Positions 1 to 64,000 of a DNA stretch of 64,000 nt are shown piece after piece. The DNA comes from Candidatus Latescibacterota bacterium (GTDB lineage: Bacteria; JAAXHH01): assembly GCA_022822725.1 (NCBI GenBank), contig JAJEAN010000002.1, positions 186,001-250,000 of the forward strand. The letters are read 5' to 3'. Every line of letters starts with the position of its first letter. The first letter of the stretch is position 1. The notes under the pieces are model-generated. The model was not told the origin of the DNA and did not search any database. It was given only the letters and a program-made list of their open reading frames with translations. The position numbers were made by a program, and so were the translations under genes.

Positions 1-120
1 GGGCTTTCCGTCCGGATGGTCCTTGATGTCGGCCAGCCGCAGGTCGTAGTCCTTCTCGAGCGCGGGGGTGATGTGCGGCGCGATGAGCCCGGACGCACCG
101 AGCAGCAGGACTTTCTTCAT
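1..120 (-). CDS. NAD(P)-dependent epimerase/dehydratase, N-terminal fragment
   Basis: The gene runs off the left edge, so only its first 40 residues are visible. They begin MKKVLLLGASGLIAPHI, a Rossmann-fold dinucleotide-binding start (GASGxIAPH) as in extended short-chain dehydrogenases. The visible end (LRLADIKDHPDGKP) is the second beta strand with an acidic residue where NAD(H)-preferring SDRs bind the ribose. Substrate is unknown. It is the last visible gene of a minus-strand run of sugar-type enzymes and follows another SDR. Its ATG overlaps by four bases (ATGA) the stop of a possible 25-codon ORF at 117-194. Confidence 0.75.
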   Translation of the reverse strand, partial: MKKVLLLGASGLIAPHITPALEKDYDLRLADIKDHPDGKP

Positions 121-194
121 GGATGGCACCTCAATTCCGCCAGTTCGATTTCGCGGCGAGGTCCGTGGTTCGTGGCGATGCCGGGACTCATCAT
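117..194 (-). CDS. Possible 25-aa coupling ORF between two SDR genes
   Basis: A 25-codon ORF (MMSPGIATNHGPRREIELAE...) follows the upstream SDR stop. A strong GAGGAG Shine-Dalgarno lies just before its ATG, and its TGA overlaps the ATG of the next gene in the classic ATGA arrangement. Such short ORFs can couple translation. Part of it resembles a degenerate copy of the upstream gene's 3' end (the CGCCGCGAA...GAACTGGCGG motif occurs in both), so it may be only duplicated junction DNA. No product is recognised. Confidence 0.3.
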   Translation of the reverse strand: MMSPGIATNHGPRREIELAELRCHP

Positions 195-202
195 GTTTCT
201 CC

Positions 203-973
203 TCAGTCCCGCCAGTTCGCGGCGAAGTTGTGGACCGGCGCGTAGCCGAGATTGCGGACCTGGTTAATGAGGTACTTGGGATTCTCCAGGTCGGCGCAGA
301 TATGGTACATGGCATACCGGCTGGTCCACCAGACCTGGTCCGATGCGTCGCGCTCCAGGGCGAGGCGGAAGGCCTGGGCCGCGTCCCGGTAGTCCAGCCA
401 CAGCAGGTCGGGCGCCTGGCCGGCCACTTCCTCTTCGCTGACGAGGGTGCCCAGCCGAAGTCCCGTGACCGTCACCATGTGATCCCTTGCGAATTCCCGC
501 GCGGTATGCTCGCCCAGGTAGCGGGACATCTCCGGCATGTCGGGCTCGGGCAGCGGCTTCCACAGTTCGCTGATGTACACGTCGTCCGGATAGGGCCGGA
601 AGAGGTCCAGGGTACCGCCGTAGACGAATCGCCTGACGCCCGCTTCCACACCGGCCTTGAAGAGCTGGTGGGTGCCGCGCGTGGCCAGTTCCAGGAGTTG
701 CTTCTCGCGCTCCACCTCGGACGCCGGCAGGTCCTGCGGCGGCTCGCCCGTGTGGACGATGGCGTCCATGCCGCGGACCGCTCGCCAGGCGAAGTCCTGG
801 TCCAGCAGGCTGCCCTGGGCGGCATCGCCGGGCGATTCGCCACGCGTTTCGGCCCCGGTCGCGGCCGGCGCCTCCACGGGCGATTCGTCCACGAGGCGGA
901 GCCTGTGGTCCTTCAGGGCTTCGGCCACCGCCTGTCCCAGCCGGCTCGCGGCGCCGGTGATCAGGATGTTCAT
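203..973 (-). CDS. NAD-dependent epimerase/dehydratase family protein with atypical active site
   Basis: An extended-SDR-like protein of 256 aa. It starts MNILITGAASRLGQAVAEAL, a nucleotide-binding TGxxxxxG loop, with an AAGGAG site six bases before the ATG. A longer reading to 1063 is possible but lacks such a site. Family members use a Tyr-x3-Lys pair; here the equivalent helix reads RYLGEHTAREF, so the lysine position is histidine. That suggests altered or lost oxidoreductase chemistry. A -10 TATAAT with a GTGACC -35 lies upstream (1034-1063). Substrate unknown; context suggests sugars or sugar acids. Confidence 0.8.
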   Translation of the reverse strand: MNILITGAASRLGQAVAEALKDHRLRLVDESPVEAPAATGAETRGESPGDAAQGSLLDQDFAWRAVRGMDAIVHTGEPPQDLPASEVEREKQLLELATRGTHQLFKAGVEAGVRRFVYGGTLDLFRPYPDDVYISELWKPLPEPDMPEMSRYLGEHTAREFARDHMVTVTGLRLGTLVSEEEVAGQAPDLLWLDYRDAAQAFRLALERDASDQVWWTSRYAMYHICADLENPKYLINQVRNLGYAPVHNFAANWRD

Positions 974-1033
974 GGTTGCTCCTTTGTGATTCTTTTTTCT
1001 GCCGAGTTTTCCGAATTCGACTCCGACTAATCC

Positions 1034-1063
1034 ATTATAGGGCCACGCGACCGGCAGGGTCAC
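1034..1063 (-). promoter_or_regulatory. Sigma70-like promoter for the SDR gene
   Basis: On the minus strand GTGACC and a perfect TATAAT are separated by 18 bp, placing the start of transcription near 1027, about 54 nt before the ATG at 973. Inferred from sequence only. Confidence 0.45.
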
Positions 1064-1096
1064 ACGCCCGGTGGCGAACCAGGTGACGAAACCGTC

Positions 1097-1927
1097 TCAG
1101 GCCTGCGGGTCGTCAAAGGTCCACAGGTCCAGGGCCGTCCCACCCAGCACACGGGGCATGTCCTCCGGCGCGATGAACTTCATTTCGTCGCGGACGACCG
1201 TCAGGGTCTGGCCGTACGCGGCGTTGGCAAGGCAAACGGGCCAGTCGGTGCCCCACAGGATGCGGCTGCCCCCGAAGGCCTGGTAGACCGCCTTGACCAT
1301 GGCGTGGGTATCCGACCAGGGATAGCCCTGATCCGAAATGGACCAGGTATGGCTGATCTTCACGTATACCCTGGGATACCGGGCCAGGTCGAGGACGGCC
1401 TGGATTTCGTCCGGCCGGTCCGGCCGCGCGTCGGCCATGTGGTCCACGACGACGTCGAGATCGGGAAACCGTTCCAGCAGGCTGGCCAGGTCGGGCAACC
1501 GGCCGGGCCGCGTCAGCATGAGCAGCGGAACCTCGAGTTCCTCGGCACGCCGGAAGATCGGCGGCATCAGGGGACCGCGGAACCAGTCGCCCGCTGGTCC
1601 TTCGGCAGGGCTCAGCCGCACGCCCTGGAAACCGTGCTCCTCCACCCAGCGGGCGAGGTGGTCCGGCGCGGCAGGATCTTCGGGATTGACGCGGCAGACC
1701 CCGGCAAACCGGTCCGGATAGGTGCGCAGGACGTGAGCAACGTATGTATTGTCCCAACGGTAGCCGATGAACTGTACCAGGACGGTCTTTTCCACGCCGT
1801 GCCGGTCCATCAGGTCCAGAAGCATTTCGGCCGTCCGGTCCTCGGCGGGCGGGGCGTCGTTCTCCGCGGGCCAGGGGAAGGCGGGATCGTTAACCCAGAC
1901 GTGGGTATGGGGGTCGATGATGCGCAT
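1097..1927 (-). CDS. Amidohydrolase family protein (COG3618-like TIM-barrel lactonase/hydrolase)
   Basis: This 276-aa protein begins MRIIDPHTHVWVND. The HxH pair after the first strand is the N-terminal metal or catalytic signature of the amidohydrolase-2 family that includes L-fuconolactonase and 2-pyrone-4,6-dicarboxylate lactonase. Further landmarks are VVVDHMADARPD (conserved His after strand 6) and RILWGTDWPV near the C-terminus, the conserved TDWP aspartate. Length is normal. Known relatives hydrolyse sugar lactones or decarboxylate aromatic acids; neighbouring rhaM and Gfo/Idh/MocA genes favour a sugar lactone. Exact substrate is inference. Confidence 0.85.
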   Translation of the reverse strand: MRIIDPHTHVWVNDPAFPWPAENDAPPAEDRTAEMLLDLMDRHGVEKTVLVQFIGYRWDNTYVAHVLRTYPDRFAGVCRVNPEDPAAPDHLARWVEEHGFQGVRLSPAEGPAGDWFRGPLMPPIFRRAEELEVPLLMLTRPGRLPDLASLLERFPDLDVVVDHMADARPDRPDEIQAVLDLARYPRVYVKISHTWSISDQGYPWSDTHAMVKAVYQAFGGSRILWGTDWPVCLANAAYGQTLTVVRDEMKFIAPEDMPRVLGGTALDLWTFDDPQA

Positions 1928-2016
1928 GGATCACATATCAGTGTATAGTTTAGAACGAATCGCTAATTTCGAGGCCTGAACAAATTAAATCAAGGAGAAA
2001 GTGAGGTGCATGCGCA

Positions 2017-2295
2017 ATGGCGAGACAGAACATGATACTGGGCCTGCAGGCGATCTCGGCGATCGGTATTTTCGCGCTTGGCCTGTTAACCTATTTCGGC
2101 CAGTCGAGCCGGGACCTTCGATTGGAGATGAGACGGGGATTCGAGTCACTCGGGGTGCAAATGAGGGAAGAAAACCGCACCTTCAGAACGGAGATGAAAC
2201 GAGAATTCGCCGCCTTCAGAGCAGAAATGCAAGCAGAATTCGCCGCCTTCAGAGCAGAAATGAAAGCAGACTTCGCCGCTTTCAGAATGGAATAA
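2017..2295 (+). CDS. Membrane-anchored 11-residue-repeat coiled-coil protein, truncated by frameshift
   Basis: The ORF gives 92 aa. A hydrophobic segment (about residues 6-28) is followed by an amphipathic, highly charged helix built of 11-residue units of the type AExKAEFAAFR. A GAGGTG Shine-Dalgarno lies eight bases before the ATG. The 33-bp DNA units are at 2188-2220, 2221-2253 and 2254-2286; the fourth (2287-2317) is only 31 bp. That deletion puts the ORF into a TAA, while the coiled coil continues in another frame to 2401. The full product would be about 128 aa with the N-terminus in the membrane and a cytoplasmic or periplasmic rod. Function unknown. Confidence 0.6.
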   Translation: MARQNMILGLQAISAIGIFALGLLTYFGQSSRDLRLEMRRGFESLGVQMREENRTFRTEMKREFAAFRAEMQAEFAAFRAEMKADFAAFRME

Positions 2296-2317
2296 AGCTG
2301 AATTCGCCGATATCAGG
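2188..2317 (+). repeat. 33-bp coding tandem repeat (3 full units plus one 31-bp unit)
   Basis: Units start at 2188, 2221, 2254 and 2287 and share a core of GAATTCGCCGCCTTCAGA or close variants. The first three are 33 bp; the last is 31 bp and causes the frameshift. Slipped-strand mispairing is the simple explanation. Confidence 0.85.
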
Positions 2318-2401
2318 AAGGAGCTGAGAAACGTCAACACACGCCTCTCACGCATTGAAGGACATCTCGGGATTCCGCCGGTACAAATCCCGGTTCCCTG
2401 A
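2294..2401 (+). pseudogene. Frame-displaced C-terminal half of the coiled-coil gene
   Basis: Reading from 2294 without a stop gives KAEFADIRKELRNVNTRLSRIEG..., then a Gly/Pro tail and TGA at 2399-2401. This is the natural end of the upstream coiled coil, in a frame shifted relative to the ORF ending at 2295. The 2-base loss lies inside the fourth repeat unit. Either the gene is broken, or it is read by +1 slippage at GAA-T-AAA, where the zero-frame codon is the stop TAA. Confidence 0.55.
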
Positions 2402-2423
2402 TTACCGCTGGCCTATTGGAATC

Positions 2424-2507
2424 AGCGCGTCCGTCAGGCTCAGCGCGTCCGCCAGGTTCAGCGCGTCCGCCAGGCTCAGCGCGTCCGTCAGGCTCAGCGC
2501 GTCCGTA
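2424..2507. repeat. 18-bp tandem repeat across the NHL gene stop codon
   Basis: Four full units of the type AGCGCGTCCGTCAGGCTC begin at 2424, 2442, 2460 and 2478, with a partial fifth. The stop codon of the minus-strand NHL gene (2494-2496) lies inside the array, so the array grew from or into the gene's 3' end. Confidence 0.9.
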
Positions 2508-3360
2508 CGAACTTCTGCAAACGGGCGTCGGCCTGGACTTCGCCGACGTAGAGGTCGCCGCGGGAATCCATCCAGATGCCGTGGGGGCATCCGGCGAACT
2601 CTCCGGGCCGGTCGCTGCGCCGGCCGCCTCCCCAGCTGGAGACGAGGTCGCCGTCCAGGGTGTATATGCCCACCTGCTGGTCGAGTTCGGCCACGTAGAC
2701 GATATCCTCTTCCGGATCGAAGTAGGTGGTGTCGGGCTTGCCGGGAACTGCGCGTTCCTCGAGGTAGTTTCCTTCCAGGTCGAAAAGTTGGATGCGCTCG
2801 TTGGTGCGATCGCACGCCCAGATCCTGTCATAGCGGTCTATGCGGACGCAATGGCTGAGTTCGAACCGGCCCGGACCCGAGCCCCAGCTTCCCCAGGAGT
2901 GGATGTGGCGGCCCTCGGCATCGTAACGGTGGATCCGGGCATTCTCGTAACCGTCGGACACGTAGATGTCACCATTCGGCGCGACGACGGCATCGGTGGG
3001 CTTCCGGAAGGGATCGCCGTCTTTCGCACCCGGAACGCCGGGCGTGCCGATCACCCTCACCTGGTTCCCGACACGGTCGAACTTGCGGACGCAGTGATCC
3101 AGCCAGTCGGTGAGGTACAGATTGTCCTCGCCGTCGATGTAGATACCGTGCGCATCCTTGAGTATGCCGTCTCCGATCGTCTTGATGAAACGGCCGTCAC
3201 GGTCGAATACGACCAGGGGATGCTCGCTCCGCGAATACACGTACACCCGGTCCTGCGAATCGCAGGCCACGCCCGTAATCCAGCCGAAGGACCAACCCTC
3301 CGGCAGGCTGTACCAGTTCTCCTGCACCTCGTAGGTGTACGCGCCGCTGCCGAAACTCAT
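2494..3360 (-). CDS. NHL-repeat six-bladed beta-propeller protein
   Basis: The 288-aa product has repeated blades of NHL type: VAVDSQ/YVYSR, GIYIDGEDNLYLTDW, AVVAPNGDIYVSDGY, VRIDRYDRIWACDR and GIWMDSRGDLYVGEV, each ending with a strand such as IQLFDLEG. The nearest described architecture is the peptidyl-alpha-hydroxyglycine lyase-like or 6-bladed NHL family. No signal peptide is seen, so it is probably cytoplasmic. I chose the ATG at 3360 (MSFGSGAYTYEV) because the GAGG site is seven bases away; an ATG at 3366 is possible. In related genomes such genes sit beside sugar or PhyH enzymes; substrate unknown. Confidence 0.8.
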   Translation of the reverse strand: MSFGSGAYTYEVQENWYSLPEGWSFGWITGVACDSQDRVYVYSRSEHPLVVFDRDGRFIKTIGDGILKDAHGIYIDGEDNLYLTDWLDHCVRKFDRVGNQVRVIGTPGVPGAKDGDPFRKPTDAVVAPNGDIYVSDGYENARIHRYDAEGRHIHSWGSWGSGPGRFELSHCVRIDRYDRIWACDRTNERIQLFDLEGNYLEERAVPGKPDTTYFDPEEDIVYVAELDQQVGIYTLDGDLVSSWGGGRRSDRPGEFAGCPHGIWMDSRGDLYVGEVQADARLQKFVRTR

Positions 3361-3466
3361 GTGCATGCCTCTTTCGGTTGTCTATTCGTATTAATATGGT
3401 TCGTATTCAAACGATAATATGCAGTGATGGGAATTACCCGATCAAGACGCGTACGGCAACAATGCT

Positions 3467-3498
3467 CAATGCTGGCCTTGTTCAATGCTGGCCATGCT
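3467..3498. repeat. 16-bp direct duplication abutting a stop codon
   Basis: CAATGCTGGCCTTGTT at 3467 is followed by CAATGCTGGCCATGCT at 3483, ending where the stop of the small membrane-protein gene begins (3498-3500). Confidence 0.75.
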
Positions 3499-3671
3499 CA
3501 TTGCGTGCCGCCCGGGCTCCGGTACGCCGCCTCGATGCCGGAATAGAGATGCACGATCCAGCCGTAACCCAACGTCCACAGCATGACCGCGCCGACGAAA
3601 TGGATGAGCGCCGCCGGACTGCGGCCCTGGTACAATTGCCCCAGTCCGGGGATGACCAGACTGAATATCAT
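3498..3671 (-). CDS. Small membrane protein of the PGLGQLYQGR type
   Basis: A 57-codon ORF starts MIFSLVIPGLGQLYQGR, followed by a second hydrophobic segment (ALIHFVGAVMLWTLGYGWIV) and the polar tail HLYSGIEAAYRSPGGTQ. The PGLGQ-Y-G core between two membrane segments is typical of TM2-like or DUF5683-like small proteins. In-frame codons upstream (GTPFGTRFGA) look like a natural N-terminus, and a strong GGAG site precedes an ATG at 3711-3713. An in-frame TGA two codons later blocks that start. The gene may have suffered a nonsense change (TGG to TGA) or use the weaker inner ATG. Function unknown. Confidence 0.55.
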   Translation of the reverse strand: MIFSLVIPGLGQLYQGRSPAALIHFVGAVMLWTLGYGWIVHLYSGIEAAYRSPGGTQ

Positions 3672-3766
3672 GGCGCCAAACCTGGTGCCAAAGGGCGTGC
3701 CTCAAAGCATGATGCAACTCCTGGGTAGTTGCCACCCGGCCCGATGGTGCGGGTGCTCCGGGCTTC

Positions 3767-4660
3767 TCAGGGCGCCTGTGCAACCCTGTGGGCCTGCTTC
3801 GGATTGCGGCGCTGTTCCTCGAGGGCCGCGACCCAGCTGTCCGCCCAGGCCTGGTGATCGGTCAGTACGCGCTCCGGGTTCGACCGGCTCCGCACGCAGA
3901 AGTCGGGAAAGAAGGGCCGGCCCGTCGGCGCGCCGTAGGCCACGTACCGCAGGTCCAGGCTCCACCGCACGTCCCATTCGGTCAGGTTCGGCGTGGACCG
4001 GTGGGGTGTATACTGGCTCAGGAAGACGACCCCGCCCTTGCGCACTTCGGCCGGTTCCGCCTCGGTCTCGGGCATGAGGTCCGGCTTGATGCGCGTCCCG
4101 GCGTCCGACACGTGGTCGAGATGGCCGGTGTGGATCACGTTCGGGATCACCTCCAGGCATCCCCGTTCCACCGTGGCGTCCACCAGGGGCAGCCAGCAGG
4201 TCAGCGCCAGGGTCCGGTCCGACTCCGCCCAACTCACCCCCGAGTCCTGGTGCCAGGGCACATTGTACGACGGGCTGGCGTCCAGCCGCGACGGCGGCTT
4301 GGCCCGGATGTGCTGGATGGGCGAGCAGGTGATTTCGGGCCCGACTAAGGACTCCACGGCGTCAAGCAGGTTGTCGTTCCGGAGGAAGTCGAAGACCGGT
4401 TTCGCCCGCAGGTCGTAGATGTCCATGCCGCTGCCGATCTCGGTACTCTGGTCGAATACCCGCGCGTAACGCGTCAGGAAGGGTTCGTCCTCGTACAGGT
4501 CGGTGATCTTGCCCTCGGCCTGAAGGTCCCGCGCCTTCCGGTCGACGAACTCGGTCATGGTGTCGATCACGGGATCCAGGTCCGCGTCGGTCAGCACGTC
4601 CTCGACGACCACGAGTCCGTGGTCATGAAACTCCGCCAGTTGCGCTTCGGTGAGGGCCAT
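3767..4660 (-). CDS. Phytanoyl-CoA dioxygenase family protein (PhyH) 1
   Basis: A 297-aa Fe(II)/2-oxoglutarate-dependent oxygenase. The metal triad is visible: HQD at residues 137-139 (PWHQDSGVSW) and the distal His at 220 (YTPHRSTPN), with Arg 233 or 238 available for 2-oxoglutarate. The N-terminus MALTEAQLAEFHDHGLVVVE is the usual start of bacterial PhyH proteins, and AGGAGG precedes the ATG. It is one of three PhyH proteins in the window; they differ strongly, so substrates probably differ. Its neighbours (NHL propeller, L-rhamnose mutarotase) do not fix the substrate. Confidence 0.9.
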   Translation of the reverse strand: MALTEAQLAEFHDHGLVVVEDVLTDADLDPVIDTMTEFVDRKARDLQAEGKITDLYEDEPFLTRYARVFDQSTEIGSGMDIYDLRAKPVFDFLRNDNLLDAVESLVGPEITCSPIQHIRAKPPSRLDASPSYNVPWHQDSGVSWAESDRTLALTCWLPLVDATVERGCLEVIPNVIHTGHLDHVSDAGTRIKPDLMPETEAEPAEVRKGGVVFLSQYTPHRSTPNLTEWDVRWSLDLRYVAYGAPTGRPFFPDFCVRSRSNPERVLTDHQAWADSWVAALEEQRRNPKQAHRVAQAP

Positions 4661-4680
4661 GGGGAATGCCTCCTGAACGG

Positions 4681-4722
4681 TCGATGGCCGGTGCGAATCT
4701 GTCGATGGCCGGTGCGAATCTG
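4681..4722. repeat. 21-bp perfect direct duplication
   Basis: Two identical tandem units (TCGATGGCCGGTGCGAATCT plus G) at 4681-4701 and 4702-4722 lie upstream of the PhyH gene start. The rest of the 4661-4818 gap holds no gene. Confidence 0.9.
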
Positions 4723-4818
4723 TTGCTCACAATAAGATACAAGTTAAACGGTGCATTGGCAACACGGGAGGATCGGAAATAGCAGCTCCTGCCGGACCGG
4801 AACGACGGGCAGGCGTAA

Positions 4819-5151
4819 TCAATCCTGGTGAAACACCTCTTCCATCTCCGCCCACCATTCGCCTTCCTTCCGCGTCGGCAGCGGCTCCTGCATCGGCATC
4901 ATGATGTCCCACCACTCCTGGGTCGTGGGATCGGCGGCCATCTTCGCCATGTCCGCCTTGAAGTCGTCGCCCACGTATTCGAAATAGGAAAAGAGGTAGC
5001 CGTCCTTCAGGTAGATGGAGTAGTTGGTGATGTTGCATTCCGTGATCATCTTGGCCACGCCCGGCCAGATCTCGACATGGTATTCCTTGTATTCCTCAAT
5101 CCGGTCCGGCCGGACCTTGAGGACCATGCCGTAGCGTTGATGTGATGCCAT
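4819..5151 (-). CDS. rhaM: L-rhamnose mutarotase family protein
   Basis: A 110-aa ferredoxin-like fold protein. It matches the RhaM pattern closely: EYKEYHVEIWPG (Tyr21 and His25, spaced as the Escherichia coli Tyr18/His22 pair), NYSIYL, a central FSYFEYVG strand, Trp80-Trp81 and EEVFHQD at the end. RhaM interconverts alpha and beta anomers of L-rhamnose and can act on L-fucose. AAGGAG lies before the ATG at 5151, and the length equals the family's. Next to an aldo-keto reductase and a Gfo/Idh/MocA enzyme it suggests a non-phosphorylative 6-deoxysugar pathway; that pathway is inference. Confidence 0.9.
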   Translation of the reverse strand: MASHQRYGMVLKVRPDRIEEYKEYHVEIWPGVAKMITECNITNYSIYLKDGYLFSYFEYVGDDFKADMAKMAADPTTQEWWDIMMPMQEPLPTRKEGEWWAEMEEVFHQD

Positions 5152-5211
5152 TTCAGGCTCCTTGTGATGGCTGATAGTAGGGTGGCGGCGCGTCATGCCC
5201 GCCGCGATTCC

Positions 5212-6198
5212 TCACGCCGGCGTCGGTGCGTCCTCGGGGATCAACGCTTCTTCCCGGAGTTCAGTCCAGAAATCCGCGGGAATCTCGACTTCAAACATCC
5301 GCACGTTCTCGTCTACTTCCTCGGGCGACCGCGCGCCCGGAATGACGGCGGCCACCGCCGGATGGGCCAGGGGGAACTGCAGGGCCGCCGCTTTGAGGGG
5401 CGTGCCGTGGCGGTTGCAGACCGCTTCGACGCGCCGCACCTTGTCCACGATTTGCGCCGGCGCCTTGCGGTAGTCGAATCTGGCCCCGTCCACGGCGCCC
5501 TGCGCCAGGATGCCGCTGTTGTACGGTCCGCCTATGATGATACTGATGTTCCTTTCCTCGCACAGGGGCAGAAGCCGCTTGAGCGCCGTATGATCCACCA
5601 GAGTGTATCTACCAGCGCACAGAAAGCAGTCGAAATCGCCTTCGGTGGCGAAACGGGCAAGCATCTTCGCCTGGTTCATGCCGACCCCGACCGCGCGGAT
5701 GACCCCTTCGTCGCGGAGCCGAACGAGTGCCCGATAGCTGCCCTTCATCGCTTCTTCGTAGTGATTGTCCGGATCGTGAATATGGAGGATTTCGACCCGG
5801 TCGAGTCCGAGGCGGGAGAGGCTTTCCTCCAGGGAGCGCAGCGTGCCGTCGTAACTGTAGTCGAAGACGGGACCGACGGGCGGAAGATCGTCGGACCAGA
5901 CGTCCTGGTCGCGCTCCGGGTCGCGCACGAGGAGGCGGCCCACCTTGGTGGCGAGGACAAAGGATCGGCGGTCGCGGCTTGAAAGCACCGCCCCCAGGCG
6001 GGTCTCGCTCACGCCGCTGCCGTAGAGCGGCGCCGTATCGAAGAACCCCAGGCCGTGGTCGAGGTAGGTATCTACGACCCGGGCGGCGGCATCATCGGTA
6101 ACGCCCTGGTACAGGCCGGCCAGGGGCGCACCGCCGAGTCCCAGGCGGTTGACCTTGAGCCCCGTGCGGCCGATCTCCGCCCGGTCATCCCTCTTCAT
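5212..6198 (-). CDS. Aldo/keto reductase, sugar dehydrogenase-like
   Basis: A 328-aa TIM-barrel oxidoreductase with the full catalytic tetrad: Asp54 and Tyr59 in FFDTAPLYGSG, Lys85 in LATKVGRLL and His141 in ILHIHDPD. The start (AEIGRTGLKVNRLGLGGAPL) and overall pattern resemble the group that contains L-fucose or D-threo-aldose dehydrogenases. Its ATG lies inside the upstream Gfo/Idh/MocA gene (14-bp overlap), so the two are translationally coupled. With rhaM next downstream, a role oxidising a 6-deoxyaldose is plausible but inferred. Confidence 0.88.
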   Translation of the reverse strand: MKRDDRAEIGRTGLKVNRLGLGGAPLAGLYQGVTDDAAARVVDTYLDHGLGFFDTAPLYGSGVSETRLGAVLSSRDRRSFVLATKVGRLLVRDPERDQDVWSDDLPPVGPVFDYSYDGTLRSLEESLSRLGLDRVEILHIHDPDNHYEEAMKGSYRALVRLRDEGVIRAVGVGMNQAKMLARFATEGDFDCFLCAGRYTLVDHTALKRLLPLCEERNISIIIGGPYNSGILAQGAVDGARFDYRKAPAQIVDKVRRVEAVCNRHGTPLKAAALQFPLAHPAVAAVIPGARSPEEVDENVRMFEVEIPADFWTELREEALIPEDAPTPA

Positions 6199-7273
6199 CT
6201 GTTTCGCCCTGCGTCTCGCCCTGCATGGACTCCCCGCGCAGGAGGAAGGCCCGGATATCGTAGCGGCCGGGGCGCTCCACGGGCAGGTCGCCCGCCTCGA
6301 TCATCTCCTCGATGGGCGAACTGTGGGTGCGCACGGGCATCTGGACGACCTCGTGCAGGCGGGCGGACTCGTAGATACCCATGATGATCTCCACGGCGGC
6401 CCGGCCGTTGGACGCCTCGCCCCGGTGTTCGGACTTGCCCTCGATCCAGTCCGCCAGTTCCACGGCCTGGCCCACGCTCGGGTCCTCGCCGGTGGACGGC
6501 CGCTCTTCCCAGCCGCCGGTCTTCGAGTTGATGAGCAGGACGCGCTGTTCGTTCACGTCCATCATGCCGTCCGTGCCGTAGAGGTACCCGCCCTGCCGCC
6601 GTTCAGGGTGCATCTCCTGCAGGAGCTGCCCCACGGCGCCGTTGTCGAAGCCCACGATGCCCGCGCTGCGGTCCTCGATCCGGATGTCGCGCTCGTACCG
6701 GTCCGTCTTGCGTTCGATGTTGCCGAGTACCCATTCGGGCGCGGGATCGCTCATGACGTAGCGCATGAAATCGAACATGTGGGAGCAGTCGTTGAGCAGG
6801 CCCTGGCTGCCGCTGCAGTGGACGTGCCGCACGTCGCCGATGGCGCCTTCGGCGATGAGGTTCCGGGCGTCGGTCCACACCGGGTTGAACCGGCGCTGGT
6901 GGGCGATGGCCAGCTTGACGTCGTTCCGGCGGGCCGCGATCATCATCTCGTCGCATTCGCCCATATTGACGGCCATGGGTTTCTCGCAGAGAATCGCCTT
7001 GGGCCGGCGCGCGCAGGCGGCGATGGTCAGGGGGGCGTGGAGCTTGTGCCAGGTACAGATGCTGACGACGTCCAGCCCCTCCTCGTCCATCATCTCACGG
7101 GCGTCGGCGTAACGTTTACCTATATCGTACCGGTCGCCGAAATCCTGCCTGGCCTCCGCAACCGGGTCCGAAAGCGCGACGACCTCGAACCGCTCTTCTC
7201 CCAGGTATCCCTTCATGTGCAGGTGCGAGATGCTGCCGCACCCGATTATGCCGACACGATAGACCGTGGACAT
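6185..7273 (-). CDS. Gfo/Idh/MocA family oxidoreductase 1
   Basis: A 362-aa NAD(P)-dependent sugar or inositol dehydrogenase-like protein. The Rossmann motif is GIIGCGSISHLH near the N-terminus, and the conserved EKP lies at 97-99 (ILCEKPMAVN). A C-terminal alpha/beta domain includes CSGSQGLLNDCSHMFDFMRY, where His and Asp in HMFDF are the usual catalytic region. AAGGAG lies eight bases before the ATG. It is the first gene of the minus-strand run with the aldo-keto reductase and rhaM. Substrate unknown. Confidence 0.9.
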   Translation of the reverse strand: MSTVYRVGIIGCGSISHLHMKGYLGEERFEVVALSDPVAEARQDFGDRYDIGKRYADAREMMDEEGLDVVSICTWHKLHAPLTIAACARRPKAILCEKPMAVNMGECDEMMIAARRNDVKLAIAHQRRFNPVWTDARNLIAEGAIGDVRHVHCSGSQGLLNDCSHMFDFMRYVMSDPAPEWVLGNIERKTDRYERDIRIEDRSAGIVGFDNGAVGQLLQEMHPERRQGGYLYGTDGMMDVNEQRVLLINSKTGGWEERPSTGEDPSVGQAVELADWIEGKSEHRGEASNGRAAVEIIMGIYESARLHEVVQMPVRTHSSPIEEMIEAGDLPVERPGRYDIRAFLLRGESMQGETQGETDEEG

Positions 7274-7301
7274 CTAAGACTCCTTCCAGGTCGGATTTTG
7301 A

Positions 7302-7412
7302 GTGTATACGTGTTGCGACGATGCGTGTATACGCGTTACCAGGATGTGTGTATACGCGTTGCGACGATACGGCGACGCGGTGTGACGATATGGCGACGCG
7401 CTGTGAAAATGC
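7302..7412. repeat. 23-bp tandem repeat, decaying
   Basis: Three 23-bp units starting GTGTATACGCGTT lie at 7302, 7325 and 7348, followed by two diverged 21-bp units starting GGCGACGCG at 7371 and 7392. The embedded GTATAC is palindromic, so a protein-binding iteron-like role upstream of the Gfo/Idh/MocA gene cannot be excluded. Confidence 0.85.
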
Positions 7413-7539
7413 CCGGCGACCGGCAACGTCGGACCTTAAGACGGCCTAAATCGAATATCGGAATATAGACGGCGGCATGGGCCGTGTCAACGATCCCGAA
7501 GACCGCGCCGCGCACCGCATATCAACCCGGCGACATGAC

Positions 7540-7569
7540 TTGACACGGAACCAGGAAATAGCATAAGAT
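7540..7569 (+). promoter_or_regulatory. Promoter for DUF2339 gene, possibly giving a leaderless mRNA
   Basis: A perfect TTGACA at 7540-7545 lies 18 bp before TAAGAT at 7564-7569. Transcription would start near 7576, one or two bases before the ATG at 7578, and there is no Shine-Dalgarno sequence. The message may therefore be leaderless. Confidence 0.45.
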
Positions 7570-7577
7570 TCAGTACG

Positions 7578-9542
7578 ATGGAACTGCTGATCATACTCAA
7601 CGTAATCCTGCTCCTCATCCTCATCGGGACCTACCTGTCTCTCTCGGGGCGCGTAAAACACCTCGAGGACACAGTCCGGCGCTATTTCAGGGATTCAAGA
7701 GACCCGGCTGCGGGGCCCACCCATCCGGCCGAGCGCGTTCCAGGCCAGGCGCGCACCGCACAACCTGTCGCGGATGTTACAGGCCAGGCGCGCACCGCAC
7801 AACCTGTCGCGGATGTTACAGGCCGGGGGCGGGCCGGTGACGGGACCAGCCGGCTGTCCCACATGCTCCGTCCCCGCTCCCGCGAGGAATGGGAGACCCT
7901 GATCGGCGGCAAGCTGCTGAATCGCGTGGGCGCGCTCGCCCTCGTCATCGGCGTGGGGTTCTTCCTGAAATACGCCTTCGACAACGACTGGCTTAACGAG
8001 ACGGCGCGCGTGGTCCTGGGCGGAGCGGCCGGCCTGCTGCTGCTCGCGGGCGGTCACCGGTTCCACCGCCGCGGCATGTCCGTATTCGCGCAGGGCGTGA
8101 CCGGGGCGGGCGTGGGCATCCTCTACCTTTCGATTTACGCTGCCTACGATTTCTACCACCTGGTTCCGCAACCCGCCGCCTTTCTGCTGATGGCCGTGGT
8201 GACGGCCGCGGCCCTGCTGCTTTCCCTGCACTACGACGCGCGGGCCATTGCCCTGCTCGGATGGGCCGGTGGATTCCTGACGCCGTTCCTGCTCGTCACC
8301 GCCCAGTTGAACACCTGGGGCCTCTTCGTCTACATCACCCTGCTCGACGCGGGCCTGATCGCGGTCATGCTCAGCCGGCGCCACTGGAGAGTACTCGAAC
8401 CACTGGGCATCGTCGCGACCTACGCCACGTACCTGGCCTGGTCGTTCCGGGCGGACCTGCCCGATGGTTTCGGAACGGCCCTGGCCTTCCTGGTACTGTG
8501 GTGGGGGCTGTTCGCCTGGCTTGGTCTCTACCGGTCCACGACCGGCGACACGGGAAAGCGCCGGTGGCTATGGATCGCGGTAACGCTCAACGCGGCTGGT
8601 TTCTACGTGATGCTCATGCGCCTTTCGCGCCACACAGAAGGCATCTGGGACTTCATCGGAATCCAGACTGTAGACGCGCAGAACTACCTGGCCTATTCGG
8701 AAGGAATCGCCACAGTCATCCTGTCATTGGCCTACTTCGCACTGACTGCCCGGATCACACGCAATACAGGGAACAGGTCCGCGGCCAGCGGGCATGCGAC
8801 CGCGGCCGGCATACGTGCGACCGCAACCAGCGTGCACGCGACCGTGGCCATATTGCTGGCGATCAGGGCCCCGCTGAGCTTTTTCACGCCTTTCGTGACG
8901 GTCATCATCTGGGCCGTCGAAGCCCTGTTGCTTTTCGGGTTCGGCGCATATCGCGGAATCCGCGCCGTCCGACACGCCGGGACCGCCCTGCTGGCGCTTT
9001 CTTTCGTCGGGATCTTTCTCTTTGGCGGCACCTACGTATCTACCCTGGTTTCCGGATATATGCCGGTATTCTCGGCGCGCACCGCCGCGTACTGGGTCGT
9101 GGGCGGGTCGCTGCTTGCATGCGCCGGCATGCTGCGGGACCATACCGGATCGGTGAGCGACCGAAGGCATTACACGGTCTTCCACCTGGCCTGGACCTTC
9201 CTCCTCCTGGTCTGGGGCACGGTGGAAGTCCTCAACTACTTTCAATATCTGGCCGTCACGGCTGTAGGTGGCTCGCCGGAGCAGTTGCAGAACCTGCGGC
9301 AACTCGCCGTATCGGGCACATGGCTCTTCGGTGCGGCACTGGTCATGACGCTGGGGCGCTGGCAGGACATCCCCGCCCTGCGCGCGGCGGCCATCGTCTA
9401 CCTCGGCTGCACCGTGGTGAAGGTATTCGTCTTCGACCTCATGTTCCTGGACACCCTCTACCGTATCGCCGCTTTCCTCGGCCTGAGCGCCATACTCATC
9501 GCCGTCTCCTACCTCTACTACCGGAACCGGCCGGCTTCCTGA
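7578..9542 (+). CDS. DUF2339 polytopic membrane protein
   Basis: A 654-aa protein: one N-terminal membrane segment (MELLIILNVILLLILIGTYL), a short charged helix, a Pro/Ala-rich linker, then from about residue 105 (WETLIGGKLLNRVGALALVIG) a long run of membrane helices. The EExxGGxxLNRVGxLALxxGxxFFLKYAFDN block is the hallmark of DUF2339 (COG5373), found in many Gram-negatives and of unknown function. The linker contains a perfect 39-bp duplication (7741-7818) adding 13 residues. No neighbour hints at a role. Confidence 0.88.
   Translation: MELLIILNVILLLILIGTYLSLSGRVKHLEDTVRRYFRDSRDPAAGPTHPAERVPGQARTAQPVADVTGQARTAQPVADVTGRGRAGDGTSRLSHMLRPRSREEWETLIGGKLLNRVGALALVIGVGFFLKYAFDNDWLNETARVVLGGAAGLLLLAGGHRFHRRGMSVFAQGVTGAGVGILYLSIYAAYDFYHLVPQPAAFLLMAVVTAAALLLSLHYDARAIALLGWAGGFLTPFLLVTAQLNTWGLFVYITLLDAGLIAVMLSRRHWRVLEPLGIVATYATYLAWSFRADLPDGFGTALAFLVLWWGLFAWLGLYRSTTGDTGKRRWLWIAVTLNAAGFYVMLMRLSRHTEGIWDFIGIQTVDAQNYLAYSEGIATVILSLAYFALTARITRNTGNRSAASGHATAAGIRATATSVHATVAILLAIRAPLSFFTPFVTVIIWAVEALLLFGFGAYRGIRAVRHAGTALLALSFVGIFLFGGTYVSTLVSGYMPVFSARTAAYWVVGGSLLACAGMLRDHTGSVSDRRHYTVFHLAWTFLLLVWGTVEVLNYFQYLAVTAVGGSPEQLQNLRQLAVSGTWLFGAALVMTLGRWQDIPALRAAAIVYLGCTVVKVFVFDLMFLDTLYRIAAFLGLSAILIAVSYLYYRNRPAS
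7741..7818 (+). repeat. 39-bp perfect in-frame duplication in the DUF2339 gene
   Basis: Two identical 39-bp units at 7741-7779 and 7780-7818 encode two copies of a 13-residue segment (QARTAQPVADVTG) in the cytoplasmic or periplasmic linker. A third, degenerate start (CAGGCCGGGGG) follows. Confidence 0.95.
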
Positions 9543-9564
9543 CCGGTATGCCTTCCTGAATTGA

Positions 9565-9631
9565 TCGTCCCAGCCTGAATCGATCATCCCGGTTGATTCT
9601 ATCGTCCCAGCCTGAATCGATCATCCCGATT
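9565..9631. repeat. 37-bp direct duplication after the DUF2339 stop
   Basis: TCGTCCCAGCCTGAATCGAT opens both units (9565 and 9602); the second lacks the last bases. The array begins 23 bp after the DUF2339 stop codon. Confidence 0.85.
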
Positions 9632-9735
9632 AAAAAAACGTGCGAGAGGTTTCAAAAGACCTCCGACTATTTCAATAGACCCTATCGAATTAGTCCATTC
9701 ACATGCGCATCCATTTTTTTTCCGGGAGGTAAATC

Positions 9736-10629
9736 ATGGGAGACGACAAGGTAAAGGAATCGCCGGCTGAGGTGTTCACCACGGTGACGGAGGTGAACGC
9801 ACTCTTCCATTCACTGGAGGACATGTTGGCAACTCGATTCGAGGCGATCGATGGCAAGTTTGGGGTCCTCGAGAAAAACCTGGCCGAAATGGACGCCAGG
9901 AACGAAAGACGATTCGAGGCGATCGATGGCAAGTTTGGGGTCCTCGAGAAAAACCTGGCCGAAATGGACGCCAGGAACGAAAGACGATTCGAGGCGATCG
10001 ATGGCAGGTTTGGGGTCCTCGAGAAAAACCTGGCCGAAATGGACGCCAGGAACGAAAGACGATTCGAGGCGATTGATGGCAAGTTTGGGGTCCTCGAGAA
10101 AAACCTGGCCGAAATGGACGCCAGGAACGAAAGACGATTCGAGGCGATCGATGGCAGGTTTGGGATCCTCGAGAAAAACCTGGCCGAAATGGACGCCAGG
10201 AACGAAAGACGATTCGAGGCGATCGATGGCAGGTTTGGGGTCCTCGAGAAAAACCTGGCCGAAATGGACGCCAGGAACGAAAGACGATTCGAGGCGATCG
10301 ATGGCAAGTTTGGGGTCCTCGAAGAAAAGCTGGCCGAGATGGACGCCAGGAACGAAAGACGATTCGAGGCGATCGATGGCAGGTTTGGGGTCCTCGAAGA
10401 AAAGCTGGCCGAGACGGACGCCAGGAACAGGGTTCAGTTCGCAGCATTAGAGACAATGATTGTGGAGCTGGATACCAAAACCGAGGGGAGATTCGATCTG
10501 GTTGAGCAGAAATTCAAATCTCAGGAATTCAAGATCGAGCATTGCGTGACGTCATCGGCCAACAAACAGTTGATTATGATGCTCGTGATAGCCGGGTCGA
10601 TCATCGCCAGCCTGCTCTACGTCGGCTAG
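9736..10629 (+). CDS. Tail-anchored coiled-coil protein with eight 25-residue repeats
   Basis: A 297-aa protein. After a 33-residue start come eight near-identical 25-residue units (residues 34-233; each begins RFEAIDGKFGVLEKNL and ends in DARNER), then a charged helix and a C-terminal membrane segment (LIMMLVIAGSIIASLLYVG). Hydrophobic residues are spaced 3-4-3-4-3 with an extra step, i.e. 7+7+11, the hendecad stutter of long parallel coiled coils. GGGAGG precedes the ATG. It should project a rod from the membrane. I do not recognise a characterised family; it superficially resembles repeat proteins such as Borrelia Bdr. Confidence 0.75.
   Translation: MGDDKVKESPAEVFTTVTEVNALFHSLEDMLATRFEAIDGKFGVLEKNLAEMDARNERRFEAIDGKFGVLEKNLAEMDARNERRFEAIDGRFGVLEKNLAEMDARNERRFEAIDGKFGVLEKNLAEMDARNERRFEAIDGRFGILEKNLAEMDARNERRFEAIDGRFGVLEKNLAEMDARNERRFEAIDGKFGVLEEKLAEMDARNERRFEAIDGRFGVLEEKLAETDARNRVQFAALETMIVELDTKTEGRFDLVEQKFKSQEFKIEHCVTSSANKQLIMMLVIAGSIIASLLYVG
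9835..10434 (+). repeat. 75-bp coding tandem repeat, eight copies
   Basis: Units start every 75 bp from 9835 (9835, 9910, 9985, 10060, 10135, 10210, 10285, 10360). Copies differ at only a few positions (AAG or AGG at codon 8, a few others); the last two share GAAGAAAAGCTGG. Near identity implies recent expansion or homogenisation, and copy number should vary between strains. Confidence 0.97.
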
Positions 10630-10666
10630 TCCTTGCCGATTGATCCATGGACGGCCTGGACGATGT

Positions 10667-12535
10667 CTATCCGGTCTCCTCGCGCGAGGTGGCCTGCAGG
10701 GCGAACTCCGTAAGTTCAACCGTCATGGGATAACGGTTGAAGGGCGTGATCAGGTAGAGGCCGTTGAAGTGCGTCAGGACGGATTCGATGAGTTCCCGCG
10801 CGATGGCGACGCCCTCTCGGCGGGCCTTGCGTCCACGGCCTGCACGGGCCATGCGCGCGCGTACGTCGTCGGGCACGACGAATCCCGGCACCTCGTTGTG
10901 AAGGAATTCGGTATTCCCTTCGCTGACCAGGGGCATGACGCCCGGGAATATGGGGACGCCGGCATCCCGCGTCGCCGCGTGGAGCGCACGGGCCTGGCAC
11001 GGGTCGAACAGCGGCTGCGTCATGATCAGGTCGGCGCCGGCTTCGACCTTCCTTTCCAGCCTTCTGATCCTTCGGTCCAGGTTGGGTCCGTTGGGGTCGA
11101 AGGCCGCGGCCACGGTAAACGCCGTCCTTCCGTTCAGGGTGCGGCCCGAAAAACCCACGCCCTCGTTCATCTGCTTGATCAGCCGGATCAGTTCGAAGGA
11201 CGAGACGTCGTAGACATTACTCGCCCCCGGCTGATCGCCGAATTTCACGGGATCGCCCGTGACGGCGAGGACGTGGTCGATACCCAGGGCGTGCAGCCCC
11301 AGCACCTGGGACTGCAGGCTGGCCAGGTTCCGGTCGCGGCAGGTGATGTGCAACAGCGGCCTGACGCCGGCCTCCTCCTTGACGATCTGCCCCACGGCCA
11401 TGTTGCTGATCCGCGTGACGGCGAGGGAATTATCGGCCATGGTGAGGGCGTCGGTGCCCGCCTTCTTGAGGGCTTTGGCGCCGCGGACCATGGGACCGTG
11501 ATCCAGGTCCCGGGGCGGATCGAGTTCGACGATGACGGTCACCCGCTTCCTGACCAGGTCCACGATCGACGGTTCTGCCGCCGGGGGAGCGGGAGCGGGA
11601 CGGTCGGGCCGGGCAGGACGCGCCGGGACCCGGACTTCAATCGGAAGGACCTTCTTGCGCGTGACGATCGTTTGGCCTTCCAGCGCCCGGGACATGGCTT
11701 GCACGTGCTCGGGCATGGTGCCGCAGCACCCGCCGATCAACCGCACGCCCTGTTCGCGCAGCCGGAGTGCGCTCGCCGCGAAGTATTCCGGCGTCGCCTC
11801 GTAGATGAACCGGCCGTCCACGTAGACGGGGGAACCGGCATTCGGAAAGGCGGAAAGCACCAGACCCTCCGACAGGGGAACCGGCGCCAGGGCGTCCAGC
11901 AGGCCCTTGGGACCGCTGCGGCAGTTGACCCCCACCACGTCGGCGCCGGCCGCGCGCAACTGGTCGAAGGCCTCCACGACCTCGGCCCCGTCGTCCGTCT
12001 GTCCGTACTGGTCCACGGCGAGCTGGCAGATCGCAGGCAGGCTGCATACCTCCTTGCAGGCCGCCAGCGCCCTCTTCAGCTCATCGAGCCGGAGAAAGGT
12101 CTCCAGGATGATTGCGTCCGCGCCGCTGCCGGCAAGGGCGGCGATCTGTTCAGAATGCACCCGTACCTGGTCCGCTTCGGTGTATTCCTGGTGGGGCAGA
12201 CCCCGGGCCGGGCCGACGGCGCCGGCCACGTAGGCCCGGTTGCCCACGGCCTGCCGCGCGACTTCGACACCCCGGGCGTTCAACGACTCGACCTGGTCTT
12301 CCAGGTTGTACTTCGACAGGGACAGGGCATTGGCCCCGAACGTATTGGTTTCGATCAACCGGGCCCCCGCGTCCACGTATTCCTCGTGGATCTGCCGGAT
12401 CAGATCGGGCCGGCTCAGATTGATTCCGTCGAAACAGACATCCATGGGCACGCCGCGGGCGTGCAGCATGGTTCCGAGCGCGCCGTCCGCCACCAGCAGG
12501 GAGGAACGGAGATGGTCGAGGAGGGATGTGTTCAT
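10667..12535 (-). CDS. Bifunctional homocysteine S-methyltransferase / methylenetetrahydrofolate reductase
   Basis: A 622-aa fusion like Bacillus YitJ. Domain 1 (about 1-290) is a homocysteine methyltransferase barrel whose three zinc cysteines are visible: Cys205 in GVNCRSGP and Cys270-Cys271 in LIGGCCGTMPEH. After a Pro/Ala-rich linker (300-325), domain 2 (about 330-622) is an MTHFR-type barrel, with LAVTGDP and DLIMTQPLFD as family landmarks. It would make methyltetrahydrofolate and methylate homocysteine to methionine in the cytoplasm. The upstream gap is only 61 bp, so a SAM riboswitch is not present there. Confidence 0.92.
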   Translation of the reverse strand: MNTSLLDHLRSSLLVADGALGTMLHARGVPMDVCFDGINLSRPDLIRQIHEEYVDAGARLIETNTFGANALSLSKYNLEDQVESLNARGVEVARQAVGNRAYVAGAVGPARGLPHQEYTEADQVRVHSEQIAALAGSGADAIILETFLRLDELKRALAACKEVCSLPAICQLAVDQYGQTDDGAEVVEAFDQLRAAGADVVGVNCRSGPKGLLDALAPVPLSEGLVLSAFPNAGSPVYVDGRFIYEATPEYFAASALRLREQGVRLIGGCCGTMPEHVQAMSRALEGQTIVTRKKVLPIEVRVPARPARPDRPAPAPPAAEPSIVDLVRKRVTVIVELDPPRDLDHGPMVRGAKALKKAGTDALTMADNSLAVTRISNMAVGQIVKEEAGVRPLLHITCRDRNLASLQSQVLGLHALGIDHVLAVTGDPVKFGDQPGASNVYDVSSFELIRLIKQMNEGVGFSGRTLNGRTAFTVAAAFDPNGPNLDRRIRRLERKVEAGADLIMTQPLFDPCQARALHAATRDAGVPIFPGVMPLVSEGNTEFLHNEVPGFVVPDDVRARMARAGRGRKARREGVAIARELIESVLTHFNGLYLITPFNRYPMTVELTEFALQATSREETG

Positions 12536-12596
12536 GGGTGGGAACCCGTTGGCGCTGCAAAGTGTCTGACGTTCGGCACGTATCCAGGCGCCTTGT

Positions 12597-13505
12597 TCAA
12601 CGGCCGTTCTTCAACGCGTATCGACGAATCGCCCAGGCAAAGCCGTTCTCGTGGTTCGGCGGGGCGATGACCAGGCCCTGTGCCCGGCCCGCATCCTTGA
12701 CCGCGTCCTGGGCGTTTTCCATGATCACGCCCAGCCCCGCGTTGAACAGCATGGGCAGATCGTTGTCGCCGTCCCCGACGGCCATCACGTGGTCCATGGA
12801 TATCCCGTGCTCGCGTGCGACAAACTCCACGGCGACCTTCTTGTTGACGTCGGCGTGCATGGCTTCGATCCGGTCCGGATTCGTCTTGACGAGGTAGAGG
12901 CGGGATGCGAAACGCGCCTTCAATTCCGCCAGGACCGCCTCTCGCCGGTCCAGACCGGGCAATATCAGCATCTTGGGCGGCGGCGGATAGTCGCCCTGTC
13001 TCAGCCTCGCCATGAGTGCGTCGTCCCGGTCGACGGCGGCGCGGCTCTGCTCCTCGATGGACGCGATGGATGCGGTGTATTCGTTGGTGATCACGCTGTC
13101 CAGGGGACCGTTCTCCGTCACGCGCAGCCAGCTGTATACGAAGTTGAAGCCGTTTTCTTCGATAAAATCGAGCAGGTCCAGGAAGACGTCCCGCTGAATG
13201 CGCTTTTCGAATAGCAAGGGCCTTTGCCCCTGCCGGACCGGACCGAGTATGATTCCGCCGTTGTTGGCAATGACGTAGAGCCGGTCGAACAGCGGACGCG
13301 CATCGGTGAAGGGCTCGCAGCTTCGGTCGATGTTGCGGCCGCTCACGGAGCTCACGACCAATCCCTGTTCGAGGGCGGCTTCGATGGCGCTCAGCCCCTC
13401 GGGCGAGGGCCTGCCGTCGGGCAACAGCGCCGTGTCGTCCTGGTCGAAGGCGATCAGCCTGATTTCAGCGGTCTTGTCGCCGGTTATCGGTACTTCGGCG
13501 TTCAT
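12597..13505 (-). CDS. Cof-type HAD-IIB phosphatase
   Basis: A 302-aa haloacid dehalogenase-like hydrolase. Motif I is FDQDDT (Asp21 and Asp23), the Cof cap occupies the middle, and the C-terminal motif IV is GDGDNDLPML. Such enzymes dephosphorylate sugar phosphates or cofactors. I start at the ATG at 13505, with AAGGA six bases upstream; a GTG at 13541 would add 12 residues and overlap the upstream gene. It follows the PfkB-SIS fusion by 19 bp, so the pair is probably one operon acting on the same phosphosugar; this is inference. Confidence 0.88.
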   Translation of the reverse strand: MNAEVPITGDKTAEIRLIAFDQDDTALLPDGRPSPEGLSAIEAALEQGLVVSSVSGRNIDRSCEPFTDARPLFDRLYVIANNGGIILGPVRQGQRPLLFEKRIQRDVFLDLLDFIEENGFNFVYSWLRVTENGPLDSVITNEYTASIASIEEQSRAAVDRDDALMARLRQGDYPPPPKMLILPGLDRREAVLAELKARFASRLYLVKTNPDRIEAMHADVNKKVAVEFVAREHGISMDHVMAVGDGDNDLPMLFNAGLGVIMENAQDAVKDAGRAQGLVIAPPNHENGFAWAIRRYALKNGR

Positions 13506-13524
13506 GGCGTTCCTTTCCGAACCT

Positions 13525-15225
13525 TCAGGTTTCTGCTTCACAATCCTTCAGCCGCTTTCCAAGACGCCCGCCGGGATGATACCGGGCGAACTCTTCCCGG
13601 GTAAATCCGCGGCCGGCCTTCAGGGCCATAGCGAGCCCGTCGGCCACGGCGAGCTGACAGGACGTGCTCGCCGTCGGCGCGAGTCCGAGGGGGCCGGCCT
13701 CTTCCGCCACGGGCACGTGCAGGACCGCCGCGCCGGACCGGGCAAGGCTGGATTCAGGGTCCCCCGTGACCGCGATGATCGTCGCGCCGTTCGCGGCGAG
13801 GGTCCGCACGGCGGCCATCAGTTCCTCCGTCTCCCCGCTGTGGGAAAGGGCGATGACCGCGTCCCCTTGCGCCACCTGGCCGCTGTCGCCGTGGTTGCAG
13901 TCGGCCGGATCGAGGAAATACGCCTTCGTGCCGGTACTCTGCAGCGTGGCCGCCAGCTTGCGGCCGATATGACGGGATTTCCCAACGCCGGTGACGTGTA
14001 CGCGCCCGCCGGCGGCTTCCGACTTCCGGATGATTGCGATGGCTTCGTCGAAGTAGGCGCCGGACAAGCCTTCATGCAGCGTGGAAAGCGCTTCGGCGGT
14101 CCGCTGCACCGCCAATAATCCAGCCGCGCCGGGGGATGCAGCGCCGCCATCTGTCCCGGCGGACTCGGCCGTTTCGACGTGCACCGTTGCCGATTGCGAG
14201 GCCGCCACGGATTCGGGTGCGTTACGGGCAGGGATCCGAGCGCCTTCGTACAGTGCCATCACGTCGTCGCGGCTCGATCCGAGTTGCGGGAATGCCCCCG
14301 GGATGCGGCAACACACGGCGCCGCAGGCATTGGCGAGCGATGCGGTATCCCGCAAAGAAAGCCCGTGGAAGACGCCCGCGATCAGTCCGCCCAGGAAAGC
14401 ATCCCCGGCGCCGGTGGTGTCCCGGGCTTCCACGGGCTTCGCCGGCACGCGGATCGTCTGCTTCCCGTCGGTGACGACTGAGCCCTGCGCCCCTTCGGTG
14501 ATGGCCACCAGACGGGCGCCGTACCGGCTGAAAATCCTGTCGGCCCGTTCTTCGGAAGTGTCGGCTGCCGTTATTTGCAGGGCGGCGGCCTTGGCGGGTT
14601 TCAAGATGTCGGCGAGTCGGAGGGCTTCCTCGAAATCTTCTGCGGATCCGAGTCCGGCCACCTCGATGGCGAAATCAGGCGGGACGTCCACGTCCAGCAC
14701 GGTGGGTACGCCGGCCTCGCGGGCAATGCGCAGTACCGCGATGACGGCGTCCAGCGGGAGTTGGGATATCTCCGTCGTCACCATGGCGGCCGAACGGATA
14801 TAGTCGGCGAAATGCGTCTCCACGTGCACAGCCGTGGTTTCCGCCGTCAGGGCGCGGGCCATGTAGATCGCCCGGTCCGCGTCTTCGGCCACGTTCACCA
14901 CCGAAAAGCCCGAAGCGCGGCCCTCCACGACCCGAATCGCCGACCGGTCAATACCGTGGCGGTCCATCTCTTCCCGGATCATCGCGCCGTACCGGTCGTC
15001 TCCCTGGAATCCGAAGAGCCCGGCGGGGACCCCCATCCGGGCCGTCCAGGCCAGGTGGTTCAACGTCACCCCTCCCGCAATCTCGGTGACGACCGAGCCC
15101 GCATCATCGGGCAGGATATAGGTTTTCTCCTCCGGTCCCGCGATCCGGTTCACCCGGTAGATCACGTCCACGACGTTGCTTCCGATGCCCACTACCCTGC
15201 GTGTGCGGTCGATATCCTGGATCAC
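13525..15225 (-). CDS. Fusion of PfkB-family sugar kinase and KpsF/GutQ-like SIS isomerase
   Basis: A 566-aa two-domain protein. Residues 10-330 are a ribokinase/PfkB kinase with the second signature DTTGAGDAFLGGL (269-281, catalytic base Asp275) and the N-terminal GG motif (EIAGGVTLNH). A 40-residue Ala/Ser-rich linker follows. Residues 375-566 are a SIS domain of the arabinose-5-phosphate isomerase type: VTGVGKSRHIG, SHSGETEEL, APTASTSCQLAVADGLA and EEFARYHPGGRLGKRL. CBS domains are absent. A GTG start is chosen because GGAGGTGG lies eight bases upstream. The fusion would phosphorylate a sugar and isomerise the product. Substrate unknown. Confidence 0.88.
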   Translation of the reverse strand: MIQDIDRTRRVVGIGSNVVDVIYRVNRIAGPEEKTYILPDDAGSVVTEIAGGVTLNHLAWTARMGVPAGLFGFQGDDRYGAMIREEMDRHGIDRSAIRVVEGRASGFSVVNVAEDADRAIYMARALTAETTAVHVETHFADYIRSAAMVTTEISQLPLDAVIAVLRIAREAGVPTVLDVDVPPDFAIEVAGLGSAEDFEEALRLADILKPAKAAALQITAADTSEERADRIFSRYGARLVAITEGAQGSVVTDGKQTIRVPAKPVEARDTTGAGDAFLGGLIAGVFHGLSLRDTASLANACGAVCCRIPGAFPQLGSSRDDVMALYEGARIPARNAPESVAASQSATVHVETAESAGTDGGAASPGAAGLLAVQRTAEALSTLHEGLSGAYFDEAIAIIRKSEAAGGRVHVTGVGKSRHIGRKLAATLQSTGTKAYFLDPADCNHGDSGQVAQGDAVIALSHSGETEELMAAVRTLAANGATIIAVTGDPESSLARSGAAVLHVPVAEEAGPLGLAPTASTSCQLAVADGLAMALKAGRGFTREEFARYHPGGRLGKRLKDCEAET

Positions 15226-15267
15226 GGATTACCACCTCCGGGGAAACCGTTCGAGCGGCCGGTACCT

Positions 15268-15295
15268 ATTAACCCGCGGAAATGCAGTGTGTCAA
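15268..15295 (-). promoter_or_regulatory. Promoter for the PfkB-SIS / HAD operon
   Basis: On the minus strand a perfect TTGACA (15290-15295) is followed after 16 bp by GTTAAT (15268-15273). The start point would be near 15261, 36 nt before the GTG. Confidence 0.4.
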
Positions 15296-15346
15296 CATTG
15301 ATCAAGGTAATAACCAGCATGTTCTTTCGTTTGGGACGTGCTTTCG

Positions 15347-15874
15347 TTATTTGTGGTCTGTAAAGTCGAGATACATTCGACTGGGTTGGATACCCTTGTT
15401 GTTTTGATACTTCCCACTGTCATAGGTTTCGAAATCGCCATCCAGCGTATGATAGTAAACCTGGCAGATTTCCACATTCGGATAGACCCTGATAGGCCGA
15501 ACACAAAACATCTCCAAAGTCCAATAGCCGGCAAATCCCACATCGCCGAAACCCGCGGTTACGTGTACAAAAAGCCCCAGTCTGCCCACTGAGGACCGTC
15601 CCTCGAGCATGGGTACGTAATTGGTCGTGCTCGTAAATTCCGCGGTCCTGCCAAGATAGAGCGTATGAGGTTGCAGCTCGAACCCGTCTTCCGGTATCTG
15701 AATGGACTGCGTGCGGTGCTTCTTCTTCATATCGAGTACGTCATCCTCGTATTTCAGGAGTTCATTGGCGAGTGAGAGATTATAACTGTTTGGATTAAGC
15801 CGGGCAGGATCGAATGGATCGATCACAATGTCTTTTCCAATGCGCTCGTGAATCTTTTTTCCCGATAGGATCAC
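15347..15874 (-). CDS. dcd: dCTP deaminase
   Basis: A 175-aa trimeric-type dCTP deaminase. EGRSSVGRLGLFVH carries the catalytic Ser94 and Arg98, and Glu121 follows in WTLEMFC. The Ser-Arg-Glu spacing (4 and 27 residues) equals that of the Escherichia coli enzyme's Ser111, Arg115 and Glu138. The C-terminus KYQNNKGIQPSRMYLDF matches the nucleotide-binding tail. It converts dCTP to dUTP for dTTP synthesis. The DNA is visibly AT-richer than its neighbours, hinting at acquisition from a different genome. It starts at an ATG 46 bp after the upstream EamA gene. Confidence 0.93.
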   Translation of the reverse strand: MILSGKKIHERIGKDIVIDPFDPARLNPNSYNLSLANELLKYEDDVLDMKKKHRTQSIQIPEDGFELQPHTLYLGRTAEFTSTTNYVPMLEGRSSVGRLGLFVHVTAGFGDVGFAGYWTLEMFCVRPIRVYPNVEICQVYYHTLDGDFETYDSGKYQNNKGIQPSRMYLDFTDHK

Positions 15875-15920
15875 TTGTAGTATTCCCTTTCCGGTTGAAT
15901 CTGATTGAGATTGACTGGCC

Positions 15921-16802
15921 TCAGCCGCTGTTCACCAGGACGACGGCGACCAGGGTCAGGCCGATGCCGACGAAGGCCGGTCCACGCACCTGTTCTTTCC
16001 AGTACAATATAGCCACGAGCGTGGTGATGACAAGGCCGACCGCGCTGACGAAGGGAAAGACGACGGTACCGGGAAGATACGTGAGCGTGAGGACCAGAAG
16101 CCAGGTCCCGCCGACGTTGACCGCACCAAGCAGGACGCTCCAGCGCACTTCCGGCAGGCGCGCCTGGATCGGCTTGTACCGGAGGTAGCATAATCCCATG
16201 ATCCCGGATACGGCGAAGAGAGAGAAGAGGTAGAGCGGCATCTGGCTTCCGGGCGCGAGTTCGCTGAAGACCTTCGGGGACAGGTGGCAGAATCCCGTGG
16301 TGATGAAGAGGGCGCCGACAAGCCAGGCGACGCCGCGCAGGGACAGATCGGCCTGCCTGCCGACCCCGAGCGTCAGGAGCGGGAGGGCGATGCAGACCGT
16401 TATGATGCCCGCGGTCTGCGTAAGGTTGGGGATCTCATGCCAGATGACGATGGAGCAGAGGATGGGGATCAGGACGGAAAGACGGACGATGGCCAGCGTC
16501 ACGGCGACGCCGCCCTGCAGAAGGGCCTGGATCAGAAAGTAGAAAGCGACGAAGTAGAAGAACCCGCTGGCCGCGCCGATCAGCACGGTGGTCCAGTGCC
16601 AGGTCCAACCGGGATCGATGAGCAACAACAGGCCGGAGATTACGGCGCCTGCGCCATAATTGAGACTGCCCACCGCCAGGGCATTGCGCCCGTTCTGGTG
16701 GGCAGATTTCAGGATCAAGCCGAAGCACGACGTTACGACGGTCGCCGTGATCAGCAAAAAAAGTCCGAGCGCCGTGGTCTGCTCTCCGTCCTTAGATAGC
16801 AA
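15921..16802 (-). CDS. EamA/DMT-superfamily transporter
   Basis: A protein of up to 293 aa with about ten hydrophobic helices in two halves, including GLFLLITATVVTSCFGLIL at the start and a Gly/Ala-rich second repeat ending WKEQVRGPAFVGIGLTLVAVV. This is the drug/metabolite transporter EamA architecture; substrate unknown. The start is doubtful. The longest reading uses a TTG at 16800-16802, inside the right arm of the hairpin at 16801-16838, with no ribosome site; a later TTG near codon 16 follows AAGGACGGAG. No ATG is available near the N-terminus. Confidence 0.8.
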   Translation of the reverse strand: MLSKDGEQTTALGLFLLITATVVTSCFGLILKSAHQNGRNALAVGSLNYGAGAVISGLLLLIDPGWTWHWTTVLIGAASGFFYFVAFYFLIQALLQGGVAVTLAIVRLSVLIPILCSIVIWHEIPNLTQTAGIITVCIALPLLTLGVGRQADLSLRGVAWLVGALFITTGFCHLSPKVFSELAPGSQMPLYLFSLFAVSGIMGLCYLRYKPIQARLPEVRWSVLLGAVNVGGTWLLVLTLTYLPGTVVFPFVSAVGLVITTLVAILYWKEQVRGPAFVGIGLTLVAVVLVNSG

Positions 16803-16838
16803 GAAGCCGGCGAACGGATACCGCCTCGCCGGCTTCTT
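16801..16838 (-). terminator. Perfect 13-bp hairpin after the DUF1326 gene
   Basis: AAGAAGCCGGCGA (16801-16813) and TCGCCGGCTTCTT (16826-16838) pair perfectly around a 12-base loop, 25 bp after the DUF1326 stop. The stem ends in CTTCTT, and only a short T-rich tail follows on the minus strand. It is probably an intrinsic terminator that insulates the EamA gene. Confidence 0.6.
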
Positions 16839-16863
16839 GATTCATGATCGCCGAGGGTGCCGC

Positions 16864-17511
16864 TTACGGCGTGAAGGCGAAAGTACCCACGTAGGCGCTG
16901 CGCTTGTTCGGGATGCTCCAGGTCGCGATCAGGTCAGATCCGCTGTACGCGTGGGCGGCGGTCTGGACCAGCGCGGCCGACGCGTCCGTGGTAAAGGGAT
17001 CGTACCACACCATCCGGTCGCAGTTGGGCTCGTGGTCGGTCGCCAGCATGGTCCGGGTGGACACGCGCACCTGGCCGTCCACCGTCACGGCGTAGGCGTC
17101 CCCGCCGTCGTGTCGGAAGGAGATCTCCGTGGGCTTAACCGTTTTGACGGTACCGAACAGCTCGCCATACCGGGCGGTGAAAGCGCTCTTCAGGTCCTGG
17201 CGCTGGCCGGGCGTGGCCCGGCTGTCGATCAGCAGCACGGTCTCGCGTGCGTGATGCCCGAGTTGCAGGTTGCCCTTGCCGAGAATGACGGCGACGACGG
17301 ACAGATCGGCCAGCGCGCCTTCACGGATGTGCCAGGCTACCACGGCCTGGTTGGCGTCGCCTCCCGCTTCGGCGGAGTACGTACAGCCGCCACCCAGGAT
17401 GTGGTTGGAGCGAACTTCCACGTAATCGCCGGCAATGGACGGTGAGCCGGCCATCGCCGGGGATGCCGCGAGGACGATCGCGGCCATGAGTGCGAAACCG
17501 GTCTTCAACAT
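16864..17511 (-). CDS. Exported DUF1326 domain-containing protein
   Basis: A 215-aa protein with a signal peptide (MLKTGFALMAAIVLAASPAMA, cleavage after AMA) and a DUF1326-type body beginning IAGDYVEVRSNHILGGGC. The IxGDYxExR opening and the long two-layer beta pattern fit this uncharacterised family (COG5588). GGGAGG lies before the ATG at 17511; the longer frame to 17739 lacks such a site. Probably periplasmic. Function unknown. A hairpin terminator follows the gene. Confidence 0.75.
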   Translation of the reverse strand: MLKTGFALMAAIVLAASPAMAGSPSIAGDYVEVRSNHILGGGCTYSAEAGGDANQAVVAWHIREGALADLSVVAVILGKGNLQLGHHARETVLLIDSRATPGQRQDLKSAFTARYGELFGTVKTVKPTEISFRHDGGDAYAVTVDGQVRVSTRTMLATDHEPNCDRMVWYDPFTTDASAALVQTAAHAYSGSDLIATWSIPNKRSAYVGTFAFTP

Positions 17512-17830
17512 AGTGCCTCCCTGTTTTGCGTTTGTGGCTTCTGGTCTGGGGGTCGACGCGACGCGCGTCCGGCCACACAGTTCGTGACGAGGATTACTCG
17601 TAACGAGGACTACTCGCGACGAGAACTTCGACTTTGCTGGCTCAAAACGGACCGCCGTTCCGAGCGGGTCAATATCGTTTGGGCGCGAAACTGTAACGCG
17701 GTATATTCTACCGTACCGGCAACATCGCAGTATATTCAATATATGTGCTCCCCGCCCTCAAAGTCAATCGCAAATCGAATCGATCAAAGGGCGGCCGGCC
17801 TCGACGGATCTTCTCCCAAAGGAAACGAAC
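17512..17830. other. 319-bp divergent intergenic region
   Basis: It separates the minus-strand DUF1326 gene from the plus-strand aldo-keto reductase. It contains a 16-bp triple repeat (17583-17630) and AT-rich stretches with two copies of GTATATTC (about 17701 and 17731) that could serve as -10 elements. I see no gene. Confidence 0.6.
17583..17630. repeat. 16-bp tandem repeat, three units
   Basis: CGTGACGAGGATTACT, CGTAACGAGGACTACT and CGCGACGAGAACTTCG follow one another at 17583, 17599 and 17615. Confidence 0.8.
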
Positions 17831-18772
17831 ATGGAATACAGAGCGCTCGGTGAATCGGGCCTGACGGTATCGGCCATCGGCATGGGCTGCTGGCCCATGG
17901 CCGGGGTAGGTTGGACCGGGATAGACGACAACGCGTCCCTGGCGGCGCTCGAGACGGCCATGGACGGCGGCATCACCCTCATCGACACCGCCTACATGTA
18001 TGGGCGAAGCGGCGAATCGGAACGGCTGGTGGGACGGGCCATCGCGGGCAGGCGCGACCAGATCGTCCTTGCGACGAAATGCGGCCTGTACTGGGACGGC
18101 ACGACGCTGCTCCGCGACAGCTCGAGGAAGCGTGTCCTGGAACAGGTCGAGGAGAGCCTCCGCAGGCTGAACACCGACTACATCGACCTCTACCAGGTGC
18201 ACGCGCCGGACGAGAACACGCCCTTCGAGGAGACGGCCGCCACGCTCGCCGACCTGAAGGAACAGGGCAAGATCCGCGCCATCGGCGTGAGCAATTACGA
18301 CGTGGCGCAGATGAAGGCCTTCGCCCGCCACGCGCCTCTCCACTCGGACCAGCCGCCGTACAACCTGCTCAACCGGGACATCGAAGCGGAGATCCTGCCC
18401 TACTGCCGGGAGAACCGCATCGGCGTGATCTCCTACTGGCCGCTGTACAAGGGCCTGCTGACCGGGAAGTACGGACGGGGCCACCGGTTTCCCGAAGGCG
18501 ACAGCCGCAACGAGGACGTCCGGTTCCAGGGGGAGGAGCTCGAGCGCACCCTCGACATGCTCGACAAGCTGAAGCCCATCGCAGACGAATACGGCAAATC
18601 CATCGCCCAGCTCGTGATCCACTGGACGGCCCGGCAGCCGGGGATCACGTCGGTCCTGTGCGGCGCGACGCGACCGGACCAGGTCGAACAGAACATCGAA
18701 GCGGTGGGCTGGGAACTGTCCGACGCGCACCGTGCGCAGGTCGACGAGATCGTCGCGGGCATGGGCGATTAG
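17831..18772 (+). CDS. Aldo/keto reductase
   Basis: A 313-aa TIM-barrel NADPH-dependent oxidoreductase. The tetrad is Asp52 and Tyr57 (LIDTAYMYGRS), Lys83 (LATKCGLYWD) and His124 (YQVHAPD). The SNYDVAQM and TSVLCGATRPDQVEQN segments bind the cofactor. The start MEYRALGESGLTVSAIGMGC is typical, and AAGGAA lies before the ATG. It appears monocistronic. Natural substrate unknown. Confidence 0.9.
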   Translation: MEYRALGESGLTVSAIGMGCWPMAGVGWTGIDDNASLAALETAMDGGITLIDTAYMYGRSGESERLVGRAIAGRRDQIVLATKCGLYWDGTTLLRDSSRKRVLEQVEESLRRLNTDYIDLYQVHAPDENTPFEETAATLADLKEQGKIRAIGVSNYDVAQMKAFARHAPLHSDQPPYNLLNRDIEAEILPYCRENRIGVISYWPLYKGLLTGKYGRGHRFPEGDSRNEDVRFQGEELERTLDMLDKLKPIADEYGKSIAQLVIHWTARQPGITSVLCGATRPDQVEQNIEAVGWELSDAHRAQVDEIVAGMGD

Positions 18773-18885
18773 GCGATGGAGTCGGGGTCGGGCGGTCGGC
18801 ACAATCGGGCGGCGCGCAAGGTACGGGCAAGCGGAAATACGAGGCAGACGGAGCGTCTCACACGGACGGACGACTGGCCGGTTAT

Positions 18886-19314
18886 CTAGTTGGCCAGCGC
18901 ACCGCTGGCGATTGAGCGGATCTTCTTGACCATGGACCGGAAGCCGTTGCTCCGGCTCGGGCTGAGGTGGGACGCCAGGTCCAGCCGTTCGAAGATGTCC
19001 TCGATGTCGGCGTCCAGGATCTGGCGCGGCGTCTTTCCGGAATAGACCATGAGCAGGATGGCCACGAGGCCGCGGACGATGTGGGCGTCGCTGTCGGCGT
19101 CGAAGCTGATGGTCGGCGGCAGGTTCTCGTCCACGTGGGGTACGAGCCAGACCTGGCTCACGCAACCCTTGACCTTGTACGCATCGGTCTTGTAGGCATC
19201 GTCCAGGGGCGGGAGTTTCCTTCCCAGGTCGATGATCTCCTGGTAGCGCTCTTCCCAGTCATCCAGGTATTCGAAGTCTTCCAGCACTTCTTCTATCGTC
19301 GTGTCCATCGTCAC
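18886..19314 (-). CDS. sufE: SufE-family cysteine desulfurase partner
   Basis: A 140-142-aa SufE protein. The sulfur-accepting cysteine is in KVKGCVSQVWLV (Cys49 counted from the ATG at 19308), and the family pattern of WEERYQEIIDLGRKLPPL and the C-terminal LSPSRSNGFRSMVKKIR helix is complete. SufE takes persulfide sulfur from SufS for Fe-S cluster assembly. I keep the GTG at 19314 because GGAGGA sits nine bases upstream of it; the ATG six bases later is less well placed. No suf genes are adjacent, which is unusual. Confidence 0.92.
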   Translation of the reverse strand: MTMDTTIEEVLEDFEYLDDWEERYQEIIDLGRKLPPLDDAYKTDAYKVKGCVSQVWLVPHVDENLPPTISFDADSDAHIVRGLVAILLMVYSGKTPRQILDADIEDIFERLDLASHLSPSRSNGFRSMVKKIRSIASGALAN

Positions 19315-19347
19315 GATTGTGCGTCCTCCACTTCAATAAGTTCCCGC

Positions 19348-19439
19348 CGGCGGCCTGCTCGACCCGGCCGCGGCGGCCCGCCCGATCCGTTCGTGGCGGC
19401 CTGCACGGCCTGTCCGCGGCGGTCCGCCCGACCCGGCCG
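19348..19439. repeat. 23-bp tandem repeat, four units, after the HupE gene stop
   Basis: Units beginning CGGCGGCC or TGGCGGCC start at 19348, 19371, 19394 and 19417; a fifth partial unit runs toward the HupE gene stop at 19454. Units differ at several sites, so the array is older than the perfect ones. Confidence 0.85.
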
Positions 19440-19453
19440 TGGCGGCTTCCTGC

Positions 19454-20026
19454 TCAGTTCGCTCCGATCAACAGCATGGCCGAAACACCGGCGGCCGCAC
19501 CCGATACGAATAGGTTCCAGTGGCGGTGCGGCGTGCCCAGGAGCCGCAGGAACACCAGGGCCACGGCCGCGAAGATCGCCACGATCATCAACTGGCCCAG
19601 TTCCAGCCCGATGTTGAAGGACAGGAGCGGCACGACGATCGATTCTTCCATGCCGAGCAGCGCTCTCAGGTAGTTCGAGAATCCCAGGCCGTGAATCAGG
19701 CCGAAGAACAGGGCCAGTCCGTAGCTCGTCTTCCGGCCGAATTTCCCCTCGAAGGGCCGCCAGACGTTCATCAGGCAGGTCGCCAGGATCGTCACGGGGA
19801 TGAGCGTCTCGACCAGGTCCGTCGGGACCAGAATGAGGCGGAGCGTAGCCAGCGCCAGGGTGATCGAGTGCCCGACCGTGAAGGCCGTAACCAGCAAGAT
19901 CACCGAACGCCACCGGTTCAGCGGATAGGCGGCGCAGAGCGCGATGATGAAAACGATGTGGTCGTAGGCGTTCAGGTCCGAAATGTGATCGAAACCGAGT
20001 TGCAGATATACCTGGAATTCGGACAT
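19454..20026 (-). CDS. HupE/UreJ family membrane protein
   Basis: A 190-aa protein with about six membrane helices and the conserved histidines of the HupE/UreJ_2 family: DHIVFIIAL near the N-terminus, FTVGHSITLALATL, and FGLIHGLGFSNYL. Family members have been tied to nickel or cobalt transport, but this subgroup is usually found beside DUF6702 proteins, as here, and its role is open. GGAAG precedes the ATG at 20026. It lies 66 bp downstream of the DUF6702 gene in the same orientation. Confidence 0.85.
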   Translation of the reverse strand: MSEFQVYLQLGFDHISDLNAYDHIVFIIALCAAYPLNRWRSVILLVTAFTVGHSITLALATLRLILVPTDLVETLIPVTILATCLMNVWRPFEGKFGRKTSYGLALFFGLIHGLGFSNYLRALLGMEESIVVPLLSFNIGLELGQLMIVAIFAAVALVFLRLLGTPHRHWNLFVSGAAAGVSAMLLIGAN

Positions 20027-20092
20027 CTTCCGCCCAGTGTTCAGCCGGCGCCGAGGGCGAAACCGCGACCCCGACACGGTCGGAACCAGAAG

Positions 20093-20692
20093 TCATGGTC
20101 CGAAACGGACCGTCCCGGTGACGGTTTTCTTGCTCAGATTGACGAATTTCTTCTCGCCACCGATTTCGAACCGCATCACGTTGGCCTGCGTGTCGAACAT
20201 TTCGATCAGGATCCGGTTCTCGACCTCGATCGTATCCACGCTTTCCACATCCGTAATCTGCACCAGGCAGGCCGTCGCGTCAAGCGCGTCCTCCATGCCG
20301 GCGTAGGTCAATTGCCGGTCGGCGCCGTTGATCCGAAAGGCCAGCCTGGAGGTCAGGTAATCGGACACGTAGCGGTCGCGGTCTGCATGGGCCTGGTCGG
20401 TCCAGAGCCTGAGCCGGGGTCCTCCCTCGGCCACGATGGCCTCTTCCAGGTCGTCCGTGAAGATTCGCACCGACACGTCGAGACGCGCGTCGTCCACGTT
20501 CCACTTGACCCGTGCGATGCTCACGTAGAACACATGGGCGGGTGCCGCGGCCGGACCGGGGGCCGTACTCGGACCAGGGGCCGGACCGGAACCAGGGACA
20601 GCGGCCAGACCGGGTGTCGCGCCCGAAACCGGTTCGGCCGCGGAGAGGATCATCAGGCAGAGAAGGACCCCGAGCGGCTTCATCGCCTCCAT
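20093..20692 (-). CDS. DUF6702 family exported protein
   Basis: A 199-aa protein: signal peptide (KPLGVLLCLMILSAAEPVSGA), a Pro/Gly/Ala linker, then HVFYVSIARVKWN, RIFTDDLEEAI, YLTSRLAFRINGA and a DTIEVENRILIEMF...ANVMRF strand pattern. That order matches DUF6702 proteins of Bacteroidota, which are encoded with HupE-like and peptidase genes. It is probably periplasmic. The start at 20692 or 20683 is uncertain because the stop of the M28 gene is adjacent. The Pro/Gly linker shows imperfect short repeats. Function unknown. Confidence 0.78.
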   Translation of the reverse strand: MEAMKPLGVLLCLMILSAAEPVSGATPGLAAVPGSGPAPGPSTAPGPAAAPAHVFYVSIARVKWNVDDARLDVSVRIFTDDLEEAIVAEGGPRLRLWTDQAHADRDRYVSDYLTSRLAFRINGADRQLTYAGMEDALDATACLVQITDVESVDTIEVENRILIEMFDTQANVMRFEIGGEKKFVNLSKKTVTGTVRFGP

Positions 20693-20693
20693 C

Positions 20694-22169
20694 CTACTGG
20701 GCCATTGCGTCCCGCAGGCCGTACTTGTCGATCAGATAGATCAGCGTGGCGATGGATGCGCCGCCCAGTTCCAGTTCGCGGCGGTTGACCGCTTCGAAGT
20801 TGTCGGTGGGCGCGTGATGATAGTCGAACGCCCGCTGCGAATCGGGGTTGAAACCGATGGTCGGGGTACCCGTCTCCCTGCGGAGCGGTCCGATGTCTGC
20901 GCCGCCGCCGCCCACGTTGATGTAGGAGATCGTGGCCTGGGGAAACAGGGGCAGCCACGATCGGAAGCGTTCGATGACGTCATCGTCCGCGGAAACACCG
21001 AATCCCCGCGGGCTGAAGCCGCCCGCGTCGCTTTCGAGGGCGATCAGGTGCTGTTCGCCCGTTTCCTTTGCCACCTCGGCGTACTTAAGGCCGCCGCGGA
21101 GGCCGTTTTCCTCGTTCATGAACAGGACGGCCCGGATGGTGTGGCGGGGCCGGATGCCCAGTTTCTGGAAGGTCCGCAGCACGCCGATGGAGTGGACCAC
21201 GCCCGCGCCGTCGTCATGGGCGCCTTCAGACACGTCCCATGAGTCGAGATGGCCGCCCACCAGGATGATCTCGTCCGGCCGTTCACTGCCACGGATCTCG
21301 CCGATCACGTTGTGCGACAGGGCGTCGGGATGCCATTTCGAGGACAGGCGCATGTAGAGCTTTGCATCAGGCTGTCCCTCGAGCGCCTGCTCCAGGCGGT
21401 CGGCGGACTGATAGCCCAGGGCCGCGGCGGGGATGCGCTCCACGTCTTCGGCGTAGCGCAGTCCGCCGGTGTGAGGTGCATCGCCGAAGTCCGAACCGGC
21501 CGACCGGATCACAACGCCCACGGCGCCGAACCTGGCCGCCTGGGACGGACCGGCGGTCCGCTGGTCCACCGCTCCGCCATATCCGGGGCCCGTGGCGATC
21601 ACCGTCTGGTCGAAGCGCCGGTTGTAGAAGACGATCTTCCCTTCAACAGCCTCGCGGCCGATTTCTTCCACTTCTTCCAGGGAATGGACCACCACGACGG
21701 GCGCCGTAAGCCCCGTCGGCGCGGTCGGCACCGATCCCCCGATGGCCAGGGCAGTCAGCTCGATCATGCCTTCGTCGACGTTGACGATCCGCACCTGCTC
21801 CGGTTCGCCCCGTTCCCAGTGGGGCACCATGACTTCCTGCAGGTAGACCCGGTCGAATCCGTAGCCTTCCATCACCTCTTTCGCCCATGCCACGGCGCGC
21901 TCCGCGCCTTCCGAACCGCTGAGGCGCGGCCCGATGTTCTTGCTCAGGTCTTCGAGGAGGAAGTACATCTCTCCCGAAGCCAGCCGTTCGTTGAAGATTG
22001 CGGTTACGGTCTGCTCGTCTTCGGTCTGTCCGTGGACTTCGTGGGGGAAGGCCGTAGACAAGCCGAGCGAGAAGGCCAAGGCAAGGAGCGGGGCCATGCA
22101 CAGGGGAAGGAAAGACGACAGGATCGTGCCTTTCGCAACCCCGGACAGGTTGGGATGCGTGGACTTCAT
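20694..22169 (-). CDS. M28-family zinc peptidase, carboxypeptidase Q-like
   Basis: A 491-aa exported aminopeptidase-type enzyme. The N-terminus carries a signal peptide ending near HGQTEDEQ. A PA-type insert spans about 150-260. The zinc ligands and catalytic residues are visible: His307 (GGHLDSWD), Asp319 (AHDDGAG), Glu353/354 (MNEENG), Asp381 (ESDAGG) and His451 or 452 (DYHHAPTD). It hydrolyses peptides in the periplasm or outside. It is the first gene of the M28-DUF6702-HupE operon; Bacteroidota usually have an M1 peptidase in this position. Confidence 0.92.
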   Translation of the reverse strand: MKSTHPNLSGVAKGTILSSFLPLCMAPLLALAFSLGLSTAFPHEVHGQTEDEQTVTAIFNERLASGEMYFLLEDLSKNIGPRLSGSEGAERAVAWAKEVMEGYGFDRVYLQEVMVPHWERGEPEQVRIVNVDEGMIELTALAIGGSVPTAPTGLTAPVVVVHSLEEVEEIGREAVEGKIVFYNRRFDQTVIATGPGYGGAVDQRTAGPSQAARFGAVGVVIRSAGSDFGDAPHTGGLRYAEDVERIPAAALGYQSADRLEQALEGQPDAKLYMRLSSKWHPDALSHNVIGEIRGSERPDEIILVGGHLDSWDVSEGAHDDGAGVVHSIGVLRTFQKLGIRPRHTIRAVLFMNEENGLRGGLKYAEVAKETGEQHLIALESDAGGFSPRGFGVSADDDVIERFRSWLPLFPQATISYINVGGGGADIGPLRRETGTPTIGFNPDSQRAFDYHHAPTDNFEAVNRRELELGGASIATLIYLIDKYGLRDAMAQ

Positions 22170-22288
22170 GAAGACCTCCGTGGTCAGAGATTAACTGCCG
22201 GACATCATGGGACCGTATTGCGTAACGGGTTCGTTCAGAGACGGCGATGTGGTGCAGGTACGTTCGCGGATCAAGTCGCGTAACAGAC

Positions 22289-22374
22289 CAGTGCGCAGAC
22301 CGAGATTCTGCCGGGTCAGTGCGCAGACCGTGATTCCTGCCGGGCCAGTGTGCAGACCGAGCTTCCTACCGGGT
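22289..22374. repeat. 28/29-bp tandem repeat overlapping the moaB 3' end
   Basis: Three units (22289-22316, 22317-22345, 22346-22374) share CAGTGCGCAGACCG and end CCGGGT or CCGGGC. The third contains the moaB stop codon (22366-22368), so the two outer units look like copies of the gene's 3' end. Confidence 0.88.
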
Positions 22375-22881
22375 CAGTTCCCAGCCCATGTGGGAGATTT
22401 CCGTCGCGATCAGTTTTTCCCAGGCCAGCTCCACGGCGGCGGGGGAGCCGGGCGTGGAGATGACCACCGTATTGCGGTACACCCCCGCTGTGGCGCGGGA
22501 CAACATGGCCGCGGAGCCGACCTGGTCGTAGCTGAGCATGCGGAAAAGCTCGCCGAACCCGGTCAGGTGCTTTTCCAGTTTGCGGTTCAGCACGTCGAAG
22601 GTCCGGTCCCTCTTCGAGATGCCGGTCCCCCCGTTGAAAATGACGATGTGGATGTTATCGCCGGTGCAGTCCTCCAGGGCGGCTTCGACCTGGTCCGGTT
22701 CGTCCCGGATCAGCAGATAGCCGGCGACCCGGTGGCCCGCTTCCTCAATGCGCGTCCTGAGGTAATTTCCGTTGACGTCCGTTTCCGGCGTCCGGGAATC
22801 GCTCACCGTGACGACGGCGACATCCAACGGTCCGCCCTCGGCCGCAATGGTTCTGTGTTCTGAAGTGCTCTTGGAAGACAT
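22366..22881 (-). CDS. moaB: Molybdenum cofactor biosynthesis protein MoaB
   Basis: A 171-aa MoaB/Mog-type fold: [18 protein letters not shown] at the start, the molybdopterin-binding [13 protein letters not shown] loop, and [17 protein letters not shown] at the end. It adenylates molybdopterin or plays a related role. No other molybdenum gene is near. It lies 11 bp after rpmB and is probably co-transcribed with rpmG-rpmB. Confidence 0.93.
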
Positions 22882-22892
22882 GAGGCCGGATC

Positions 22893-23132
22893 CTACAGCA
22901 CGTCCTGCAACCGTAGCCCCTGCTTTTTCAGGAACGGCATCAACCCTATCTTCGTGACCGTCCGCAAGGCGCTGACGGACATCTTGATGCGCACCGTGCG
23001 GCCGAGTTCGGGCACGTAGATACGCTTCAGCTGGAGATTGGGGTACTGACGCCGCTTGGTCTTGTTATGAGCGTGGGATATGTTGAAACCGACCAGGGGA
23101 CCTTTACCGGTCAACTTGCATTTTCTGGACAT
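22893..23132 (-). CDS. rpmB: 50S ribosomal protein L28
   Basis: A 79-aa basic protein beginning [17 protein letters not shown], with [16 protein letters not shown], the L28 signature, and a C-terminal [12 protein letters not shown] helix. Length is typical. It lies 23 bp downstream of rpmG, the common rpmG-rpmB pairing. Confidence 0.97.
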
Positions 23133-23155
23133 GAGGCAAACCTCCAGGAACGCGG

Positions 23156-23317
23156 CTACCGCGTCTCCCGGTACATGACGTGCCGCCGCAACGTCGGGTC
23201 GTACTTCTTGATCTCGATACGGGCGGTCGTGTTACGCCGGTTCTTCTTCGTGTAGTAGCAGTGCGCGCTTTCCGTGCTCTTGAGTTTCACCAGTTCACGG
23301 TTCTTGCTCTTGGCCAT
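23156..23317 (-). CDS. rpmG: 50S ribosomal protein L33
   Basis: A 53-codon [19 protein letters not shown], then [11 protein letters not shown] and a C-terminal [17 protein letters not shown]. This is L33 of the form lacking the four zinc cysteines (a single Cys20 remains). GGAG lies seven bases before the ATG. It is the first gene of rpmG-rpmB-moaB. Confidence 0.95.
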
Positions 23318-23636
23318 GCTGTACTCCTCGACGAGCCAATATTCAACATGCCGGTGTGCCGGTTCTTGATGCCGGTGTGCCGGTTCTTGCCAACCAAGCG
23401 ATGAAATCTAATAGGCGTGTGCGTGAAAATCAAGGAAATAAAACAGGGTTCTGCAGTTATACGGAATGTACCCGGTATATGGCATGCTCCCGGGATGCTT
23501 TAATCTGAAAAGAAGCCCGGCGTATCAAAAAACGAAAGCGTCTCAAAAAAGTCCCCGAATCGTCAAATTAAAAACGTAAGATGCTATGATCGACCCCTGT
23601 TCCAGGACCATCCGTTATTGCTATCGAGGAGCCGGC
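23318..23636. other. 319-bp intergenic region
   Basis: Divergent gap between rpmG and the PiT-like gene. It holds a perfect 21-bp duplication (23348-23389), an AT-rich stretch, and TATGAT at 23585-23590 that could be the -10 of the plus-strand gene. No tRNA or ORF of note. Confidence 0.6.
23348..23389. repeat. 21-bp perfect direct duplication upstream of rpmG
   Basis: ATGCCGGTGTGCCGGTTCTT plus G occurs twice, at 23348-23368 and 23369-23389. Confidence 0.92.
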
Positions 23637-24599
23637 ATGAGTCAAGAAGTCCTGATGGTCATCGGGTTTGCCCTTGGCGCGTATTCGATCATCGGTAACG
23701 ACGCCATTCAAACGCTGGGGACATTCCTCAGTTCAAACGCCCACCGGCCGTGGTGGGTATTGTGGCTCTTCGCCGGCGGTATCATTACGATGGTCCTGGT
23801 ATACGGATGGATGGCTCATGGCGGAGACGTCTCCTATGGCAGGCTGGAGGCCATCGCGGTGCCGGACCACTTCAGCTGGATCTACTGCGTCCCTCCCTTT
23901 GTCCTTCTCCTGCTGACCCGCTGGGGCATACCGGTCAGCACCACCTTCCTGACCCTGACGATCTTCGCGCCGTCGGTGCTGGGGGAGATGCTGATCAAGT
24001 CGCTGCTCGGATACGCGACGGCTTTCGTGGCCGCCATCGTCGTGTACAGGCTGGTCACCCGGGGCCTCGAGGCGCACTTCGCCAGGACGGAGGGACCGAC
24101 GAGTTCCTGGTGGGTCGCGGCGCAGTGGTGCTCGACCGGCTTCCTCTGGAGCCAGTGGTTGATCCAGGACCTGGCCAACATCTACGTCTTCCTGCCGCGG
24201 GATCCGGCCAGCCGGACGCCCGATCTGGCGCTCGGATGGTTCATGCTCAGCGTCGTCGGCATACTGGCCCTGCTCGCCGTCATTTTCTACAACCACGGCG
24301 GCGCGATCCAGAAGGTGGTGTTGTCCAAGACCAACACGACCGACATCCGTTCGGCCACCTTCGTAGACCTGATCTATGGAATTGTGCTTTATATCTTCAA
24401 GGAAATCAGCAAGGTCCCGATGAGCACGACCTGGGTATTCGTCGGTCTCCTGGCCGGACGGGAGATCGCCATCGCCTGGAACCGGCGGCACCGCAGTCGC
24501 CGGGGCGTTTCGCGGTTGGTGATCTCCGACTTCACGAAAGCCCTGGCGGGTCTCCTCGTGAGTGTCGCCCTCGCCCTGCTGCTACCCCGATTGACGTAG
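23637..24599 (+). CDS. Divergent PiT-like (inorganic phosphate transporter family) membrane protein
   Basis: A 320-aa polytopic protein. The duplicated PiT signature is present in altered form: GNDAIQTLGTFLSS near the N-terminus, where canonical PiT has GANDVANAMGTSVGS, and the twin STT loops GIPVSTTFLTL and KVPMSTTWVFVGLLAG. These loops equal PVSTTHSIVG and PISTTQTLVGG in the bona fide PiT at 38293-39555. The second GxND motif appears lost. Substrate may be phosphate or another oxyanion. GAGGAG precedes the ATG. Confidence 0.65.
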   Translation: MSQEVLMVIGFALGAYSIIGNDAIQTLGTFLSSNAHRPWWVLWLFAGGIITMVLVYGWMAHGGDVSYGRLEAIAVPDHFSWIYCVPPFVLLLLTRWGIPVSTTFLTLTIFAPSVLGEMLIKSLLGYATAFVAAIVVYRLVTRGLEAHFARTEGPTSSWWVAAQWCSTGFLWSQWLIQDLANIYVFLPRDPASRTPDLALGWFMLSVVGILALLAVIFYNHGGAIQKVVLSKTNTTDIRSATFVDLIYGIVLYIFKEISKVPMSTTWVFVGLLAGREIAIAWNRRHRSRRGVSRLVISDFTKALAGLLVSVALALLLPRLT

Positions 24600-24698
24600 C
24601 GGTTTCGTAACCCGGCGTGACGGAGTAATAAGGCCTTGATCCGTCTCGTCAGCACCGCCGGGCAGTCCCGCCTCGTCCGGAAAGCTGGGAAAACCGGA

Positions 24699-25058
24699 TT
24701 ACGCCCCGTCAGCCGCGCAGGCCTGCAGTTCGTCCAGCGTTACGAACTCCAGGGCCATGATGTGGGTGGCGCTCAGCACGACCGGCGGCGCCGCACCCGC
24801 GTCGTAGGCCTCTTTCCAGCGGTTCACGCACACGCACCAGCGGTCGCCGGGTTTCAGTCCCTCGAAGCCGAAGGCGGGGACGGGGGTGCTGAGGTCGTTT
24901 CCCGCCGCTTTGGAGAAGACCAGGAACTCCTCGGTCATCACCGCGCAGACGGCGTGGACACCCGCGTCGCCGGAGCCGGTGTTGCATGCGCCGTCGCGGT
25001 AGAATCCGGTCAGCGGATCCATCGAACAGCCGGTCAGTGGTTCGCCGAGTACGTTCAT
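24699..25058 (-). CDS. DUF2237 family protein
   Basis: A 119-aa protein that is almost entirely the DUF2237 (COG3651) consensus: MNVLGEPLTGCSMDPLTGFYRDGACNTG (Cys11 and Cys25), HAVCAVMTEEFLVFSKAAGNDLSTP, and GLKPGDRWCVCVNRWKEAY with APPVVLSATH. Conserved cysteines suggest metal or redox chemistry, but no function is established. It lies seven bp after the DUF5916 gene. Confidence 0.9.
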   Translation of the reverse strand: MNVLGEPLTGCSMDPLTGFYRDGACNTGSGDAGVHAVCAVMTEEFLVFSKAAGNDLSTPVPAFGFEGLKPGDRWCVCVNRWKEAYDAGAAPPVVLSATHIMALEFVTLDELQACAADGA

Positions 25059-25064
25059 GATCTC

Positions 25065-27404
25065 CTAAAGATCGAACAGGTAGGCCAGCTTGACGATCAG
25101 CGTACGGTCGAGCGGTTCACCGAGCAAGGCATCCGAGGTGACTCCGTTATCCCTGTTCTCGTTGTATACGACGTAGATATTGCTGCCCGGACTGATGATG
25201 TAGTTGAACCGGAAATTCGAAACGAACCGGTCCCGATTCGTATCCCACTGCACCAGCGCGTTGAGGGATACGTCGGGGGAGAACGAATAACTGGTCCGGA
25301 TGCCGAAGAGGTGGGCGGTGACATCGCGCTCCATGTTGCCCGCATCGGTGAGCGACACGTCGTTCAACTCGTAACGGGGCCCGAAGGTGAACTTCGAACC
25401 GGTCCGCACGCCGCCCTCGAGATTCAGTGAACGCCGGTTTCCGTTGATGTACTGGCCCACGATGAGCTGGAAATCGGCGAACAGAGGTTTGCTCAGGTTC
25501 GTCGTGTAGTGCATGCGCGAGGCCGCGTCCGTGTAGTTGCCCGGGGCGAGCTTGACGCCCAGGATGGGCCGGGTGTCTGCGGTGACGCGCGTGTAGTTCC
25601 GGTCCAGCGTGATCCCGGCCCGTTCACCCCCGGTGAGGAAAAACTCGAAATGATAGTGCTCCATCCGGGTCAGCTGCGTACCGTCGTCCCCGAACGTGGC
25701 ACCCACTACGGCATGGGGGAACCACCGGCGGACGACACTGTTATCAGGTTCGGGCGTGTAGAACACGCGGCCTGAAACCTCGTGAAACCCGCCGAAATTA
25801 CGCGCGAGGCTCCGCCGGCTGAAGAACCCCATGCCGGGATCGAAAAACTCGGAAACGCCCATGTAGAGGCCCTCTAGCTGCCAGAGCGGGCCGTTCCACC
25901 GCGACCATAACCGTCCCGCGAAGCCCGATTCACTGCTTTCATCCTGCTTGAAGGTGGTCCCGGCCAGGAAACCGCTGACGGCCAGCTTCGGACCTATGGC
26001 CAGGTTGAAGTCGGCGCCGGCCGCCCGGTTGTAGTCGCCGCCTCCGACCCGCTGGTTTGTCAGGATGAAACCGATATTGGATTTCTCGCCCACGTCCTGG
26101 CTGACACGCGCCACTGCGTAGATGTTGTCCTCGAGCCTGGTGTCGCCGAACCGCTCGTCACCCGTGCGCATGAGCAGCAGGCCGAGGTTGGTCCGCCCGG
26201 CCTTGCCCGTCATGCGCCCTCCGCCTGTAATCGGCACCTGCCTCAACGCACCGGAACCATCACGTGCCAGGCCGATGTTCCGGCTGTAAAAGAGCTCGGT
26301 CTCCCGGGCTACGCCGAACCGGAACAGCCCGGCGTTTTCAAGGAAGAAGGTGCGTTTTTCCGGGAAGAACAGGTTGAATTGCGTGAGGTTGACCTGCGCG
26401 TCGTCCACCTCCACCTGGGAGAAGTCCGTGTTGTAGGTCATGTCCAGCGACAGGTTGTTCGTCAGGCCGTACTTGACGTCCAGTCCGCCGTCGAAGTCGT
26501 CGTCCCGCCGGGTTTCAGTGGGGTCGTAGGTCCACGTGGCGCCGCCCAGGGAATAAGGCGTGACCTGCAGGTACCGTTGGTCGTGCCGGGTGAGGTTAAG
26601 GCCCGCCAGGGTCCCGGCCACCGACACCTGGGATATGTTGAACGGGCGGATGACGGGCGCCCAGAAGGCCTGCTCGTTTCGGCGGCGGATCTGGCGCTCC
26701 AGGTTGATGCCGAAATCCACATCGTCCCCGGTCTCGAAGCGCAGCGTGCTCCAGGGAATGGACATCTCGGCGTACCAACCTTCTTCGTTCCGGGAGGTGT
26801 ATACATCCCACACCCCGTTCCAGTCCGTCAGGATGTTGGTGTTGAAACGGCCCTCCGACCGGCCCTCGTTGCGCACCTGGGCGTCATAACGGGCGCCGTC
26901 GGGGTTGGTGGCGAAGAGAATGCCGTTCTGCCGGTCCATGAACGTATCCAGGATGATCTGGAAGTAATCGTCGTCGGCCAGGTCGCCGTCCCGGGCCATC
27001 TGCGTGGCGATGATCCGGGAGGGGTCCGAGTCGTAGGCCCAGACGCCGATGTACAGCGTCTGCTCATCGTAGAGCACCCGCACCTCGGTCCGCTCGGTCG
27101 CCGGCTGGCCCTCGTCGGGGCGTTGCTGGGTGAAGCCGCTGGCCGCCAGGGCGTTCTGCCATACGCCCTCGTCAAGGACGCCGTCCATGTGCAGCGCTTC
27201 CAGGATGCGCAGCGGGACGATCTCCCGCTCCTGCGCCGACGCGGGGCCGGCGGTCTGAAGCATGAGCGCTGCGGCCATACAGAGTGCCATGGCCATTCGC
27301 CGGAAGGCTGTCGCGCACGGTAAGGCCGACGCGCGCTGGACAGCCGCCGCCTGCCCGGACCAGGTCGCGGCCAGTGCACGATTACAGGCGCGGTACCAGT
27401 GCAT
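25065..27404 (-). CDS. DUF5916 outer-membrane barrel protein with CBM9-like N-terminal domain
   Basis: Up to 779 aa. After a signal peptide (MAMALCMAAALMLQTAGPASAQ, which may be the true start at residue 37), residues about 60-250 form a CBM9-like sugar-binding fold (LHMDGVLDEGVWQNA, LYIGVWAYDSDPS). The remainder is a DUF5916 beta barrel with FFPEKRTFFLENAGLFRFG, ending in the aromatic IVKLAYLFDL typical of outer-membrane insertion. Similar proteins are common in FCB bacteria; function is unproven. It follows the TonB receptor gene by two bp, so the two are one operon. Confidence 0.85.
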   Translation of the reverse strand: MHWYRACNRALAATWSGQAAAVQRASALPCATAFRRMAMALCMAAALMLQTAGPASAQEREIVPLRILEALHMDGVLDEGVWQNALAASGFTQQRPDEGQPATERTEVRVLYDEQTLYIGVWAYDSDPSRIIATQMARDGDLADDDYFQIILDTFMDRQNGILFATNPDGARYDAQVRNEGRSEGRFNTNILTDWNGVWDVYTSRNEEGWYAEMSIPWSTLRFETGDDVDFGINLERQIRRRNEQAFWAPVIRPFNISQVSVAGTLAGLNLTRHDQRYLQVTPYSLGGATWTYDPTETRRDDDFDGGLDVKYGLTNNLSLDMTYNTDFSQVEVDDAQVNLTQFNLFFPEKRTFFLENAGLFRFGVARETELFYSRNIGLARDGSGALRQVPITGGGRMTGKAGRTNLGLLLMRTGDERFGDTRLEDNIYAVARVSQDVGEKSNIGFILTNQRVGGGDYNRAAGADFNLAIGPKLAVSGFLAGTTFKQDESSESGFAGRLWSRWNGPLWQLEGLYMGVSEFFDPGMGFFSRRSLARNFGGFHEVSGRVFYTPEPDNSVVRRWFPHAVVGATFGDDGTQLTRMEHYHFEFFLTGGERAGITLDRNYTRVTADTRPILGVKLAPGNYTDAASRMHYTTNLSKPLFADFQLIVGQYINGNRRSLNLEGGVRTGSKFTFGPRYELNDVSLTDAGNMERDVTAHLFGIRTSYSFSPDVSLNALVQWDTNRDRFVSNFRFNYIISPGSNIYVVYNENRDNGVTSDALLGEPLDRTLIVKLAYLFDL

Positions 27405-27406
27405 TT

Positions 27407-29755
27407 CTACTCCTCCATGGGCTGTCCAAACGGTATGGACAGGCCGAAAGTAACATTGCGGCCGGGGTTGTCGATGAAGTACCTGTACCGGCTCAGGTAG
27501 TCCCGGTACCGCTGGTTGAACAGGTTGCGAATACCGAATTGCACGCGCACGGGCTGGTCGGCCACGGCGATTTCAGCGCGCAGGCCGAGGTCGAAGATCT
27601 CGTAACCGGCCGGCGGGTCCGCGTAGTCGATACCTTCGGGAAAGTCGTCCTGTCGCAGGACGAAACGGCCTTCGAGTCCGATGTCGGCGTCCAGGAGCCG
27701 TCCGCCGGTGGGCAGATGGAAACTCAGACCGGCGATGATCCGGGTGGACGGCATCTGGTACAGGGGCTGTCGTTCCTCCGTGTTTCGCCCCCGGACGAAG
27801 GAGGCGGACAGATGAGTGTCGATGTCCGGCGTCAGTTCGTATTCCAGGTACCCGTCGAATCCCTGGATCACCGCGTCGGACTGGACATAGGTGAATTTAG
27901 GAAACGCGCCCCGTATCGTCAAGACAAGGTCGTCTGCCGGCAGCAGCGTGATGTAGTTTTTGTAATGGGAACGGAAGAGCCCCAGTTCGCCGCGGCCCCG
28001 GTCCCCCTGGTACCGCAAGGTCAGGTCCGTGTTCAGGCTGGATTCCGTGTCTAGCTTCTTGTCCCCGATCTCGAACTGCGCGGTGCCGTGGTGGACGCCG
28101 TAGCTGTATAGTTCGTTTACCCCGGGTGGCCGCCAGGCCCGGCCGACGTTGGCGGCGACGGCCGTGTTCGGGGTCAATTCGTGGATCAGGCCGAGTACAC
28201 CGGTCGTGTTGCTGTAGGTGAAAACGCCGCCCTCGACGATCTCGGTGGCACGGCGGCCCGAGTTCGAGTAGATCTCCATCCATCGGTAGTCGTAGCGCAG
28301 GCCCGTCTCCACCGTCGTCTTTCCGCTGGTCCAGGACTCCAGGGCGAACACGCCGGCACTGTAGGCCAGGAAGTCGGGAATCAGGAATCCGGTGCTGAAG
28401 CGCCTGTTTTCCTGGCGTATGCCGCTGACGCCGACTTTTCCGTACCAGTTGCCGAAGTTGCGGTGCTGGAAGATCACGTCGCCGCTGTGCGTCTGCAGTC
28501 CCTGGGAGAACCCGGGCCTTACGATCACACCGCTCCTGGCGTGGGAATCCCACTCCTCCCGACGGTTGTACTGCTGTCCGTACCGAAGTTCGAGATTGCC
28601 GCCGCCGCCCAATCTGATCCGGGAGCGGACAGACAGCAGGTCGTGGTCCACCCGTTGACGCGGATTGTCGATTTCGTAGGTGAAGGATCCCACGATGGAA
28701 GGATCGCCCTGCTCGATCAACCGCTTCAGGTCGGTGGTGTTGCCGATGTGAGCGCCTTTGAAAATCCCGATCCAGGTACCGAAATGGCTGAAATAGGCCT
28801 CCGTGTCCATCCAGTCCCTTGTCAGGCCCAGCGCCACAGAGTAATCCCGCTCATCGAACCCGGAATTCCGTATGACGTGTTCCGGCGCCCGGGCGTCGCC
28901 CGCCCGGCGCAGGCTGCCCTGGACGCGCCACTTGAGTCCACCCAGCCGCCGCAAAGCGCCCTGCAGGAGCAGAGAACCCGCGCCCTGCCTGTTGTTTGTA
29001 AACAGATTGGTGTTGAGCCGTCCGCCCACGCCAGGGTCTACGGGCAGTGCCGGCGGTTCGATGCGGATTACGCCGCCAATGGCCCCGGCACCGTACTGCA
29101 CTCCCGCGGCGCCCTTGAGCACCTCGATGCGGGCCGGCGCAAAGGGGTCGATCTCCGGGGCGTGGTCCCCGCCCCACTGCTGTCCTTCCTGGGTGATGCC
29201 GGCATTGAGCACCAGCACCCGTGCGCTGTGGACTCCGCGCAGCACGGGCTTCGAAATGGCCGGTCCCATGGTCATCGAGGATACGCCCGGAAGGGATTCC
29301 AGCGTCTCGCCCAGGGTCTGGCCCCGCCGTTCTTCCAGGGCGGAAGGAGGCAGGACCAGGACGGACTGGCTGGACCCGGTGAGTTCGCCCGCCAGGTCCC
29401 TTTCGCCGGTTACGGTGACCTCCTCGCCGAGAAGCGCCTCCCGCTGCATGCTTACTTCAAGCGCATTCAGCTCGGTTTGGGAGACGACCACCTCGCTACG
29501 GATCGTCCTGTAACCGACGAACCGGAACTCGATCGTGTGCCTGCCGTCCGGCACGTTCTCCAGGCGAAAACGGCCTTCCTCGTCGGAGAACGTACCGAGC
29601 TCGAGATCGGGCAGGATAACGGTCACCGCCGGCAATGGCTCCCCGGCCTCGTTCAGCACCTTGCCGCTCACCGTGGCGGCATGCGCCAAGGCCGGCAGGA
29701 CCAGGCAGGACACGGCTATCGCCAGCAGGACGCTCAGGGTTTTCGTTGTATTCAC
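27407..29755 (-). CDS. TonB-dependent receptor, ZnuD-like
   Basis: A 782-aa outer-membrane receptor: signal peptide ending AHA, CarboxypepD_reg-like domain (about 28-108, VSGKVLNEAGEPLPAVTV), plug (about 115-230, EEVTVTGERDL and VLRGVHSARVLVL), then a 22-strand barrel ending NVTFGLSIPFGQPMEE. The barrel segment HHGTAQFEIGDKKLDTESSL resembles zinc receptors of the ZnuD type. The upstream His/Asp-rich lipoprotein supports a metal substrate, though this is inference. It is 56 bp downstream of the lipoprotein gene. Confidence 0.87.
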   Translation of the reverse strand: MNTTKTLSVLLAIAVSCLVLPALAHAATVSGKVLNEAGEPLPAVTVILPDLELGTFSDEEGRFRLENVPDGRHTIEFRFVGYRTIRSEVVVSQTELNALEVSMQREALLGEEVTVTGERDLAGELTGSSQSVLVLPPSALEERRGQTLGETLESLPGVSSMTMGPAISKPVLRGVHSARVLVLNAGITQEGQQWGGDHAPEIDPFAPARIEVLKGAAGVQYGAGAIGGVIRIEPPALPVDPGVGGRLNTNLFTNNRQGAGSLLLQGALRRLGGLKWRVQGSLRRAGDARAPEHVIRNSGFDERDYSVALGLTRDWMDTEAYFSHFGTWIGIFKGAHIGNTTDLKRLIEQGDPSIVGSFTYEIDNPRQRVDHDLLSVRSRIRLGGGGNLELRYGQQYNRREEWDSHARSGVIVRPGFSQGLQTHSGDVIFQHRNFGNWYGKVGVSGIRQENRRFSTGFLIPDFLAYSAGVFALESWTSGKTTVETGLRYDYRWMEIYSNSGRRATEIVEGGVFTYSNTTGVLGLIHELTPNTAVAANVGRAWRPPGVNELYSYGVHHGTAQFEIGDKKLDTESSLNTDLTLRYQGDRGRGELGLFRSHYKNYITLLPADDLVLTIRGAFPKFTYVQSDAVIQGFDGYLEYELTPDIDTHLSASFVRGRNTEERQPLYQMPSTRIIAGLSFHLPTGGRLLDADIGLEGRFVLRQDDFPEGIDYADPPAGYEIFDLGLRAEIAVADQPVRVQFGIRNLFNQRYRDYLSRYRYFIDNPGRNVTFGLSIPFGQPMEE

Positions 29756-29782
29756 GGGAAAACCTCAGGCGCGCGATTCCGC

Positions 29783-29832
29783 TTAACGCATTAACGCACC
29801 AGGACTTCGAATTAACGCACGAGGACTTCGAA
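29783..29832. repeat. 21-bp duplication copying the lipoprotein 3' end and stop codon
   Basis: TTAACGCAC(C/G)AGGACTTCGAA occurs at 29791-29811 and 29812-29832, with another partial TTAACGCA at 29783. Because the gene is on the minus strand, TTA is its TAA stop: the last six sense codons plus stop have been duplicated. Confidence 0.95.
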
Positions 29833-30474
29833 GGTCACGTCAATGTCTGTCTCGTCGCTTCGGGTCACGCCGTCCTTGGGCGCTTCGTCGAAGTGACTCA
29901 GTATGACTCGTAACTCGCCGTTCTGCGCACTGCCCACAGAAAGCGTAAACGAGAGGCCAACGGGATGATCCGCTCCCGAATTCGTCACATAATCGGATTC
30001 CTTGTCCGCGTATTCTACGGTGGCCATCGAGAATCCCCCGAGGGTTTCAAAGAAGAACTGGTGTGCCTCGGCTTCCTCCTCCACCTCCTCGGTGATGTTC
30101 TCCGGCGGGGTTTCGGACTCGTTCAAAACCTGGATCGTACCGTTGTAATCCGTTTGGGCAGTTACAGCCAGCACATCCACGACCGGTTCGTTGCCGCCTT
30201 CGCCGTCCAGGTCGCGGAACCGTACGGTGATCGGCGATCCCCCGCCACTGGGCGTAAGGGTCACCGCAAGCGTCGTGATGAGTTCTGCTTCACCCGGTCC
30301 ATGATCATGGTCATGGTCGTCGTCATGGTCATCGTCATGATCATCCTCTTCATGTTCGTCATGGTCGTCAGGACCGACCGGATTATCATCATCGGCGCAG
30401 GCGAACGTCAACGCGGCGGAGACGAATACCGCGGCAGTCAGAATGGAAAGTACGTTCCAGTGATGCCTGAACAT
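29812..30474 (-). CDS. His/Asp-rich exported lipoprotein, probable metal-binding
   Basis: A 220-aa protein: signal sequence to Cys26 (ALTFAC, an imperfect lipobox), then an acidic, histidine-rich stretch at residues 28-60 (DDHDEHEEDDHDDDHDDD and on), and a beta-rich domain (ELITTLAVTLTPSGGG...). GAGGAG lies upstream of the ATG. His-rich segments of this type capture zinc or copper. In FCB genomes comparable proteins are found beside ZnuD-like receptors, as here. Its 3' end is duplicated downstream. Substrate is inferred only. Confidence 0.75.
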   Translation of the reverse strand: MFRHHWNVLSILTAAVFVSAALTFACADDDNPVGPDDHDEHEEDDHDDDHDDDHDHDHGPGEAELITTLAVTLTPSGGGSPITVRFRDLDGEGGNEPVVDVLAVTAQTDYNGTIQVLNESETPPENITEEVEEEAEAHQFFFETLGGFSMATVEYADKESDYVTNSGADHPVGLSFTLSVGSAQNGELRVILSHFDEAPKDGVTRSDETDIDVTFEVLVR

Positions 30475-30849
30475 ATCGGGCTTCTCCTCAATAGTGTTGA
30501 GTGTTGAATTACTTAGGTTGAAACGATGCTGCTGTAAGCATCGAAGGGCTTCTGTGAATATGCCCGTGTCGACGTTCACGATCTGGGCTTGCGCGGCCTC
30601 GACCGGATCGGCGCGACCTCGACCGGACTTGCGCGGCCTCAACCGGGCTTGCACGGCCTCGACCGGCATTGCCGGCTTCAGGACAGGCGCGGCCGACGTC
30701 AGGACCGGTGCAACCGGTGTCGGTACCTGCGTCAGACCCCACGTCACAGCCGGTATCCGATCTGGACGATATGAATCGGTTCATCTAAAATGGTTCGCGG
30801 GCGATGCCCAGTGGGTCAGGCGATCGGCCGGAGCCCGCGGAGTGTCGGG
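30475..30849. other. 375-bp intergenic region
   Basis: It holds a four-unit 20-bp GC-rich tandem repeat (30585-30664) and a further pair of related GTCAGGAC motifs (30670-30720). I see no convincing gene in either strand. Confidence 0.6.
30585..30664. repeat. 20-bp tandem repeat, four units
   Basis: GGGCTTGCGCGGCCTCGACC and variants start at 30585, 30605, 30625 and 30645. Confidence 0.88.
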
Positions 30850-31119
30850 TCAGGAAAGGGGCGGTGCGCGGTTCTGGTGCTGTGTGTTTCGTGTCTGGGG
30901 GTACCCGGTTTCAGGCGCGGCGGCCTCGAACCAGACAAGCGCATGGACCGGGAGAGAAGAAAGCGACGCTACGAGCACCGCGTTGGATGCGACGCTGAAA
31001 AGGCAGCCCTGGCACTCGTCAGCATGGGCGACGTCGGGTTCCGGTCCATGGCAGTGATGCGGCGGACTGGTGAAAAACAAGGCAAATACGACGGCGCAGG
31101 AAAGCGTGAGGAGTTTCAT
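30850..31119 (-). CDS. Small exported Cys/His protein with CxxC and RAPP tail
   Basis: An 89-aa protein: signal-like start (MKLLTLSCAVVFALFFTSPP), HHCHG, ECQGC, a second hydrophobic segment (LFSVASNAVLVASLSS), and a C-terminus ending NRAPPLS. A Cys-x-x-Cys or His pair, a hydrophobic helix and a terminal RAPP/RGPP recall short exported proteins (DUF2946-like) found in copper or zinc loci. No clear ribosome site precedes the ATG. It is the first gene of the possible metal locus, and an inverted repeat at 31148-31163 lies just upstream. Confidence 0.5.
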   Translation of the reverse strand: MKLLTLSCAVVFALFFTSPPHHCHGPEPDVAHADECQGCLFSVASNAVLVASLSSLPVHALVWFEAAAPETGYPQTRNTQHQNRAPPLS

Positions 31120-31147
31120 GAGAGACCCGTCACCAGATGGCTTGACC

Positions 31148-31163
31148 TATCAAAGAAATGATA
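31148..31163 (-). promoter_or_regulatory. Inverted repeat overlapping a -10 element; possible metalloregulator site
   Basis: TATCAAAGAAATGATA is an inverted repeat (TATCA-6-TGATA). On the minus strand its TATCAT matches a -10 (5 of 6), 29 bp before the ATG of the Cys/His gene. Fur/Zur-type operators are AT-rich inverted repeats placed like this. Speculative. Confidence 0.25.
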
Positions 31164-31246
31164 CAGCTTCTGCAAAATGCCAGTCATGAAACATGAACGG
31201 CGAGCGCTGTATTGTCAAGCGAATTCTACACCGCCGCAATCCGGAC

Positions 31247-31275
31247 TTGACACGGACATGACCCCTTGTTATTAT
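31247..31275 (+). promoter_or_regulatory. Consensus sigma70 promoter of the ABC export operon
   Basis: TTGACA (31247-31252), a 17-bp spacer and TATTAT (31270-31275). Start of transcription near 31282, giving a leader of about 70 nt. Confidence 0.65.
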
Positions 31276-31352
31276 CCGACGCCGCGAACAAAAGAACGCT
31301 AAAAGTACGCGGACATCTGCTTTTAAACGCAAGAAAAGGAGCGAGAACAGGG

Positions 31353-32177
31353 GTGTCCGGGAAAACCATGATCGAGGCGAAGGGCCTCAGCAAATACTAC
31401 GGTTCCTTCGTTGCCGTACAAGACATCTCCTTTACCATACCCGAGGGCCAGATCGTGGCCTTCCTCGGACCGAACGGCGCGGGCAAGTCCACGACGATGA
31501 AGATCCTCAGCGGCTACCTGGGCGCCAGCGCGGGCACCGCCGCCGTCGCCGGACTCGACGTCAGGCGGGACCGGTTGGCCATGTCGCGCCGCCTGGGCTA
31601 CCTGCCCGAGAACGGTCCGCTGTACCAGAACATGACGCCGCTGGAACTCCTGCGTTTCTTCGGCGAGGCACGGGGGTTGGAAGCCGGTACGCTGACGTCC
31701 CGCCTGGACTACGTCATCGACCGGTGCAGCCTGCGCGAAGCGCTCGAAAAGCCCATAGACAAGCTTTCCCGGGGCAACAAGCAGCGGGTCGGCCTGGCAC
31801 AGGCGCTGCTCCACGACCCCGACGTCCTCATCATGGACGAGCCGACCGCCGGGCTCGATCCGAACCAGATTCGTGACTTCCGCCAGGATATCCGTCTGCT
31901 CGGCCAGACCAGGACCATCCTGCTCTCCACCCACATCCTGCAGGAAGTGGACGTCATCGCCGACCGCGTGCTGTTGATCCACGAGGGCCGGCTGGTCTTC
32001 GACGGCATGCCGGAGGAACTGCGCCGGGAGGGCACGCTGGAGGAGTCCTTCTACGCGTTGACCGGGAACGGCCAGACGGCGGCGGATGAAACGGCGCCGG
32101 CAGGGTCGGCCGGCGGCGAACCGGCCGGCAGGAACTCCGCGGATGGGGACACGACGCGCGGGGAGGCCGGAGAATGA
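31353..32177 (+). CDS. ABC transporter ATP-binding protein, GldA-like
   Basis: A 274-aa ATPase. Walker A is GPNGAGKST at 39-47; the ABC signature here is LSRGNKQR; Walker B is VLIMDEPTAGLD; H-loop STHILQE. The C-terminus is a Gly/Ala/Asp-rich tail. It pairs with the fused permease next door, its stop overlapping that gene's ATG (ATGA at 32174). GTG at 31353 sits 11 bases after AGGAG; an ATG at 31368 is the alternative. GldA-type exporters act in gliding or in lipid and polysaccharide export; substrate unknown. Confidence 0.9.
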   Translation: MSGKTMIEAKGLSKYYGSFVAVQDISFTIPEGQIVAFLGPNGAGKSTTMKILSGYLGASAGTAAVAGLDVRRDRLAMSRRLGYLPENGPLYQNMTPLELLRFFGEARGLEAGTLTSRLDYVIDRCSLREALEKPIDKLSRGNKQRVGLAQALLHDPDVLIMDEPTAGLDPNQIRDFRQDIRLLGQTRTILLSTHILQEVDVIADRVLLIHEGRLVFDGMPEELRREGTLEESFYALTGNGQTAADETAPAGSAGGEPAGRNSADGDTTRGEAGE

Positions 32178-34936
32178 ACCTCGGCCTGGCAATCCGGATC
32201 AACGCCCAGGTGGTGGGGGCCATCGTACGCAGGGACCTGCGCCTGGCCTTCAGCAACCCCACGGGATACGTCTTCGTTACGCTTTTCATATTCCTGAGCG
32301 CGGCCGCCGCGTTCTGGCAGGTCCCGTTCTTCCTGAACAACCTGGCGAACCTCGACCAGTTGAACGCCGTTTTCCCATACCTGCTGCTCTTCTTCATCCC
32401 CGCGCTGACCATGGGCGTCTGGGCCGAGGAGACCCGGCAGGGAACGGATGAACTGCTGTTTACGCTTCCGGCGACGGACCTGGAGATCGTCCTGGGAAAA
32501 TTCCTCGCGGTGCTGGGTGTATACACGGCCGCGCTGGCGCTGTCGCTGACCCACGTGCTGGTCCTGATGTTCCTCGGCAGTCCCGACCTCGGCCTGATGG
32601 TGGGGAACTACCTGGGTTACTGGCTCGCCGGCGCGGCACTCATCGCCGTCGGCATGCTGGCGTCCCTGCTGACGTCGCACGTGACCATCGCCTTCATCCT
32701 CGGCGCGCTGTTCTGCGCCGCCTTCGTACTCGTCGGACCCATCGCCGGCGGGATCAGCGACGGGCTGCGGGACCTCCTTTCGCCCCTGGGCCTGTTTACC
32801 GCCTTCGACGACTTCGCGCGCGGCGTCGTCAGTTTCTCCGGGCTGCTCCATTTCGTCTCCGTCGCCGGTCTGATGCTGTATCTCAACGTGGTGCTGATCG
32901 GCCGTCGCCACTGGCCCGTGCAGGCAGGCGGATACCGGATGGGGATCCACCACGGCGCGAGGGCGGCGGCGCTCGTCGTGGCGGTAATCGGGCTGAACGT
33001 CATCCTCGGCCGGACGGGCGTCCGCCTGGATGTAACCGCCGAAGGGCTTCATTCGCTTTCCGACGAGACCGTGCAGATGTTGTCGGACTTGGACCCGGAG
33101 CGTCCCGTGTTCATCCAGGCCTTCGTGAGTCCGGAGGTGCCCGAGTCCTACGTACAGACCCGTTCGAGCCTGATCGACGTGCTCAAGGAGCTGGACGCCG
33201 TGGGCGGCAGCCGGGTCCAGGTGCGGATCCAGGCCACGGAGATGTACACGCCCGAGGCCCGGGAGGCCCGGGAGCGGTTCGGAATAACCCCCCGCGAACT
33301 GCCGGACCTGCGCAGCGCCCGGTCGGGGTTCACGAACGTCTTCGCCGGGATCGCCGTCACCTGCGGACCCGAGGAAGAGGTGATCGGGTTCCTGGACACG
33401 GGACTCCCCGTCGAATACGAACTGGTGCGCAGCCTGCGCGTGGCCGCCCGGGCGGACCGGGCGAAACTCGGCATCCTCGCCACGGACGTGCGGCTCTTCG
33501 GGGGATTCGATTTCAACACCATGCAGAGCCGTCAGCCCTGGGCCATGACCGAAGAGTTGCGCAAGCAGTACGACGTGGTGCAGGTCCAGCCCCAGGAGGA
33601 TTATCCCGATGACCTGGACGCGCTCCTGGTCGCCCTGCCCAACACCCTTACCCAGCCCGAGATGGACCGGCTGTCGGACTACATCGCCTCCGGGAATCCC
33701 ACGCTGCTTCTGACGGACCCGCTGCCCTCCTTCAACCTGACCCTATCGCCCTCTGAGCAGAAGGGTGCCAGCGCCAATCCCTTCGCCGGCAACCAGCAAC
33801 CCGCTCCCGTGCCGAAGGGCGATATCCAGGGCCTGCTGCGCCGGTTCGGCGTGGAATGGACCACCGGCCTGATCGTATGGGACCGGTACAACCCCCACCC
33901 CGCCATGGCCCACCTGCCTCCGGAAGTGGTCTTCGCGTCCCCGGGCAACGAGAACCCGGACACCTTCAACCGGGAAGCCGTCAGCACCGCGTCGCTGCAG
34001 GAACTCGTCTTCATCTTCCCGGGCCGGCTGCAGGATACCGGTTCGGCGGACTTCACGTTCACCCCCCTGGTACAAAGCGGTACCATGTCGGGGCTGACCG
34101 CGTACTCCCAGCTCGTTCAGCGCAACTTCTTCGGCGGTTCGCAGCTGGTCCTCTCCAATGTCCCGCGGCGCGCAAGCCAGAACGCCTACACGGTGGCAGC
34201 CCACGTAACGGGCAACGCCGCTGGCCCGGTGGGCGGGGCCGGTAATGAATCCACCGCGGAATCCGCGGCCGGAGCGGTGGACGCTGCCGGAGCGGATGGC
34301 GCGGCCGGAACCGGAGAGAACGTGCCGGTCAACCTGGCCGTCGTGGCCGACGTGGATTTCGCTTCGCAGCAGTTCTTCGACATCCGCCGCATGGGCGCCG
34401 CCGGACTGCGCTTCGACAACGTCACCTTCTTTCTGAACCTCATGGACGTACTGGTCGGGGACGAGTCCTTCATCGCGCTGCGCAGCAAGCGGGTGCGATA
34501 CCGCACGCTCGAGACCGTCGAAAGGCAGACCCTGGCCTACACGGAGCAGCGGGTCAGGGACGAAGACGCCGCCGAGGAGGAGGCCCAGGCGGCGCTGGAC
34601 CAGGCCCGTCGCCGGCTCACGGCCCGCGTGGACGAGGTCCGCCAGCGAACCGACCTGGACGAACAGACCCGGCGGATCATGGTACGAAACCTGGAGGAAG
34701 TGGAGAACCGGCGGTTCGAGACGCTGCAGACCAATATCGAGGCCGAAAAAGAAGCCCGGATACAGGAAAGCAAAGAGATGATGGAAAGCCAGATCAGGCT
34801 GATCCAGAACACCATCAAGAACCTGGCGGCCTTGCTTCCACCCGTGCCGGTCTTCCTCCTGGGCGTATTCATCTTCCTCCGGCGCAGGCGGCGCGAGAAC
34901 GAAGCGGCCGCCGCCGCGCGGCGGCTGAGGAGCTGA
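32174..34936 (+). CDS. Fused ABC-2 permease and GldG-like protein
   Basis: A 920-aa fusion. Residues 1-245 are a GldF-type ABC-2 permease (IVRRDLRLAFSNPTGYVFV, EETRQGTDELLFTLP). After a further membrane helix the GldG-like periplasmic part follows (LDVTAEGLHSLSDETVQML, residues 290-760), interrupted near residue 680-715 by an Ala/Gly-rich low-complexity stretch. A Glu/Arg coiled coil (about 770-890) leads to a C-terminal membrane helix and RRRRR tail. In Bacteroidota gldF and gldG are separate genes. DUF4340 follows two bp later, the usual third partner. Confidence 0.88.
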   Translation: MNLGLAIRINAQVVGAIVRRDLRLAFSNPTGYVFVTLFIFLSAAAAFWQVPFFLNNLANLDQLNAVFPYLLLFFIPALTMGVWAEETRQGTDELLFTLPATDLEIVLGKFLAVLGVYTAALALSLTHVLVLMFLGSPDLGLMVGNYLGYWLAGAALIAVGMLASLLTSHVTIAFILGALFCAAFVLVGPIAGGISDGLRDLLSPLGLFTAFDDFARGVVSFSGLLHFVSVAGLMLYLNVVLIGRRHWPVQAGGYRMGIHHGARAAALVVAVIGLNVILGRTGVRLDVTAEGLHSLSDETVQMLSDLDPERPVFIQAFVSPEVPESYVQTRSSLIDVLKELDAVGGSRVQVRIQATEMYTPEAREARERFGITPRELPDLRSARSGFTNVFAGIAVTCGPEEEVIGFLDTGLPVEYELVRSLRVAARADRAKLGILATDVRLFGGFDFNTMQSRQPWAMTEELRKQYDVVQVQPQEDYPDDLDALLVALPNTLTQPEMDRLSDYIASGNPTLLLTDPLPSFNLTLSPSEQKGASANPFAGNQQPAPVPKGDIQGLLRRFGVEWTTGLIVWDRYNPHPAMAHLPPEVVFASPGNENPDTFNREAVSTASLQELVFIFPGRLQDTGSADFTFTPLVQSGTMSGLTAYSQLVQRNFFGGSQLVLSNVPRRASQNAYTVAAHVTGNAAGPVGGAGNESTAESAAGAVDAAGADGAAGTGENVPVNLAVVADVDFASQQFFDIRRMGAAGLRFDNVTFFLNLMDVLVGDESFIALRSKRVRYRTLETVERQTLAYTEQRVRDEDAAEEEAQAALDQARRRLTARVDEVRQRTDLDEQTRRIMVRNLEEVENRRFETLQTNIEAEKEARIQESKEMMESQIRLIQNTIKNLAALLPPVPVFLLGVFIFLRRRRRENEAAAAARRLRS

Positions 34937-34938
34937 TC

Positions 34939-36423
34939 ATGGATGAAACACGCAAGACCCTGGCCTTCGTCGCCGCGGCGGCCGTGGTGACCGCCGCCGC
35001 CTTCCTGGCTGCTCCGGCCGACCCGACGCCGGAAGCGTTCTCGGACCGCGGCGAGGCTTTCTTTCCAGATTTCGTCGATCCGAACGAGGCGGTCTCCCTC
35101 GAGGTAATCGACTTCGACGAAACGACCGGTCGCATCAACGCCTTCAGCGTGGTGTTCAAAGGCACGCGCTGGCGCATCCCCTCCCATCACAACTATCCCG
35201 CCGACGACAAGGACCGCCTGGCCCGAACGGCCGCAGGGCTCATCGAGGTCCGCAAGGACGACGTGGTCGCCGAGATCGCCGCGGACCACGAAGCGCTGGG
35301 CGTGGTGGACCCGCTGGACGAGTCGGTCGCCTCCCTGTCCGGACGCGGCAAGCGCGTAACGATCAAGGACGGGAACGACAACCTGCTCGCCGATCTCATC
35401 GTCGGCAGGAACGTACCGGGGCGTGAAGGCCAATACCGCTACCTCCGGGTGCCCGGACAGAAGCGGACCTACGCGGCACGGTTCGACGTGGACGTCTCTT
35501 CCCGGTTCGGCGACTGGATCGAAAAAGACCTGCTGGAAGTGGACCAGGCGCGTATCGACCAGGTGATTCTGAAAGACTACTCCATAGACGAAGGCACCCG
35601 CCTGCTGGACCAGCGCGACACGATCGTGCTGTCGCGAGGGGACCCCGACTGGACGGCCAACCGCTTGCGGACCGGGCAGAAGGTGGACGGGGTGAAGATG
35701 GAAGACCTGCTCAAGGCCCTGGACGAGCTGACCATCGTGGGCGTCCGGCCCAAGCCCGCCGGCCTTTCCAGGAGCCTGGAAGACAACGACGAAGGCATCA
35801 GCATCACCCGCGGCGATATGGCCTCGCTGCAGCAGAAGGGCTACTACTTCACGGGGGACGGCCAGCTGGTCTCCAACGAAGGCGAGACCGAGGTCCGCAC
35901 GGAGGACGGGGTCATCTACACGCTGCGTTTCGGGGAGATCGTGTACGGTGCCGGAGACGAGGTCACGGCCGGCATGACCAACTCGGACGGGACTGGTTCG
36001 GGAGCGGCCGGTTCGGGTGCTGCCGGATTGGGCGGGAACGCCGGCTCGGGCGCTGCCGGCTCGGGCGCGACCGGCGGTTTCGGCAGTTTCGGTGCCGGCG
36101 GCTTCGATGCCGGAGGCCCCGCGGGACCGGGCGAGAACAGGTATCTGTTCATCACGACCGGGTTCGACGCCAGCCTCTTGCCGGAACCGGCCCGGCCCGC
36201 CGACCTGGGGTTCCAGGCCCGGGCGGACTCCCTCTGGACCGATGCCGACCGGACCAATGCCGATCTCCACGAAAAACACGAGACCTGGCGGCAGCGCGTC
36301 GATACGGGACGCCGGATTTCCGCCGACCTGAACACCCGTTTCGCCCAGTGGTACTACGTGATATCCGCGGAGAGCTTCGACCGGATACGCCTGAGGCGCG
36401 CAGACCTGGTAACCTCCGAGTAG
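34939..36423 (+). CDS. DUF4340 domain-containing protein
   Basis: A 494-aa protein with one N-terminal membrane anchor (TLAFVAAAAVVTAAAFLAA) and a DUF4340 repeat body: WRIPSHHNYPADDKDRLARTAAGL, a second copy-like segment and a long acidic region. Near residues 350-395 is a Gly/Ala/Ser low-complexity insert. DUF4340 proteins regularly follow GldG-like genes and are thought to be periplasmic partners of the exporter. GAGGAG lies before the ATG. Confidence 0.88.
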   Translation: MDETRKTLAFVAAAAVVTAAAFLAAPADPTPEAFSDRGEAFFPDFVDPNEAVSLEVIDFDETTGRINAFSVVFKGTRWRIPSHHNYPADDKDRLARTAAGLIEVRKDDVVAEIAADHEALGVVDPLDESVASLSGRGKRVTIKDGNDNLLADLIVGRNVPGREGQYRYLRVPGQKRTYAARFDVDVSSRFGDWIEKDLLEVDQARIDQVILKDYSIDEGTRLLDQRDTIVLSRGDPDWTANRLRTGQKVDGVKMEDLLKALDELTIVGVRPKPAGLSRSLEDNDEGISITRGDMASLQQKGYYFTGDGQLVSNEGETEVRTEDGVIYTLRFGEIVYGAGDEVTAGMTNSDGTGSGAAGSGAAGLGGNAGSGAAGSGATGGFGSFGAGGFDAGGPAGPGENRYLFITTGFDASLLPEPARPADLGFQARADSLWTDADRTNADLHEKHETWRQRVDTGRRISADLNTRFAQWYYVISAESFDRIRLRRADLVTSE

Positions 36424-36426
36424 AAG

Positions 36427-38091
36427 GTGGCCGGTTTGACCCGAAATGACACCTGCGCGGAGGTCATCGCGCGGACCCTTCACAAAGCCGGCGTCCGTTT
36501 CGCTTTCGGGCATCCCGGCGGTGAAGTGCTCGAGCTCATCGACGCACTGGAACGGACGGGGATCCGGTTCGTCCTGACCGGGCACGAGTCCACGGCGGCC
36601 TTCATGGCGGCGGCCGTGGGACGTCTGACCGGTATCCCGGGGGTCTGCGTAGCGACCCTGGGACCCGGCGCGTGCAACCTGGTGCTCGGTGTGGGAACCG
36701 CCTGCCTGGACCGCGACCCCGTCGTGGCCATCACCGCGCGGACGTCGACGGAACGGCACCACCGGAGCAACAAGCAGAACCTGCCCCTGATCGACCTGTT
36801 CACCCCCATCACCCGGTGGTCCGTCGACCTCGAAGGTGCGGACGTCGAAGACACCGTGAAAACCGCGCTCTCCGTCGCGGCGGGGCCGCCGCGGGGCCCG
36901 GTATATCTCGCCCTGCCGTCGGACGTGGCGGGAAAGCCGGCCGCCGGCCACGGAACCGCGGATGGTACGGCCAGCCCGGACAGCGATGTCGGCCATCGAA
37001 CCGCGCATGCTCCGCCTCCAGTCCCCGCGGACGAAGCGGATCTTCCCCGCATCCTGTCCACGTTGAACGGCGCCGAAAGCCCCGTCGCCGTCGTCGGCAT
37101 CGCAATGGACGCGGACAGGGACGCGCCGGCTGTGCGGCGTTTCCTGCGCGATACCGGCCTGCCCTATGCAACGACCGTGCAGGCGAAGGGGATCGCCGAT
37201 GAGCTCGGAGACCGATTCCTGGGCACGATCGCGCCGGCCGCCGGTGAAGACCGGATCATCGAATGGCTGCAGCAAAGCGACTGCGTCCTGGGCATCGGGT
37301 TCGATCCGGTGGAGGTCTCCCGGCTCTGGCATTTCGACGCGCCGCTGCAGATCGTCGCCAACGCCCCCGTGGGTTTCGGCACCTTTACGCCGCCGGCGGC
37401 CTGCATAGGCGACGTGTCCGCACTCCTGGGCCGCATCGCGGAAGGATACCACGGGCGATGCCTGTGGACGACCGACGATATCGGTTACCTGAAGGCGCGG
37501 GTCGACGCCGTCTACCACCCGCCGTCCGCGGAGGGACCGGCCGGCATGTCGCCCTACCACCTGGTGGGCGCGCTTCGGGAAGCGCTCCCGGAAGACGCCG
37601 TCGTCTCCTCGGACGTGGGCGCGCACAAGAATGTAATGGGTCAGCGATGGCGGGCGCCGGAACCGGGCACCTTCCTCATGTCCAACGGCCTTTCATCCAT
37701 GGGTTACGGGGTAGGCGCGGCCATGGGCGCGGCCATGATTCTGCCCGATCGTCCGGTGGCGGCGATTACGGGAGACGGCGCCTTCGCCATGATGGTCCAG
37801 GAACTCGAGACGATCCGGCGTACCGGCATCGCGCCGTTGATCGTCGTCCTGTACGACGCTTCGCTGGCGGTCATCAAGATCGCCCAGCAGGCCAGGAACC
37901 TCCCCGTGACCGGGGTCGACTTCGCGCCGGTGGACTGGGTGAAAGTCGCCGAGGGATTCGGCATCGCCGCGGAGAACGTAAGCACCCCGGACGAAACCCG
38001 CGACGCCGTTTCGCGGTGGATGCGCCGACGGGAGGCGCGGGTCCTGGTCGCCCGCGTGGACGAGCGGCTCTACACCGGGTTGAAGTACTGA
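36427..38091 (+). CDS. ThDP-dependent enzyme, acetolactate synthase-like, with altered cofactor loop
   Basis: A 554-aa protein of the three-domain POX/ALS fold. The catalytic glutamate is in LTGHESTAAFMAAAVG. The C-terminal ThDP motif begins GDGAFAMMVQELETI, but where ALS enzymes have an Asn that completes the magnesium site (NNG or NDN), this one reads VVLYDASLAVIKIAQQ. A short low-complexity stretch (GHGTADGTASPDSDV) lies between domains. GTG start four bases after the DUF4340 stop. Reaction unknown: decarboxylase, carboligase or an inactive relative. It is out of place after an exporter operon. Confidence 0.82.
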   Translation: MAGLTRNDTCAEVIARTLHKAGVRFAFGHPGGEVLELIDALERTGIRFVLTGHESTAAFMAAAVGRLTGIPGVCVATLGPGACNLVLGVGTACLDRDPVVAITARTSTERHHRSNKQNLPLIDLFTPITRWSVDLEGADVEDTVKTALSVAAGPPRGPVYLALPSDVAGKPAAGHGTADGTASPDSDVGHRTAHAPPPVPADEADLPRILSTLNGAESPVAVVGIAMDADRDAPAVRRFLRDTGLPYATTVQAKGIADELGDRFLGTIAPAAGEDRIIEWLQQSDCVLGIGFDPVEVSRLWHFDAPLQIVANAPVGFGTFTPPAACIGDVSALLGRIAEGYHGRCLWTTDDIGYLKARVDAVYHPPSAEGPAGMSPYHLVGALREALPEDAVVSSDVGAHKNVMGQRWRAPEPGTFLMSNGLSSMGYGVGAAMGAAMILPDRPVAAITGDGAFAMMVQELETIRRTGIAPLIVVLYDASLAVIKIAQQARNLPVTGVDFAPVDWVKVAEGFGIAAENVSTPDETRDAVSRWMRRREARVLVARVDERLYTGLKY

Positions 38092-38217
38092 TTACCCCCG
38101 GAATTCTAGACGTTCCGTTTTAAGGTGCTGCGGTACGGGAAACTATCCGCGGTACAGCAAAAAATCGGTGGCGGTGAAGCGCCCTGTCGGTATATTGAAC
38201 CCACCATTATCAGATCC

Positions 38218-38260
38218 GGTGAGACGGCGGTCCGACACCGGTCCGGACCGCCGTCTCACC
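38218..38260 (+). terminator. Perfect 17-bp inverted repeat upstream of the PiT gene
   Basis: GGTGAGACGGCGGTCCG (38218-38234) pairs exactly with CGGACCGCCGTCTCACC (38244-38260) around a nine-base loop. It lies 127 bp after the ThDP gene stop and 33 bp before the PiT ATG. No T-run follows, so it may be a terminator of the upstream gene or an RNA structure in the PiT leader. Confidence 0.5.
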
Positions 38261-38292
38261 ACCCATTTGACACCGGGAGAGTAACTGGATCC

Positions 38293-39555
38293 ATGGGGAG
38301 CGACTTTACCCTGTATCTGGCCGTGGCGCTCGGGCTGTACATGGCCTTCTCCATCGGCGCGAACGACGTGGCCAACGCCATGGGAACCTCGGTGGGTTCC
38401 AAAGCGCTGACGATCAAACAGGCCATCCTGATCGCCGGTGTGCTCGAGTTCCTCGGGGCCTACCTGGTGGGAGGGCAGGTCACCAAAACCGTTCGGGGCG
38501 GCATACTGGATCCGGAGATTTCGGCGACCGCGCCGGAACTCATCGTGTACGGCATGCTCGCGGCGCTCATGGCCGCGGGTACCTGGCTCGTGGTCGCTTC
38601 CCGGCTGGGCTGGCCCGTGTCGACCACCCATTCGATCGTGGGCGCCATCGCGGGATTCGGCATCGTCGCCTTCGGTTTCAACGTCGTACAGTGGGAACAG
38701 CTGACCCAGATCGTCGCATCCTGGGTCGTCTCGCCCCTGCTGTGCGGCATCCTCGCCTACCTGATCTTCAGCGCGATCAAATGGACGATCCTCCGCTACC
38801 CGGACCCCGTGCGCCGGACCCGGAAATGGGCGCCGCTCTATATCTTCAGCGTCGTCGTCGTGATTTCGCTGGTCACCCTGTTCAAGGGATTGCAGAACGT
38901 CGACCTGGATCTCACGCTCGCCGAATCGCTCCTCTGGTCCGGCATCCTGGGCATCTTCGCGGTGATCGCCGGCCACTTCCTGCTCGGGATGATCGGTAAC
39001 CGGTCGAACGCCGAGTCCGCGGAGGCATCGTCCGGCGACGGCCAGATGGCCATCGTCGAGAAGATGTTCGGCGTGCTCCAGATCATGAGCGCCTGCGCCG
39101 TGGCCTTCGCCCACGGGTCCAATGACGTGGCGAACGCCATCGGACCGCTGGCGGCGGTGGTGAATATCAGCCAGTCCGGCATGGTCAACCCCGAGTCTCC
39201 GGTGCCCGGCTGGCTACTCCTGGTCGGCGGCATCGGCATCGTCATCGGCCTTGCGACCATGGGATACCGCGTCATGGCGACCATCGGCACCAAAATCACG
39301 GAACTGACGCCCACCCGGGGGTACTCAGCCGAATTCGCCGCGGCCATTACCATCGTCCTGGCCAGCCGCCTCGGACTGCCCATCTCGACGACCCAGACCC
39401 TGGTCGGCGGAGTCATGGGCGTGGGTCTCGCCCAGGGTGTCAAGGCGCTGGACCTGGGCATCCTTGGCCGGATCGCCGCGTCCTGGATCGTCACCGTACC
39501 CATCGGCGCCCTGCTGGCGATTTTCTTCTTCTACGTTTTCCGGGCCATACTTTAA
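38293..39555 (+). CDS. PiT-family inorganic phosphate transporter
   Basis: A 420-aa permease with the duplicated signature intact: GANDVANAMGTSVGS near the N-terminus and HGSNDVANAIGPLAAV in the second half, plus PVSTTHSIVGA and PISTTQTLVGGVMG. About ten membrane helices surround a central cytoplasmic loop (NRSNAESAEASSGDG). It imports phosphate with protons. I start at the ATG at 38293; the upstream in-frame extension covers the hairpin and is unlikely to be translated. Confidence 0.93.
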   Translation: MGSDFTLYLAVALGLYMAFSIGANDVANAMGTSVGSKALTIKQAILIAGVLEFLGAYLVGGQVTKTVRGGILDPEISATAPELIVYGMLAALMAAGTWLVVASRLGWPVSTTHSIVGAIAGFGIVAFGFNVVQWEQLTQIVASWVVSPLLCGILAYLIFSAIKWTILRYPDPVRRTRKWAPLYIFSVVVVISLVTLFKGLQNVDLDLTLAESLLWSGILGIFAVIAGHFLLGMIGNRSNAESAEASSGDGQMAIVEKMFGVLQIMSACAVAFAHGSNDVANAIGPLAAVVNISQSGMVNPESPVPGWLLLVGGIGIVIGLATMGYRVMATIGTKITELTPTRGYSAEFAAAITIVLASRLGLPISTTQTLVGGVMGVGLAQGVKALDLGILGRIAASWIVTVPIGALLAIFFFYVFRAIL

Positions 39556-39675
39556 ACCTGCGGACGGCCCGTCGACCTGGACCGGACCGGGTTCGCCAGG
39601 TCGGACCGAACTGATTCCTCCTGGGCGGCCGGCACGTTGGACCCTTCCAGGCCCTCGAATCGCCAGGAATCCCGC

Positions 39676-40437
39676 ATGACCGAACCCCTTCCGGACGCCG
39701 TCGAGCCCGAAGAGGTCCAACCGCCGCCGCGAATCGGGTTCACGGTCGTTTCCACCGCGCTGGTGCTGGGTGCTTACCTGGTGTTGCAGGTCACCGCGAC
39801 GGTCGTCCTGGTGGCCGTGCTGGACCTGGATCCAACCGAACGCATGGGCGACCTGATCGCCCTGGGCGTTCTCCTCTCCGCCATACCCTGTACGTTCCTT
39901 CTGCTGCTCATCCTGGACCGTGGCGGCCGCGCACGGGGCATGGACCCGCGAACCTGGCTTGCGCTCCTGCCGGTCCGGAGCTCGACCGTGCTCGGCTGGG
40001 CGATATTCGCCTTCGTGCTGCTTCAGCTGGCCGACCTGGTCACCGTGGAGCTCGGACGGTCGCCGATACCGCCGGTCATGGAGACGATCATCGAAACGAC
40101 CCGGTACACGACGCTGCTCTGGTTCGCGCTCGTGATCGCCGCGCCGGTCTTCGAAGAAGCGCTGTTCAGGGGATTTCTCTACGAGGGGCTGCGGCGGACG
40201 AAGCTGGGCGCCGGGGGAACGATCGTCGTCACCACGATGCTCTGGACGCTGCTGCACGCCGCCCAGTACGAACCGTTCTTCCTGGCGCTGATCGCCCTTA
40301 TCGGCCTCCTGCTGGGGATCGCGCGCGAACGTACCGGTTCGCTCTATGTCCCCCTCGCCATCCACGGGCTGAACAATCTCCTCAGCACGCTTCAGATAAT
40401 GGAAGAAAGGGACGCGCTCGTCAACGCGTTGTTTTAG
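39676..40437 (+). CDS. CPBP-family intramembrane glutamic endopeptidase
   Basis: A 253-aa membrane protein with the CAAX protease and bacteriocin-processing motifs: EEALFRGFLYEGL (motif 1, Glu pair), MLWTLLHAAQYEPF (motif 2 His) and HGLNNLLS (motif 4). Seven or so membrane helices. Family members cleave near membranes or process peptides; target unknown. AGGA precedes the ATG at 39676. Confidence 0.9.
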   Translation: MTEPLPDAVEPEEVQPPPRIGFTVVSTALVLGAYLVLQVTATVVLVAVLDLDPTERMGDLIALGVLLSAIPCTFLLLLILDRGGRARGMDPRTWLALLPVRSSTVLGWAIFAFVLLQLADLVTVELGRSPIPPVMETIIETTRYTTLLWFALVIAAPVFEEALFRGFLYEGLRRTKLGAGGTIVVTTMLWTLLHAAQYEPFFLALIALIGLLLGIARERTGSLYVPLAIHGLNNLLSTLQIMEERDALVNALF

Positions 40438-40452
40438 CGGAATGGTCCTGCT

Positions 40453-40629
40453 TCAGACGCCGAGGGCTTTCTTGTTCTCGGGGGTCAGCCTGGTCAGCGT
40501 GCGCTTGAACTTGTAGTGACCCTCTTCGGACTTGACAGGTTTGACCAGCAATACGGTCTGAACCTCGTCCTCCTGATTCTTATCGCTTCCCTTGGCCATC
40601 TTGGCTGCAAAACTTCGGTCCTTAGCCAT
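40453..40629 (-). CDS. Small basic protein of unknown function
   Basis: A 58-codon ORF: MAKDRSFAAKMAKGSDKNQE, then DEVQTVLLVKPVKSE and YKFKRTLTRLTPENKKALGV. A strong GGGAGGAA Shine-Dalgarno sits nine bases before the ATG. The amino-acid pattern (basic start, central beta strands, basic end) looks like a genuine small protein, reminiscent of ribosome-associated or zinc-ribbon relatives that have lost cysteines, but I do not recognise a family. It lies tail to tail with the CPBP gene. Confidence 0.6.
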   Translation of the reverse strand: MAKDRSFAAKMAKGSDKNQEDEVQTVLLVKPVKSEEGHYKFKRTLTRLTPENKKALGV

Positions 40630-40999
40630 TTCCGTTTCCTCCCAAACCTGGCATTTCAGCCTTATCGCATTTCAGCTTTATCGCATTTCAGCCCTATCGT
40701 CCCTGTTACCTTAAGGTTTGTTCAACGTCCAGCAACGTCCAATTTAACGACTCTGTCCTTCAAAAGCAACTTGAACCGGTTCATCCCTGCCCGATGCTGG
40801 CGAATTAATAAATGCAATACTCATAGATTTCTCACAGAAACATCATGCATTTAGTATATTTAATGGTTATATTTAAATAACACTTGTCGATTTTACATCA
40901 ACCTCAGGTTCCGAATCCGTCCTTCGCCGGCAAAGGTGCACGCATACTTCAAGCATCACAGGCATGCAACCGGCAACTTCAACCAAAGGGAGAAAACAG
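40630..40999. other. 370-bp intergenic region, AT-rich
   Basis: It separates the small basic gene from the large TonB receptor. It holds a 16-bp tandem repeat (40651-40698) and, at 40800-40890, an AT-rich stretch (TTAGTATATTTAATGG) likely to contain the receptor promoter. No gene seen. Confidence 0.6.
40651..40698. repeat. 16-bp tandem repeat, three units
   Basis: GCATTTCAGCCTTATC, GCATTTCAGCTTTATC and GCATTTCAGCCCTATC at 40651, 40667 and 40683, upstream of the small basic gene. Confidence 0.92.
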
Positions 41000-43648
41000 A
41001 TGCAGTGTATTTTCGGCAACAAAACAGCGACGCGCGTGCTACGCTTTGTCGCGGTGTTCTGCTTCATGGCGGTATTCCTTGCGGCTACCGCTCAGCGGGC
41101 ACTGGCGCAAGAGGGCTCCGAAGAAACGGCAGCCAGTGAAGACCAGTCGGCTTCGGCCGATCAGCAGTTACCCGAACTGCCCATCGTGCTGGACGAGGAA
41201 CTGGAAAGCATTACGGTGGTCGGAGCGCGGACGCAGCCCCGGACCATCACTCAGTCCACCGTACCCATCGACGTGATCCAGGTGGAGGAATTCATCCAGC
41301 AGGGCGGTTCGGACCTGGCCGACCTGATGCGGAACGTCGTTCCTTCCTACAACGTCAATACCCAGCCGATCAGCGACGCGGGCACGATCATCCGGCCCGC
41401 CAATCTGCGCAACCTGGCGCCCGACCAGGTGCTGGTCCTCGTCAACGGCAAGCGCCGGCACCGCGGCGCCGTGATCAACTGGTATGCAAACGCCGTGGCT
41501 GAAGGCGCGCAGGGTCCCGACCTGGCGGCGATTCCTTCCATTGCGCTCGAAAGAGTGGAAGTCCTGCGCGACGGCGCATCGGCGCAGTACGGTTCCGATG
41601 CCATCGCGGGCGTACTGAACTTCCAGCTCAAAGACAACTACGACGGATTCAACCTGGAGACCAAGGCAGGCAGCTTCCAGGACGGTTCAGGCAGGTTTCT
41701 CGGCGACGGGGAACTTTTCATGATTGCGGGTAATGTCGGCGTGGGCCACGAAGACGCATGGCTCAGTCTCAGCGTGGAATACGGCAATTCCAGCGAAACG
41801 GTCCGTGCGGTGCAGACCGCTTCCGGCAGGGCCCTGATCGCGGCCGGTAATCTCGACATCGCCAATCCCGAGACGTTCTGGGGCCAGCCCTTTGTACGGG
41901 ACGACCTGAAGATCTTCGCCAACTACGGCGCGGCAATCGCCGATAACCTCGAGTTCTTCGGCCACGCCAACTATGCCAGCAAGGAAGTCGACGGCGGGTT
42001 CTACTTCCGCAATCCGCACACCCGCGGCGGCGTGTACGAGGGTCCCACGGTGGAAATAGACGGCGTGATGCGGCCCACGCTGCTGGTCGGCGACCTGGAC
42101 GGCATTGGCCAGGGTGGCGAATGCGCACCGGTGCCCATCATCAACGACCGCCCGGACCAGGAAGCCTGGCTTCGTGTTCGCGACGATCCCAACTGCTTCT
42201 CGTTCCTGAAGATGTTTCCCGGAGGGTTCACGCCCCGGTTCGGCGCCTTCGCGTCGGACGAGTCCGTGATTCTTGGCATCAGAGGACGGGCGGCGAACTT
42301 GATGCGCTGGGAACTGAGCGCGGCGTACGGACGCAACGAGGCCGACTTCTTCATCTATAATACGGTCAACGCCTCCATGGGTCCCGACACCCCGACCTAT
42401 TTCGACCCGGGCTCCTATGTCCAGTCCGAAGTCAACCTGAACTTCGACGTGACCTATCCAGTCGGTAACAACCTGGTCCTGGCTGCCGGCCTCGAACGGC
42501 GGACCGAGACCTTCGAGCTCGTCGAAGGCCAGGTCGAGTCCTACCTGATCGGCCAGCCCCTCGCCAGCCAGGGATTCGCGCCGGCTACCAATGGTTTCGC
42601 GGGATTCAGCAAGGTCGCCGCTGGAGAGTGGAGCCGTTCCAACAATGCGATCTACCTGGAAGGCGGACTCACGCCCACGGACCGATGGCTGCTCGACCTG
42701 GCCGTGCGTGCTGAAGATTTCGAAGATTTCGGTACGACCACCAACTACAAGGTGGCCACGAACTTCAGCTTGTCCGACGAAGTGAAACTGCGCGGCAGCG
42801 CCAGCACGGGTTTCAGGGCGCCGACCCCCGGCCAGCAGAACGCGTTCAACATCACGACGGAGTTCGACTCGGATTTGAACGACCTGGTGAACAACGGGAC
42901 GGTGCCCTCCAACAGCCGTGCGGCCGAGTTGAAGGGCGGCAAGCCGCTCGACGCGGAGAAATCTGTGAATATCTCCGCGGGCCTCGTTTTTGATCTGGGC
43001 GCCGTGAGCGCCACGATCGATTACTTCGATATCCGGGTGCGCGACCGGCTGACGGTCTCCCAGAATTTCGAGCTCAGCGACGCGGAGAGAGCCCAGTTGA
43101 TCGTCGAAGGCATCACCAGCGCGGCGGGGCTGCAGGGATTTCAGTTCTTCACCAACGACTTCGACTCCGCCAACCGTGGGATCGATGTCGTGATTTCGGC
43201 GCCGGTAGGGACGGGCACGATGAGCCTGGCCTACAATTACACGAGCGCCGAAGTCACCGACCACAATCCGGAGATCCTGGACGCCACGCAGATCAAGGCG
43301 CTGGAGGAGGGACTGCCCAGGCAACGCGGCAATCTGACCCTGACCCAGTCCCTGGCCGATAATCTGAACGCCCTGGGACGGGCCAGCTACTACGGTTCCT
43401 TTTTCGATTTTCGCGATGGCGAGACCTATGGCAGCAAGGTCCTGCTGGATCTCGAGAGTACCATCACCTTCAACGACGACCGGTCAAGGATAACCATCGG
43501 CGCGCAGAACATCCTGAACACCTATCCGGACGAGAATCCGCATGCCGCCGGAGGCCCCTTGGGAGGACCCGGCAACAAGTACAGCCAGTACAGTCCGTTC
43601 GGCTTCAGCGGCGCATTCTGGTACGTCAAGTATGGCTTCTCGCTCTAG
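41000..43648 (+). CDS. TonB-dependent receptor
   Basis: An 882-aa outer-membrane receptor: signal peptide ending RALA, then ELESITVVGARTQPRTITQS (TonB-box-like VVGAR), plug domain (VPIDVIQVEEFIQQGG, VLVNGKRRHRGA, ERVEVLRDGASAQYGSDAIAG), and a large barrel ending FWYVKYGFSL. The pattern fits receptors for large or unusual ligands (IPR-type TonB plug with long barrel); ligand unknown. GGGAG lies before the ATG at 41000. An intrinsic terminator follows at 43721-43751. Confidence 0.92.
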   Translation: MQCIFGNKTATRVLRFVAVFCFMAVFLAATAQRALAQEGSEETAASEDQSASADQQLPELPIVLDEELESITVVGARTQPRTITQSTVPIDVIQVEEFIQQGGSDLADLMRNVVPSYNVNTQPISDAGTIIRPANLRNLAPDQVLVLVNGKRRHRGAVINWYANAVAEGAQGPDLAAIPSIALERVEVLRDGASAQYGSDAIAGVLNFQLKDNYDGFNLETKAGSFQDGSGRFLGDGELFMIAGNVGVGHEDAWLSLSVEYGNSSETVRAVQTASGRALIAAGNLDIANPETFWGQPFVRDDLKIFANYGAAIADNLEFFGHANYASKEVDGGFYFRNPHTRGGVYEGPTVEIDGVMRPTLLVGDLDGIGQGGECAPVPIINDRPDQEAWLRVRDDPNCFSFLKMFPGGFTPRFGAFASDESVILGIRGRAANLMRWELSAAYGRNEADFFIYNTVNASMGPDTPTYFDPGSYVQSEVNLNFDVTYPVGNNLVLAAGLERRTETFELVEGQVESYLIGQPLASQGFAPATNGFAGFSKVAAGEWSRSNNAIYLEGGLTPTDRWLLDLAVRAEDFEDFGTTTNYKVATNFSLSDEVKLRGSASTGFRAPTPGQQNAFNITTEFDSDLNDLVNNGTVPSNSRAAELKGGKPLDAEKSVNISAGLVFDLGAVSATIDYFDIRVRDRLTVSQNFELSDAERAQLIVEGITSAAGLQGFQFFTNDFDSANRGIDVVISAPVGTGTMSLAYNYTSAEVTDHNPEILDATQIKALEEGLPRQRGNLTLTQSLADNLNALGRASYYGSFFDFRDGETYGSKVLLDLESTITFNDDRSRITIGAQNILNTYPDENPHAAGGPLGGPGNKYSQYSPFGFSGAFWYVKYGFSL

Positions 43649-43720
43649 GTTCGGTTTGTCGCGCTGAATTCCGCAACCGATGCGGCCGCTTTACCAGACT
43701 GAATGCAGGCACAGTCGACT

Positions 43721-43751
43721 ACGCCCCGGAACGCTTGAAGTTCCGGGGCGT
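43721..43751 (+). terminator. Intrinsic terminator of the TonB receptor gene
   Basis: ACGCCCCGGAAC (43721-43732) and GTTCCGGGGCGT (43740-43751) form a perfect 12-bp stem with a seven-base loop, followed by TACGTTTTAT. It lies 72 bp after the receptor stop. Confidence 0.8.
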
Positions 43752-43764
43752 TACGTTTTATACC

Positions 43765-43876
43765 GGGCGGCCAGGGATTCGGGCGGCCCGGGATGCGGGC
43801 GGCCAGGGATTCGGGTGGCCAGGGATGCGGGCGGCCAGGGATGCGGGTAGACCGGGATTCGCGCGACCCGGGATTA
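43765..43876. repeat. 16-bp tandem repeat, seven units, between TonB receptor and rlmN
   Basis: GGGCGGCCAGGGATTC and variants repeat every 16 bp from 43765. The array starts 13 bp after the terminator stem and is not coding. The rest of the 43649-43947 gap contains only the terminator. Confidence 0.95.
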
Positions 43877-43947
43877 CTATTCAATAGACATCGCGCTCCT
43901 CCCGCCGTATCTTGGTCCGGCTTACACGTATTAACCGGAGCGGCCGC

Positions 43948-45105
43948 ATGACTGCGCAAAAGACACGTGATAAAGTTAAAAACCGGGCCGATAGGAAGCG
44001 CGAAGGCGTGAAGCCCGAAGGCGTGAAGCGCAAAGGCGTGAAGCCCGAAGGCGTGAAGCCCGAACTCAGAGGCCTTACGCTGCCCGAGATCTCGCGTATC
44101 GTCGCCGAGATGGACGAACCGGCGTACCGGGCCGGACAGATCGCTTCGTGGGTGTACGAGAAGGCCGCGGGTTCTTTCGACGAAATGACCAACCTGTCCA
44201 AGTCGTTGCGGACCGAACTGGCCGGCCGCACCTGTCTGAACCCCCTGACTCCCGTCCAGCAGTCTGAATCCCGTCACGGACCGACCACGAAGTACCTGTT
44301 CGAACTCCGGGACGGCCAGAAGGTGGAAACGGTGCTGATCGGCGGGTCGCGGCGCAATACGCTCTGCATTTCCACGCAGGTGGGATGCGCCATCGGCTGC
44401 CGGTTCTGTGCGAGTGGGCTCGAGGGTCTCGTGCGAAACATGACTTCGGCCGAAATCGTCGACCAGGTCGTGCAGGTCAGGAAGCAGGTCATGCTGGCCG
44501 GTGATGCACGCCCCATCAACAACATCGTCGTCATGGGCATGGGGGAACCGCTGGCGAATTACCGCCAGGTGCTCCGGGCCGTACGGATCATCAACGCCGA
44601 TTGGGGACTCGGAATCGGCGCCCGCAAGATCACGCTGTCCACCAGCGGACTGGTTCCGAAGATCTACCAACTGGCCGAAGAGAAGATCCAGTTCGAACTG
44701 TCCGTTTCGCTCCATGCCGCCGACGACCGGACACGAACCTCCATCGTCCCGATCAACCGGCGCTATCCGCTCAAGCAACTCATGAAGGCCTGCCGCCATT
44801 ACACCGGGGCCACCGACCGCATCATTACCTACGAATATGTCCTGCTCAAGGGCGTGAACGACCGGTTCCAGGACGCGGAAAACCTCGTAAAGCTCTTGAA
44901 AAAGGACAAGTGCAAGCTTAACCTCATTCCCTATAACCCGGTACAGGGCCTGCCCTATGAAACGCCCGATGAACACCGGCGTTCGGCATTCGCGGATGCA
45001 CTGCGGGCGGGCGGTCTCCAGTTGACCATTCGCCGGGAACGCGGCCGGGACATCGACGCGGCATGCGGTCAACTGCGTCTTGCCGAGTCCCGCAGATCCG
45101 GTTGA
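43948..45105 (+). CDS. rlmN: Dual-specificity 23S rRNA/tRNA adenine C2-methyltransferase RlmN
   Basis: A 385-aa radical SAM enzyme. The cluster motif is Cys147-x3-Cys151-x2-Cys154 (CAIGCRFCASG); the methyl-carrying partner Cys373 is in DIDAACGQLR; GGEPL-type SAM contact is VMGMGEPLANY. It methylates A2503 of 23S rRNA and A37 of some tRNAs. The N-terminus carries a non-conserved 20-residue EGVKP/GVKRK repeat from a 15-bp DNA repeat (44002-44061). GGAG lies eight bases before the ATG. Confidence 0.95.
   Translation: MTAQKTRDKVKNRADRKREGVKPEGVKRKGVKPEGVKPELRGLTLPEISRIVAEMDEPAYRAGQIASWVYEKAAGSFDEMTNLSKSLRTELAGRTCLNPLTPVQQSESRHGPTTKYLFELRDGQKVETVLIGGSRRNTLCISTQVGCAIGCRFCASGLEGLVRNMTSAEIVDQVVQVRKQVMLAGDARPINNIVVMGMGEPLANYRQVLRAVRIINADWGLGIGARKITLSTSGLVPKIYQLAEEKIQFELSVSLHAADDRTRTSIVPINRRYPLKQLMKACRHYTGATDRIITYEYVLLKGVNDRFQDAENLVKLLKKDKCKLNLIPYNPVQGLPYETPDEHRRSAFADALRAGGLQLTIRRERGRDIDAACGQLRLAESRRSG
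44002..44061 (+). repeat. 15-bp in-frame repeat in the rlmN N-terminus
   Basis: GAAGGCGTGAAGCCC and variants at 44002, 44017, 44032 and 44047 encode EGVKP, EGVKR, KGVKP and EGVKP. Confidence 0.92.
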
Positions 45106-45116
45106 CCGCCGCCAGG

Positions 45117-45215
45117 CGGACGAGCGGAGGACCACGCGGACGTGCCAGGCCGGCGGAACGAAAGCGTGGCGGCTGGTGTACCGCGCGAACGGGCGGAGGA
45201 CCGCGCGGACGTGGC
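45117..45215. repeat. Interrupted about 30-bp direct repeat between rlmN and GT9
   Basis: A GCGGAGGACC(A/G)CGCGGACGTG core occurs near 45124 and 45193, the copies separated by about 69 bp. The second copy lies just before the ribosome site of the heptosyltransferase gene. Confidence 0.7.
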
Positions 45216-45231
45216 GGCGCGGAGAAACATC

Positions 45232-46266
45232 ATGGATCATGAATCGTCACCCCGGATCCTCGTGGTACGGCCCGACCGGATCGGGGACGTGGTACTCTCC
45301 CTGCCGGTGCTGGACGCCCTTCGCCATCGCTGGCCGAAGGCCTACCTGGCCATGCTGGCACATACCTACACCCGCGACCTGCTCGAACGAAATCCCTGTC
45401 TGGACGCCGTATTCGAAGACGACCCGGAGGTTGTTCACCGTGGACCCGCGGGCTTTTACCACCAGGTGCGGCGGCTGCGTGCCCAGGCCTTTGACACCGC
45501 CCTGGTACTCATGCCGACCATGCGCCACGTGTGGATGATATTCCTGGCGGGCATCCCCCGGCGCATCAGCGTGGGACGGAAGGTCTACCACGCGCTCACC
45601 GGCACCCGGTCCCTCAGCCGCCACCGCTATATACCGCTCCGCCACGAATCGGATTTCTGCCTGGACCTGGCCCGGGTCATCGACGCCCGGGAACCCGGGG
45701 ACCGGCCGTTGATCGAATTGACGGAGGAGGAGCGTCGGGATGCCCGCGCGGTCCTGGACCGGACGCGGGGACAGCCGGTCATTGGCATCCATCCCGGCAA
45801 CGGACGCAACGCCCCGAACTGGACGGTCGAGCGTTACGCACGGCTCGCGCGGGCCCTGCAGGACCGCCATGGCGCGAAGATCGTCGTAACCGGGAGCGCG
45901 GAGGAAGGGCATCTGGCCGAAGCGATTTTATCCGGGCTGGAAGGTCCCGCCCTCTCGTTGGCGGGGCGGCTTACACTGGGCGAGCTGATCGCGGTGATCG
46001 GCGAACTGGACCTCCTGGTAAGCAGCAGCACGGGGCCCATGCACCTGGCCGGGGCGCTGGGCGTTCCGACGGTGTCCGTCTTCTGTCCCCTGCCCGCCAG
46101 GTCGCCCGAACGGTGGCGTCCCCTTGGCGGCCGGGACCGCAACCTGCTTCCGCCGGAAGGACAGTGTCCGACCTGCGACCGCGGACCTTTCTGCGACCTG
46201 TCCGGCATCACCGTGGACATGGCCGGGGAGGCGGTCGGCGAGCAGTTGGCCCGCACGTCGGGATAG
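45232..46266 (+). CDS. Glycosyltransferase family 9 (heptosyltransferase-like) 1
   Basis: A 344-aa GT-B fold enzyme: ILVVRPDRIGDVVLSLPVLDAL at the start (the RxxxIGDVVxxxPxL motif), GIHPGNGRNAPNW in the C-terminal domain, and SSSTGPMHLAGALGVPTVSVF, the nucleotide-sugar loop. Family members add L-glycero-D-manno-heptose to lipopolysaccharide inner core. I start at the ATG at 45232 (GGAG upstream); a longer frame to 45142 is repeat-derived. The final 36 bp, including the TAG, are duplicated downstream. Confidence 0.9.
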   Translation: MDHESSPRILVVRPDRIGDVVLSLPVLDALRHRWPKAYLAMLAHTYTRDLLERNPCLDAVFEDDPEVVHRGPAGFYHQVRRLRAQAFDTALVLMPTMRHVWMIFLAGIPRRISVGRKVYHALTGTRSLSRHRYIPLRHESDFCLDLARVIDAREPGDRPLIELTEEERRDARAVLDRTRGQPVIGIHPGNGRNAPNWTVERYARLARALQDRHGAKIVVTGSAEEGHLAEAILSGLEGPALSLAGRLTLGELIAVIGELDLLVSSSTGPMHLAGALGVPTVSVFCPLPARSPERWRPLGGRDRNLLPPEGQCPTCDRGPFCDLSGITVDMAGEAVGEQLARTSG

Positions 46267-46311
46267 CATGCAGGCGAGCAGTCGGCCCGTACGTCGGGAT
46301 AGCATGCAGGC
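46240..46311 (+). repeat. 36-bp duplication of the GT9 gene 3' end, including the stop codon
   Basis: The unit starting GAGCAG(T)TGGCCCGCACG occurs at 46240-46275 (with the real TAG at 46264-46266) and again at 46276-46311 (TAG at 46300-46302). Two base differences separate the copies. Confidence 0.97.
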
Positions 46312-46350
46312 GAGCCCGTCACCGCGCCGGCCAACGTACCTTTAACCTCG

Positions 46351-47598
46351 ATGTACGCAACGATGACCGTCTCTGAAACGCCATCCCGCATCCTCGTCAT
46401 CCGGTTCAGCTCGATGGGCGACATCGTGCTGACGTCGCCGTTGACCCGGCAACTGGGCCGGATCTGCCCCGGTGCGGAGGTCGAGTTTCTTACCCGCACA
46501 GCATACGCGCCACTGGCCCGTGCGCTGCCCGGGGTCGTCGCCGTGCAGTCCTTCGAACCCGGCACCAGTCTCGTGAGACTCGTCTCCCGCCTGCGCGAAA
46601 GACACTACGATCTGGCACTCGACCTGCATGGGAACCTGCGCAGCCGGCTCGTTGCCGTGGCGGGGATCGCGGGACGGGTGCTCCGGTACGACAAACGCCG
46701 GTTTGCCCGGATGGCCATCGTCAGAAGGCGCAGGCGATCCAGGTCCGTCCCCCATACGATCGACCGGTACCTGGAAGTTCTCGGCAGGCTTGACCCGGCC
46801 GCGACGCCCGGATTGCAAGGCGCGCAGGACGCGGCACCTGGACTGGAAGGAGCACAGGCCGCGGACGCCGCACCTGGACAGGAAGTTCTCGGCAGGCTTG
46901 ACCCGGCCGCGACGTCCGGACTGGAAGGCGCGCAGGACACGGCATCTGGACTGGGAAGGGCGTCGGACGCGGACGCCGCACCTGGACTGGAAGGCGCTGA
47001 TAACGCCGCGGAGTTGAGGCAACCGCATCTGAACGTCGAAGGCGCGGCGATAGCCATGGTGGAGGAACGACTGGCCGGGGCCGGCATCGGGCCTGATGTC
47101 CGGGTACTCGGCGTTGCACCGGGCGCCTCACATGGTCCGAAGCGCTGGCCGCCGGAGCGGTTCGCCCGTGTTGCGGACCACATGGCGGAGTCCCGTGATA
47201 TGAAGATCCTGCTGCTGGGCAGCGAGGCGGACCGGCCGGTCACGGGCGATGTGGCGCGCGCCATGAAGCATCCCGCCGTGGACTGGACCGGGGCGACCGA
47301 TCTGGCGATACTGCCCGCGGCCGTTCAGCGGTGCGCACTCGTGGTCAGCAACGATTCCGGTCCCATGCACATGGCAACGGCCGTGGGCACACCAGTAATC
47401 GGCGTCTTCGGCGCCACCCATCCCCACCTGGGGTTCGCGCCGGTCGGACCGGCGGACGCAGCCGTAACGCTAGACCTGCCGTGCAGCCCCTGCAGTCTGC
47501 ACGGGAACCGGGCCTGCCGGTTCCGCACCCATGCATGCATGGAGGAACTCGATCCCCGGCGCGTTATTGCCGAGGCGGAGCGCCGGGTACCGATTTAA
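46351..47598 (+). CDS. Glycosyltransferase family 9 (heptosyltransferase-like) 2 with repeat insertion
   Basis: A 415-aa GT-B enzyme. ILVIRFSSMGDIVLTSPLTRQL opens the N-terminal domain; GVAPGASHGPKRWPPERFA and VVSNDSGPMHMATAVGTPVIGVF lie in the C-terminal domain, with PCSPC and CRFRTHACM cysteines near the end. Between domains an extra segment of about 75 residues (142-217) consists of two 36-residue copies (EVLGRLDPAAT...) from a 108-bp DNA duplication. Typical members have a short linker there. With the preceding gene it should build lipopolysaccharide core. Confidence 0.9.
   Translation: MYATMTVSETPSRILVIRFSSMGDIVLTSPLTRQLGRICPGAEVEFLTRTAYAPLARALPGVVAVQSFEPGTSLVRLVSRLRERHYDLALDLHGNLRSRLVAVAGIAGRVLRYDKRRFARMAIVRRRRRSRSVPHTIDRYLEVLGRLDPAATPGLQGAQDAAPGLEGAQAADAAPGQEVLGRLDPAATSGLEGAQDTASGLGRASDADAAPGLEGADNAAELRQPHLNVEGAAIAMVEERLAGAGIGPDVRVLGVAPGASHGPKRWPPERFARVADHMAESRDMKILLLGSEADRPVTGDVARAMKHPAVDWTGATDLAILPAAVQRCALVVSNDSGPMHMATAVGTPVIGVFGATHPHLGFAPVGPADAAVTLDLPCSPCSLHGNRACRFRTHACMEELDPRRVIAEAERRVPI
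46774..46989 (+). repeat. 108-bp in-frame duplication in the second heptosyltransferase gene
   Basis: GAAGTTCTCGGCAGGCTTGA starts both units (46774 and 46882). Inside each are shorter imperfect repeats coding APGLEGAQ-like motifs. The unit spans the last helix of the N-domain and the linker. Confidence 0.93.
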
Positions 47599-47638
47599 TC
47601 GTACGCATGAACGAAGGTTGAGGCGCTGAGGTGGGATT

Positions 47639-48166
47639 TTACTCGTCGGCGCCGTATTCGAGGAGCGAGAAGACCGGACGATCGCCCAGTCGCTTCCGGC
47701 CGTCCAGGAAGGACAGTTCGATCAGGAACCCCAGGCCGGCCACGACGCCACCCGCTTCCTCGACGAGTCTGCAGGCTGCCGCCGCGGTCCCCCCCGTGGC
47801 CAGCAGGTCGTCCACGATGAGAATGCGGTCCCCGGGTCTCACGGCGTCCAGGTGCATTTCCAGTGCGTCCGTGCCGTACTCCAGTTCGAATTCGATCCGC
47901 CGCGTCTGGGCCGGGAGCTTGCCGGGTTTGCGCATGGGAACGATGCCTTTGCCCATGTGGTAGGCCAGTACCGGGGCGAGGATGAACCCCCGGGCCTCGA
48001 TGCCGGCGACGAGATCGATGGCGCGGTCCGTGTACTCGGTTACGAAACGGTCCACGGCCGTGCGGAAGGCGGCGGGGTCCTTGAAGAGCGTGGTCACGTC
48101 CTTGAAGTTGATACCGGGAATGGGAAAATTCGGCACGTTGCGGATCTTTTGTTTCAGTTCGTCCAA
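47639..48166 (-). CDS. apt: Adenine phosphoribosyltransferase
   Basis: A 175-aa type I phosphoribosyltransferase: IRNVPNFPIPGINFKDVTTLF at the start, VAGIEARGFILAPVLAY, and the PRPP loop ILIVDDLLATGGTAAAA. It makes AMP from adenine. A TTG start at 48166 is used because GAGG lies seven bases upstream and the family N-terminus then fits. Confidence 0.95.
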   Translation of the reverse strand: MDELKQKIRNVPNFPIPGINFKDVTTLFKDPAAFRTAVDRFVTEYTDRAIDLVAGIEARGFILAPVLAYHMGKGIVPMRKPGKLPAQTRRIEFELEYGTDALEMHLDAVRPGDRILIVDDLLATGGTAAAACRLVEEAGGVVAGLGFLIELSFLDGRKRLGDRPVFSLLEYGADE

Positions 48167-48225
48167 GTCACACCTCGATATTTATGAATACTACGGACTG
48201 TAGCAGCGCTGGGCCATGCTGGTCA

Positions 48226-51057
48226 CTATTCGAATTCACCCGTCCAGTTCTGCACGATGGTGAGTGACGGACGGGCTTCTTCCGTGTTGGCCGCGATAAT
48301 GAACGACTCCTCGCTCCCGTACGCCTCGAATCCGGGGAAACGCAGGTCATCGGCGCCCACCTGGACACCTTCGAAGAGCGCTTCGGGACGCCCGTAACTG
48401 AAACCCGGTCCCTCCACCACGGGAACGGCCATCAGCCTGTTGCCCTCAACGTAATACAGGATATCGCCCGAAGGACTCCAGCGGGGGGTCCAGCCGCTGT
48501 TCGACGAGACCTGCCATCGCCCCGTCCCGGTGGGAAACCGGGTCACGAAAACCTGCCAGCCGGTGCCCTGGTTCGATACGTAGGCCAGGTATTTGTTGTC
48601 CGGCGACAGGGCCGCCTGGACCACGCGTCCCTGGTCGGCAACGAGTACCTGGGGTTCGGCGTCCTCCTCCATTGAAACTGATCCAACCTGCCCCTGGTTG
48701 AGATAGACGAGATACCGGCCGTCCCTGGAGAGCATGGGGCCCCAGCCTCTCAGCGAATCGGCGGAGAAAACCGACATTTCGTCCAGTAAGCCGAGATCCA
48801 GCCGCATGAACAGGGCATTACCGCGTGAACGTCCGGGATTTACGGCCGGGGAAGCCGTGAATACGATGGAACCGCCGTCCGGCGTAAAACTCGGCCTGCT
48901 GTAGTTCATGTCCGCGAAGGTCAGCCGGGTTGCGATTCCGCTATCGAGCTCGTACATCCACAGTGCGGTCTGTCCGCCTTCCTCGACTTCCACCAGGATC
49001 TGCTTTCCGTTGGGGGAAAGGACCAGTTCCGTGATCCTCTCCCTGGGCTCGCCGATGGTCCGGTCTACCCGTCCGCGACGATCTACCAGGGCCAGTTGCT
49101 GGGGTGACTGGTAAGTTTTCCGGTAGACCATGACCCCGTCGTCGGACACACTCAGCGTATGGACGTGCCGGGCAACCAGGAAGGCATCGCCCGCCAGTTC
49201 ACCCGATCCCGGTGAAAAGGGTACGGCCCAGAGATCGTTCTCGGGATGGTTCGTGTTCTCCCGGTAGTACAGGAGATGGCCAGACGCATACCCCGCGACG
49301 AGGAGAAAGTCCCCCTCCAGGGACAGCATGCGGCGACCGTTCCGCGGGGATTCAACGGCAATGCGGGACCCGGTGATCCGGCCCATGGAGATCCGCATGC
49401 TCAGGTTTCCGTTTCCGCGGTACTTTTCGCTCAGGTCTGCGATCAACTCCGGATCGTCGGAGGACTGGACCACCGCGTACAGGCGCAGGTCGTATTCGGA
49501 CAGGATCAGGGGGGAAACCAACGCCCTTTCACCCATCTCCCTGTCCGGTTCCAGCACCAGGGACGGATCGCCCCCGTTTTCGGACACGGCGAATAGCCCG
49601 CCGCCGGATCTCGCGCCGCCCGTGCTAAAGAGTATCTGGCCGTCGCCTCCCCAGGAGATGCCCATCTGACCCTGTTCCGGCAGGTCGCAGAGACGCACCT
49701 GGCCGCCCCCGTCCGCCGAGACTTTCCAGAGCGACCGACCGGCAAGGTATCCGATCTGGCGACTGTCGGGTGACCAGAAGATCTCTTCGATATCCTCCGT
49801 TCCGGGGATCGCCCGGCCCTCGTCCTGGGCGAGATAACGCACCCAGAGGCGGTTTTCGTGGACATAGGCGAGCAGCGAACCGTCCGGTGAGATGGCGGCG
49901 TTGTCCCGGCCCAAATTGTCCAGACCCATCTGGAATTTCCGCAGCGGCGCGGCGGGTTCCGCGCCAAGCGCACCCATCAGCGCCGCGACGATCAGTGCTC
50001 CGGCGGCCAGGCAGGCGGCACAGGCGCCGAGTACGACCGGATTCCACAGGTGGGTTACGGCCGACCCCGACCGCGATGCACCGCCGGTCATATCGGCCGC
50101 CTCTCCCGTCTCGTACGCTTCACGGCTGTCGGACAGGTCGTGGCCCACGTCGAGCACGGACTGGTATCGGGACCTTGGATCCTTGCCCATGCAGCGGCGG
50201 ACAACCCGGTTCAGCAGGGGAGGGACTTCATTGTTCGCTGCGCTCACCGGCTCAGGGTCATCCTTCAGGGTACTGCTGATGACGGATACGTAGTTGTCGC
50301 CCGTGAAGGGCCGGACGCCCGTCAGCGCCTCGTACATCATCACGCCCAGGCTGAATATGTCGCTCCGGTGATCGCCCCGGTCGCCGGTGGCCTGCTCCGG
50401 CGACATGTACGCCGGCGTGCCAAGGACCGTGCCGGCCTGCGTGAGACTCATCGTGGGTCCGGCGCCATCGCTTTCGTCGGTATGCCCGGCGACCACCCGG
50501 GCCAGGCCAAAGTCCAGGACCTTAGGCACGCCGTTGTCAGAAATCATGACGTTCGCGGGCTTCAGGTCCCGGTGCACGACGCCCCGCTCGTGGGCGTGGT
50601 CCAGGGCGTCCGCAATGGGCAAGAACCAGCCGTAGAAGGATTCCAGCGGCAGGGGCGTGCCGGGCAGGTGCTCGTTGAGCGGCCGGCCGGACACGTATTC
50701 CATGGTGATGAAGTACATGGTGCCAGGAGCGTCCGGGCCGCCGGGGCCGTCCGGTCCGCCGGGGCCGCCGGGTCCGCCCGGTTCGCCGGGTCCGCCGGGT
50801 CCGCCGGGTCCGTCCGTCCGCGCTTCCTCGATGGCGTACACCTGGGCGATATTCGGGTGGTTCAACTTGGCGGCCGCTTCCGCCTCGATGCGGAATCGCT
50901 GGAGCAGCGCGGGGTCGCGGGCCAGGTCCTCCGGCAGCACCTTCAAGGCGACCTGTCGCTTCAGACGGGTGTCCTCGGCGAGGTAGACTTCGCCCATGCC
51001 TCCCCGTCCGAGGATGCGTTCGATGCGGTAGTGGAGGACGGCATCGCCCTGCTGCAT
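48226..51057 (-). CDS. Membrane Ser/Thr protein kinase with beta-propeller sensor domain
   Basis: A 943-aa protein. The kinase domain (10-310) is complete: GRGGMGEVY, Lys39, Glu60, HRDLKPAN (162-169), DFG (182-184) and SPE (219-221). Between beta strands of the N-lobe lies a collagen-like Gly-Gly-Pro insertion (residues 83-112). A juxtamembrane linker leads to one membrane helix (340-362), then a TolB/WD40-like propeller of repeated blades such as ISPDGSLLAYV, FWSPDSRQIGYL and LSPDNKYLAYVSN. GGAG precedes the ATG at 51057. Its phosphorylation targets are unknown. Confidence 0.92.
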   Translation of the reverse strand: MQQGDAVLHYRIERILGRGGMGEVYLAEDTRLKRQVALKVLPEDLARDPALLQRFRIEAEAAAKLNHPNIAQVYAIEEARTDGPGGPGGPGEPGGPGGPGGPDGPGGPDAPGTMYFITMEYVSGRPLNEHLPGTPLPLESFYGWFLPIADALDHAHERGVVHRDLKPANVMISDNGVPKVLDFGLARVVAGHTDESDGAGPTMSLTQAGTVLGTPAYMSPEQATGDRGDHRSDIFSLGVMMYEALTGVRPFTGDNYVSVISSTLKDDPEPVSAANNEVPPLLNRVVRRCMGKDPRSRYQSVLDVGHDLSDSREAYETGEAADMTGGASRSGSAVTHLWNPVVLGACAACLAAGALIVAALMGALGAEPAAPLRKFQMGLDNLGRDNAAISPDGSLLAYVHENRLWVRYLAQDEGRAIPGTEDIEEIFWSPDSRQIGYLAGRSLWKVSADGGGQVRLCDLPEQGQMGISWGGDGQILFSTGGARSGGGLFAVSENGGDPSLVLEPDREMGERALVSPLILSEYDLRLYAVVQSSDDPELIADLSEKYRGNGNLSMRISMGRITGSRIAVESPRNGRRMLSLEGDFLLVAGYASGHLLYYRENTNHPENDLWAVPFSPGSGELAGDAFLVARHVHTLSVSDDGVMVYRKTYQSPQQLALVDRRGRVDRTIGEPRERITELVLSPNGKQILVEVEEGGQTALWMYELDSGIATRLTFADMNYSRPSFTPDGGSIVFTASPAVNPGRSRGNALFMRLDLGLLDEMSVFSADSLRGWGPMLSRDGRYLVYLNQGQVGSVSMEEDAEPQVLVADQGRVVQAALSPDNKYLAYVSNQGTGWQVFVTRFPTGTGRWQVSSNSGWTPRWSPSGDILYYVEGNRLMAVPVVEGPGFSYGRPEALFEGVQVGADDLRFPGFEAYGSEESFIIAANTEEARPSLTIVQNWTGEFE
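50736..50820 (-). repeat. 9-bp Gly-Gly-Pro repeat inside the kinase gene
   Basis: CCGCCGGGT-type 9-bp units repeat about nine times in frame, coding GGPGGP and variants with Asp and Glu. Confidence 0.9.
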
Positions 51058-51097
51058 TCGCTTGCTCCATGTCAACTGTTGGTCCAGCCGTCGATTG

Positions 51098-52168
51098 CTA
51101 GTTCGGCTCGTCCAGGCGCACGGGCCGTCCTTCCGACGCGGACCGGTCTGCCGCGAACACGACGCGGTGGGATTCGAAGGCCGTGACCAAGTCCGTATGG
51201 GGCATGGGGACGCCGTCCCGGATGCTGTCCGCGAAGGCCTGGAACTGGGGCTCGTAGGGGTGATCCTGGACATCACCCGAATCGATCAGCGAGGTCTCGA
51301 GGGTGCTCCACCTGCTTCGGTCCATCCCCCGGATTTTCTCGGAATAAAACCGGTTGTCCAGCAGGCTGCCTTCGCTGCCCACCAGGTGCGCGTGGAAGTA
51401 ATAGGGTTGCAGGCAGTCGATGCAGGAGGTCACCTTGGCGATCCGGTTTCCGCCCTCGAACTTCAGGATGGATACACTGGTCGTGTCATACTCGTACGGT
51501 GCGAAGTGGGGGCTGGAAGACTTCGTGTTATAGCTTGAGACTTCCTCCACCTTGCCGTCCATGAAGAAAAGCAGCGCGTCCAGCGCGTGGCAGCCGGCGG
51601 TCAACAGGCTGGTCCCGCCCATGGCCTTCTTCACGTTCCAGTCGTACTGTCCGTACCACGGGCCGATGCCGTGGTAGTAGTCGACCTCGGCGTAGTGCAG
51701 GTCGCCAAGCAGCCCCTGGTCGATGACGGACCGGATCATCGTGAAGTGGGCGCTGTAACGGCATTCGAAACAGACGCAGACCGATACGCCGGTCCGGTCC
51801 ACGGCGGACTGGATGCGCACCGCGTCCCCGGGCGTAAGGGCGATGGGCTTCTCGATGATGAGGTGCTTGCCGGCTTCCGCGGCGGCCACGGCCTGGTCGG
51901 CGTGAAAGGGATGGGGCGTGCAGATGTCGACGACATGTATATCCGGATCGGAAAGCAGGTCGCCGTAATCGACACAGGATTTCAGCGGCGTGCCGAACCG
52001 GGCCGACAGGGCCGTGTCGTCATGGGTCCTGCGCGAACAGACGGCGGTGACGTCCGCCCCGTTCACGGCCTTGAAAGCGTCGATATGCGCCCCGGCCACC
52101 CAGCCCAGGCCGACGATCCCTACATTGAGTTGGTCCACGGTCTGTTGGTCCACGGTCTGTTGGCCCAT
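51098..52168 (-). CDS. Gfo/Idh/MocA family oxidoreductase 2
   Basis: A 356-aa NAD(P)-dependent oxidoreductase: [17 protein letters not shown] at 16-32, EKP at 106-108 ([12 protein letters not shown]), and the catalytic region [19 protein letters not shown] precedes the ATG at 52168; the N-terminus has a QTVDQ repeat from a 15-bp duplication. It overlaps nearly end to end with the isochorismatase gene (two-base gap) and lies 40 bp before the kinase. Substrate unknown. Confidence 0.9.
52131..52160 (-). repeat. 15-bp in-frame duplication at the oxidoreductase N-terminus
   Basis: TGGTCCACGGTCTGT occurs twice at 52131 and 52146; a third, altered copy overlaps the start codon region. Confidence 0.9.
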
Positions 52169-52170
52169 GG

Positions 52171-52782
52171 TCAGCCTCCGAAGCGCTGCAAGTCGTTCAA
52201 CATGGTTATCCACCGGCCGTGGTCGGATTCCAGCGTGTCGAGGGAAGTCCGCTCGAAAACAAAGGGATAGCCGGCGATCGCCGCCGCATGTCGGGCCGGA
52301 TCGTCGGCGCAGCAGTCCTCGACGACCGCGGCAAGGAACCCGCGCTGCACCGCGGAAGCCGCGGTCAACAGCACACAGACGGAAGTTTCCAGTCCCGCAA
52401 CCAGTATAAAGGATTTTCGCGCGCGATGTAAATGGGTTAATAGGTCCGGCTGCAGGAAGGCATCGAAGGTCTGCTTGCGCAGGACCGTTTCTCCGGACCG
52501 TTCCGCGGCGCAGGGCAGCACCCCGGCGCCGGAAGTACCCCGGACACAGGGCGTTTTACCCTTGACCCGGTAAGGTGACATCCAGTCCGTTCCGTCCGGA
52601 TCGAACTCCGCGCGCACATGCACGATATCGAGGCCGGTCGCGCGTCCATATTCCAGCAGCCTTGCGACATTCGACGGGAATGCCGGAAAGGCCTTCGCGG
52701 TTTCTTCCGGCCAGAAATCCCGTTGGACATCGATGAGTAACAGCACAAACCGGCGCCAGTCTGTCTGATCGGTCATGGACAT
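52171..52782 (-). CDS. Isochorismatase-family cysteine hydrolase
   Basis: A 203-aa hydrolase with the catalytic triad Asp18 ([11 protein letters not shown]), Lys103 ([10 protein letters not shown]) and Cys136 ([14 protein letters not shown]). Members hydrolyse isochorismate, nicotinamide, carbamoyl or ureide-type amides. Nothing nearby fixes the substrate. Start at 52782 or the ATG at 52776. An imperfect palindrome (52813-52832) lies 30 bp upstream. Confidence 0.88.
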
Positions 52783-52812
52783 GCTTTCGAATGAAGGTGA
52801 TTTCCACTGAAG

Positions 52813-52832
52813 GTGAAACGTTTTCGTTCCAC
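52813..52832. promoter_or_regulatory. Imperfect palindrome, possible operator
   Basis: GTGAAACGTTTTCGTTCCAC has arms GTGAAACG and CGTTCCAC with one mismatch. It lies 31 bp upstream of the isochorismatase start. LacI-type operators have a comparable look; no LacI-type gene is in the window. Confidence 0.25.
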
Positions 52833-52860
52833 TTTGACACGTTGAAACGCGTTATCTTTC

Positions 52861-52902
52861 GCACTCATTCTTGTATCGAGCGCGCTCATTCTTGTATCGA
52901 GG
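52861..52902. repeat. 21-bp direct duplication in the divergent control region
   Basis: GCACTCATTCTTGTATCGAG plus C at 52861 is followed by GCGCTCATTCTTGTATCGAG plus G at 52882. Confidence 0.88.
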
Positions 52903-53017
52903 CCGGCTTCGGGCAAGGCGATTTGCTCAGTCTGTTCAGTAGTTGCCGACGGATTTTAGAACGGTCAAACAAACTTTTGTTCATTGCGGATGTTTCTGTC
53001 TGCACGCCCACCTTCCC

Positions 53018-53045
53018 TTGACATTCCCATGGGCCGGTGTAGATT
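53018..53045 (+). promoter_or_regulatory. Possible promoter of the 53-64 kb catabolic run
   Basis: TTGACA (53018-53023), a 16-bp spacer and TAGATT (53040-53045); 67 bp before the PhyH ATG. Confidence 0.4.
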
Positions 53046-53111
53046 GAACCGTAATCCTGTTACACGGCGCGGGCATCGTCCCGCGTCGCATCGTTTTATG
53101 GTAATCCTTAC

Positions 53112-54305
53112 ATGCATTTCGATCCACGGAAACTGTTCGAAGACGGTTTCATCGTGCTTCGTGGGGTGGTTCCCCCTGACTGGCTCGGTCCCCTGAGGGA
53201 CAGCTTCGAGCGCATGGTGGACCGCCAGCGGGAGATCTGGGCCAGGGAAAGAAAACCGGACGATCCACCCGGAGGCCAGTGGGAAACCGGCCATCAACCC
53301 AGGCTGAATTTCGAGCGCCTCGTGGACGGGGACACGGCCAATACGATGGCCTTCTGCCTGCACGAGCACACCATGGGCGTCAGCCGGCGCCTCATGGACG
53401 CGGAAGCCGCGGGCAATACGGGGTTCATGTTCATGTGCAACCCGGTGACCGACCGCGGACCGGCGGCTTGGCACCGGGACATACACCCCATCGACCAGGC
53501 GCCGTTGCGGGGCCTCCAGGACGACCTGCTGCACAACGCGCCCGGTTATCTCCAGTGGAATATCCCTCTTTACGACGACAACGTGCTCTGGGTCGTTCCG
53601 AAGAGTCACCGCAGAGGGAATACCGCCGACGAAAACCGGTGTCTGGGAAAGAACCCCCGCGAACCATTGCCCGGCGGCGTCCAGGTCGAACTGAACGCCG
53701 GCGACGGCGTGGTCTACACCAACACGATCCTGCACTGGGGAAGCGATTACAGCGCCAGGACCCGGCGCACCATCCACCTGGGATACCGTTCCTACGGCGG
53801 GCCGGTTTTCCCCTACGTCAACCGGACCTTCCGCGACCTCGGCTTCATCGAATGCCTGCCCGACGAACTGCAGGCGGTATTCAGGGACATCCGGCGCAGG
53901 TATGACGAGGAGTCCGACCGGATCGAATCCGTTTTTCGCGCCGCCATCGACGGCGACGGGGACGCTTTCCTGGAAGGCGTCCCCGTGCTGCATCCCGGTG
54001 AAAAAGGGCGGATCGTATGTGCCGTGCTGCTGTCCAAGATCGCCTACAAAATGAGGTTCGCCACCCATCCGGTCCGAACGCACTATGGCAGCGACATCTC
54101 GCACGACGAAGACCTGAAGCCACGGTTCACCGACGTCGAGCTGGACACGCTCTGGAGGCGCTTCGAACCGCTGGACGAGCAGATTCAGTCCGATGAAATC
54201 CAGTACGTGCCGGGGTTCCAGTCGGATCCCATGCATTACTTTTTCGAGGAAATGCCTTCCGGCCTGAGCATGGAATCCTTCATAGCGGGATGGCGGAAAA
54301 ACTGA
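53112..54305 (+). CDS. Phytanoyl-CoA dioxygenase family protein (PhyH) 2
   Basis: A 397-aa Fe(II)/2-oxoglutarate oxygenase, longer than usual (about 300). Metal triad: HRD at 121-123 (AAWHRDIHP) and His208 (ILHWGSDYS), with Arg219 for 2-oxoglutarate. A C-terminal extra helical part of about 160 residues follows the barrel. It is the first gene of the plus-strand run 53-64 kb and probably under the promoter at 53018-53045. Substrate unknown. Confidence 0.9.
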   Translation: MHFDPRKLFEDGFIVLRGVVPPDWLGPLRDSFERMVDRQREIWARERKPDDPPGGQWETGHQPRLNFERLVDGDTANTMAFCLHEHTMGVSRRLMDAEAAGNTGFMFMCNPVTDRGPAAWHRDIHPIDQAPLRGLQDDLLHNAPGYLQWNIPLYDDNVLWVVPKSHRRGNTADENRCLGKNPREPLPGGVQVELNAGDGVVYTNTILHWGSDYSARTRRTIHLGYRSYGGPVFPYVNRTFRDLGFIECLPDELQAVFRDIRRRYDEESDRIESVFRAAIDGDGDAFLEGVPVLHPGEKGRIVCAVLLSKIAYKMRFATHPVRTHYGSDISHDEDLKPRFTDVELDTLWRRFEPLDEQIQSDEIQYVPGFQSDPMHYFFEEMPSGLSMESFIAGWRKN

Positions 54306-54339
54306 CGAGCCGCTTCCACGCCTTCCTGGAGAGACCACG

Positions 54340-55458
54340 ATGAAGATCACCGCAGTTTCCGTATGGACCGTCGTCGTACCTACCATACCCGGCCGGGTGC
54401 ACAGTCCGGAATACGCGGAAAAGACCGGGTGGGACGAAGTGCCCAAGCACATCATCCGCGTCGATACCGACACCGAGTATTCCGGGATCGGGGAAACCGG
54501 CCGGGGCCGTCCCATCGAACAGGTCCGGGAAGGGGCAACGCTGCTCATCGGCCGCGATCCCGAGGACATCACCCCTCAGGACATCTTCGGACGCCGCGCC
54601 GGTCGGGCGTCGGACGACATCACGGTGGGAAACGGACCGGCCTACGACGCCTTCGAGATGGCCGTGCTCGACCTGGTGGGACGGATCCGGGGGCTGCCCG
54701 TCCACACCCTGCTGGGCGGTGCGGTCCGTGACCGGGTACGGGCCGATTACTGGATGGGCCACCAGACGCCGGAGGACGGCGCCAGGGCCGTGGAAAGGGG
54801 GCTGCGCCTCGGGTTTACGGGCGTCAAGATCAAGTGCCGTCTCGAAGAACCCATGTACGAACGCCTGAAGGCCATGCGCGATGTCGCGGGACCCGAATTC
54901 AAGGTGACGGTCGATCCCAACGAACGGTTCTATACCGCCGCCCAGGCCATCGAGCTGGCCGGGCGCCTGGAACCCCTGGGCAACGTGGAGGTCTTCGAGG
55001 ATCCCATACCCAAGTCGGACATCGCGGGCTACGAGGAAATCCACCGGGCCATCCCCTTCCCCCTGGCCATGCACCTGGGGAACGGGGAGGGTGTCGTGCG
55101 CGCCCTGCAGGCGGACGGGGGCCGGGGCGTGGTGGACTGCGTGAACCTGGGCGGCAGCATGTTCGGATTCCAGCGCAACGCCGCCACGGCGGCGGCCGCG
55201 GGGTTGCCTTGCTGGCATGGATCGGGCAATGACCTGGGCATCTCGGACACATCCTTCGTCCATGCCGCGGCTGCGGCGCCGAACTGCACCATGGCCTCCG
55301 ATTTCGTCGGCGGCTGGACCCGGGAGGACGACCTGATCCTCGAACCCATACGCTTCGTCGACGGCCACGTGCCCACGCCGATGAAACCGGGACTCGGCTG
55401 CGACCTGGACTACGACGCGCTGCAGCGTTACACGCAGGGTTACGAGGAGCTGAACTGA
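54340..55458 (+). CDS. Mandelate racemase/muconate lactonizing enzyme family protein
   Basis: A 372-aa enolase-superfamily enzyme. The KxK pair is Lys163/Lys165 (GVKIKCRLEE), Asp192 and Glu220 (VDPNE, EVFEDPIP) are metal ligands, and His293 (CWHGSGNDLG) is the second base. The third ligand position is less clear (Asn248/Glu250), so it differs from the standard MLE and mandelate racemase sets. It probably dehydrates or epimerises a sugar acid. The gene follows PhyH 2 by 34 bp. Confidence 0.88.
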   Translation: MKITAVSVWTVVVPTIPGRVHSPEYAEKTGWDEVPKHIIRVDTDTEYSGIGETGRGRPIEQVREGATLLIGRDPEDITPQDIFGRRAGRASDDITVGNGPAYDAFEMAVLDLVGRIRGLPVHTLLGGAVRDRVRADYWMGHQTPEDGARAVERGLRLGFTGVKIKCRLEEPMYERLKAMRDVAGPEFKVTVDPNERFYTAAQAIELAGRLEPLGNVEVFEDPIPKSDIAGYEEIHRAIPFPLAMHLGNGEGVVRALQADGGRGVVDCVNLGGSMFGFQRNAATAAAAGLPCWHGSGNDLGISDTSFVHAAAAAPNCTMASDFVGGWTREDDLILEPIRFVDGHVPTPMKPGLGCDLDYDALQRYTQGYEELN

Positions 55459-55489
55459 TGCGCCATACGGAACCGGGAAAGGAGCGTCC

Positions 55490-56101
55490 ATGCGGCTGAT
55501 CGCCGTGGGCTGCGAATACGCCGGGGTCTCTACGCTGATCGACGGCCTCTACGCCTGGGGAAACGAACGGGGCGTCCACCACCATCTCGACGATCACTTC
55601 ACCATTCCGGACGCGTACCACCTGGGCGAAGAGGAGCAGCAGGGATTCATCGACATGCTGCCGGCCATCAAGGAGCGTTTCCAGCGGTTCCAGATCGTGT
55701 ACCACGTCCGGTTGATGCACAAGTTCGATCACATCCTCCTGGGCGGGTTTCACATCGAGGAGATGGTCTACGGACCCCGGTACTATTACCCGGGCATCAA
55801 CATCGCGGTGCGCGAGTACGAGCCGGACATGCCGGACGACGCGATCCTCGTCCATCTCCACGCCCGTCCGGAGGTCATCCGGCGGCGCATGGAGACGGAC
55901 CCCCATCCCCGGCAGTTGGTCCCGGCGGAGGACGTCGAAGCCGTCCTGGAAAGGTTCGCCGAAGAGGTCGCACAGTCGTGGATCCACCGGAAGTTCGCCA
56001 TAGACACGTCCGATCTGACGCCCGGCGCACTGCTGGAGACCTTCCTGGAACGATCGGTTCCCTACCTCAACACCCGGGATGCGTTGACCAGGATACAATG
56101 A
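55490..56101 (+). CDS. P-loop kinase-like protein lacking the Walker A lysine
   Basis: A 203-aa protein with an alpha/beta nucleoside-kinase shape: VGCEYAGVSTLIDGL is a P-loop in which Val13 replaces the catalytic lysine (GxxxxGKS/T normally). DDHFTIPDAYHLG and HLHARPEVIRRRMETDP (LID-like Arg region) are the other family-like parts. The loss of the lysine suggests an ATP-independent or regulatory function. It lies between two enolase-superfamily genes and is probably co-transcribed. No characterised relative recognised. Confidence 0.65.
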   Translation: MRLIAVGCEYAGVSTLIDGLYAWGNERGVHHHLDDHFTIPDAYHLGEEEQQGFIDMLPAIKERFQRFQIVYHVRLMHKFDHILLGGFHIEEMVYGPRYYYPGINIAVREYEPDMPDDAILVHLHARPEVIRRRMETDPHPRQLVPAEDVEAVLERFAEEVAQSWIHRKFAIDTSDLTPGALLETFLERSVPYLNTRDALTRIQ

Positions 56102-56111
56102 CCGGAAAGAA

Positions 56112-56180
56112 ATGAGCACGATGCGTTGACCTGGTTGCGTCGAGCACGATACCTTGAGCACGATGCCTTGAGCACGTTGC
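56112..56180. repeat. 15-bp repeats after the P-loop gene stop
   Basis: GAGCACGAT(G/A)C(G/C)TTGA motifs recur about four times in the 125-bp gap before the next gene, starting 13 bp after the stop. Confidence 0.75.
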
Positions 56181-56226
56181 CTCAGTCCCAGTCTGCCGGA
56201 CGGGGAGTTCTGAACGGGGAGTACCC

Positions 56227-57351
56227 ATGAAAATAACGCACGTGGGGGCCGTGCTGCTCCAGCCTATGCCCTGGGTGCTGGTCAAGGTGAAGACCGACGA
56301 GGGACTGGTCGGTATCGGCGAGGCCTATCACGGTGCCGGGGTCCACCAGATCGCCACCGATCCCAGGCTGGTCGACCGGGCGCTCCTCGGCCAGGACCCG
56401 CGGAACGTGGACCGGCTTTTTCACGACATGATGGGGTCCATGTCCGCCTCCGGCTTCTACCAGGGCGCGGTCATGAGCGCCATCAGCGGGATCGAAATGG
56501 CCCTCTGGGACATCACGGGACAGGCCTGCGGCGTGCCCATCTGGCAACTGCTCGGTGGCAAGTTCAGGGACCGCATCCGCGTATACAACGACTGTCACGC
56601 GGGAGACGAAGAAACGCCGGAGGCCTACGCGGAGAAGGCCAAAGCCGTGGAAGCCCGGGGCTTCGACGCCATCAAGTTCGACATCGATCCCCAGCCTTCC
56701 CGGCGCGACCGGTACAACCGGACCATCAGCAACCACGACGTGGCTTACTTCGTCGATGTCATCACGGCCTTGCGGGAGGCCCTGGACCCCAACACCGACC
56801 TGCTCATCGACGCCCACTGGAACTACGCGCCGGTGGATATACTCAAGGTGGCCTACGCCATCGAGGGCCTCGACCTGATGTGGCTGGAGGACCCCGTGCC
56901 GCCGGAGAACATCGAGGCCATGGCGAAGGTGACCCAGGCCACGCGCGTCCCCATCTGCACCGGGGAGAATTTCTATACGCGCCACGGCTTCCGGGAGCTC
57001 ATCGAGGCGCAGGCCGCGGACATCATCTCTCCCGACCACGCCAAGGCGGGAGGCCTGCTGGAGGGCCGGAAGATCGCCGACCTTGCCGACATGTACTACA
57101 TGCCCATTTCGCCACACAACATCTGCGGCCCCATCGGGACGATCGCCGTCTGCCATCTGTGCGCGGCGGTGCCCAATTTCCAGGTGCTCGAATTCCACCA
57201 TCTGGACGACGAGGTGTGGAACACGCTGACGGTTGAACGTGACCTGATCCGGGACGGGCACATCGACCTGCCCATGTCGCCGGGCCTGGGTGTCACACTG
57301 GACGAGGAAGCGGCGCGGCGCGCGACCCGGGAGGACCGGGGCTTCTTCTGA
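56227..57351 (+). CDS. D-galactonate dehydratase-like enolase-superfamily protein
   Basis: A 374-aa protein with exactly the galactonate dehydratase ligand pattern: Asp195 and His197 (LIDAHWNY), Glu221 (MWLEDPVPPEN), Glu247 (CTGENFYTRH) and His297 (SPHNICGPIG). The spacings (2, 24, 26 and 50) equal those of Escherichia coli DgoD (183, 185, 209, 235, 285). The first motif is KFD at 150-152. It should dehydrate a six-carbon sugar acid. Closely related mannonate or gluconate dehydratases cannot be excluded. Confidence 0.9.
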   Translation: MKITHVGAVLLQPMPWVLVKVKTDEGLVGIGEAYHGAGVHQIATDPRLVDRALLGQDPRNVDRLFHDMMGSMSASGFYQGAVMSAISGIEMALWDITGQACGVPIWQLLGGKFRDRIRVYNDCHAGDEETPEAYAEKAKAVEARGFDAIKFDIDPQPSRRDRYNRTISNHDVAYFVDVITALREALDPNTDLLIDAHWNYAPVDILKVAYAIEGLDLMWLEDPVPPENIEAMAKVTQATRVPICTGENFYTRHGFRELIEAQAADIISPDHAKAGGLLEGRKIADLADMYYMPISPHNICGPIGTIAVCHLCAAVPNFQVLEFHHLDDEVWNTLTVERDLIRDGHIDLPMSPGLGVTLDEEAARRATREDRGFF

Positions 57352-57377
57352 CCAGGCGTGATGAGCAGGAACGAATC

Positions 57378-58391
57378 ATGAGCGAAACAGTATTCGGTGG
57401 CGCCACCGAGCGCGACGCCCCCCTGATGGACATCCAACGGGCCGAACTGCCTGTGCGCATCGGCATCTCGTCCTGCCTGCTCGGTGAGCGGGTCCGCTAC
57501 GACGGGGGGCACAAGCGCGACGACTACCTCGTGGACGTGGTCGGCCGTTACGTGGAGTGGATCCCGGTCTGTCCGGAAGTGGAAGCGGGCATGGGTACGC
57601 CGCGGGAGACCGTGCAGTTGACCCGGCTGGACGGCGATATCCGGATGCTGACGAAGAACGGCGTCGATCACACCGACAAGGTGGACTGGTTCGCCCGGCA
57701 ACGCGTGCAGACCCTGGAGCAGGCCAGGCTCAGCGGATACATCCTGAAGAGCCGGTCACCTTCCTGCGGCATGGGAAAAGTACCCGTGGTCCAGCCCGAG
57801 GGCGCCGCGCTGCGAAACGGGCGCGGGGTTTTTGCCCGGCGGCTGATGGATACCCTGCCCCATCTGCCCGTGGAAGAAGAGCAGCGGTTGCATAATCCTC
57901 GGGGCCGGGAGAACTTCATCAGCCGGGTCTTTGCCTGCTACCGCTGGCTGCAACTCGCCGATTCGGGCCTGACCCGGCAATCGCTGATGAGCTATCACCG
58001 GGCCTACAAGTACCTTCTCATGGCCCACAGCCAGGAGGGCACGCGCCGTCTCGGACGGCTGCTGGCGAAACCGGAGCGCTACGCCACCACCGGCGAACTG
58101 GCGGACGCCTACCTGGACGAATTCAATCGGGTCATGAAACGAACGCCGTCCCGGCGGAACCATACCAACGTGCTGCAGCATATGGCGGGCTATGTCTCCG
58201 ACCGGCTCGACGCACGCACGCGCCGTGAACTGACGCGGATGATCCAGAAGTACCACGAGGAGCTCCTGCCCCTGATCGTGCCCGTGGTCATGCTGCGGCA
58301 CTACGTGCGGGAGTTCGGCATCACCTACCTGCAGGACCAGACCTACCTCCATCCTTTCCCCGGCGAACTGATGCTGCTCAACCAGTTGTAG
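57378..58391 (+). CDS. DUF523-DUF1722 desulfidase (RudS/YbgA-like)
   Basis: A 337-aa fusion. The DUF523 (TudS) part has the three conserved cysteines Cys33 (SSCLLGERVRY), Cys65 (PVCPEVEAGMG) and Cys130 (SRSPSCGMG), which hold a 4Fe-4S cluster in characterised thiouracil desulfidases. The C-terminal DUF1722 part (about 190-337) has YHRAYKYLLMAHS. Fusions of this type have been described as RudS, removing sulfur from tRNA 4-thiouridine; that link is from knowledge of the family. A link to the surrounding sugar genes is not obvious. Confidence 0.9.
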   Translation: MSETVFGGATERDAPLMDIQRAELPVRIGISSCLLGERVRYDGGHKRDDYLVDVVGRYVEWIPVCPEVEAGMGTPRETVQLTRLDGDIRMLTKNGVDHTDKVDWFARQRVQTLEQARLSGYILKSRSPSCGMGKVPVVQPEGAALRNGRGVFARRLMDTLPHLPVEEEQRLHNPRGRENFISRVFACYRWLQLADSGLTRQSLMSYHRAYKYLLMAHSQEGTRRLGRLLAKPERYATTGELADAYLDEFNRVMKRTPSRRNHTNVLQHMAGYVSDRLDARTRRELTRMIQKYHEELLPLIVPVVMLRHYVREFGITYLQDQTYLHPFPGELMLLNQL

Positions 58392-58555
58392 CGCCCCCGA
58401 ATCGCGGCGGCGTGCAGCGGGTTCGCAGGGCTCAGGACATACTCCTTGACCGGACATTTCGGGGCCGTTTTCTTAGGTTGATTGTCTTCCGGCGCGAATC
58501 TGCGCCGCGTACCGTGTCCTTTACCATAAACTGTTGCCTGCGAGGACGGCGGAAT

Positions 58556-59332
58556 ATGACGCGGAAAGCCCTGTCCATCCAGCTCAACGACGCGCAGGTC
58601 GCCCGGTTCCACGACGAAGGCTATCTCGTCGTCCCGGACCTGCTGACGGCGGATGAGGTCGACGCCTTCGTCCGGCACCAGGCCGATCCGGAAGCCGAAT
58701 CCCTGCGGCAGGGACTTCGTACCCACCTGTCCGACCCCTACTGGCGCGAACTGGCCCACCATCCCAACGTTGCCGGCGTCGCCCGACAGATCCTGGGCGG
58801 GCGGCCCCGTATCGTACAGACCATGTACATGGCCAAGGAACCGGCCGGACCGGACCAGGAACTGGGCGGTGCCGGCATCTCGCTGCACCAGGACTCCCAT
58901 TACCTGCCCAACGAACCCGATACGCTGATGGCCTGCTGGATCGCCATGAGCGATACCGATCCGGAGAACGGCGGCCTGTGCGTGGCCCCGGGCAGCCACA
59001 AGGACACCTTGCGCGAGACGACCCTGAATACCAATCCGGAACATACGAGCTGGGAAAGCGACTACGGCATGCGGTCGCCCGACGGACGCGAGTGGACCGA
59101 GAAGCTCTACTCCTTCGACGTGGTGGGTATCGAAGAAGACGACCTCGTCCGGCTGACCGTGCCGCGCGGCAGCGGTGTGTTCTTCACCAGCAGGACGGTG
59201 CACGGTTCCTACGCCAACCGGTCGCGCACCCGGCCGCGCCTGGCCTTCACCGTCCACTACGTGAAGGAAGGCACCTGGGTGTTCCGGACCGACGTGCAGG
59301 ATACGACCCCGGTGGACCTGCCGGAAACCTGA
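58556..59332 (+). CDS. Phytanoyl-CoA dioxygenase family protein (PhyH) 3
   Basis: A 258-aa Fe(II)/2-oxoglutarate oxygenase: HQD at 111-113 (SLHQDSHYLPN), His216 (RTVHGSYANRS) and Arg226 or 228. I start at the ATG at 58556; the longer frame to 58412 is not supported by a ribosome site. It belongs to the short, free-standing PhyH group used on small metabolites. Followed 23 bp later by a 2-hydroxyacid dehydrogenase, suggesting successive oxidations. Confidence 0.9.
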   Translation: MTRKALSIQLNDAQVARFHDEGYLVVPDLLTADEVDAFVRHQADPEAESLRQGLRTHLSDPYWRELAHHPNVAGVARQILGGRPRIVQTMYMAKEPAGPDQELGGAGISLHQDSHYLPNEPDTLMACWIAMSDTDPENGGLCVAPGSHKDTLRETTLNTNPEHTSWESDYGMRSPDGREWTEKLYSFDVVGIEEDDLVRLTVPRGSGVFFTSRTVHGSYANRSRTRPRLAFTVHYVKEGTWVFRTDVQDTTPVDLPET

Positions 59333-59355
59333 CCTGCGCATTTCCTGGAGAATCC

Positions 59356-60327
59356 ATGGAACGCCTGAACGTCCTGCTGCTTCCCGTACGCCCTATTTAC
59401 AGCCCGTGGTGCGTGGACATCCGGGATGCCATCGGCGACCGCCACGAATTGCGGGAACTCGACGATGACAGGCCCCTGGCGCCCCAGTTCGCCGGCGTGG
59501 ACGTGGTGATCGACCAGGGCGGCAGCCGGGGCACGCGGGAAATGATGGACGCCGCGGCCGACTGCCGGCTGTGGCAGATCGTGGGCACGGGATTCGACCA
59601 CTTCGACCTGGCCTACATCAAGACGAAGGGCATCCCCACGGCAAACACGCCCGGACTTTTCAGCGACGTCGCACTGGCCGAGACCGCCATGATGTTCATC
59701 ATTATGGTCTCGCGGCGTTACCAGGAAGCGGCGGACAACTTCGCCGGCGGACGATTCTACGATCCGCTCGGATACGAGTTGGAGCACCAGACGCTGGGCA
59801 TCGTGGGATTCGGTGCGAGCGGCCAGGCACTGGCCCGCCGGGCCAAGCCCTTCGGCATGCGGATCCTGGGCATCGACGTCCGGGAGATCGAACCCGAGGT
59901 CCTCGACGACATTCAACCGGACTTCATCGGCGGCCCGGACGATCTGGACCGGGTCGCGGCCGAAAGCGACTTCCTCTCCCTGCACCTGCATCTGAACGAC
60001 GAGACCCGCCACATCATCGACGGCCGGCGGCTGGGACTCATGAAACCGACGGCCAGCGTCATCAACGTGGCCCGCGGCGCCCTCGTGGACGAAGCGGCCC
60101 TCTACGACGCCCTCGTCGATGGGAAGATCGGAGGGGCCGGGCTCGACGTCTTCGCCAAGGAACCGCCCGATCCCTCCCTTCCCGTCTACCAGTTGCCCAA
60201 CGTGGTCGTCACGCCACATATCGCCGGGGTGACGGACGGCACCTCCCGCCGGCGGGCCGCCGTGGCCGCGGAGAATACGGACCGGGTCGCCCGGGGCCTG
60301 GAACCCCTTTACCGGATCGACCTGTGA
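59356..60327 (+). CDS. D-2-hydroxyacid dehydrogenase
   Basis: A 323-aa NAD-dependent dehydrogenase. Rossmann motif GIVGFGASGQALARR; catalytic triad Arg (NVARGALVDEAAL), Glu (DVFAKEPPDP) and His (TPHIAGVTDG). The N-terminus is MERLNVLLLPVRPIYSP, with GGAG before the ATG at 59356. Substrates may be glyoxylate, hydroxypyruvate or a branched 2-oxo acid. It is well placed between PhyH 3 and a ThDP enzyme. Confidence 0.92.
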   Translation: MERLNVLLLPVRPIYSPWCVDIRDAIGDRHELRELDDDRPLAPQFAGVDVVIDQGGSRGTREMMDAAADCRLWQIVGTGFDHFDLAYIKTKGIPTANTPGLFSDVALAETAMMFIIMVSRRYQEAADNFAGGRFYDPLGYELEHQTLGIVGFGASGQALARRAKPFGMRILGIDVREIEPEVLDDIQPDFIGGPDDLDRVAAESDFLSLHLHLNDETRHIIDGRRLGLMKPTASVINVARGALVDEAALYDALVDGKIGGAGLDVFAKEPPDPSLPVYQLPNVVVTPHIAGVTDGTSRRRAAVAAENTDRVARGLEPLYRIDL

Positions 60328-60361
60328 CCGTCCAGTCAACTTTCCCGGAAACCTGCCCTCC

Positions 60362-62020
60362 ATGCCGCAGATGACCACTGCCGAAGCCATCGTCCGGACG
60401 CTGATCTCCCACGGTATCGATACCGTCTTCGGACTGCCGGGTGTGCAGAACGACGCCCTCTACAATGCGTTCTTCGACCATCGAGACGAAATACGCGTCG
60501 TCCACACCCGCCACGAGCAGGGCGCGGCGTACATGGCCCTCGGATACGCCCTCTCGACGGACCGGGCCGGGGTCTACAACGTGGTCCCGGGACCGGGGTT
60601 TCTCAACGGAACCGCCGCCCTGTCCACGGCCTATGCCACCAACGCGAAGGTGCTCTGCCTGACGGGCGAGATCCCGACGAAGTACCTCGGGCGCCACACG
60701 GGCCAGCTGCACGAGATCAACGGCCAGCTCGACGTGCTGCGGTCCCTGACCAAGTGGGCCGCCCGGATCGACAGCACCGCCGGTGCGCCTTCCAGGACGG
60801 CCGAGGCCATCCGGCAGCTGAACTCAGGCCGGCCGCGCCCCGTGGGCCTGGAATGCCCCTGGGACGTGCTCGCGTCCGAGGGCGAAGCGCCGCGCATTCC
60901 GGGACCGTTAGCCGTATCCAATCCCCCGGTGGACGCCGGGATGGTCGACGCCGCCGCGCGGAAACTGGGCCGGGCCGAAAACCCCATGATCTTCGTCGGC
61001 CGCGGCGCCATGAACGTTTCCGGAGAGATCACACGGCTCGCTGAAATGCTCCAGGCACCGGTCATCGGGTACCGGACGGGCCGCGGCGTACTCGACAGCC
61101 GCCACTACCTGAGCCACCCCAACCCCGCGGCCCACAAGCTCTGGGCGAAGGTGGACGTCGTCCTCGCCGTGGGGTCCAGGCTCGCTATCCCCCAACTCTA
61201 CTGGGGTGTGGACGAGAACCTGACGACCATACGGATCGAAGTGGACGCCCGGGCCCAGGACCGCATCGCCCGGCCGGATATCGCCATCACCGCACGGTCC
61301 GAAGACGCCATGCCCCTGCTGGTCGAAGCGGTGGAAAGACACAACCGCGCCCGCGCGTCCCGGGAAGCCGAAATGCGCGCGCTGAAGGCGGAGACCGAGG
61401 AGATGTTCGCGTTCCTGGAACCCCAGACCTCATTTCTGCGGGTGATCCGGGAAGAACTGGGCGAGGACGGCCTCTTCGTGGAAGAACTGACCCAGGTGGG
61501 TTACGCCGCCCGGCAGATCATGCCCGTGTACAAACCCTACACCTTCATCTCCACGGGTTACCAGGGCACCCTGGGCTGGGGCTTCCCCACGGCCCTGGGC
61601 GTGAAGGTCGCCCACCCGGACCGGCCCGTCATCTCCGTAACGGGCGACGGCGGGTTCATGTTCGGCGTGCAGGAACTGGCCACGGCCGTCCAGCACCGCA
61701 TCGGCCTGGTGACGCTCCTTTTCAACGACAACGCCTACGGCAACGTAAAGCGGATGCAGCAGAAACTGTACGGCAACCGGGTGATCGCCTCCGACCTGCA
61801 CAACCCCGATTTCGTCCGGATGGCCGAGTCCTTCGGCGCCCGGGGCATCCGGGCAGAGACCCCGGAGGAGCTGCGCCGGGTCATCCGCGCGGGGTTCGCC
61901 GAAGACGGTCCCACCCTGGTGGAGATTCCGGTAGGCGAGATGCCGGACGTGGACCGCTTCAAGCGGGGGGCCCGTGTGCGGGGCACGGCCGAACGTTCCG
62001 AACACGCCCTGCAGTGGTAG
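60362..62020 (+). CDS. ThDP-dependent enzyme, acetolactate synthase/benzoylformate decarboxylase-like
   Basis: A 552-aa POX/ALS-fold enzyme with an intact cofactor set: the catalytic Glu in HTRHEQGAAYMALGYAL and the GDGGFMFGVQELATA...NDNAYGN motif that binds Mg-ThDP. This is the canonical form, unlike the enzyme at 36427-38091. It may decarboxylate or condense 2-oxo acids produced by the neighbouring dehydratases and dehydrogenase. The gene follows the dehydrogenase by 34 bp. Confidence 0.9.
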   Translation: MPQMTTAEAIVRTLISHGIDTVFGLPGVQNDALYNAFFDHRDEIRVVHTRHEQGAAYMALGYALSTDRAGVYNVVPGPGFLNGTAALSTAYATNAKVLCLTGEIPTKYLGRHTGQLHEINGQLDVLRSLTKWAARIDSTAGAPSRTAEAIRQLNSGRPRPVGLECPWDVLASEGEAPRIPGPLAVSNPPVDAGMVDAAARKLGRAENPMIFVGRGAMNVSGEITRLAEMLQAPVIGYRTGRGVLDSRHYLSHPNPAAHKLWAKVDVVLAVGSRLAIPQLYWGVDENLTTIRIEVDARAQDRIARPDIAITARSEDAMPLLVEAVERHNRARASREAEMRALKAETEEMFAFLEPQTSFLRVIREELGEDGLFVEELTQVGYAARQIMPVYKPYTFISTGYQGTLGWGFPTALGVKVAHPDRPVISVTGDGGFMFGVQELATAVQHRIGLVTLLFNDNAYGNVKRMQQKLYGNRVIASDLHNPDFVRMAESFGARGIRAETPEELRRVIRAGFAEDGPTLVEIPVGEMPDVDRFKRGARVRGTAERSEHALQW

Positions 62021-62027
62021 GACCCGG

Positions 62028-62087
62028 GGCCGCGCATCAGGAAGCCAGGGCCGCATATCCGGATGCCAGCCGCACATCAGGAAGCCA
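62028..62087. repeat. About 20-bp tandem repeat after the ThDP gene stop
   Basis: Units containing CCGC(G/A)(C/T)ATCAGGAAGCCA or close variants begin near 62028, 62048 and 62069, eight bp after the stop codon. Confidence 0.75.
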
Positions 62088-62118
62088 GCCGGGCAGTCGT
62101 GCACGGACTCGCACAGAT

Positions 62119-62991
62119 ATGTTCTTGATTCCCGAAGACAGCGGGCTTTACCGGACCCTTCAGCACCTGGCGGACACCCGGAAGATGGTGTTCCTCGCCG
62201 GACTGCCGGGCACCGGGAAGAGCCTCCTGTTGCAACAGTTGGCCATCATAGCCCACGGCCACGGGCGCACACCCCACCTGCTCCAGTGGGACGTCTGCCG
62301 GCTGCCGTTCTTGACAAACGACCGCGTGAAGGAACATTATCACGAGAAGGACGGGATCACCCACGCCGGCGTACGCAAGGCGGTGGGCTTATGGGCCAGG
62401 CGCGCCGTCGGACACTGGGCCCATATGCACCGGGCCGACCGGGATATCCTCATCGGCGAGGTCCCGGTCATCGGCAACCGGCTGGTCGAACTCGTCCGCA
62501 GGGAACAGGACCCCGTCGAATCCCTGCTCTCGGACGGGGCATCCGCCTACTTCGCCATACCGACGCCCTCCCGGCAGGTCAGGCGGGTCATCGAGGCACA
62601 GCGCAAGGAACGGAGCGTCAGCCCGCTGCACGAGCGGGAGAAGGGGGACGCGCAGCCCGACATCATGTACGCGCTGTGGGAAGACCTGCGCGCGGTGGCG
62701 TTGCGATTGGGCCTGCTCGATGAAAAGGAGGAGGCATGCGGGACGGGCGCGTACGACCCGGACCTGTATTGCGACACCTACTCCGCCCTGCTCAAGCGCC
62801 GGCCCTCGGGACGGATCGACCTGGACATGCTCCTGTCCACGGAAGGCCGGTCGGTCTACGACCTGTCCGCCGGACAGCGGGACCTCGTCCCGTCGGCGCG
62901 TGAAGTCGAAGCCGCCGTCCGGGAGATGGAAAACCGGTATCCCGGTCCCGAAGCACTGGAGCAAGCCGTGGAACAGTGGTACGAGGTGTAA
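62119..62991 (+). CDS. P-loop NTPase of unknown function
   Basis: A 290-aa protein. Walker A is GLPGTGKS at residues 28-35 and the Walker B-like strand is DILIGEVPVIGN. The rest is helical with no recognisable partner domain. There is no clear ribosome site; a longer frame to 62014 would begin in the repeat array. It lies between the ThDP enzyme and an FAH-family gene. Possibly a kinase for a metabolite; unproven. Confidence 0.7.
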   Translation: MFLIPEDSGLYRTLQHLADTRKMVFLAGLPGTGKSLLLQQLAIIAHGHGRTPHLLQWDVCRLPFLTNDRVKEHYHEKDGITHAGVRKAVGLWARRAVGHWAHMHRADRDILIGEVPVIGNRLVELVRREQDPVESLLSDGASAYFAIPTPSRQVRRVIEAQRKERSVSPLHEREKGDAQPDIMYALWEDLRAVALRLGLLDEKEEACGTGAYDPDLYCDTYSALLKRRPSGRIDLDMLLSTEGRSVYDLSAGQRDLVPSAREVEAAVREMENRYPGPEALEQAVEQWYEV

Positions 62992-63013
62992 TCGTGTATA
63001 ACGGAGATCAAGT

Positions 63014-63769
63014 ATGAAAACAGCGCGCTTCGCCTGCAACGGCCAGGTCCTCGAGGCCGTCTTCGAGAACGGACAACTCATGGTGGGCACGGTCGCCTAC
63101 GATCCGGAGGACGTCATGTTCCTGCCGCCGGTGGACCATACGAGCAAGGCCATCGGCGTCGCGCTGGGGTACACCGAGCACGCGAAGGAGCTGAACCTGG
63201 ACCTGCCCGAGGAACCCATCCTTTTCAACAAGATGCCCCAGACCTTCATCGGCCACCGGGCGAAGATCGTGGTTCCCCCGGAATTCGACTACCTGCACTA
63301 CGAATGCGAACTCGTCGCCGTGATCGGCCGACCGGCCCGGAAGGTGAAGGCCGATCGCGCCCTGGACTACGTGGGGGGCTATACCATCGGCAACGACCTG
63401 ACGATCCGGGATTTCGTGAGCAATTACTTCAGGCCGCCGATCAAGGCCAAGGGTTTCGACACCTTCGGCCCGCTCGGTCCCTTCCTCACCACCGCGGACG
63501 AAATAGATCCCGCCGACGTGCGCCTGCGCACCTACGTCAACGGGGAACTCCGCCAGGAAGGCTGGACCGGCGACCTGCGCCACGGCGTCTGCGAACTCAT
63601 CGAGTACATCACCGCCTACATGACCCTGAACCCCGGGGACATGATATGGACGGGCACGCCGGAAGGCATATCCCACATCCATGCGGGCGACAGTCTCCGG
63701 CTGGAAGTGGACGGACTGGGCGCCCTGGAAAACGACGTGGTGGCCAGTCTCAAGGAGGGCGGATCATAA
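63014..63769 (+). CDS. Fumarylacetoacetate hydrolase family protein (HpaG-like)
   Basis: A 251-aa enzyme with the FAH metal site Glu97 and Glu99 (YECELVAVIG) and Asp128 (TIGNDLTIRD), plus MIWTGTPEGISHIHAGD. This group includes HpaG decarboxylase/isomerases and 2-oxo-3-deoxy acid lyases; with the following aldehyde dehydrogenase a breakdown of a dicarboxylic or 2-keto-3-deoxy sugar acid is plausible. GGAG precedes the ATG at 63014. Confidence 0.9.
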   Translation: MKTARFACNGQVLEAVFENGQLMVGTVAYDPEDVMFLPPVDHTSKAIGVALGYTEHAKELNLDLPEEPILFNKMPQTFIGHRAKIVVPPEFDYLHYECELVAVIGRPARKVKADRALDYVGGYTIGNDLTIRDFVSNYFRPPIKAKGFDTFGPLGPFLTTADEIDPADVRLRTYVNGELRQEGWTGDLRHGVCELIEYITAYMTLNPGDMIWTGTPEGISHIHAGDSLRLEVDGLGALENDVVASLKEGGS

Positions 63770-64000
63770 CCATCCAGGTTTCCACGCAGGTTCATCCGAA
63801 CGAGGCCAAAGCGAAGCGGCTCATCGCGCGCTTCCGCGAAGAGGGCGTCGGACACCTCATCGGCGGATCTTCCGTCCCGACCACCGGCGGCGATACCTTC
63901 GAGAATGCCACGCCCATCGACAACACCGTGCTTTGCGCCGTGGCGAACGGCGGGCCGGAGGAGATCGACGCCGCGGCCCGTGCGGCGACAGACGCCTTCG
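63766..64000 (+). CDS. Aldehyde dehydrogenase, N-terminal fragment, apparently starting with ATA
   Basis: The frame from 63766 reads (I)TIQVSTQVHPNEAKAKRLIA, then HLIGGSSVPTTGGDTFENAT, PIDNTVLCAVANGGPEEIDA and AARAATDAF, the N-terminus of the HpaE-type aldehyde dehydrogenase family, cut by the window end. AAGGAGG lies seven bases before ATA at 63766-63768. ATAA overlaps the FAH stop (TAA 63767-63769) just as ATGA overlaps usually do. Either a rare ATA start or one base change (G to A) altering both start and stop. Continues beyond the window. Confidence 0.8.
   Translation, partial: MTIQVSTQVHPNEAKAKRLIARFREEGVGHLIGGSSVPTTGGDTFENATPIDNTVLCAVANGGPEEIDAAARAATDAF

Follow-up and report, generated by a model that had tools for sequence, protein, structure and literature searches.

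The window, by which we mean the whole stretch of 64 000 nucleotides that was analysed, belongs to a 3.8-Mb genome in nine contigs (G000), and related contigs are labelled either as 'Candidatus Latescibacterota' or as Gemmatimonadetes MAGs. The isolate names point to a sponge-associated genus, and Latescibacterota living with sponges have been described (PMC12993501). A gene beginning with ATG encodes the 297-residue protein studied here, composed of a short head, a long repetitive rod and a tail that ends in a transmembrane helix (Table 1). The gene stands alone on its strand, flanked on one side by a gene for what we take, from its sequence and without a family search, to be a DUF2339 membrane protein and on the other by a convergent gene, likewise assigned, for a homocysteine methyltransferase/MetF protein (BHMT/MetF); these neighbours suggest no partner. 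A leader hairpin upstream is conserved in the eight species compared but displayed no covariation or compensatory changes, and is therefore weak; it had no Rfam match. The intergenic region also contains a 19-bp minisatellite, CCTGAATCGATCATCCCAG, at positions 9555–9627 (3.9 copies according to Tandem Repeats Finder), which several sister species also carry, with different copy numbers, upstream of their rod genes. At positions 2017–2295 (+ strand), a 92-residue ORF has a topology that mirrors that of the rod protein, with a membrane helix at the N-terminus and 11-residue repeats (AEFAAFRAEMK) after it; a relative with 52% identity is located near the rod gene in G003.

Table 1. Features of the rod gene and its leader, with positions in the window.
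Feature	Position	Strand	Evidence
Whole gene, 297 aa (head 33, rod 218, tail 46)	9736–10629	+	ORF, syntenic orthologues, dN/dS
Shine–Dalgarno-like GGGAGG, ATG 6 nt downstream	9724–9729	+	Sequence; all orthologues have a G-rich motif here
Head, 33 residues, degenerate FATVTE neck-type motif	9736–9834	+	Length constant in all orthologues; profile match to short-paralogue head with 92.8% probability
Eight 25-residue (75-bp) units, each 7+18	9835–10434	+	Tandem Repeats Finder, unit table, register parse
Last 18-residue rod block QFAALETMIVELDTKTEG (ninth block)	10435–10488	+	Rod continues through block
Tail, 46 residues, constant length, anchor at end	10489–10626	+	C-terminal region 98.8% profile match to short paralogues
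C-terminal transmembrane helix, residues 279–297, small-residue motif VIAGS[IV]IA[SG]LLY conserved	10570–10626	+	Hydropathy; conservation; separate predicted helix 274–296
Leader hairpin GACTA...TAGTC, upstream of rod gene	9665–9695	+	Alignment and fold, eight species

Tandem Repeats Finder reports the array at positions 9835–10428 with a period of 75, 7.9 copies, a 97% match and a score of 1083, clearly the best array of the whole window, the copy number being possibly off by some units as the array comes from a metagenome assembly. Each 25-residue unit splits into blocks of 7 and 18 residues, RFEAIDG and [KR]FGVLEKNLAEMDARNER. The first six units differ by 0–3 nt (mean of 1.3 per 75 bp), with a single synonymous variant among them, while units 7 and 8 are further diverged and the end of unit 8 is degenerate. 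The very C-terminus of the protein (residues 279–297) has a mean Kyte–Doolittle hydropathy of 2.4. The ORF, the repeat search and the hydropathy profile thus bear out the original prediction of eight near-identical 75-bp units followed by a C-terminal membrane helix, in both coordinates and description.

Ten other species of the genus have an orthologue in the same syntenic position, that of G009 being cut by a contig end. The order DUF2339, rod gene, BHMT/MetF is shared by nine species, both neighbours having been checked in eight other species and the downstream neighbour also in G002; for G009, at the contig end, only the upstream neighbour is present, and in G004 the contig ends inside the DUF2339 gene, so that the absence of the rod gene there is uninformative. 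No convincing relative of the rod gene was detected outside the genus in the 59 genomes searched. The head and the tail have a constant length in all ten complete genes, and their dN/dS is mostly 0.2–0.4, and below 0.55 in all species pairs but one, from which it follows that the gene is translated and constrained; both segments are under purifying selection.

The rod, in turn, spans 68 residues in G010, 75 in G006, 82 in G008, 89 in G002, 107 in G007, 132 in both G003 and G005, 143 in G001, 154 in G011 and 218 in G000. All of these rods are strings of only two kinds of block, one of 7 residues (RFxAIDG type) and one of 18 (KFGVLEKNLAEMDARNER type), the 25-residue unit being one of each (25 = 7+18 = 7+7+11); the final QFAALETMIVELDTKTEG block is missing from G005, G007 and G002 and is found in the other complete orthologues. 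In the optimal 7/18 parse of the rods, Ile, Leu, Met, Phe or Val occupy 280 of the 288 core positions, compared with 64 of 912 other positions, and shuffled rods parsed with the same optimization score far lower. The two blocks hold a single hydrophobic stripe in register. Within the unit, hydrophobic residues are spaced 3-4-3-4-3-4-4, i.e. 7+7+11, with Asn23 at the seventh position of the stripe, and Fourier analysis of the rod gives 3.57 (25/7) as the best period, a value between those of a heptad (3.5) and a straight helix (3.6). Since 285 of 20 000 shuffles match the periodicity of a single unit equally well, the register kept across species is the stronger evidence; both it and the spacing agree with the coiled-coil rod of 7+7+11 pattern that had been proposed.

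The first six units of G000 are near-identical at silent sites too, while the dS of head and tail is roughly 0.06–1.0 between species and at least 0.26 for every pair that includes G000; the array was therefore expanded or homogenized after the species split. A separate expansion took place in G011, in which another 25-residue unit, RFTAIDEKLAAMDEKLAAMDKRNES, is present in four copies that differ on average by 0.5 nt and have the same core positions. Between G002 and G008 the neighbouring BHMT/MetF gene is 98.8% identical, and their rods of 89 and 82 residues are one heptad apart; that the rod genes at these loci (L055 and L059, respectively) are clearly different beside such similar neighbours suggests recombination at the rod locus. 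A change in unit number between related species, as anticipated, is thus observed in the ten complete genes (rods of 68–218 residues), and in place of the fixed copy number with diverged DNA that the original prediction had named as counter-evidence, rod length varies between species. Recombination or slippage between near-identical units would alter the length of the rod, and only changes that leave the hydrophobic stripe in phase would survive, allowing the length to drift freely in whole steps. As the series shows, gain or loss of units preserves the 7/11 register.

AlphaFold predicts one helix over residues 10–272, with a pLDDT of about 90 over the repeats, then a break and a helix at residues 274–296, in a monomer model built from a shallow alignment (seven sequences) with a pTM of 0.28, by a method that readily draws long helices for sequences of this kind. 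The prediction is thus of one continuous helix, and not of the structure devoid of a coiled coil that would have spoken against the earlier proposal. With a rise of 0.1485 nm for each residue, the length of the rod would be about 32 nm in G000 and 10 nm in G010. Such a helix would be expected to self-associate as a parallel dimer or trimer, and the small residues of the VIAGS[IV]IA[SG]LLY anchor, at helix-packing spacing, would fit association within the membrane. The protein has neither a signal peptide nor an N-terminal membrane segment, and its membrane helix lies at the extreme C-terminus, an arrangement typical of tail-anchored proteins with a cytoplasmic N-terminus. The rod therefore probably faces the cytoplasm, and any reach from the membrane would be directed inwards.

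Taken together, these features make it fairly likely that the gene product is a tail-anchored coiled-coil stalk, the length of which evolves by in-register gain and loss of units. Its C-terminus would be inserted into the inner membrane with the rod lying in the cytoplasm, holding a conserved head, which may bind a partner or assemble, some 10–32 nm off the membrane. We infer a function as a membrane-tethered stalk that either displays this small head or uses its rod for assembly.

The same anatomy can be read as a ruler tuned by selection, which in each lineage would fix the rod at the length that keeps the head as far from the membrane as required. A constant head and anchor, a variable rod and steps in register would suit this reading, for which WbdD, in which coil length alters the product, offers a precedent (PMC5082667). 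It is nonetheless unlikely, as the protein lacks a catalytic or recognizable binding head, there is no trait to correlate with length, and length differs even among close relatives. Coiled coils thought to be spacers usually conserve their length (PMC5082667), and because the rod does not, a precise ruler is disfavoured; tolerated length drift accounts for the data equally well as a tuned reach and is the simpler account. We are just as doubtful of an evolvable ruler, in which recombination between near-identical in-register units would shift the reach of the membrane-anchored stalk by a set amount, about 1 nm for every 7 residues or 3.7 nm for every 25, with lineages, and perhaps cells in one sponge, being selected for different lengths. 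Slightly less credible again is a multivalent scaffold in which each unit is a binding site and copy number sets the dose of a partner instead of a distance. The charged surface of the rod is near-identical across the eight repeats and G011 has independently expanded a different unit, which would be in keeping with such a role, but recent duplication explains the identity of units within a species, and between species the surface varies so strongly (the units of G003 and G011 share mainly the core) that no epitope is conserved.

The sponge association of the host, and the frequency of variable coiled-coil stalks among bacterial surface proteins, bring to mind an adhesin-like surface or periplasmic stalk with its rod outside the cytoplasmic membrane. 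The topology signals described above argue against this location, and a Pfam search revealed no outer-membrane anchor domain, making this reading improbable. Finally, an assembly artefact or an untranslated repeat might be suspected from the single metagenome assembly, the near-identity of units 1–6 and a long minus-strand ORF that also crosses the array, although the last is expected for any in-frame repeat. Given the open frames in ten other genomes, the Shine–Dalgarno-like site, the low dN/dS, the conserved flanks and the substitutions that distinguish the units, we give this explanation hardly any weight.

The anatomy of the tail-anchored stalk is well supported and of an ordinary kind; what is unusual is the cleanness of the preserved length series. 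With head, anchor and locus constant, ten complete rods of nine lengths built from two block sizes, one of them (G011) re-expanded independently from a different unit, form a natural series for coiled-coil design, in which the question of whether stalk length matters becomes testable by rod swaps.

The rod family has no model of its own in Pfam or NCBIfam. Matches in Pfam, NCBIfam and PHROGs (DUF2805, Tlp, dynein coiled coil, ABC_tran_CTD and others), several of those in Pfam exceeding the cut-off, were rejected as short chance stretches multiplied by the repeats, most of them having no single stretch that passes alone. XhlA (PF10779) was matched by one orthologue only, below the cut-off (E = 0.33). 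A sequence search of the PDB with the rod protein returned nothing. A phage origin was discarded since no relatives were found in viral contigs or phages, and the plasmids searched yielded just two marginal coiled-coil matches.

The view that no characterized protein has this exact design proved too strong, as the plan is shared by CCDC90/DUF1640 proteins, the Bdr proteins of Borrelia and WbdD, of which the latter two are functional analogues. Bdr proteins have a C-terminal membrane segment, and their repeat carries the KID motif, which is absent from the rod protein sequence. They resemble the rod protein in having a repeat region with a repeat number that varies between near-identical orthologues, exemplified by about nine versus six repeats in otherwise near-identical bdrT orthologues (PMC3303823). 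The repeat sequence is nevertheless different and Bdr proteins form a plasmid- or prophage-borne multigene family. WbdD from Escherichia coli O9a likewise has a cytoplasmic coiled coil on a C-terminal membrane segment, which together keep its catalytic domains at a distance of about 20 nm; the length of the coil changes the O-antigen product (PMC5082667). Its N-terminal kinase and methyltransferase domains, to which no Pfam match was found in the rod protein, contrast with a helical head of only 33 residues, and the relationship is by analogy only. PARCEL (DUF285) repeats also have a 75-bp unit encoding 25 residues, vary in number and often occur in membrane-targeted proteins, but their units are highly diverse and of the WDTSNVTDMxxMFxxAxxFNQDIS type; this identity was excluded by the differing consensus and the lack of a DUF285 match in Pfam.

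Closer relatives exist within the genus, in the form of a short family of 75–85 residues (alignment A2) in which a few heptads link a head to the same anchor, its length varying by one heptad (L025:1420–1674, L027:1462–1695, L029:1462–1686, L030 on the minus strand and L042:1414–1668). Profile comparison with hhalign matched this family to the C-terminal stalk and anchor of the rod protein at 98.8% (61 columns, 39% identity) and to its N-terminal head at 92.8% probability over 32 columns; in G003 and G009 the rod heads are also matched by the A2 model, at 2e-7. No convincing relative of the short family was found outside the genus in 384 genomes. Its anchor is near-invariant (SAAANK...ALVVIAGSIIASLLYTS); the genome of the window yielded no short paralogues, and remnants are present at L043 and L044.

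The closest of the known systems is CCDC90/DUF1640 (PF07798), which comprises mitochondrial MCUR1, CCDC90B, yeast Put6/Put7 and prokaryotic homologues, and which has in common with the rod protein the plan of coiled-coil stalk and C-terminal anchor, and possibly the neck. At the start of the stalk these proteins carry a β-layer motif, [aliphatic]-A-T-K-[polar]-[DE] (PMC4786415), of which the short paralogues display the form [FY]-[AV]-T-K-x-[DE], in L029 and L030 as FATKAD, L029 matching the exact neck form (PMC4786415). At this position most rod heads have FAT[VLM]x[DE], and those of G000 and G005 have FTTVTE. A true CCDC90-like protein occurs across the genus, including the genome of the window (L062, 34.6 bits, the cut-off being 33.5), and its anchor may resemble that of the rod protein (SANNKLM... 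and SAVNKMM..., respectively). This protein (L062:1495–2055; G000:C9:1769507–1769995, minus strand) and its orthologues L060, L061, L063–L066 and L070 have a stalk with 5–10 tandem FATKEDLER-type nonads per species; as nonads of this kind form β-layers (PMC4786415), it may be a relative of MCUR1 with an α/β coiled-coil stalk of variable length. The tail of this protein in the genus is matched weakly by that of the short paralogues (89.2%) and marginally by the rod protein (28.8%). In contrast to CCDC90/DUF1640 proteins, the rod protein has a degenerate neck (F[AT]T-hydrophobic-x-[DE]), a stalk of 7/18 blocks in long near-identical tandem units instead of nonads, and no globular head, as only 33 residues precede the rod and the YPIDTHATVREFEAAGI-type head of L062 is absent; no PF07798 match was detected up to E = 1. 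With neither the profile match nor the head domain found, it is not filed as a member of CCDC90/DUF1640. It is probably a headless offshoot of this stalk–anchor stock that would have descended with the loss of the globular head, which suggests that CCDC90/MCUR1-type neck–stalk–anchor proteins have headless, length-variable bacterial relatives.
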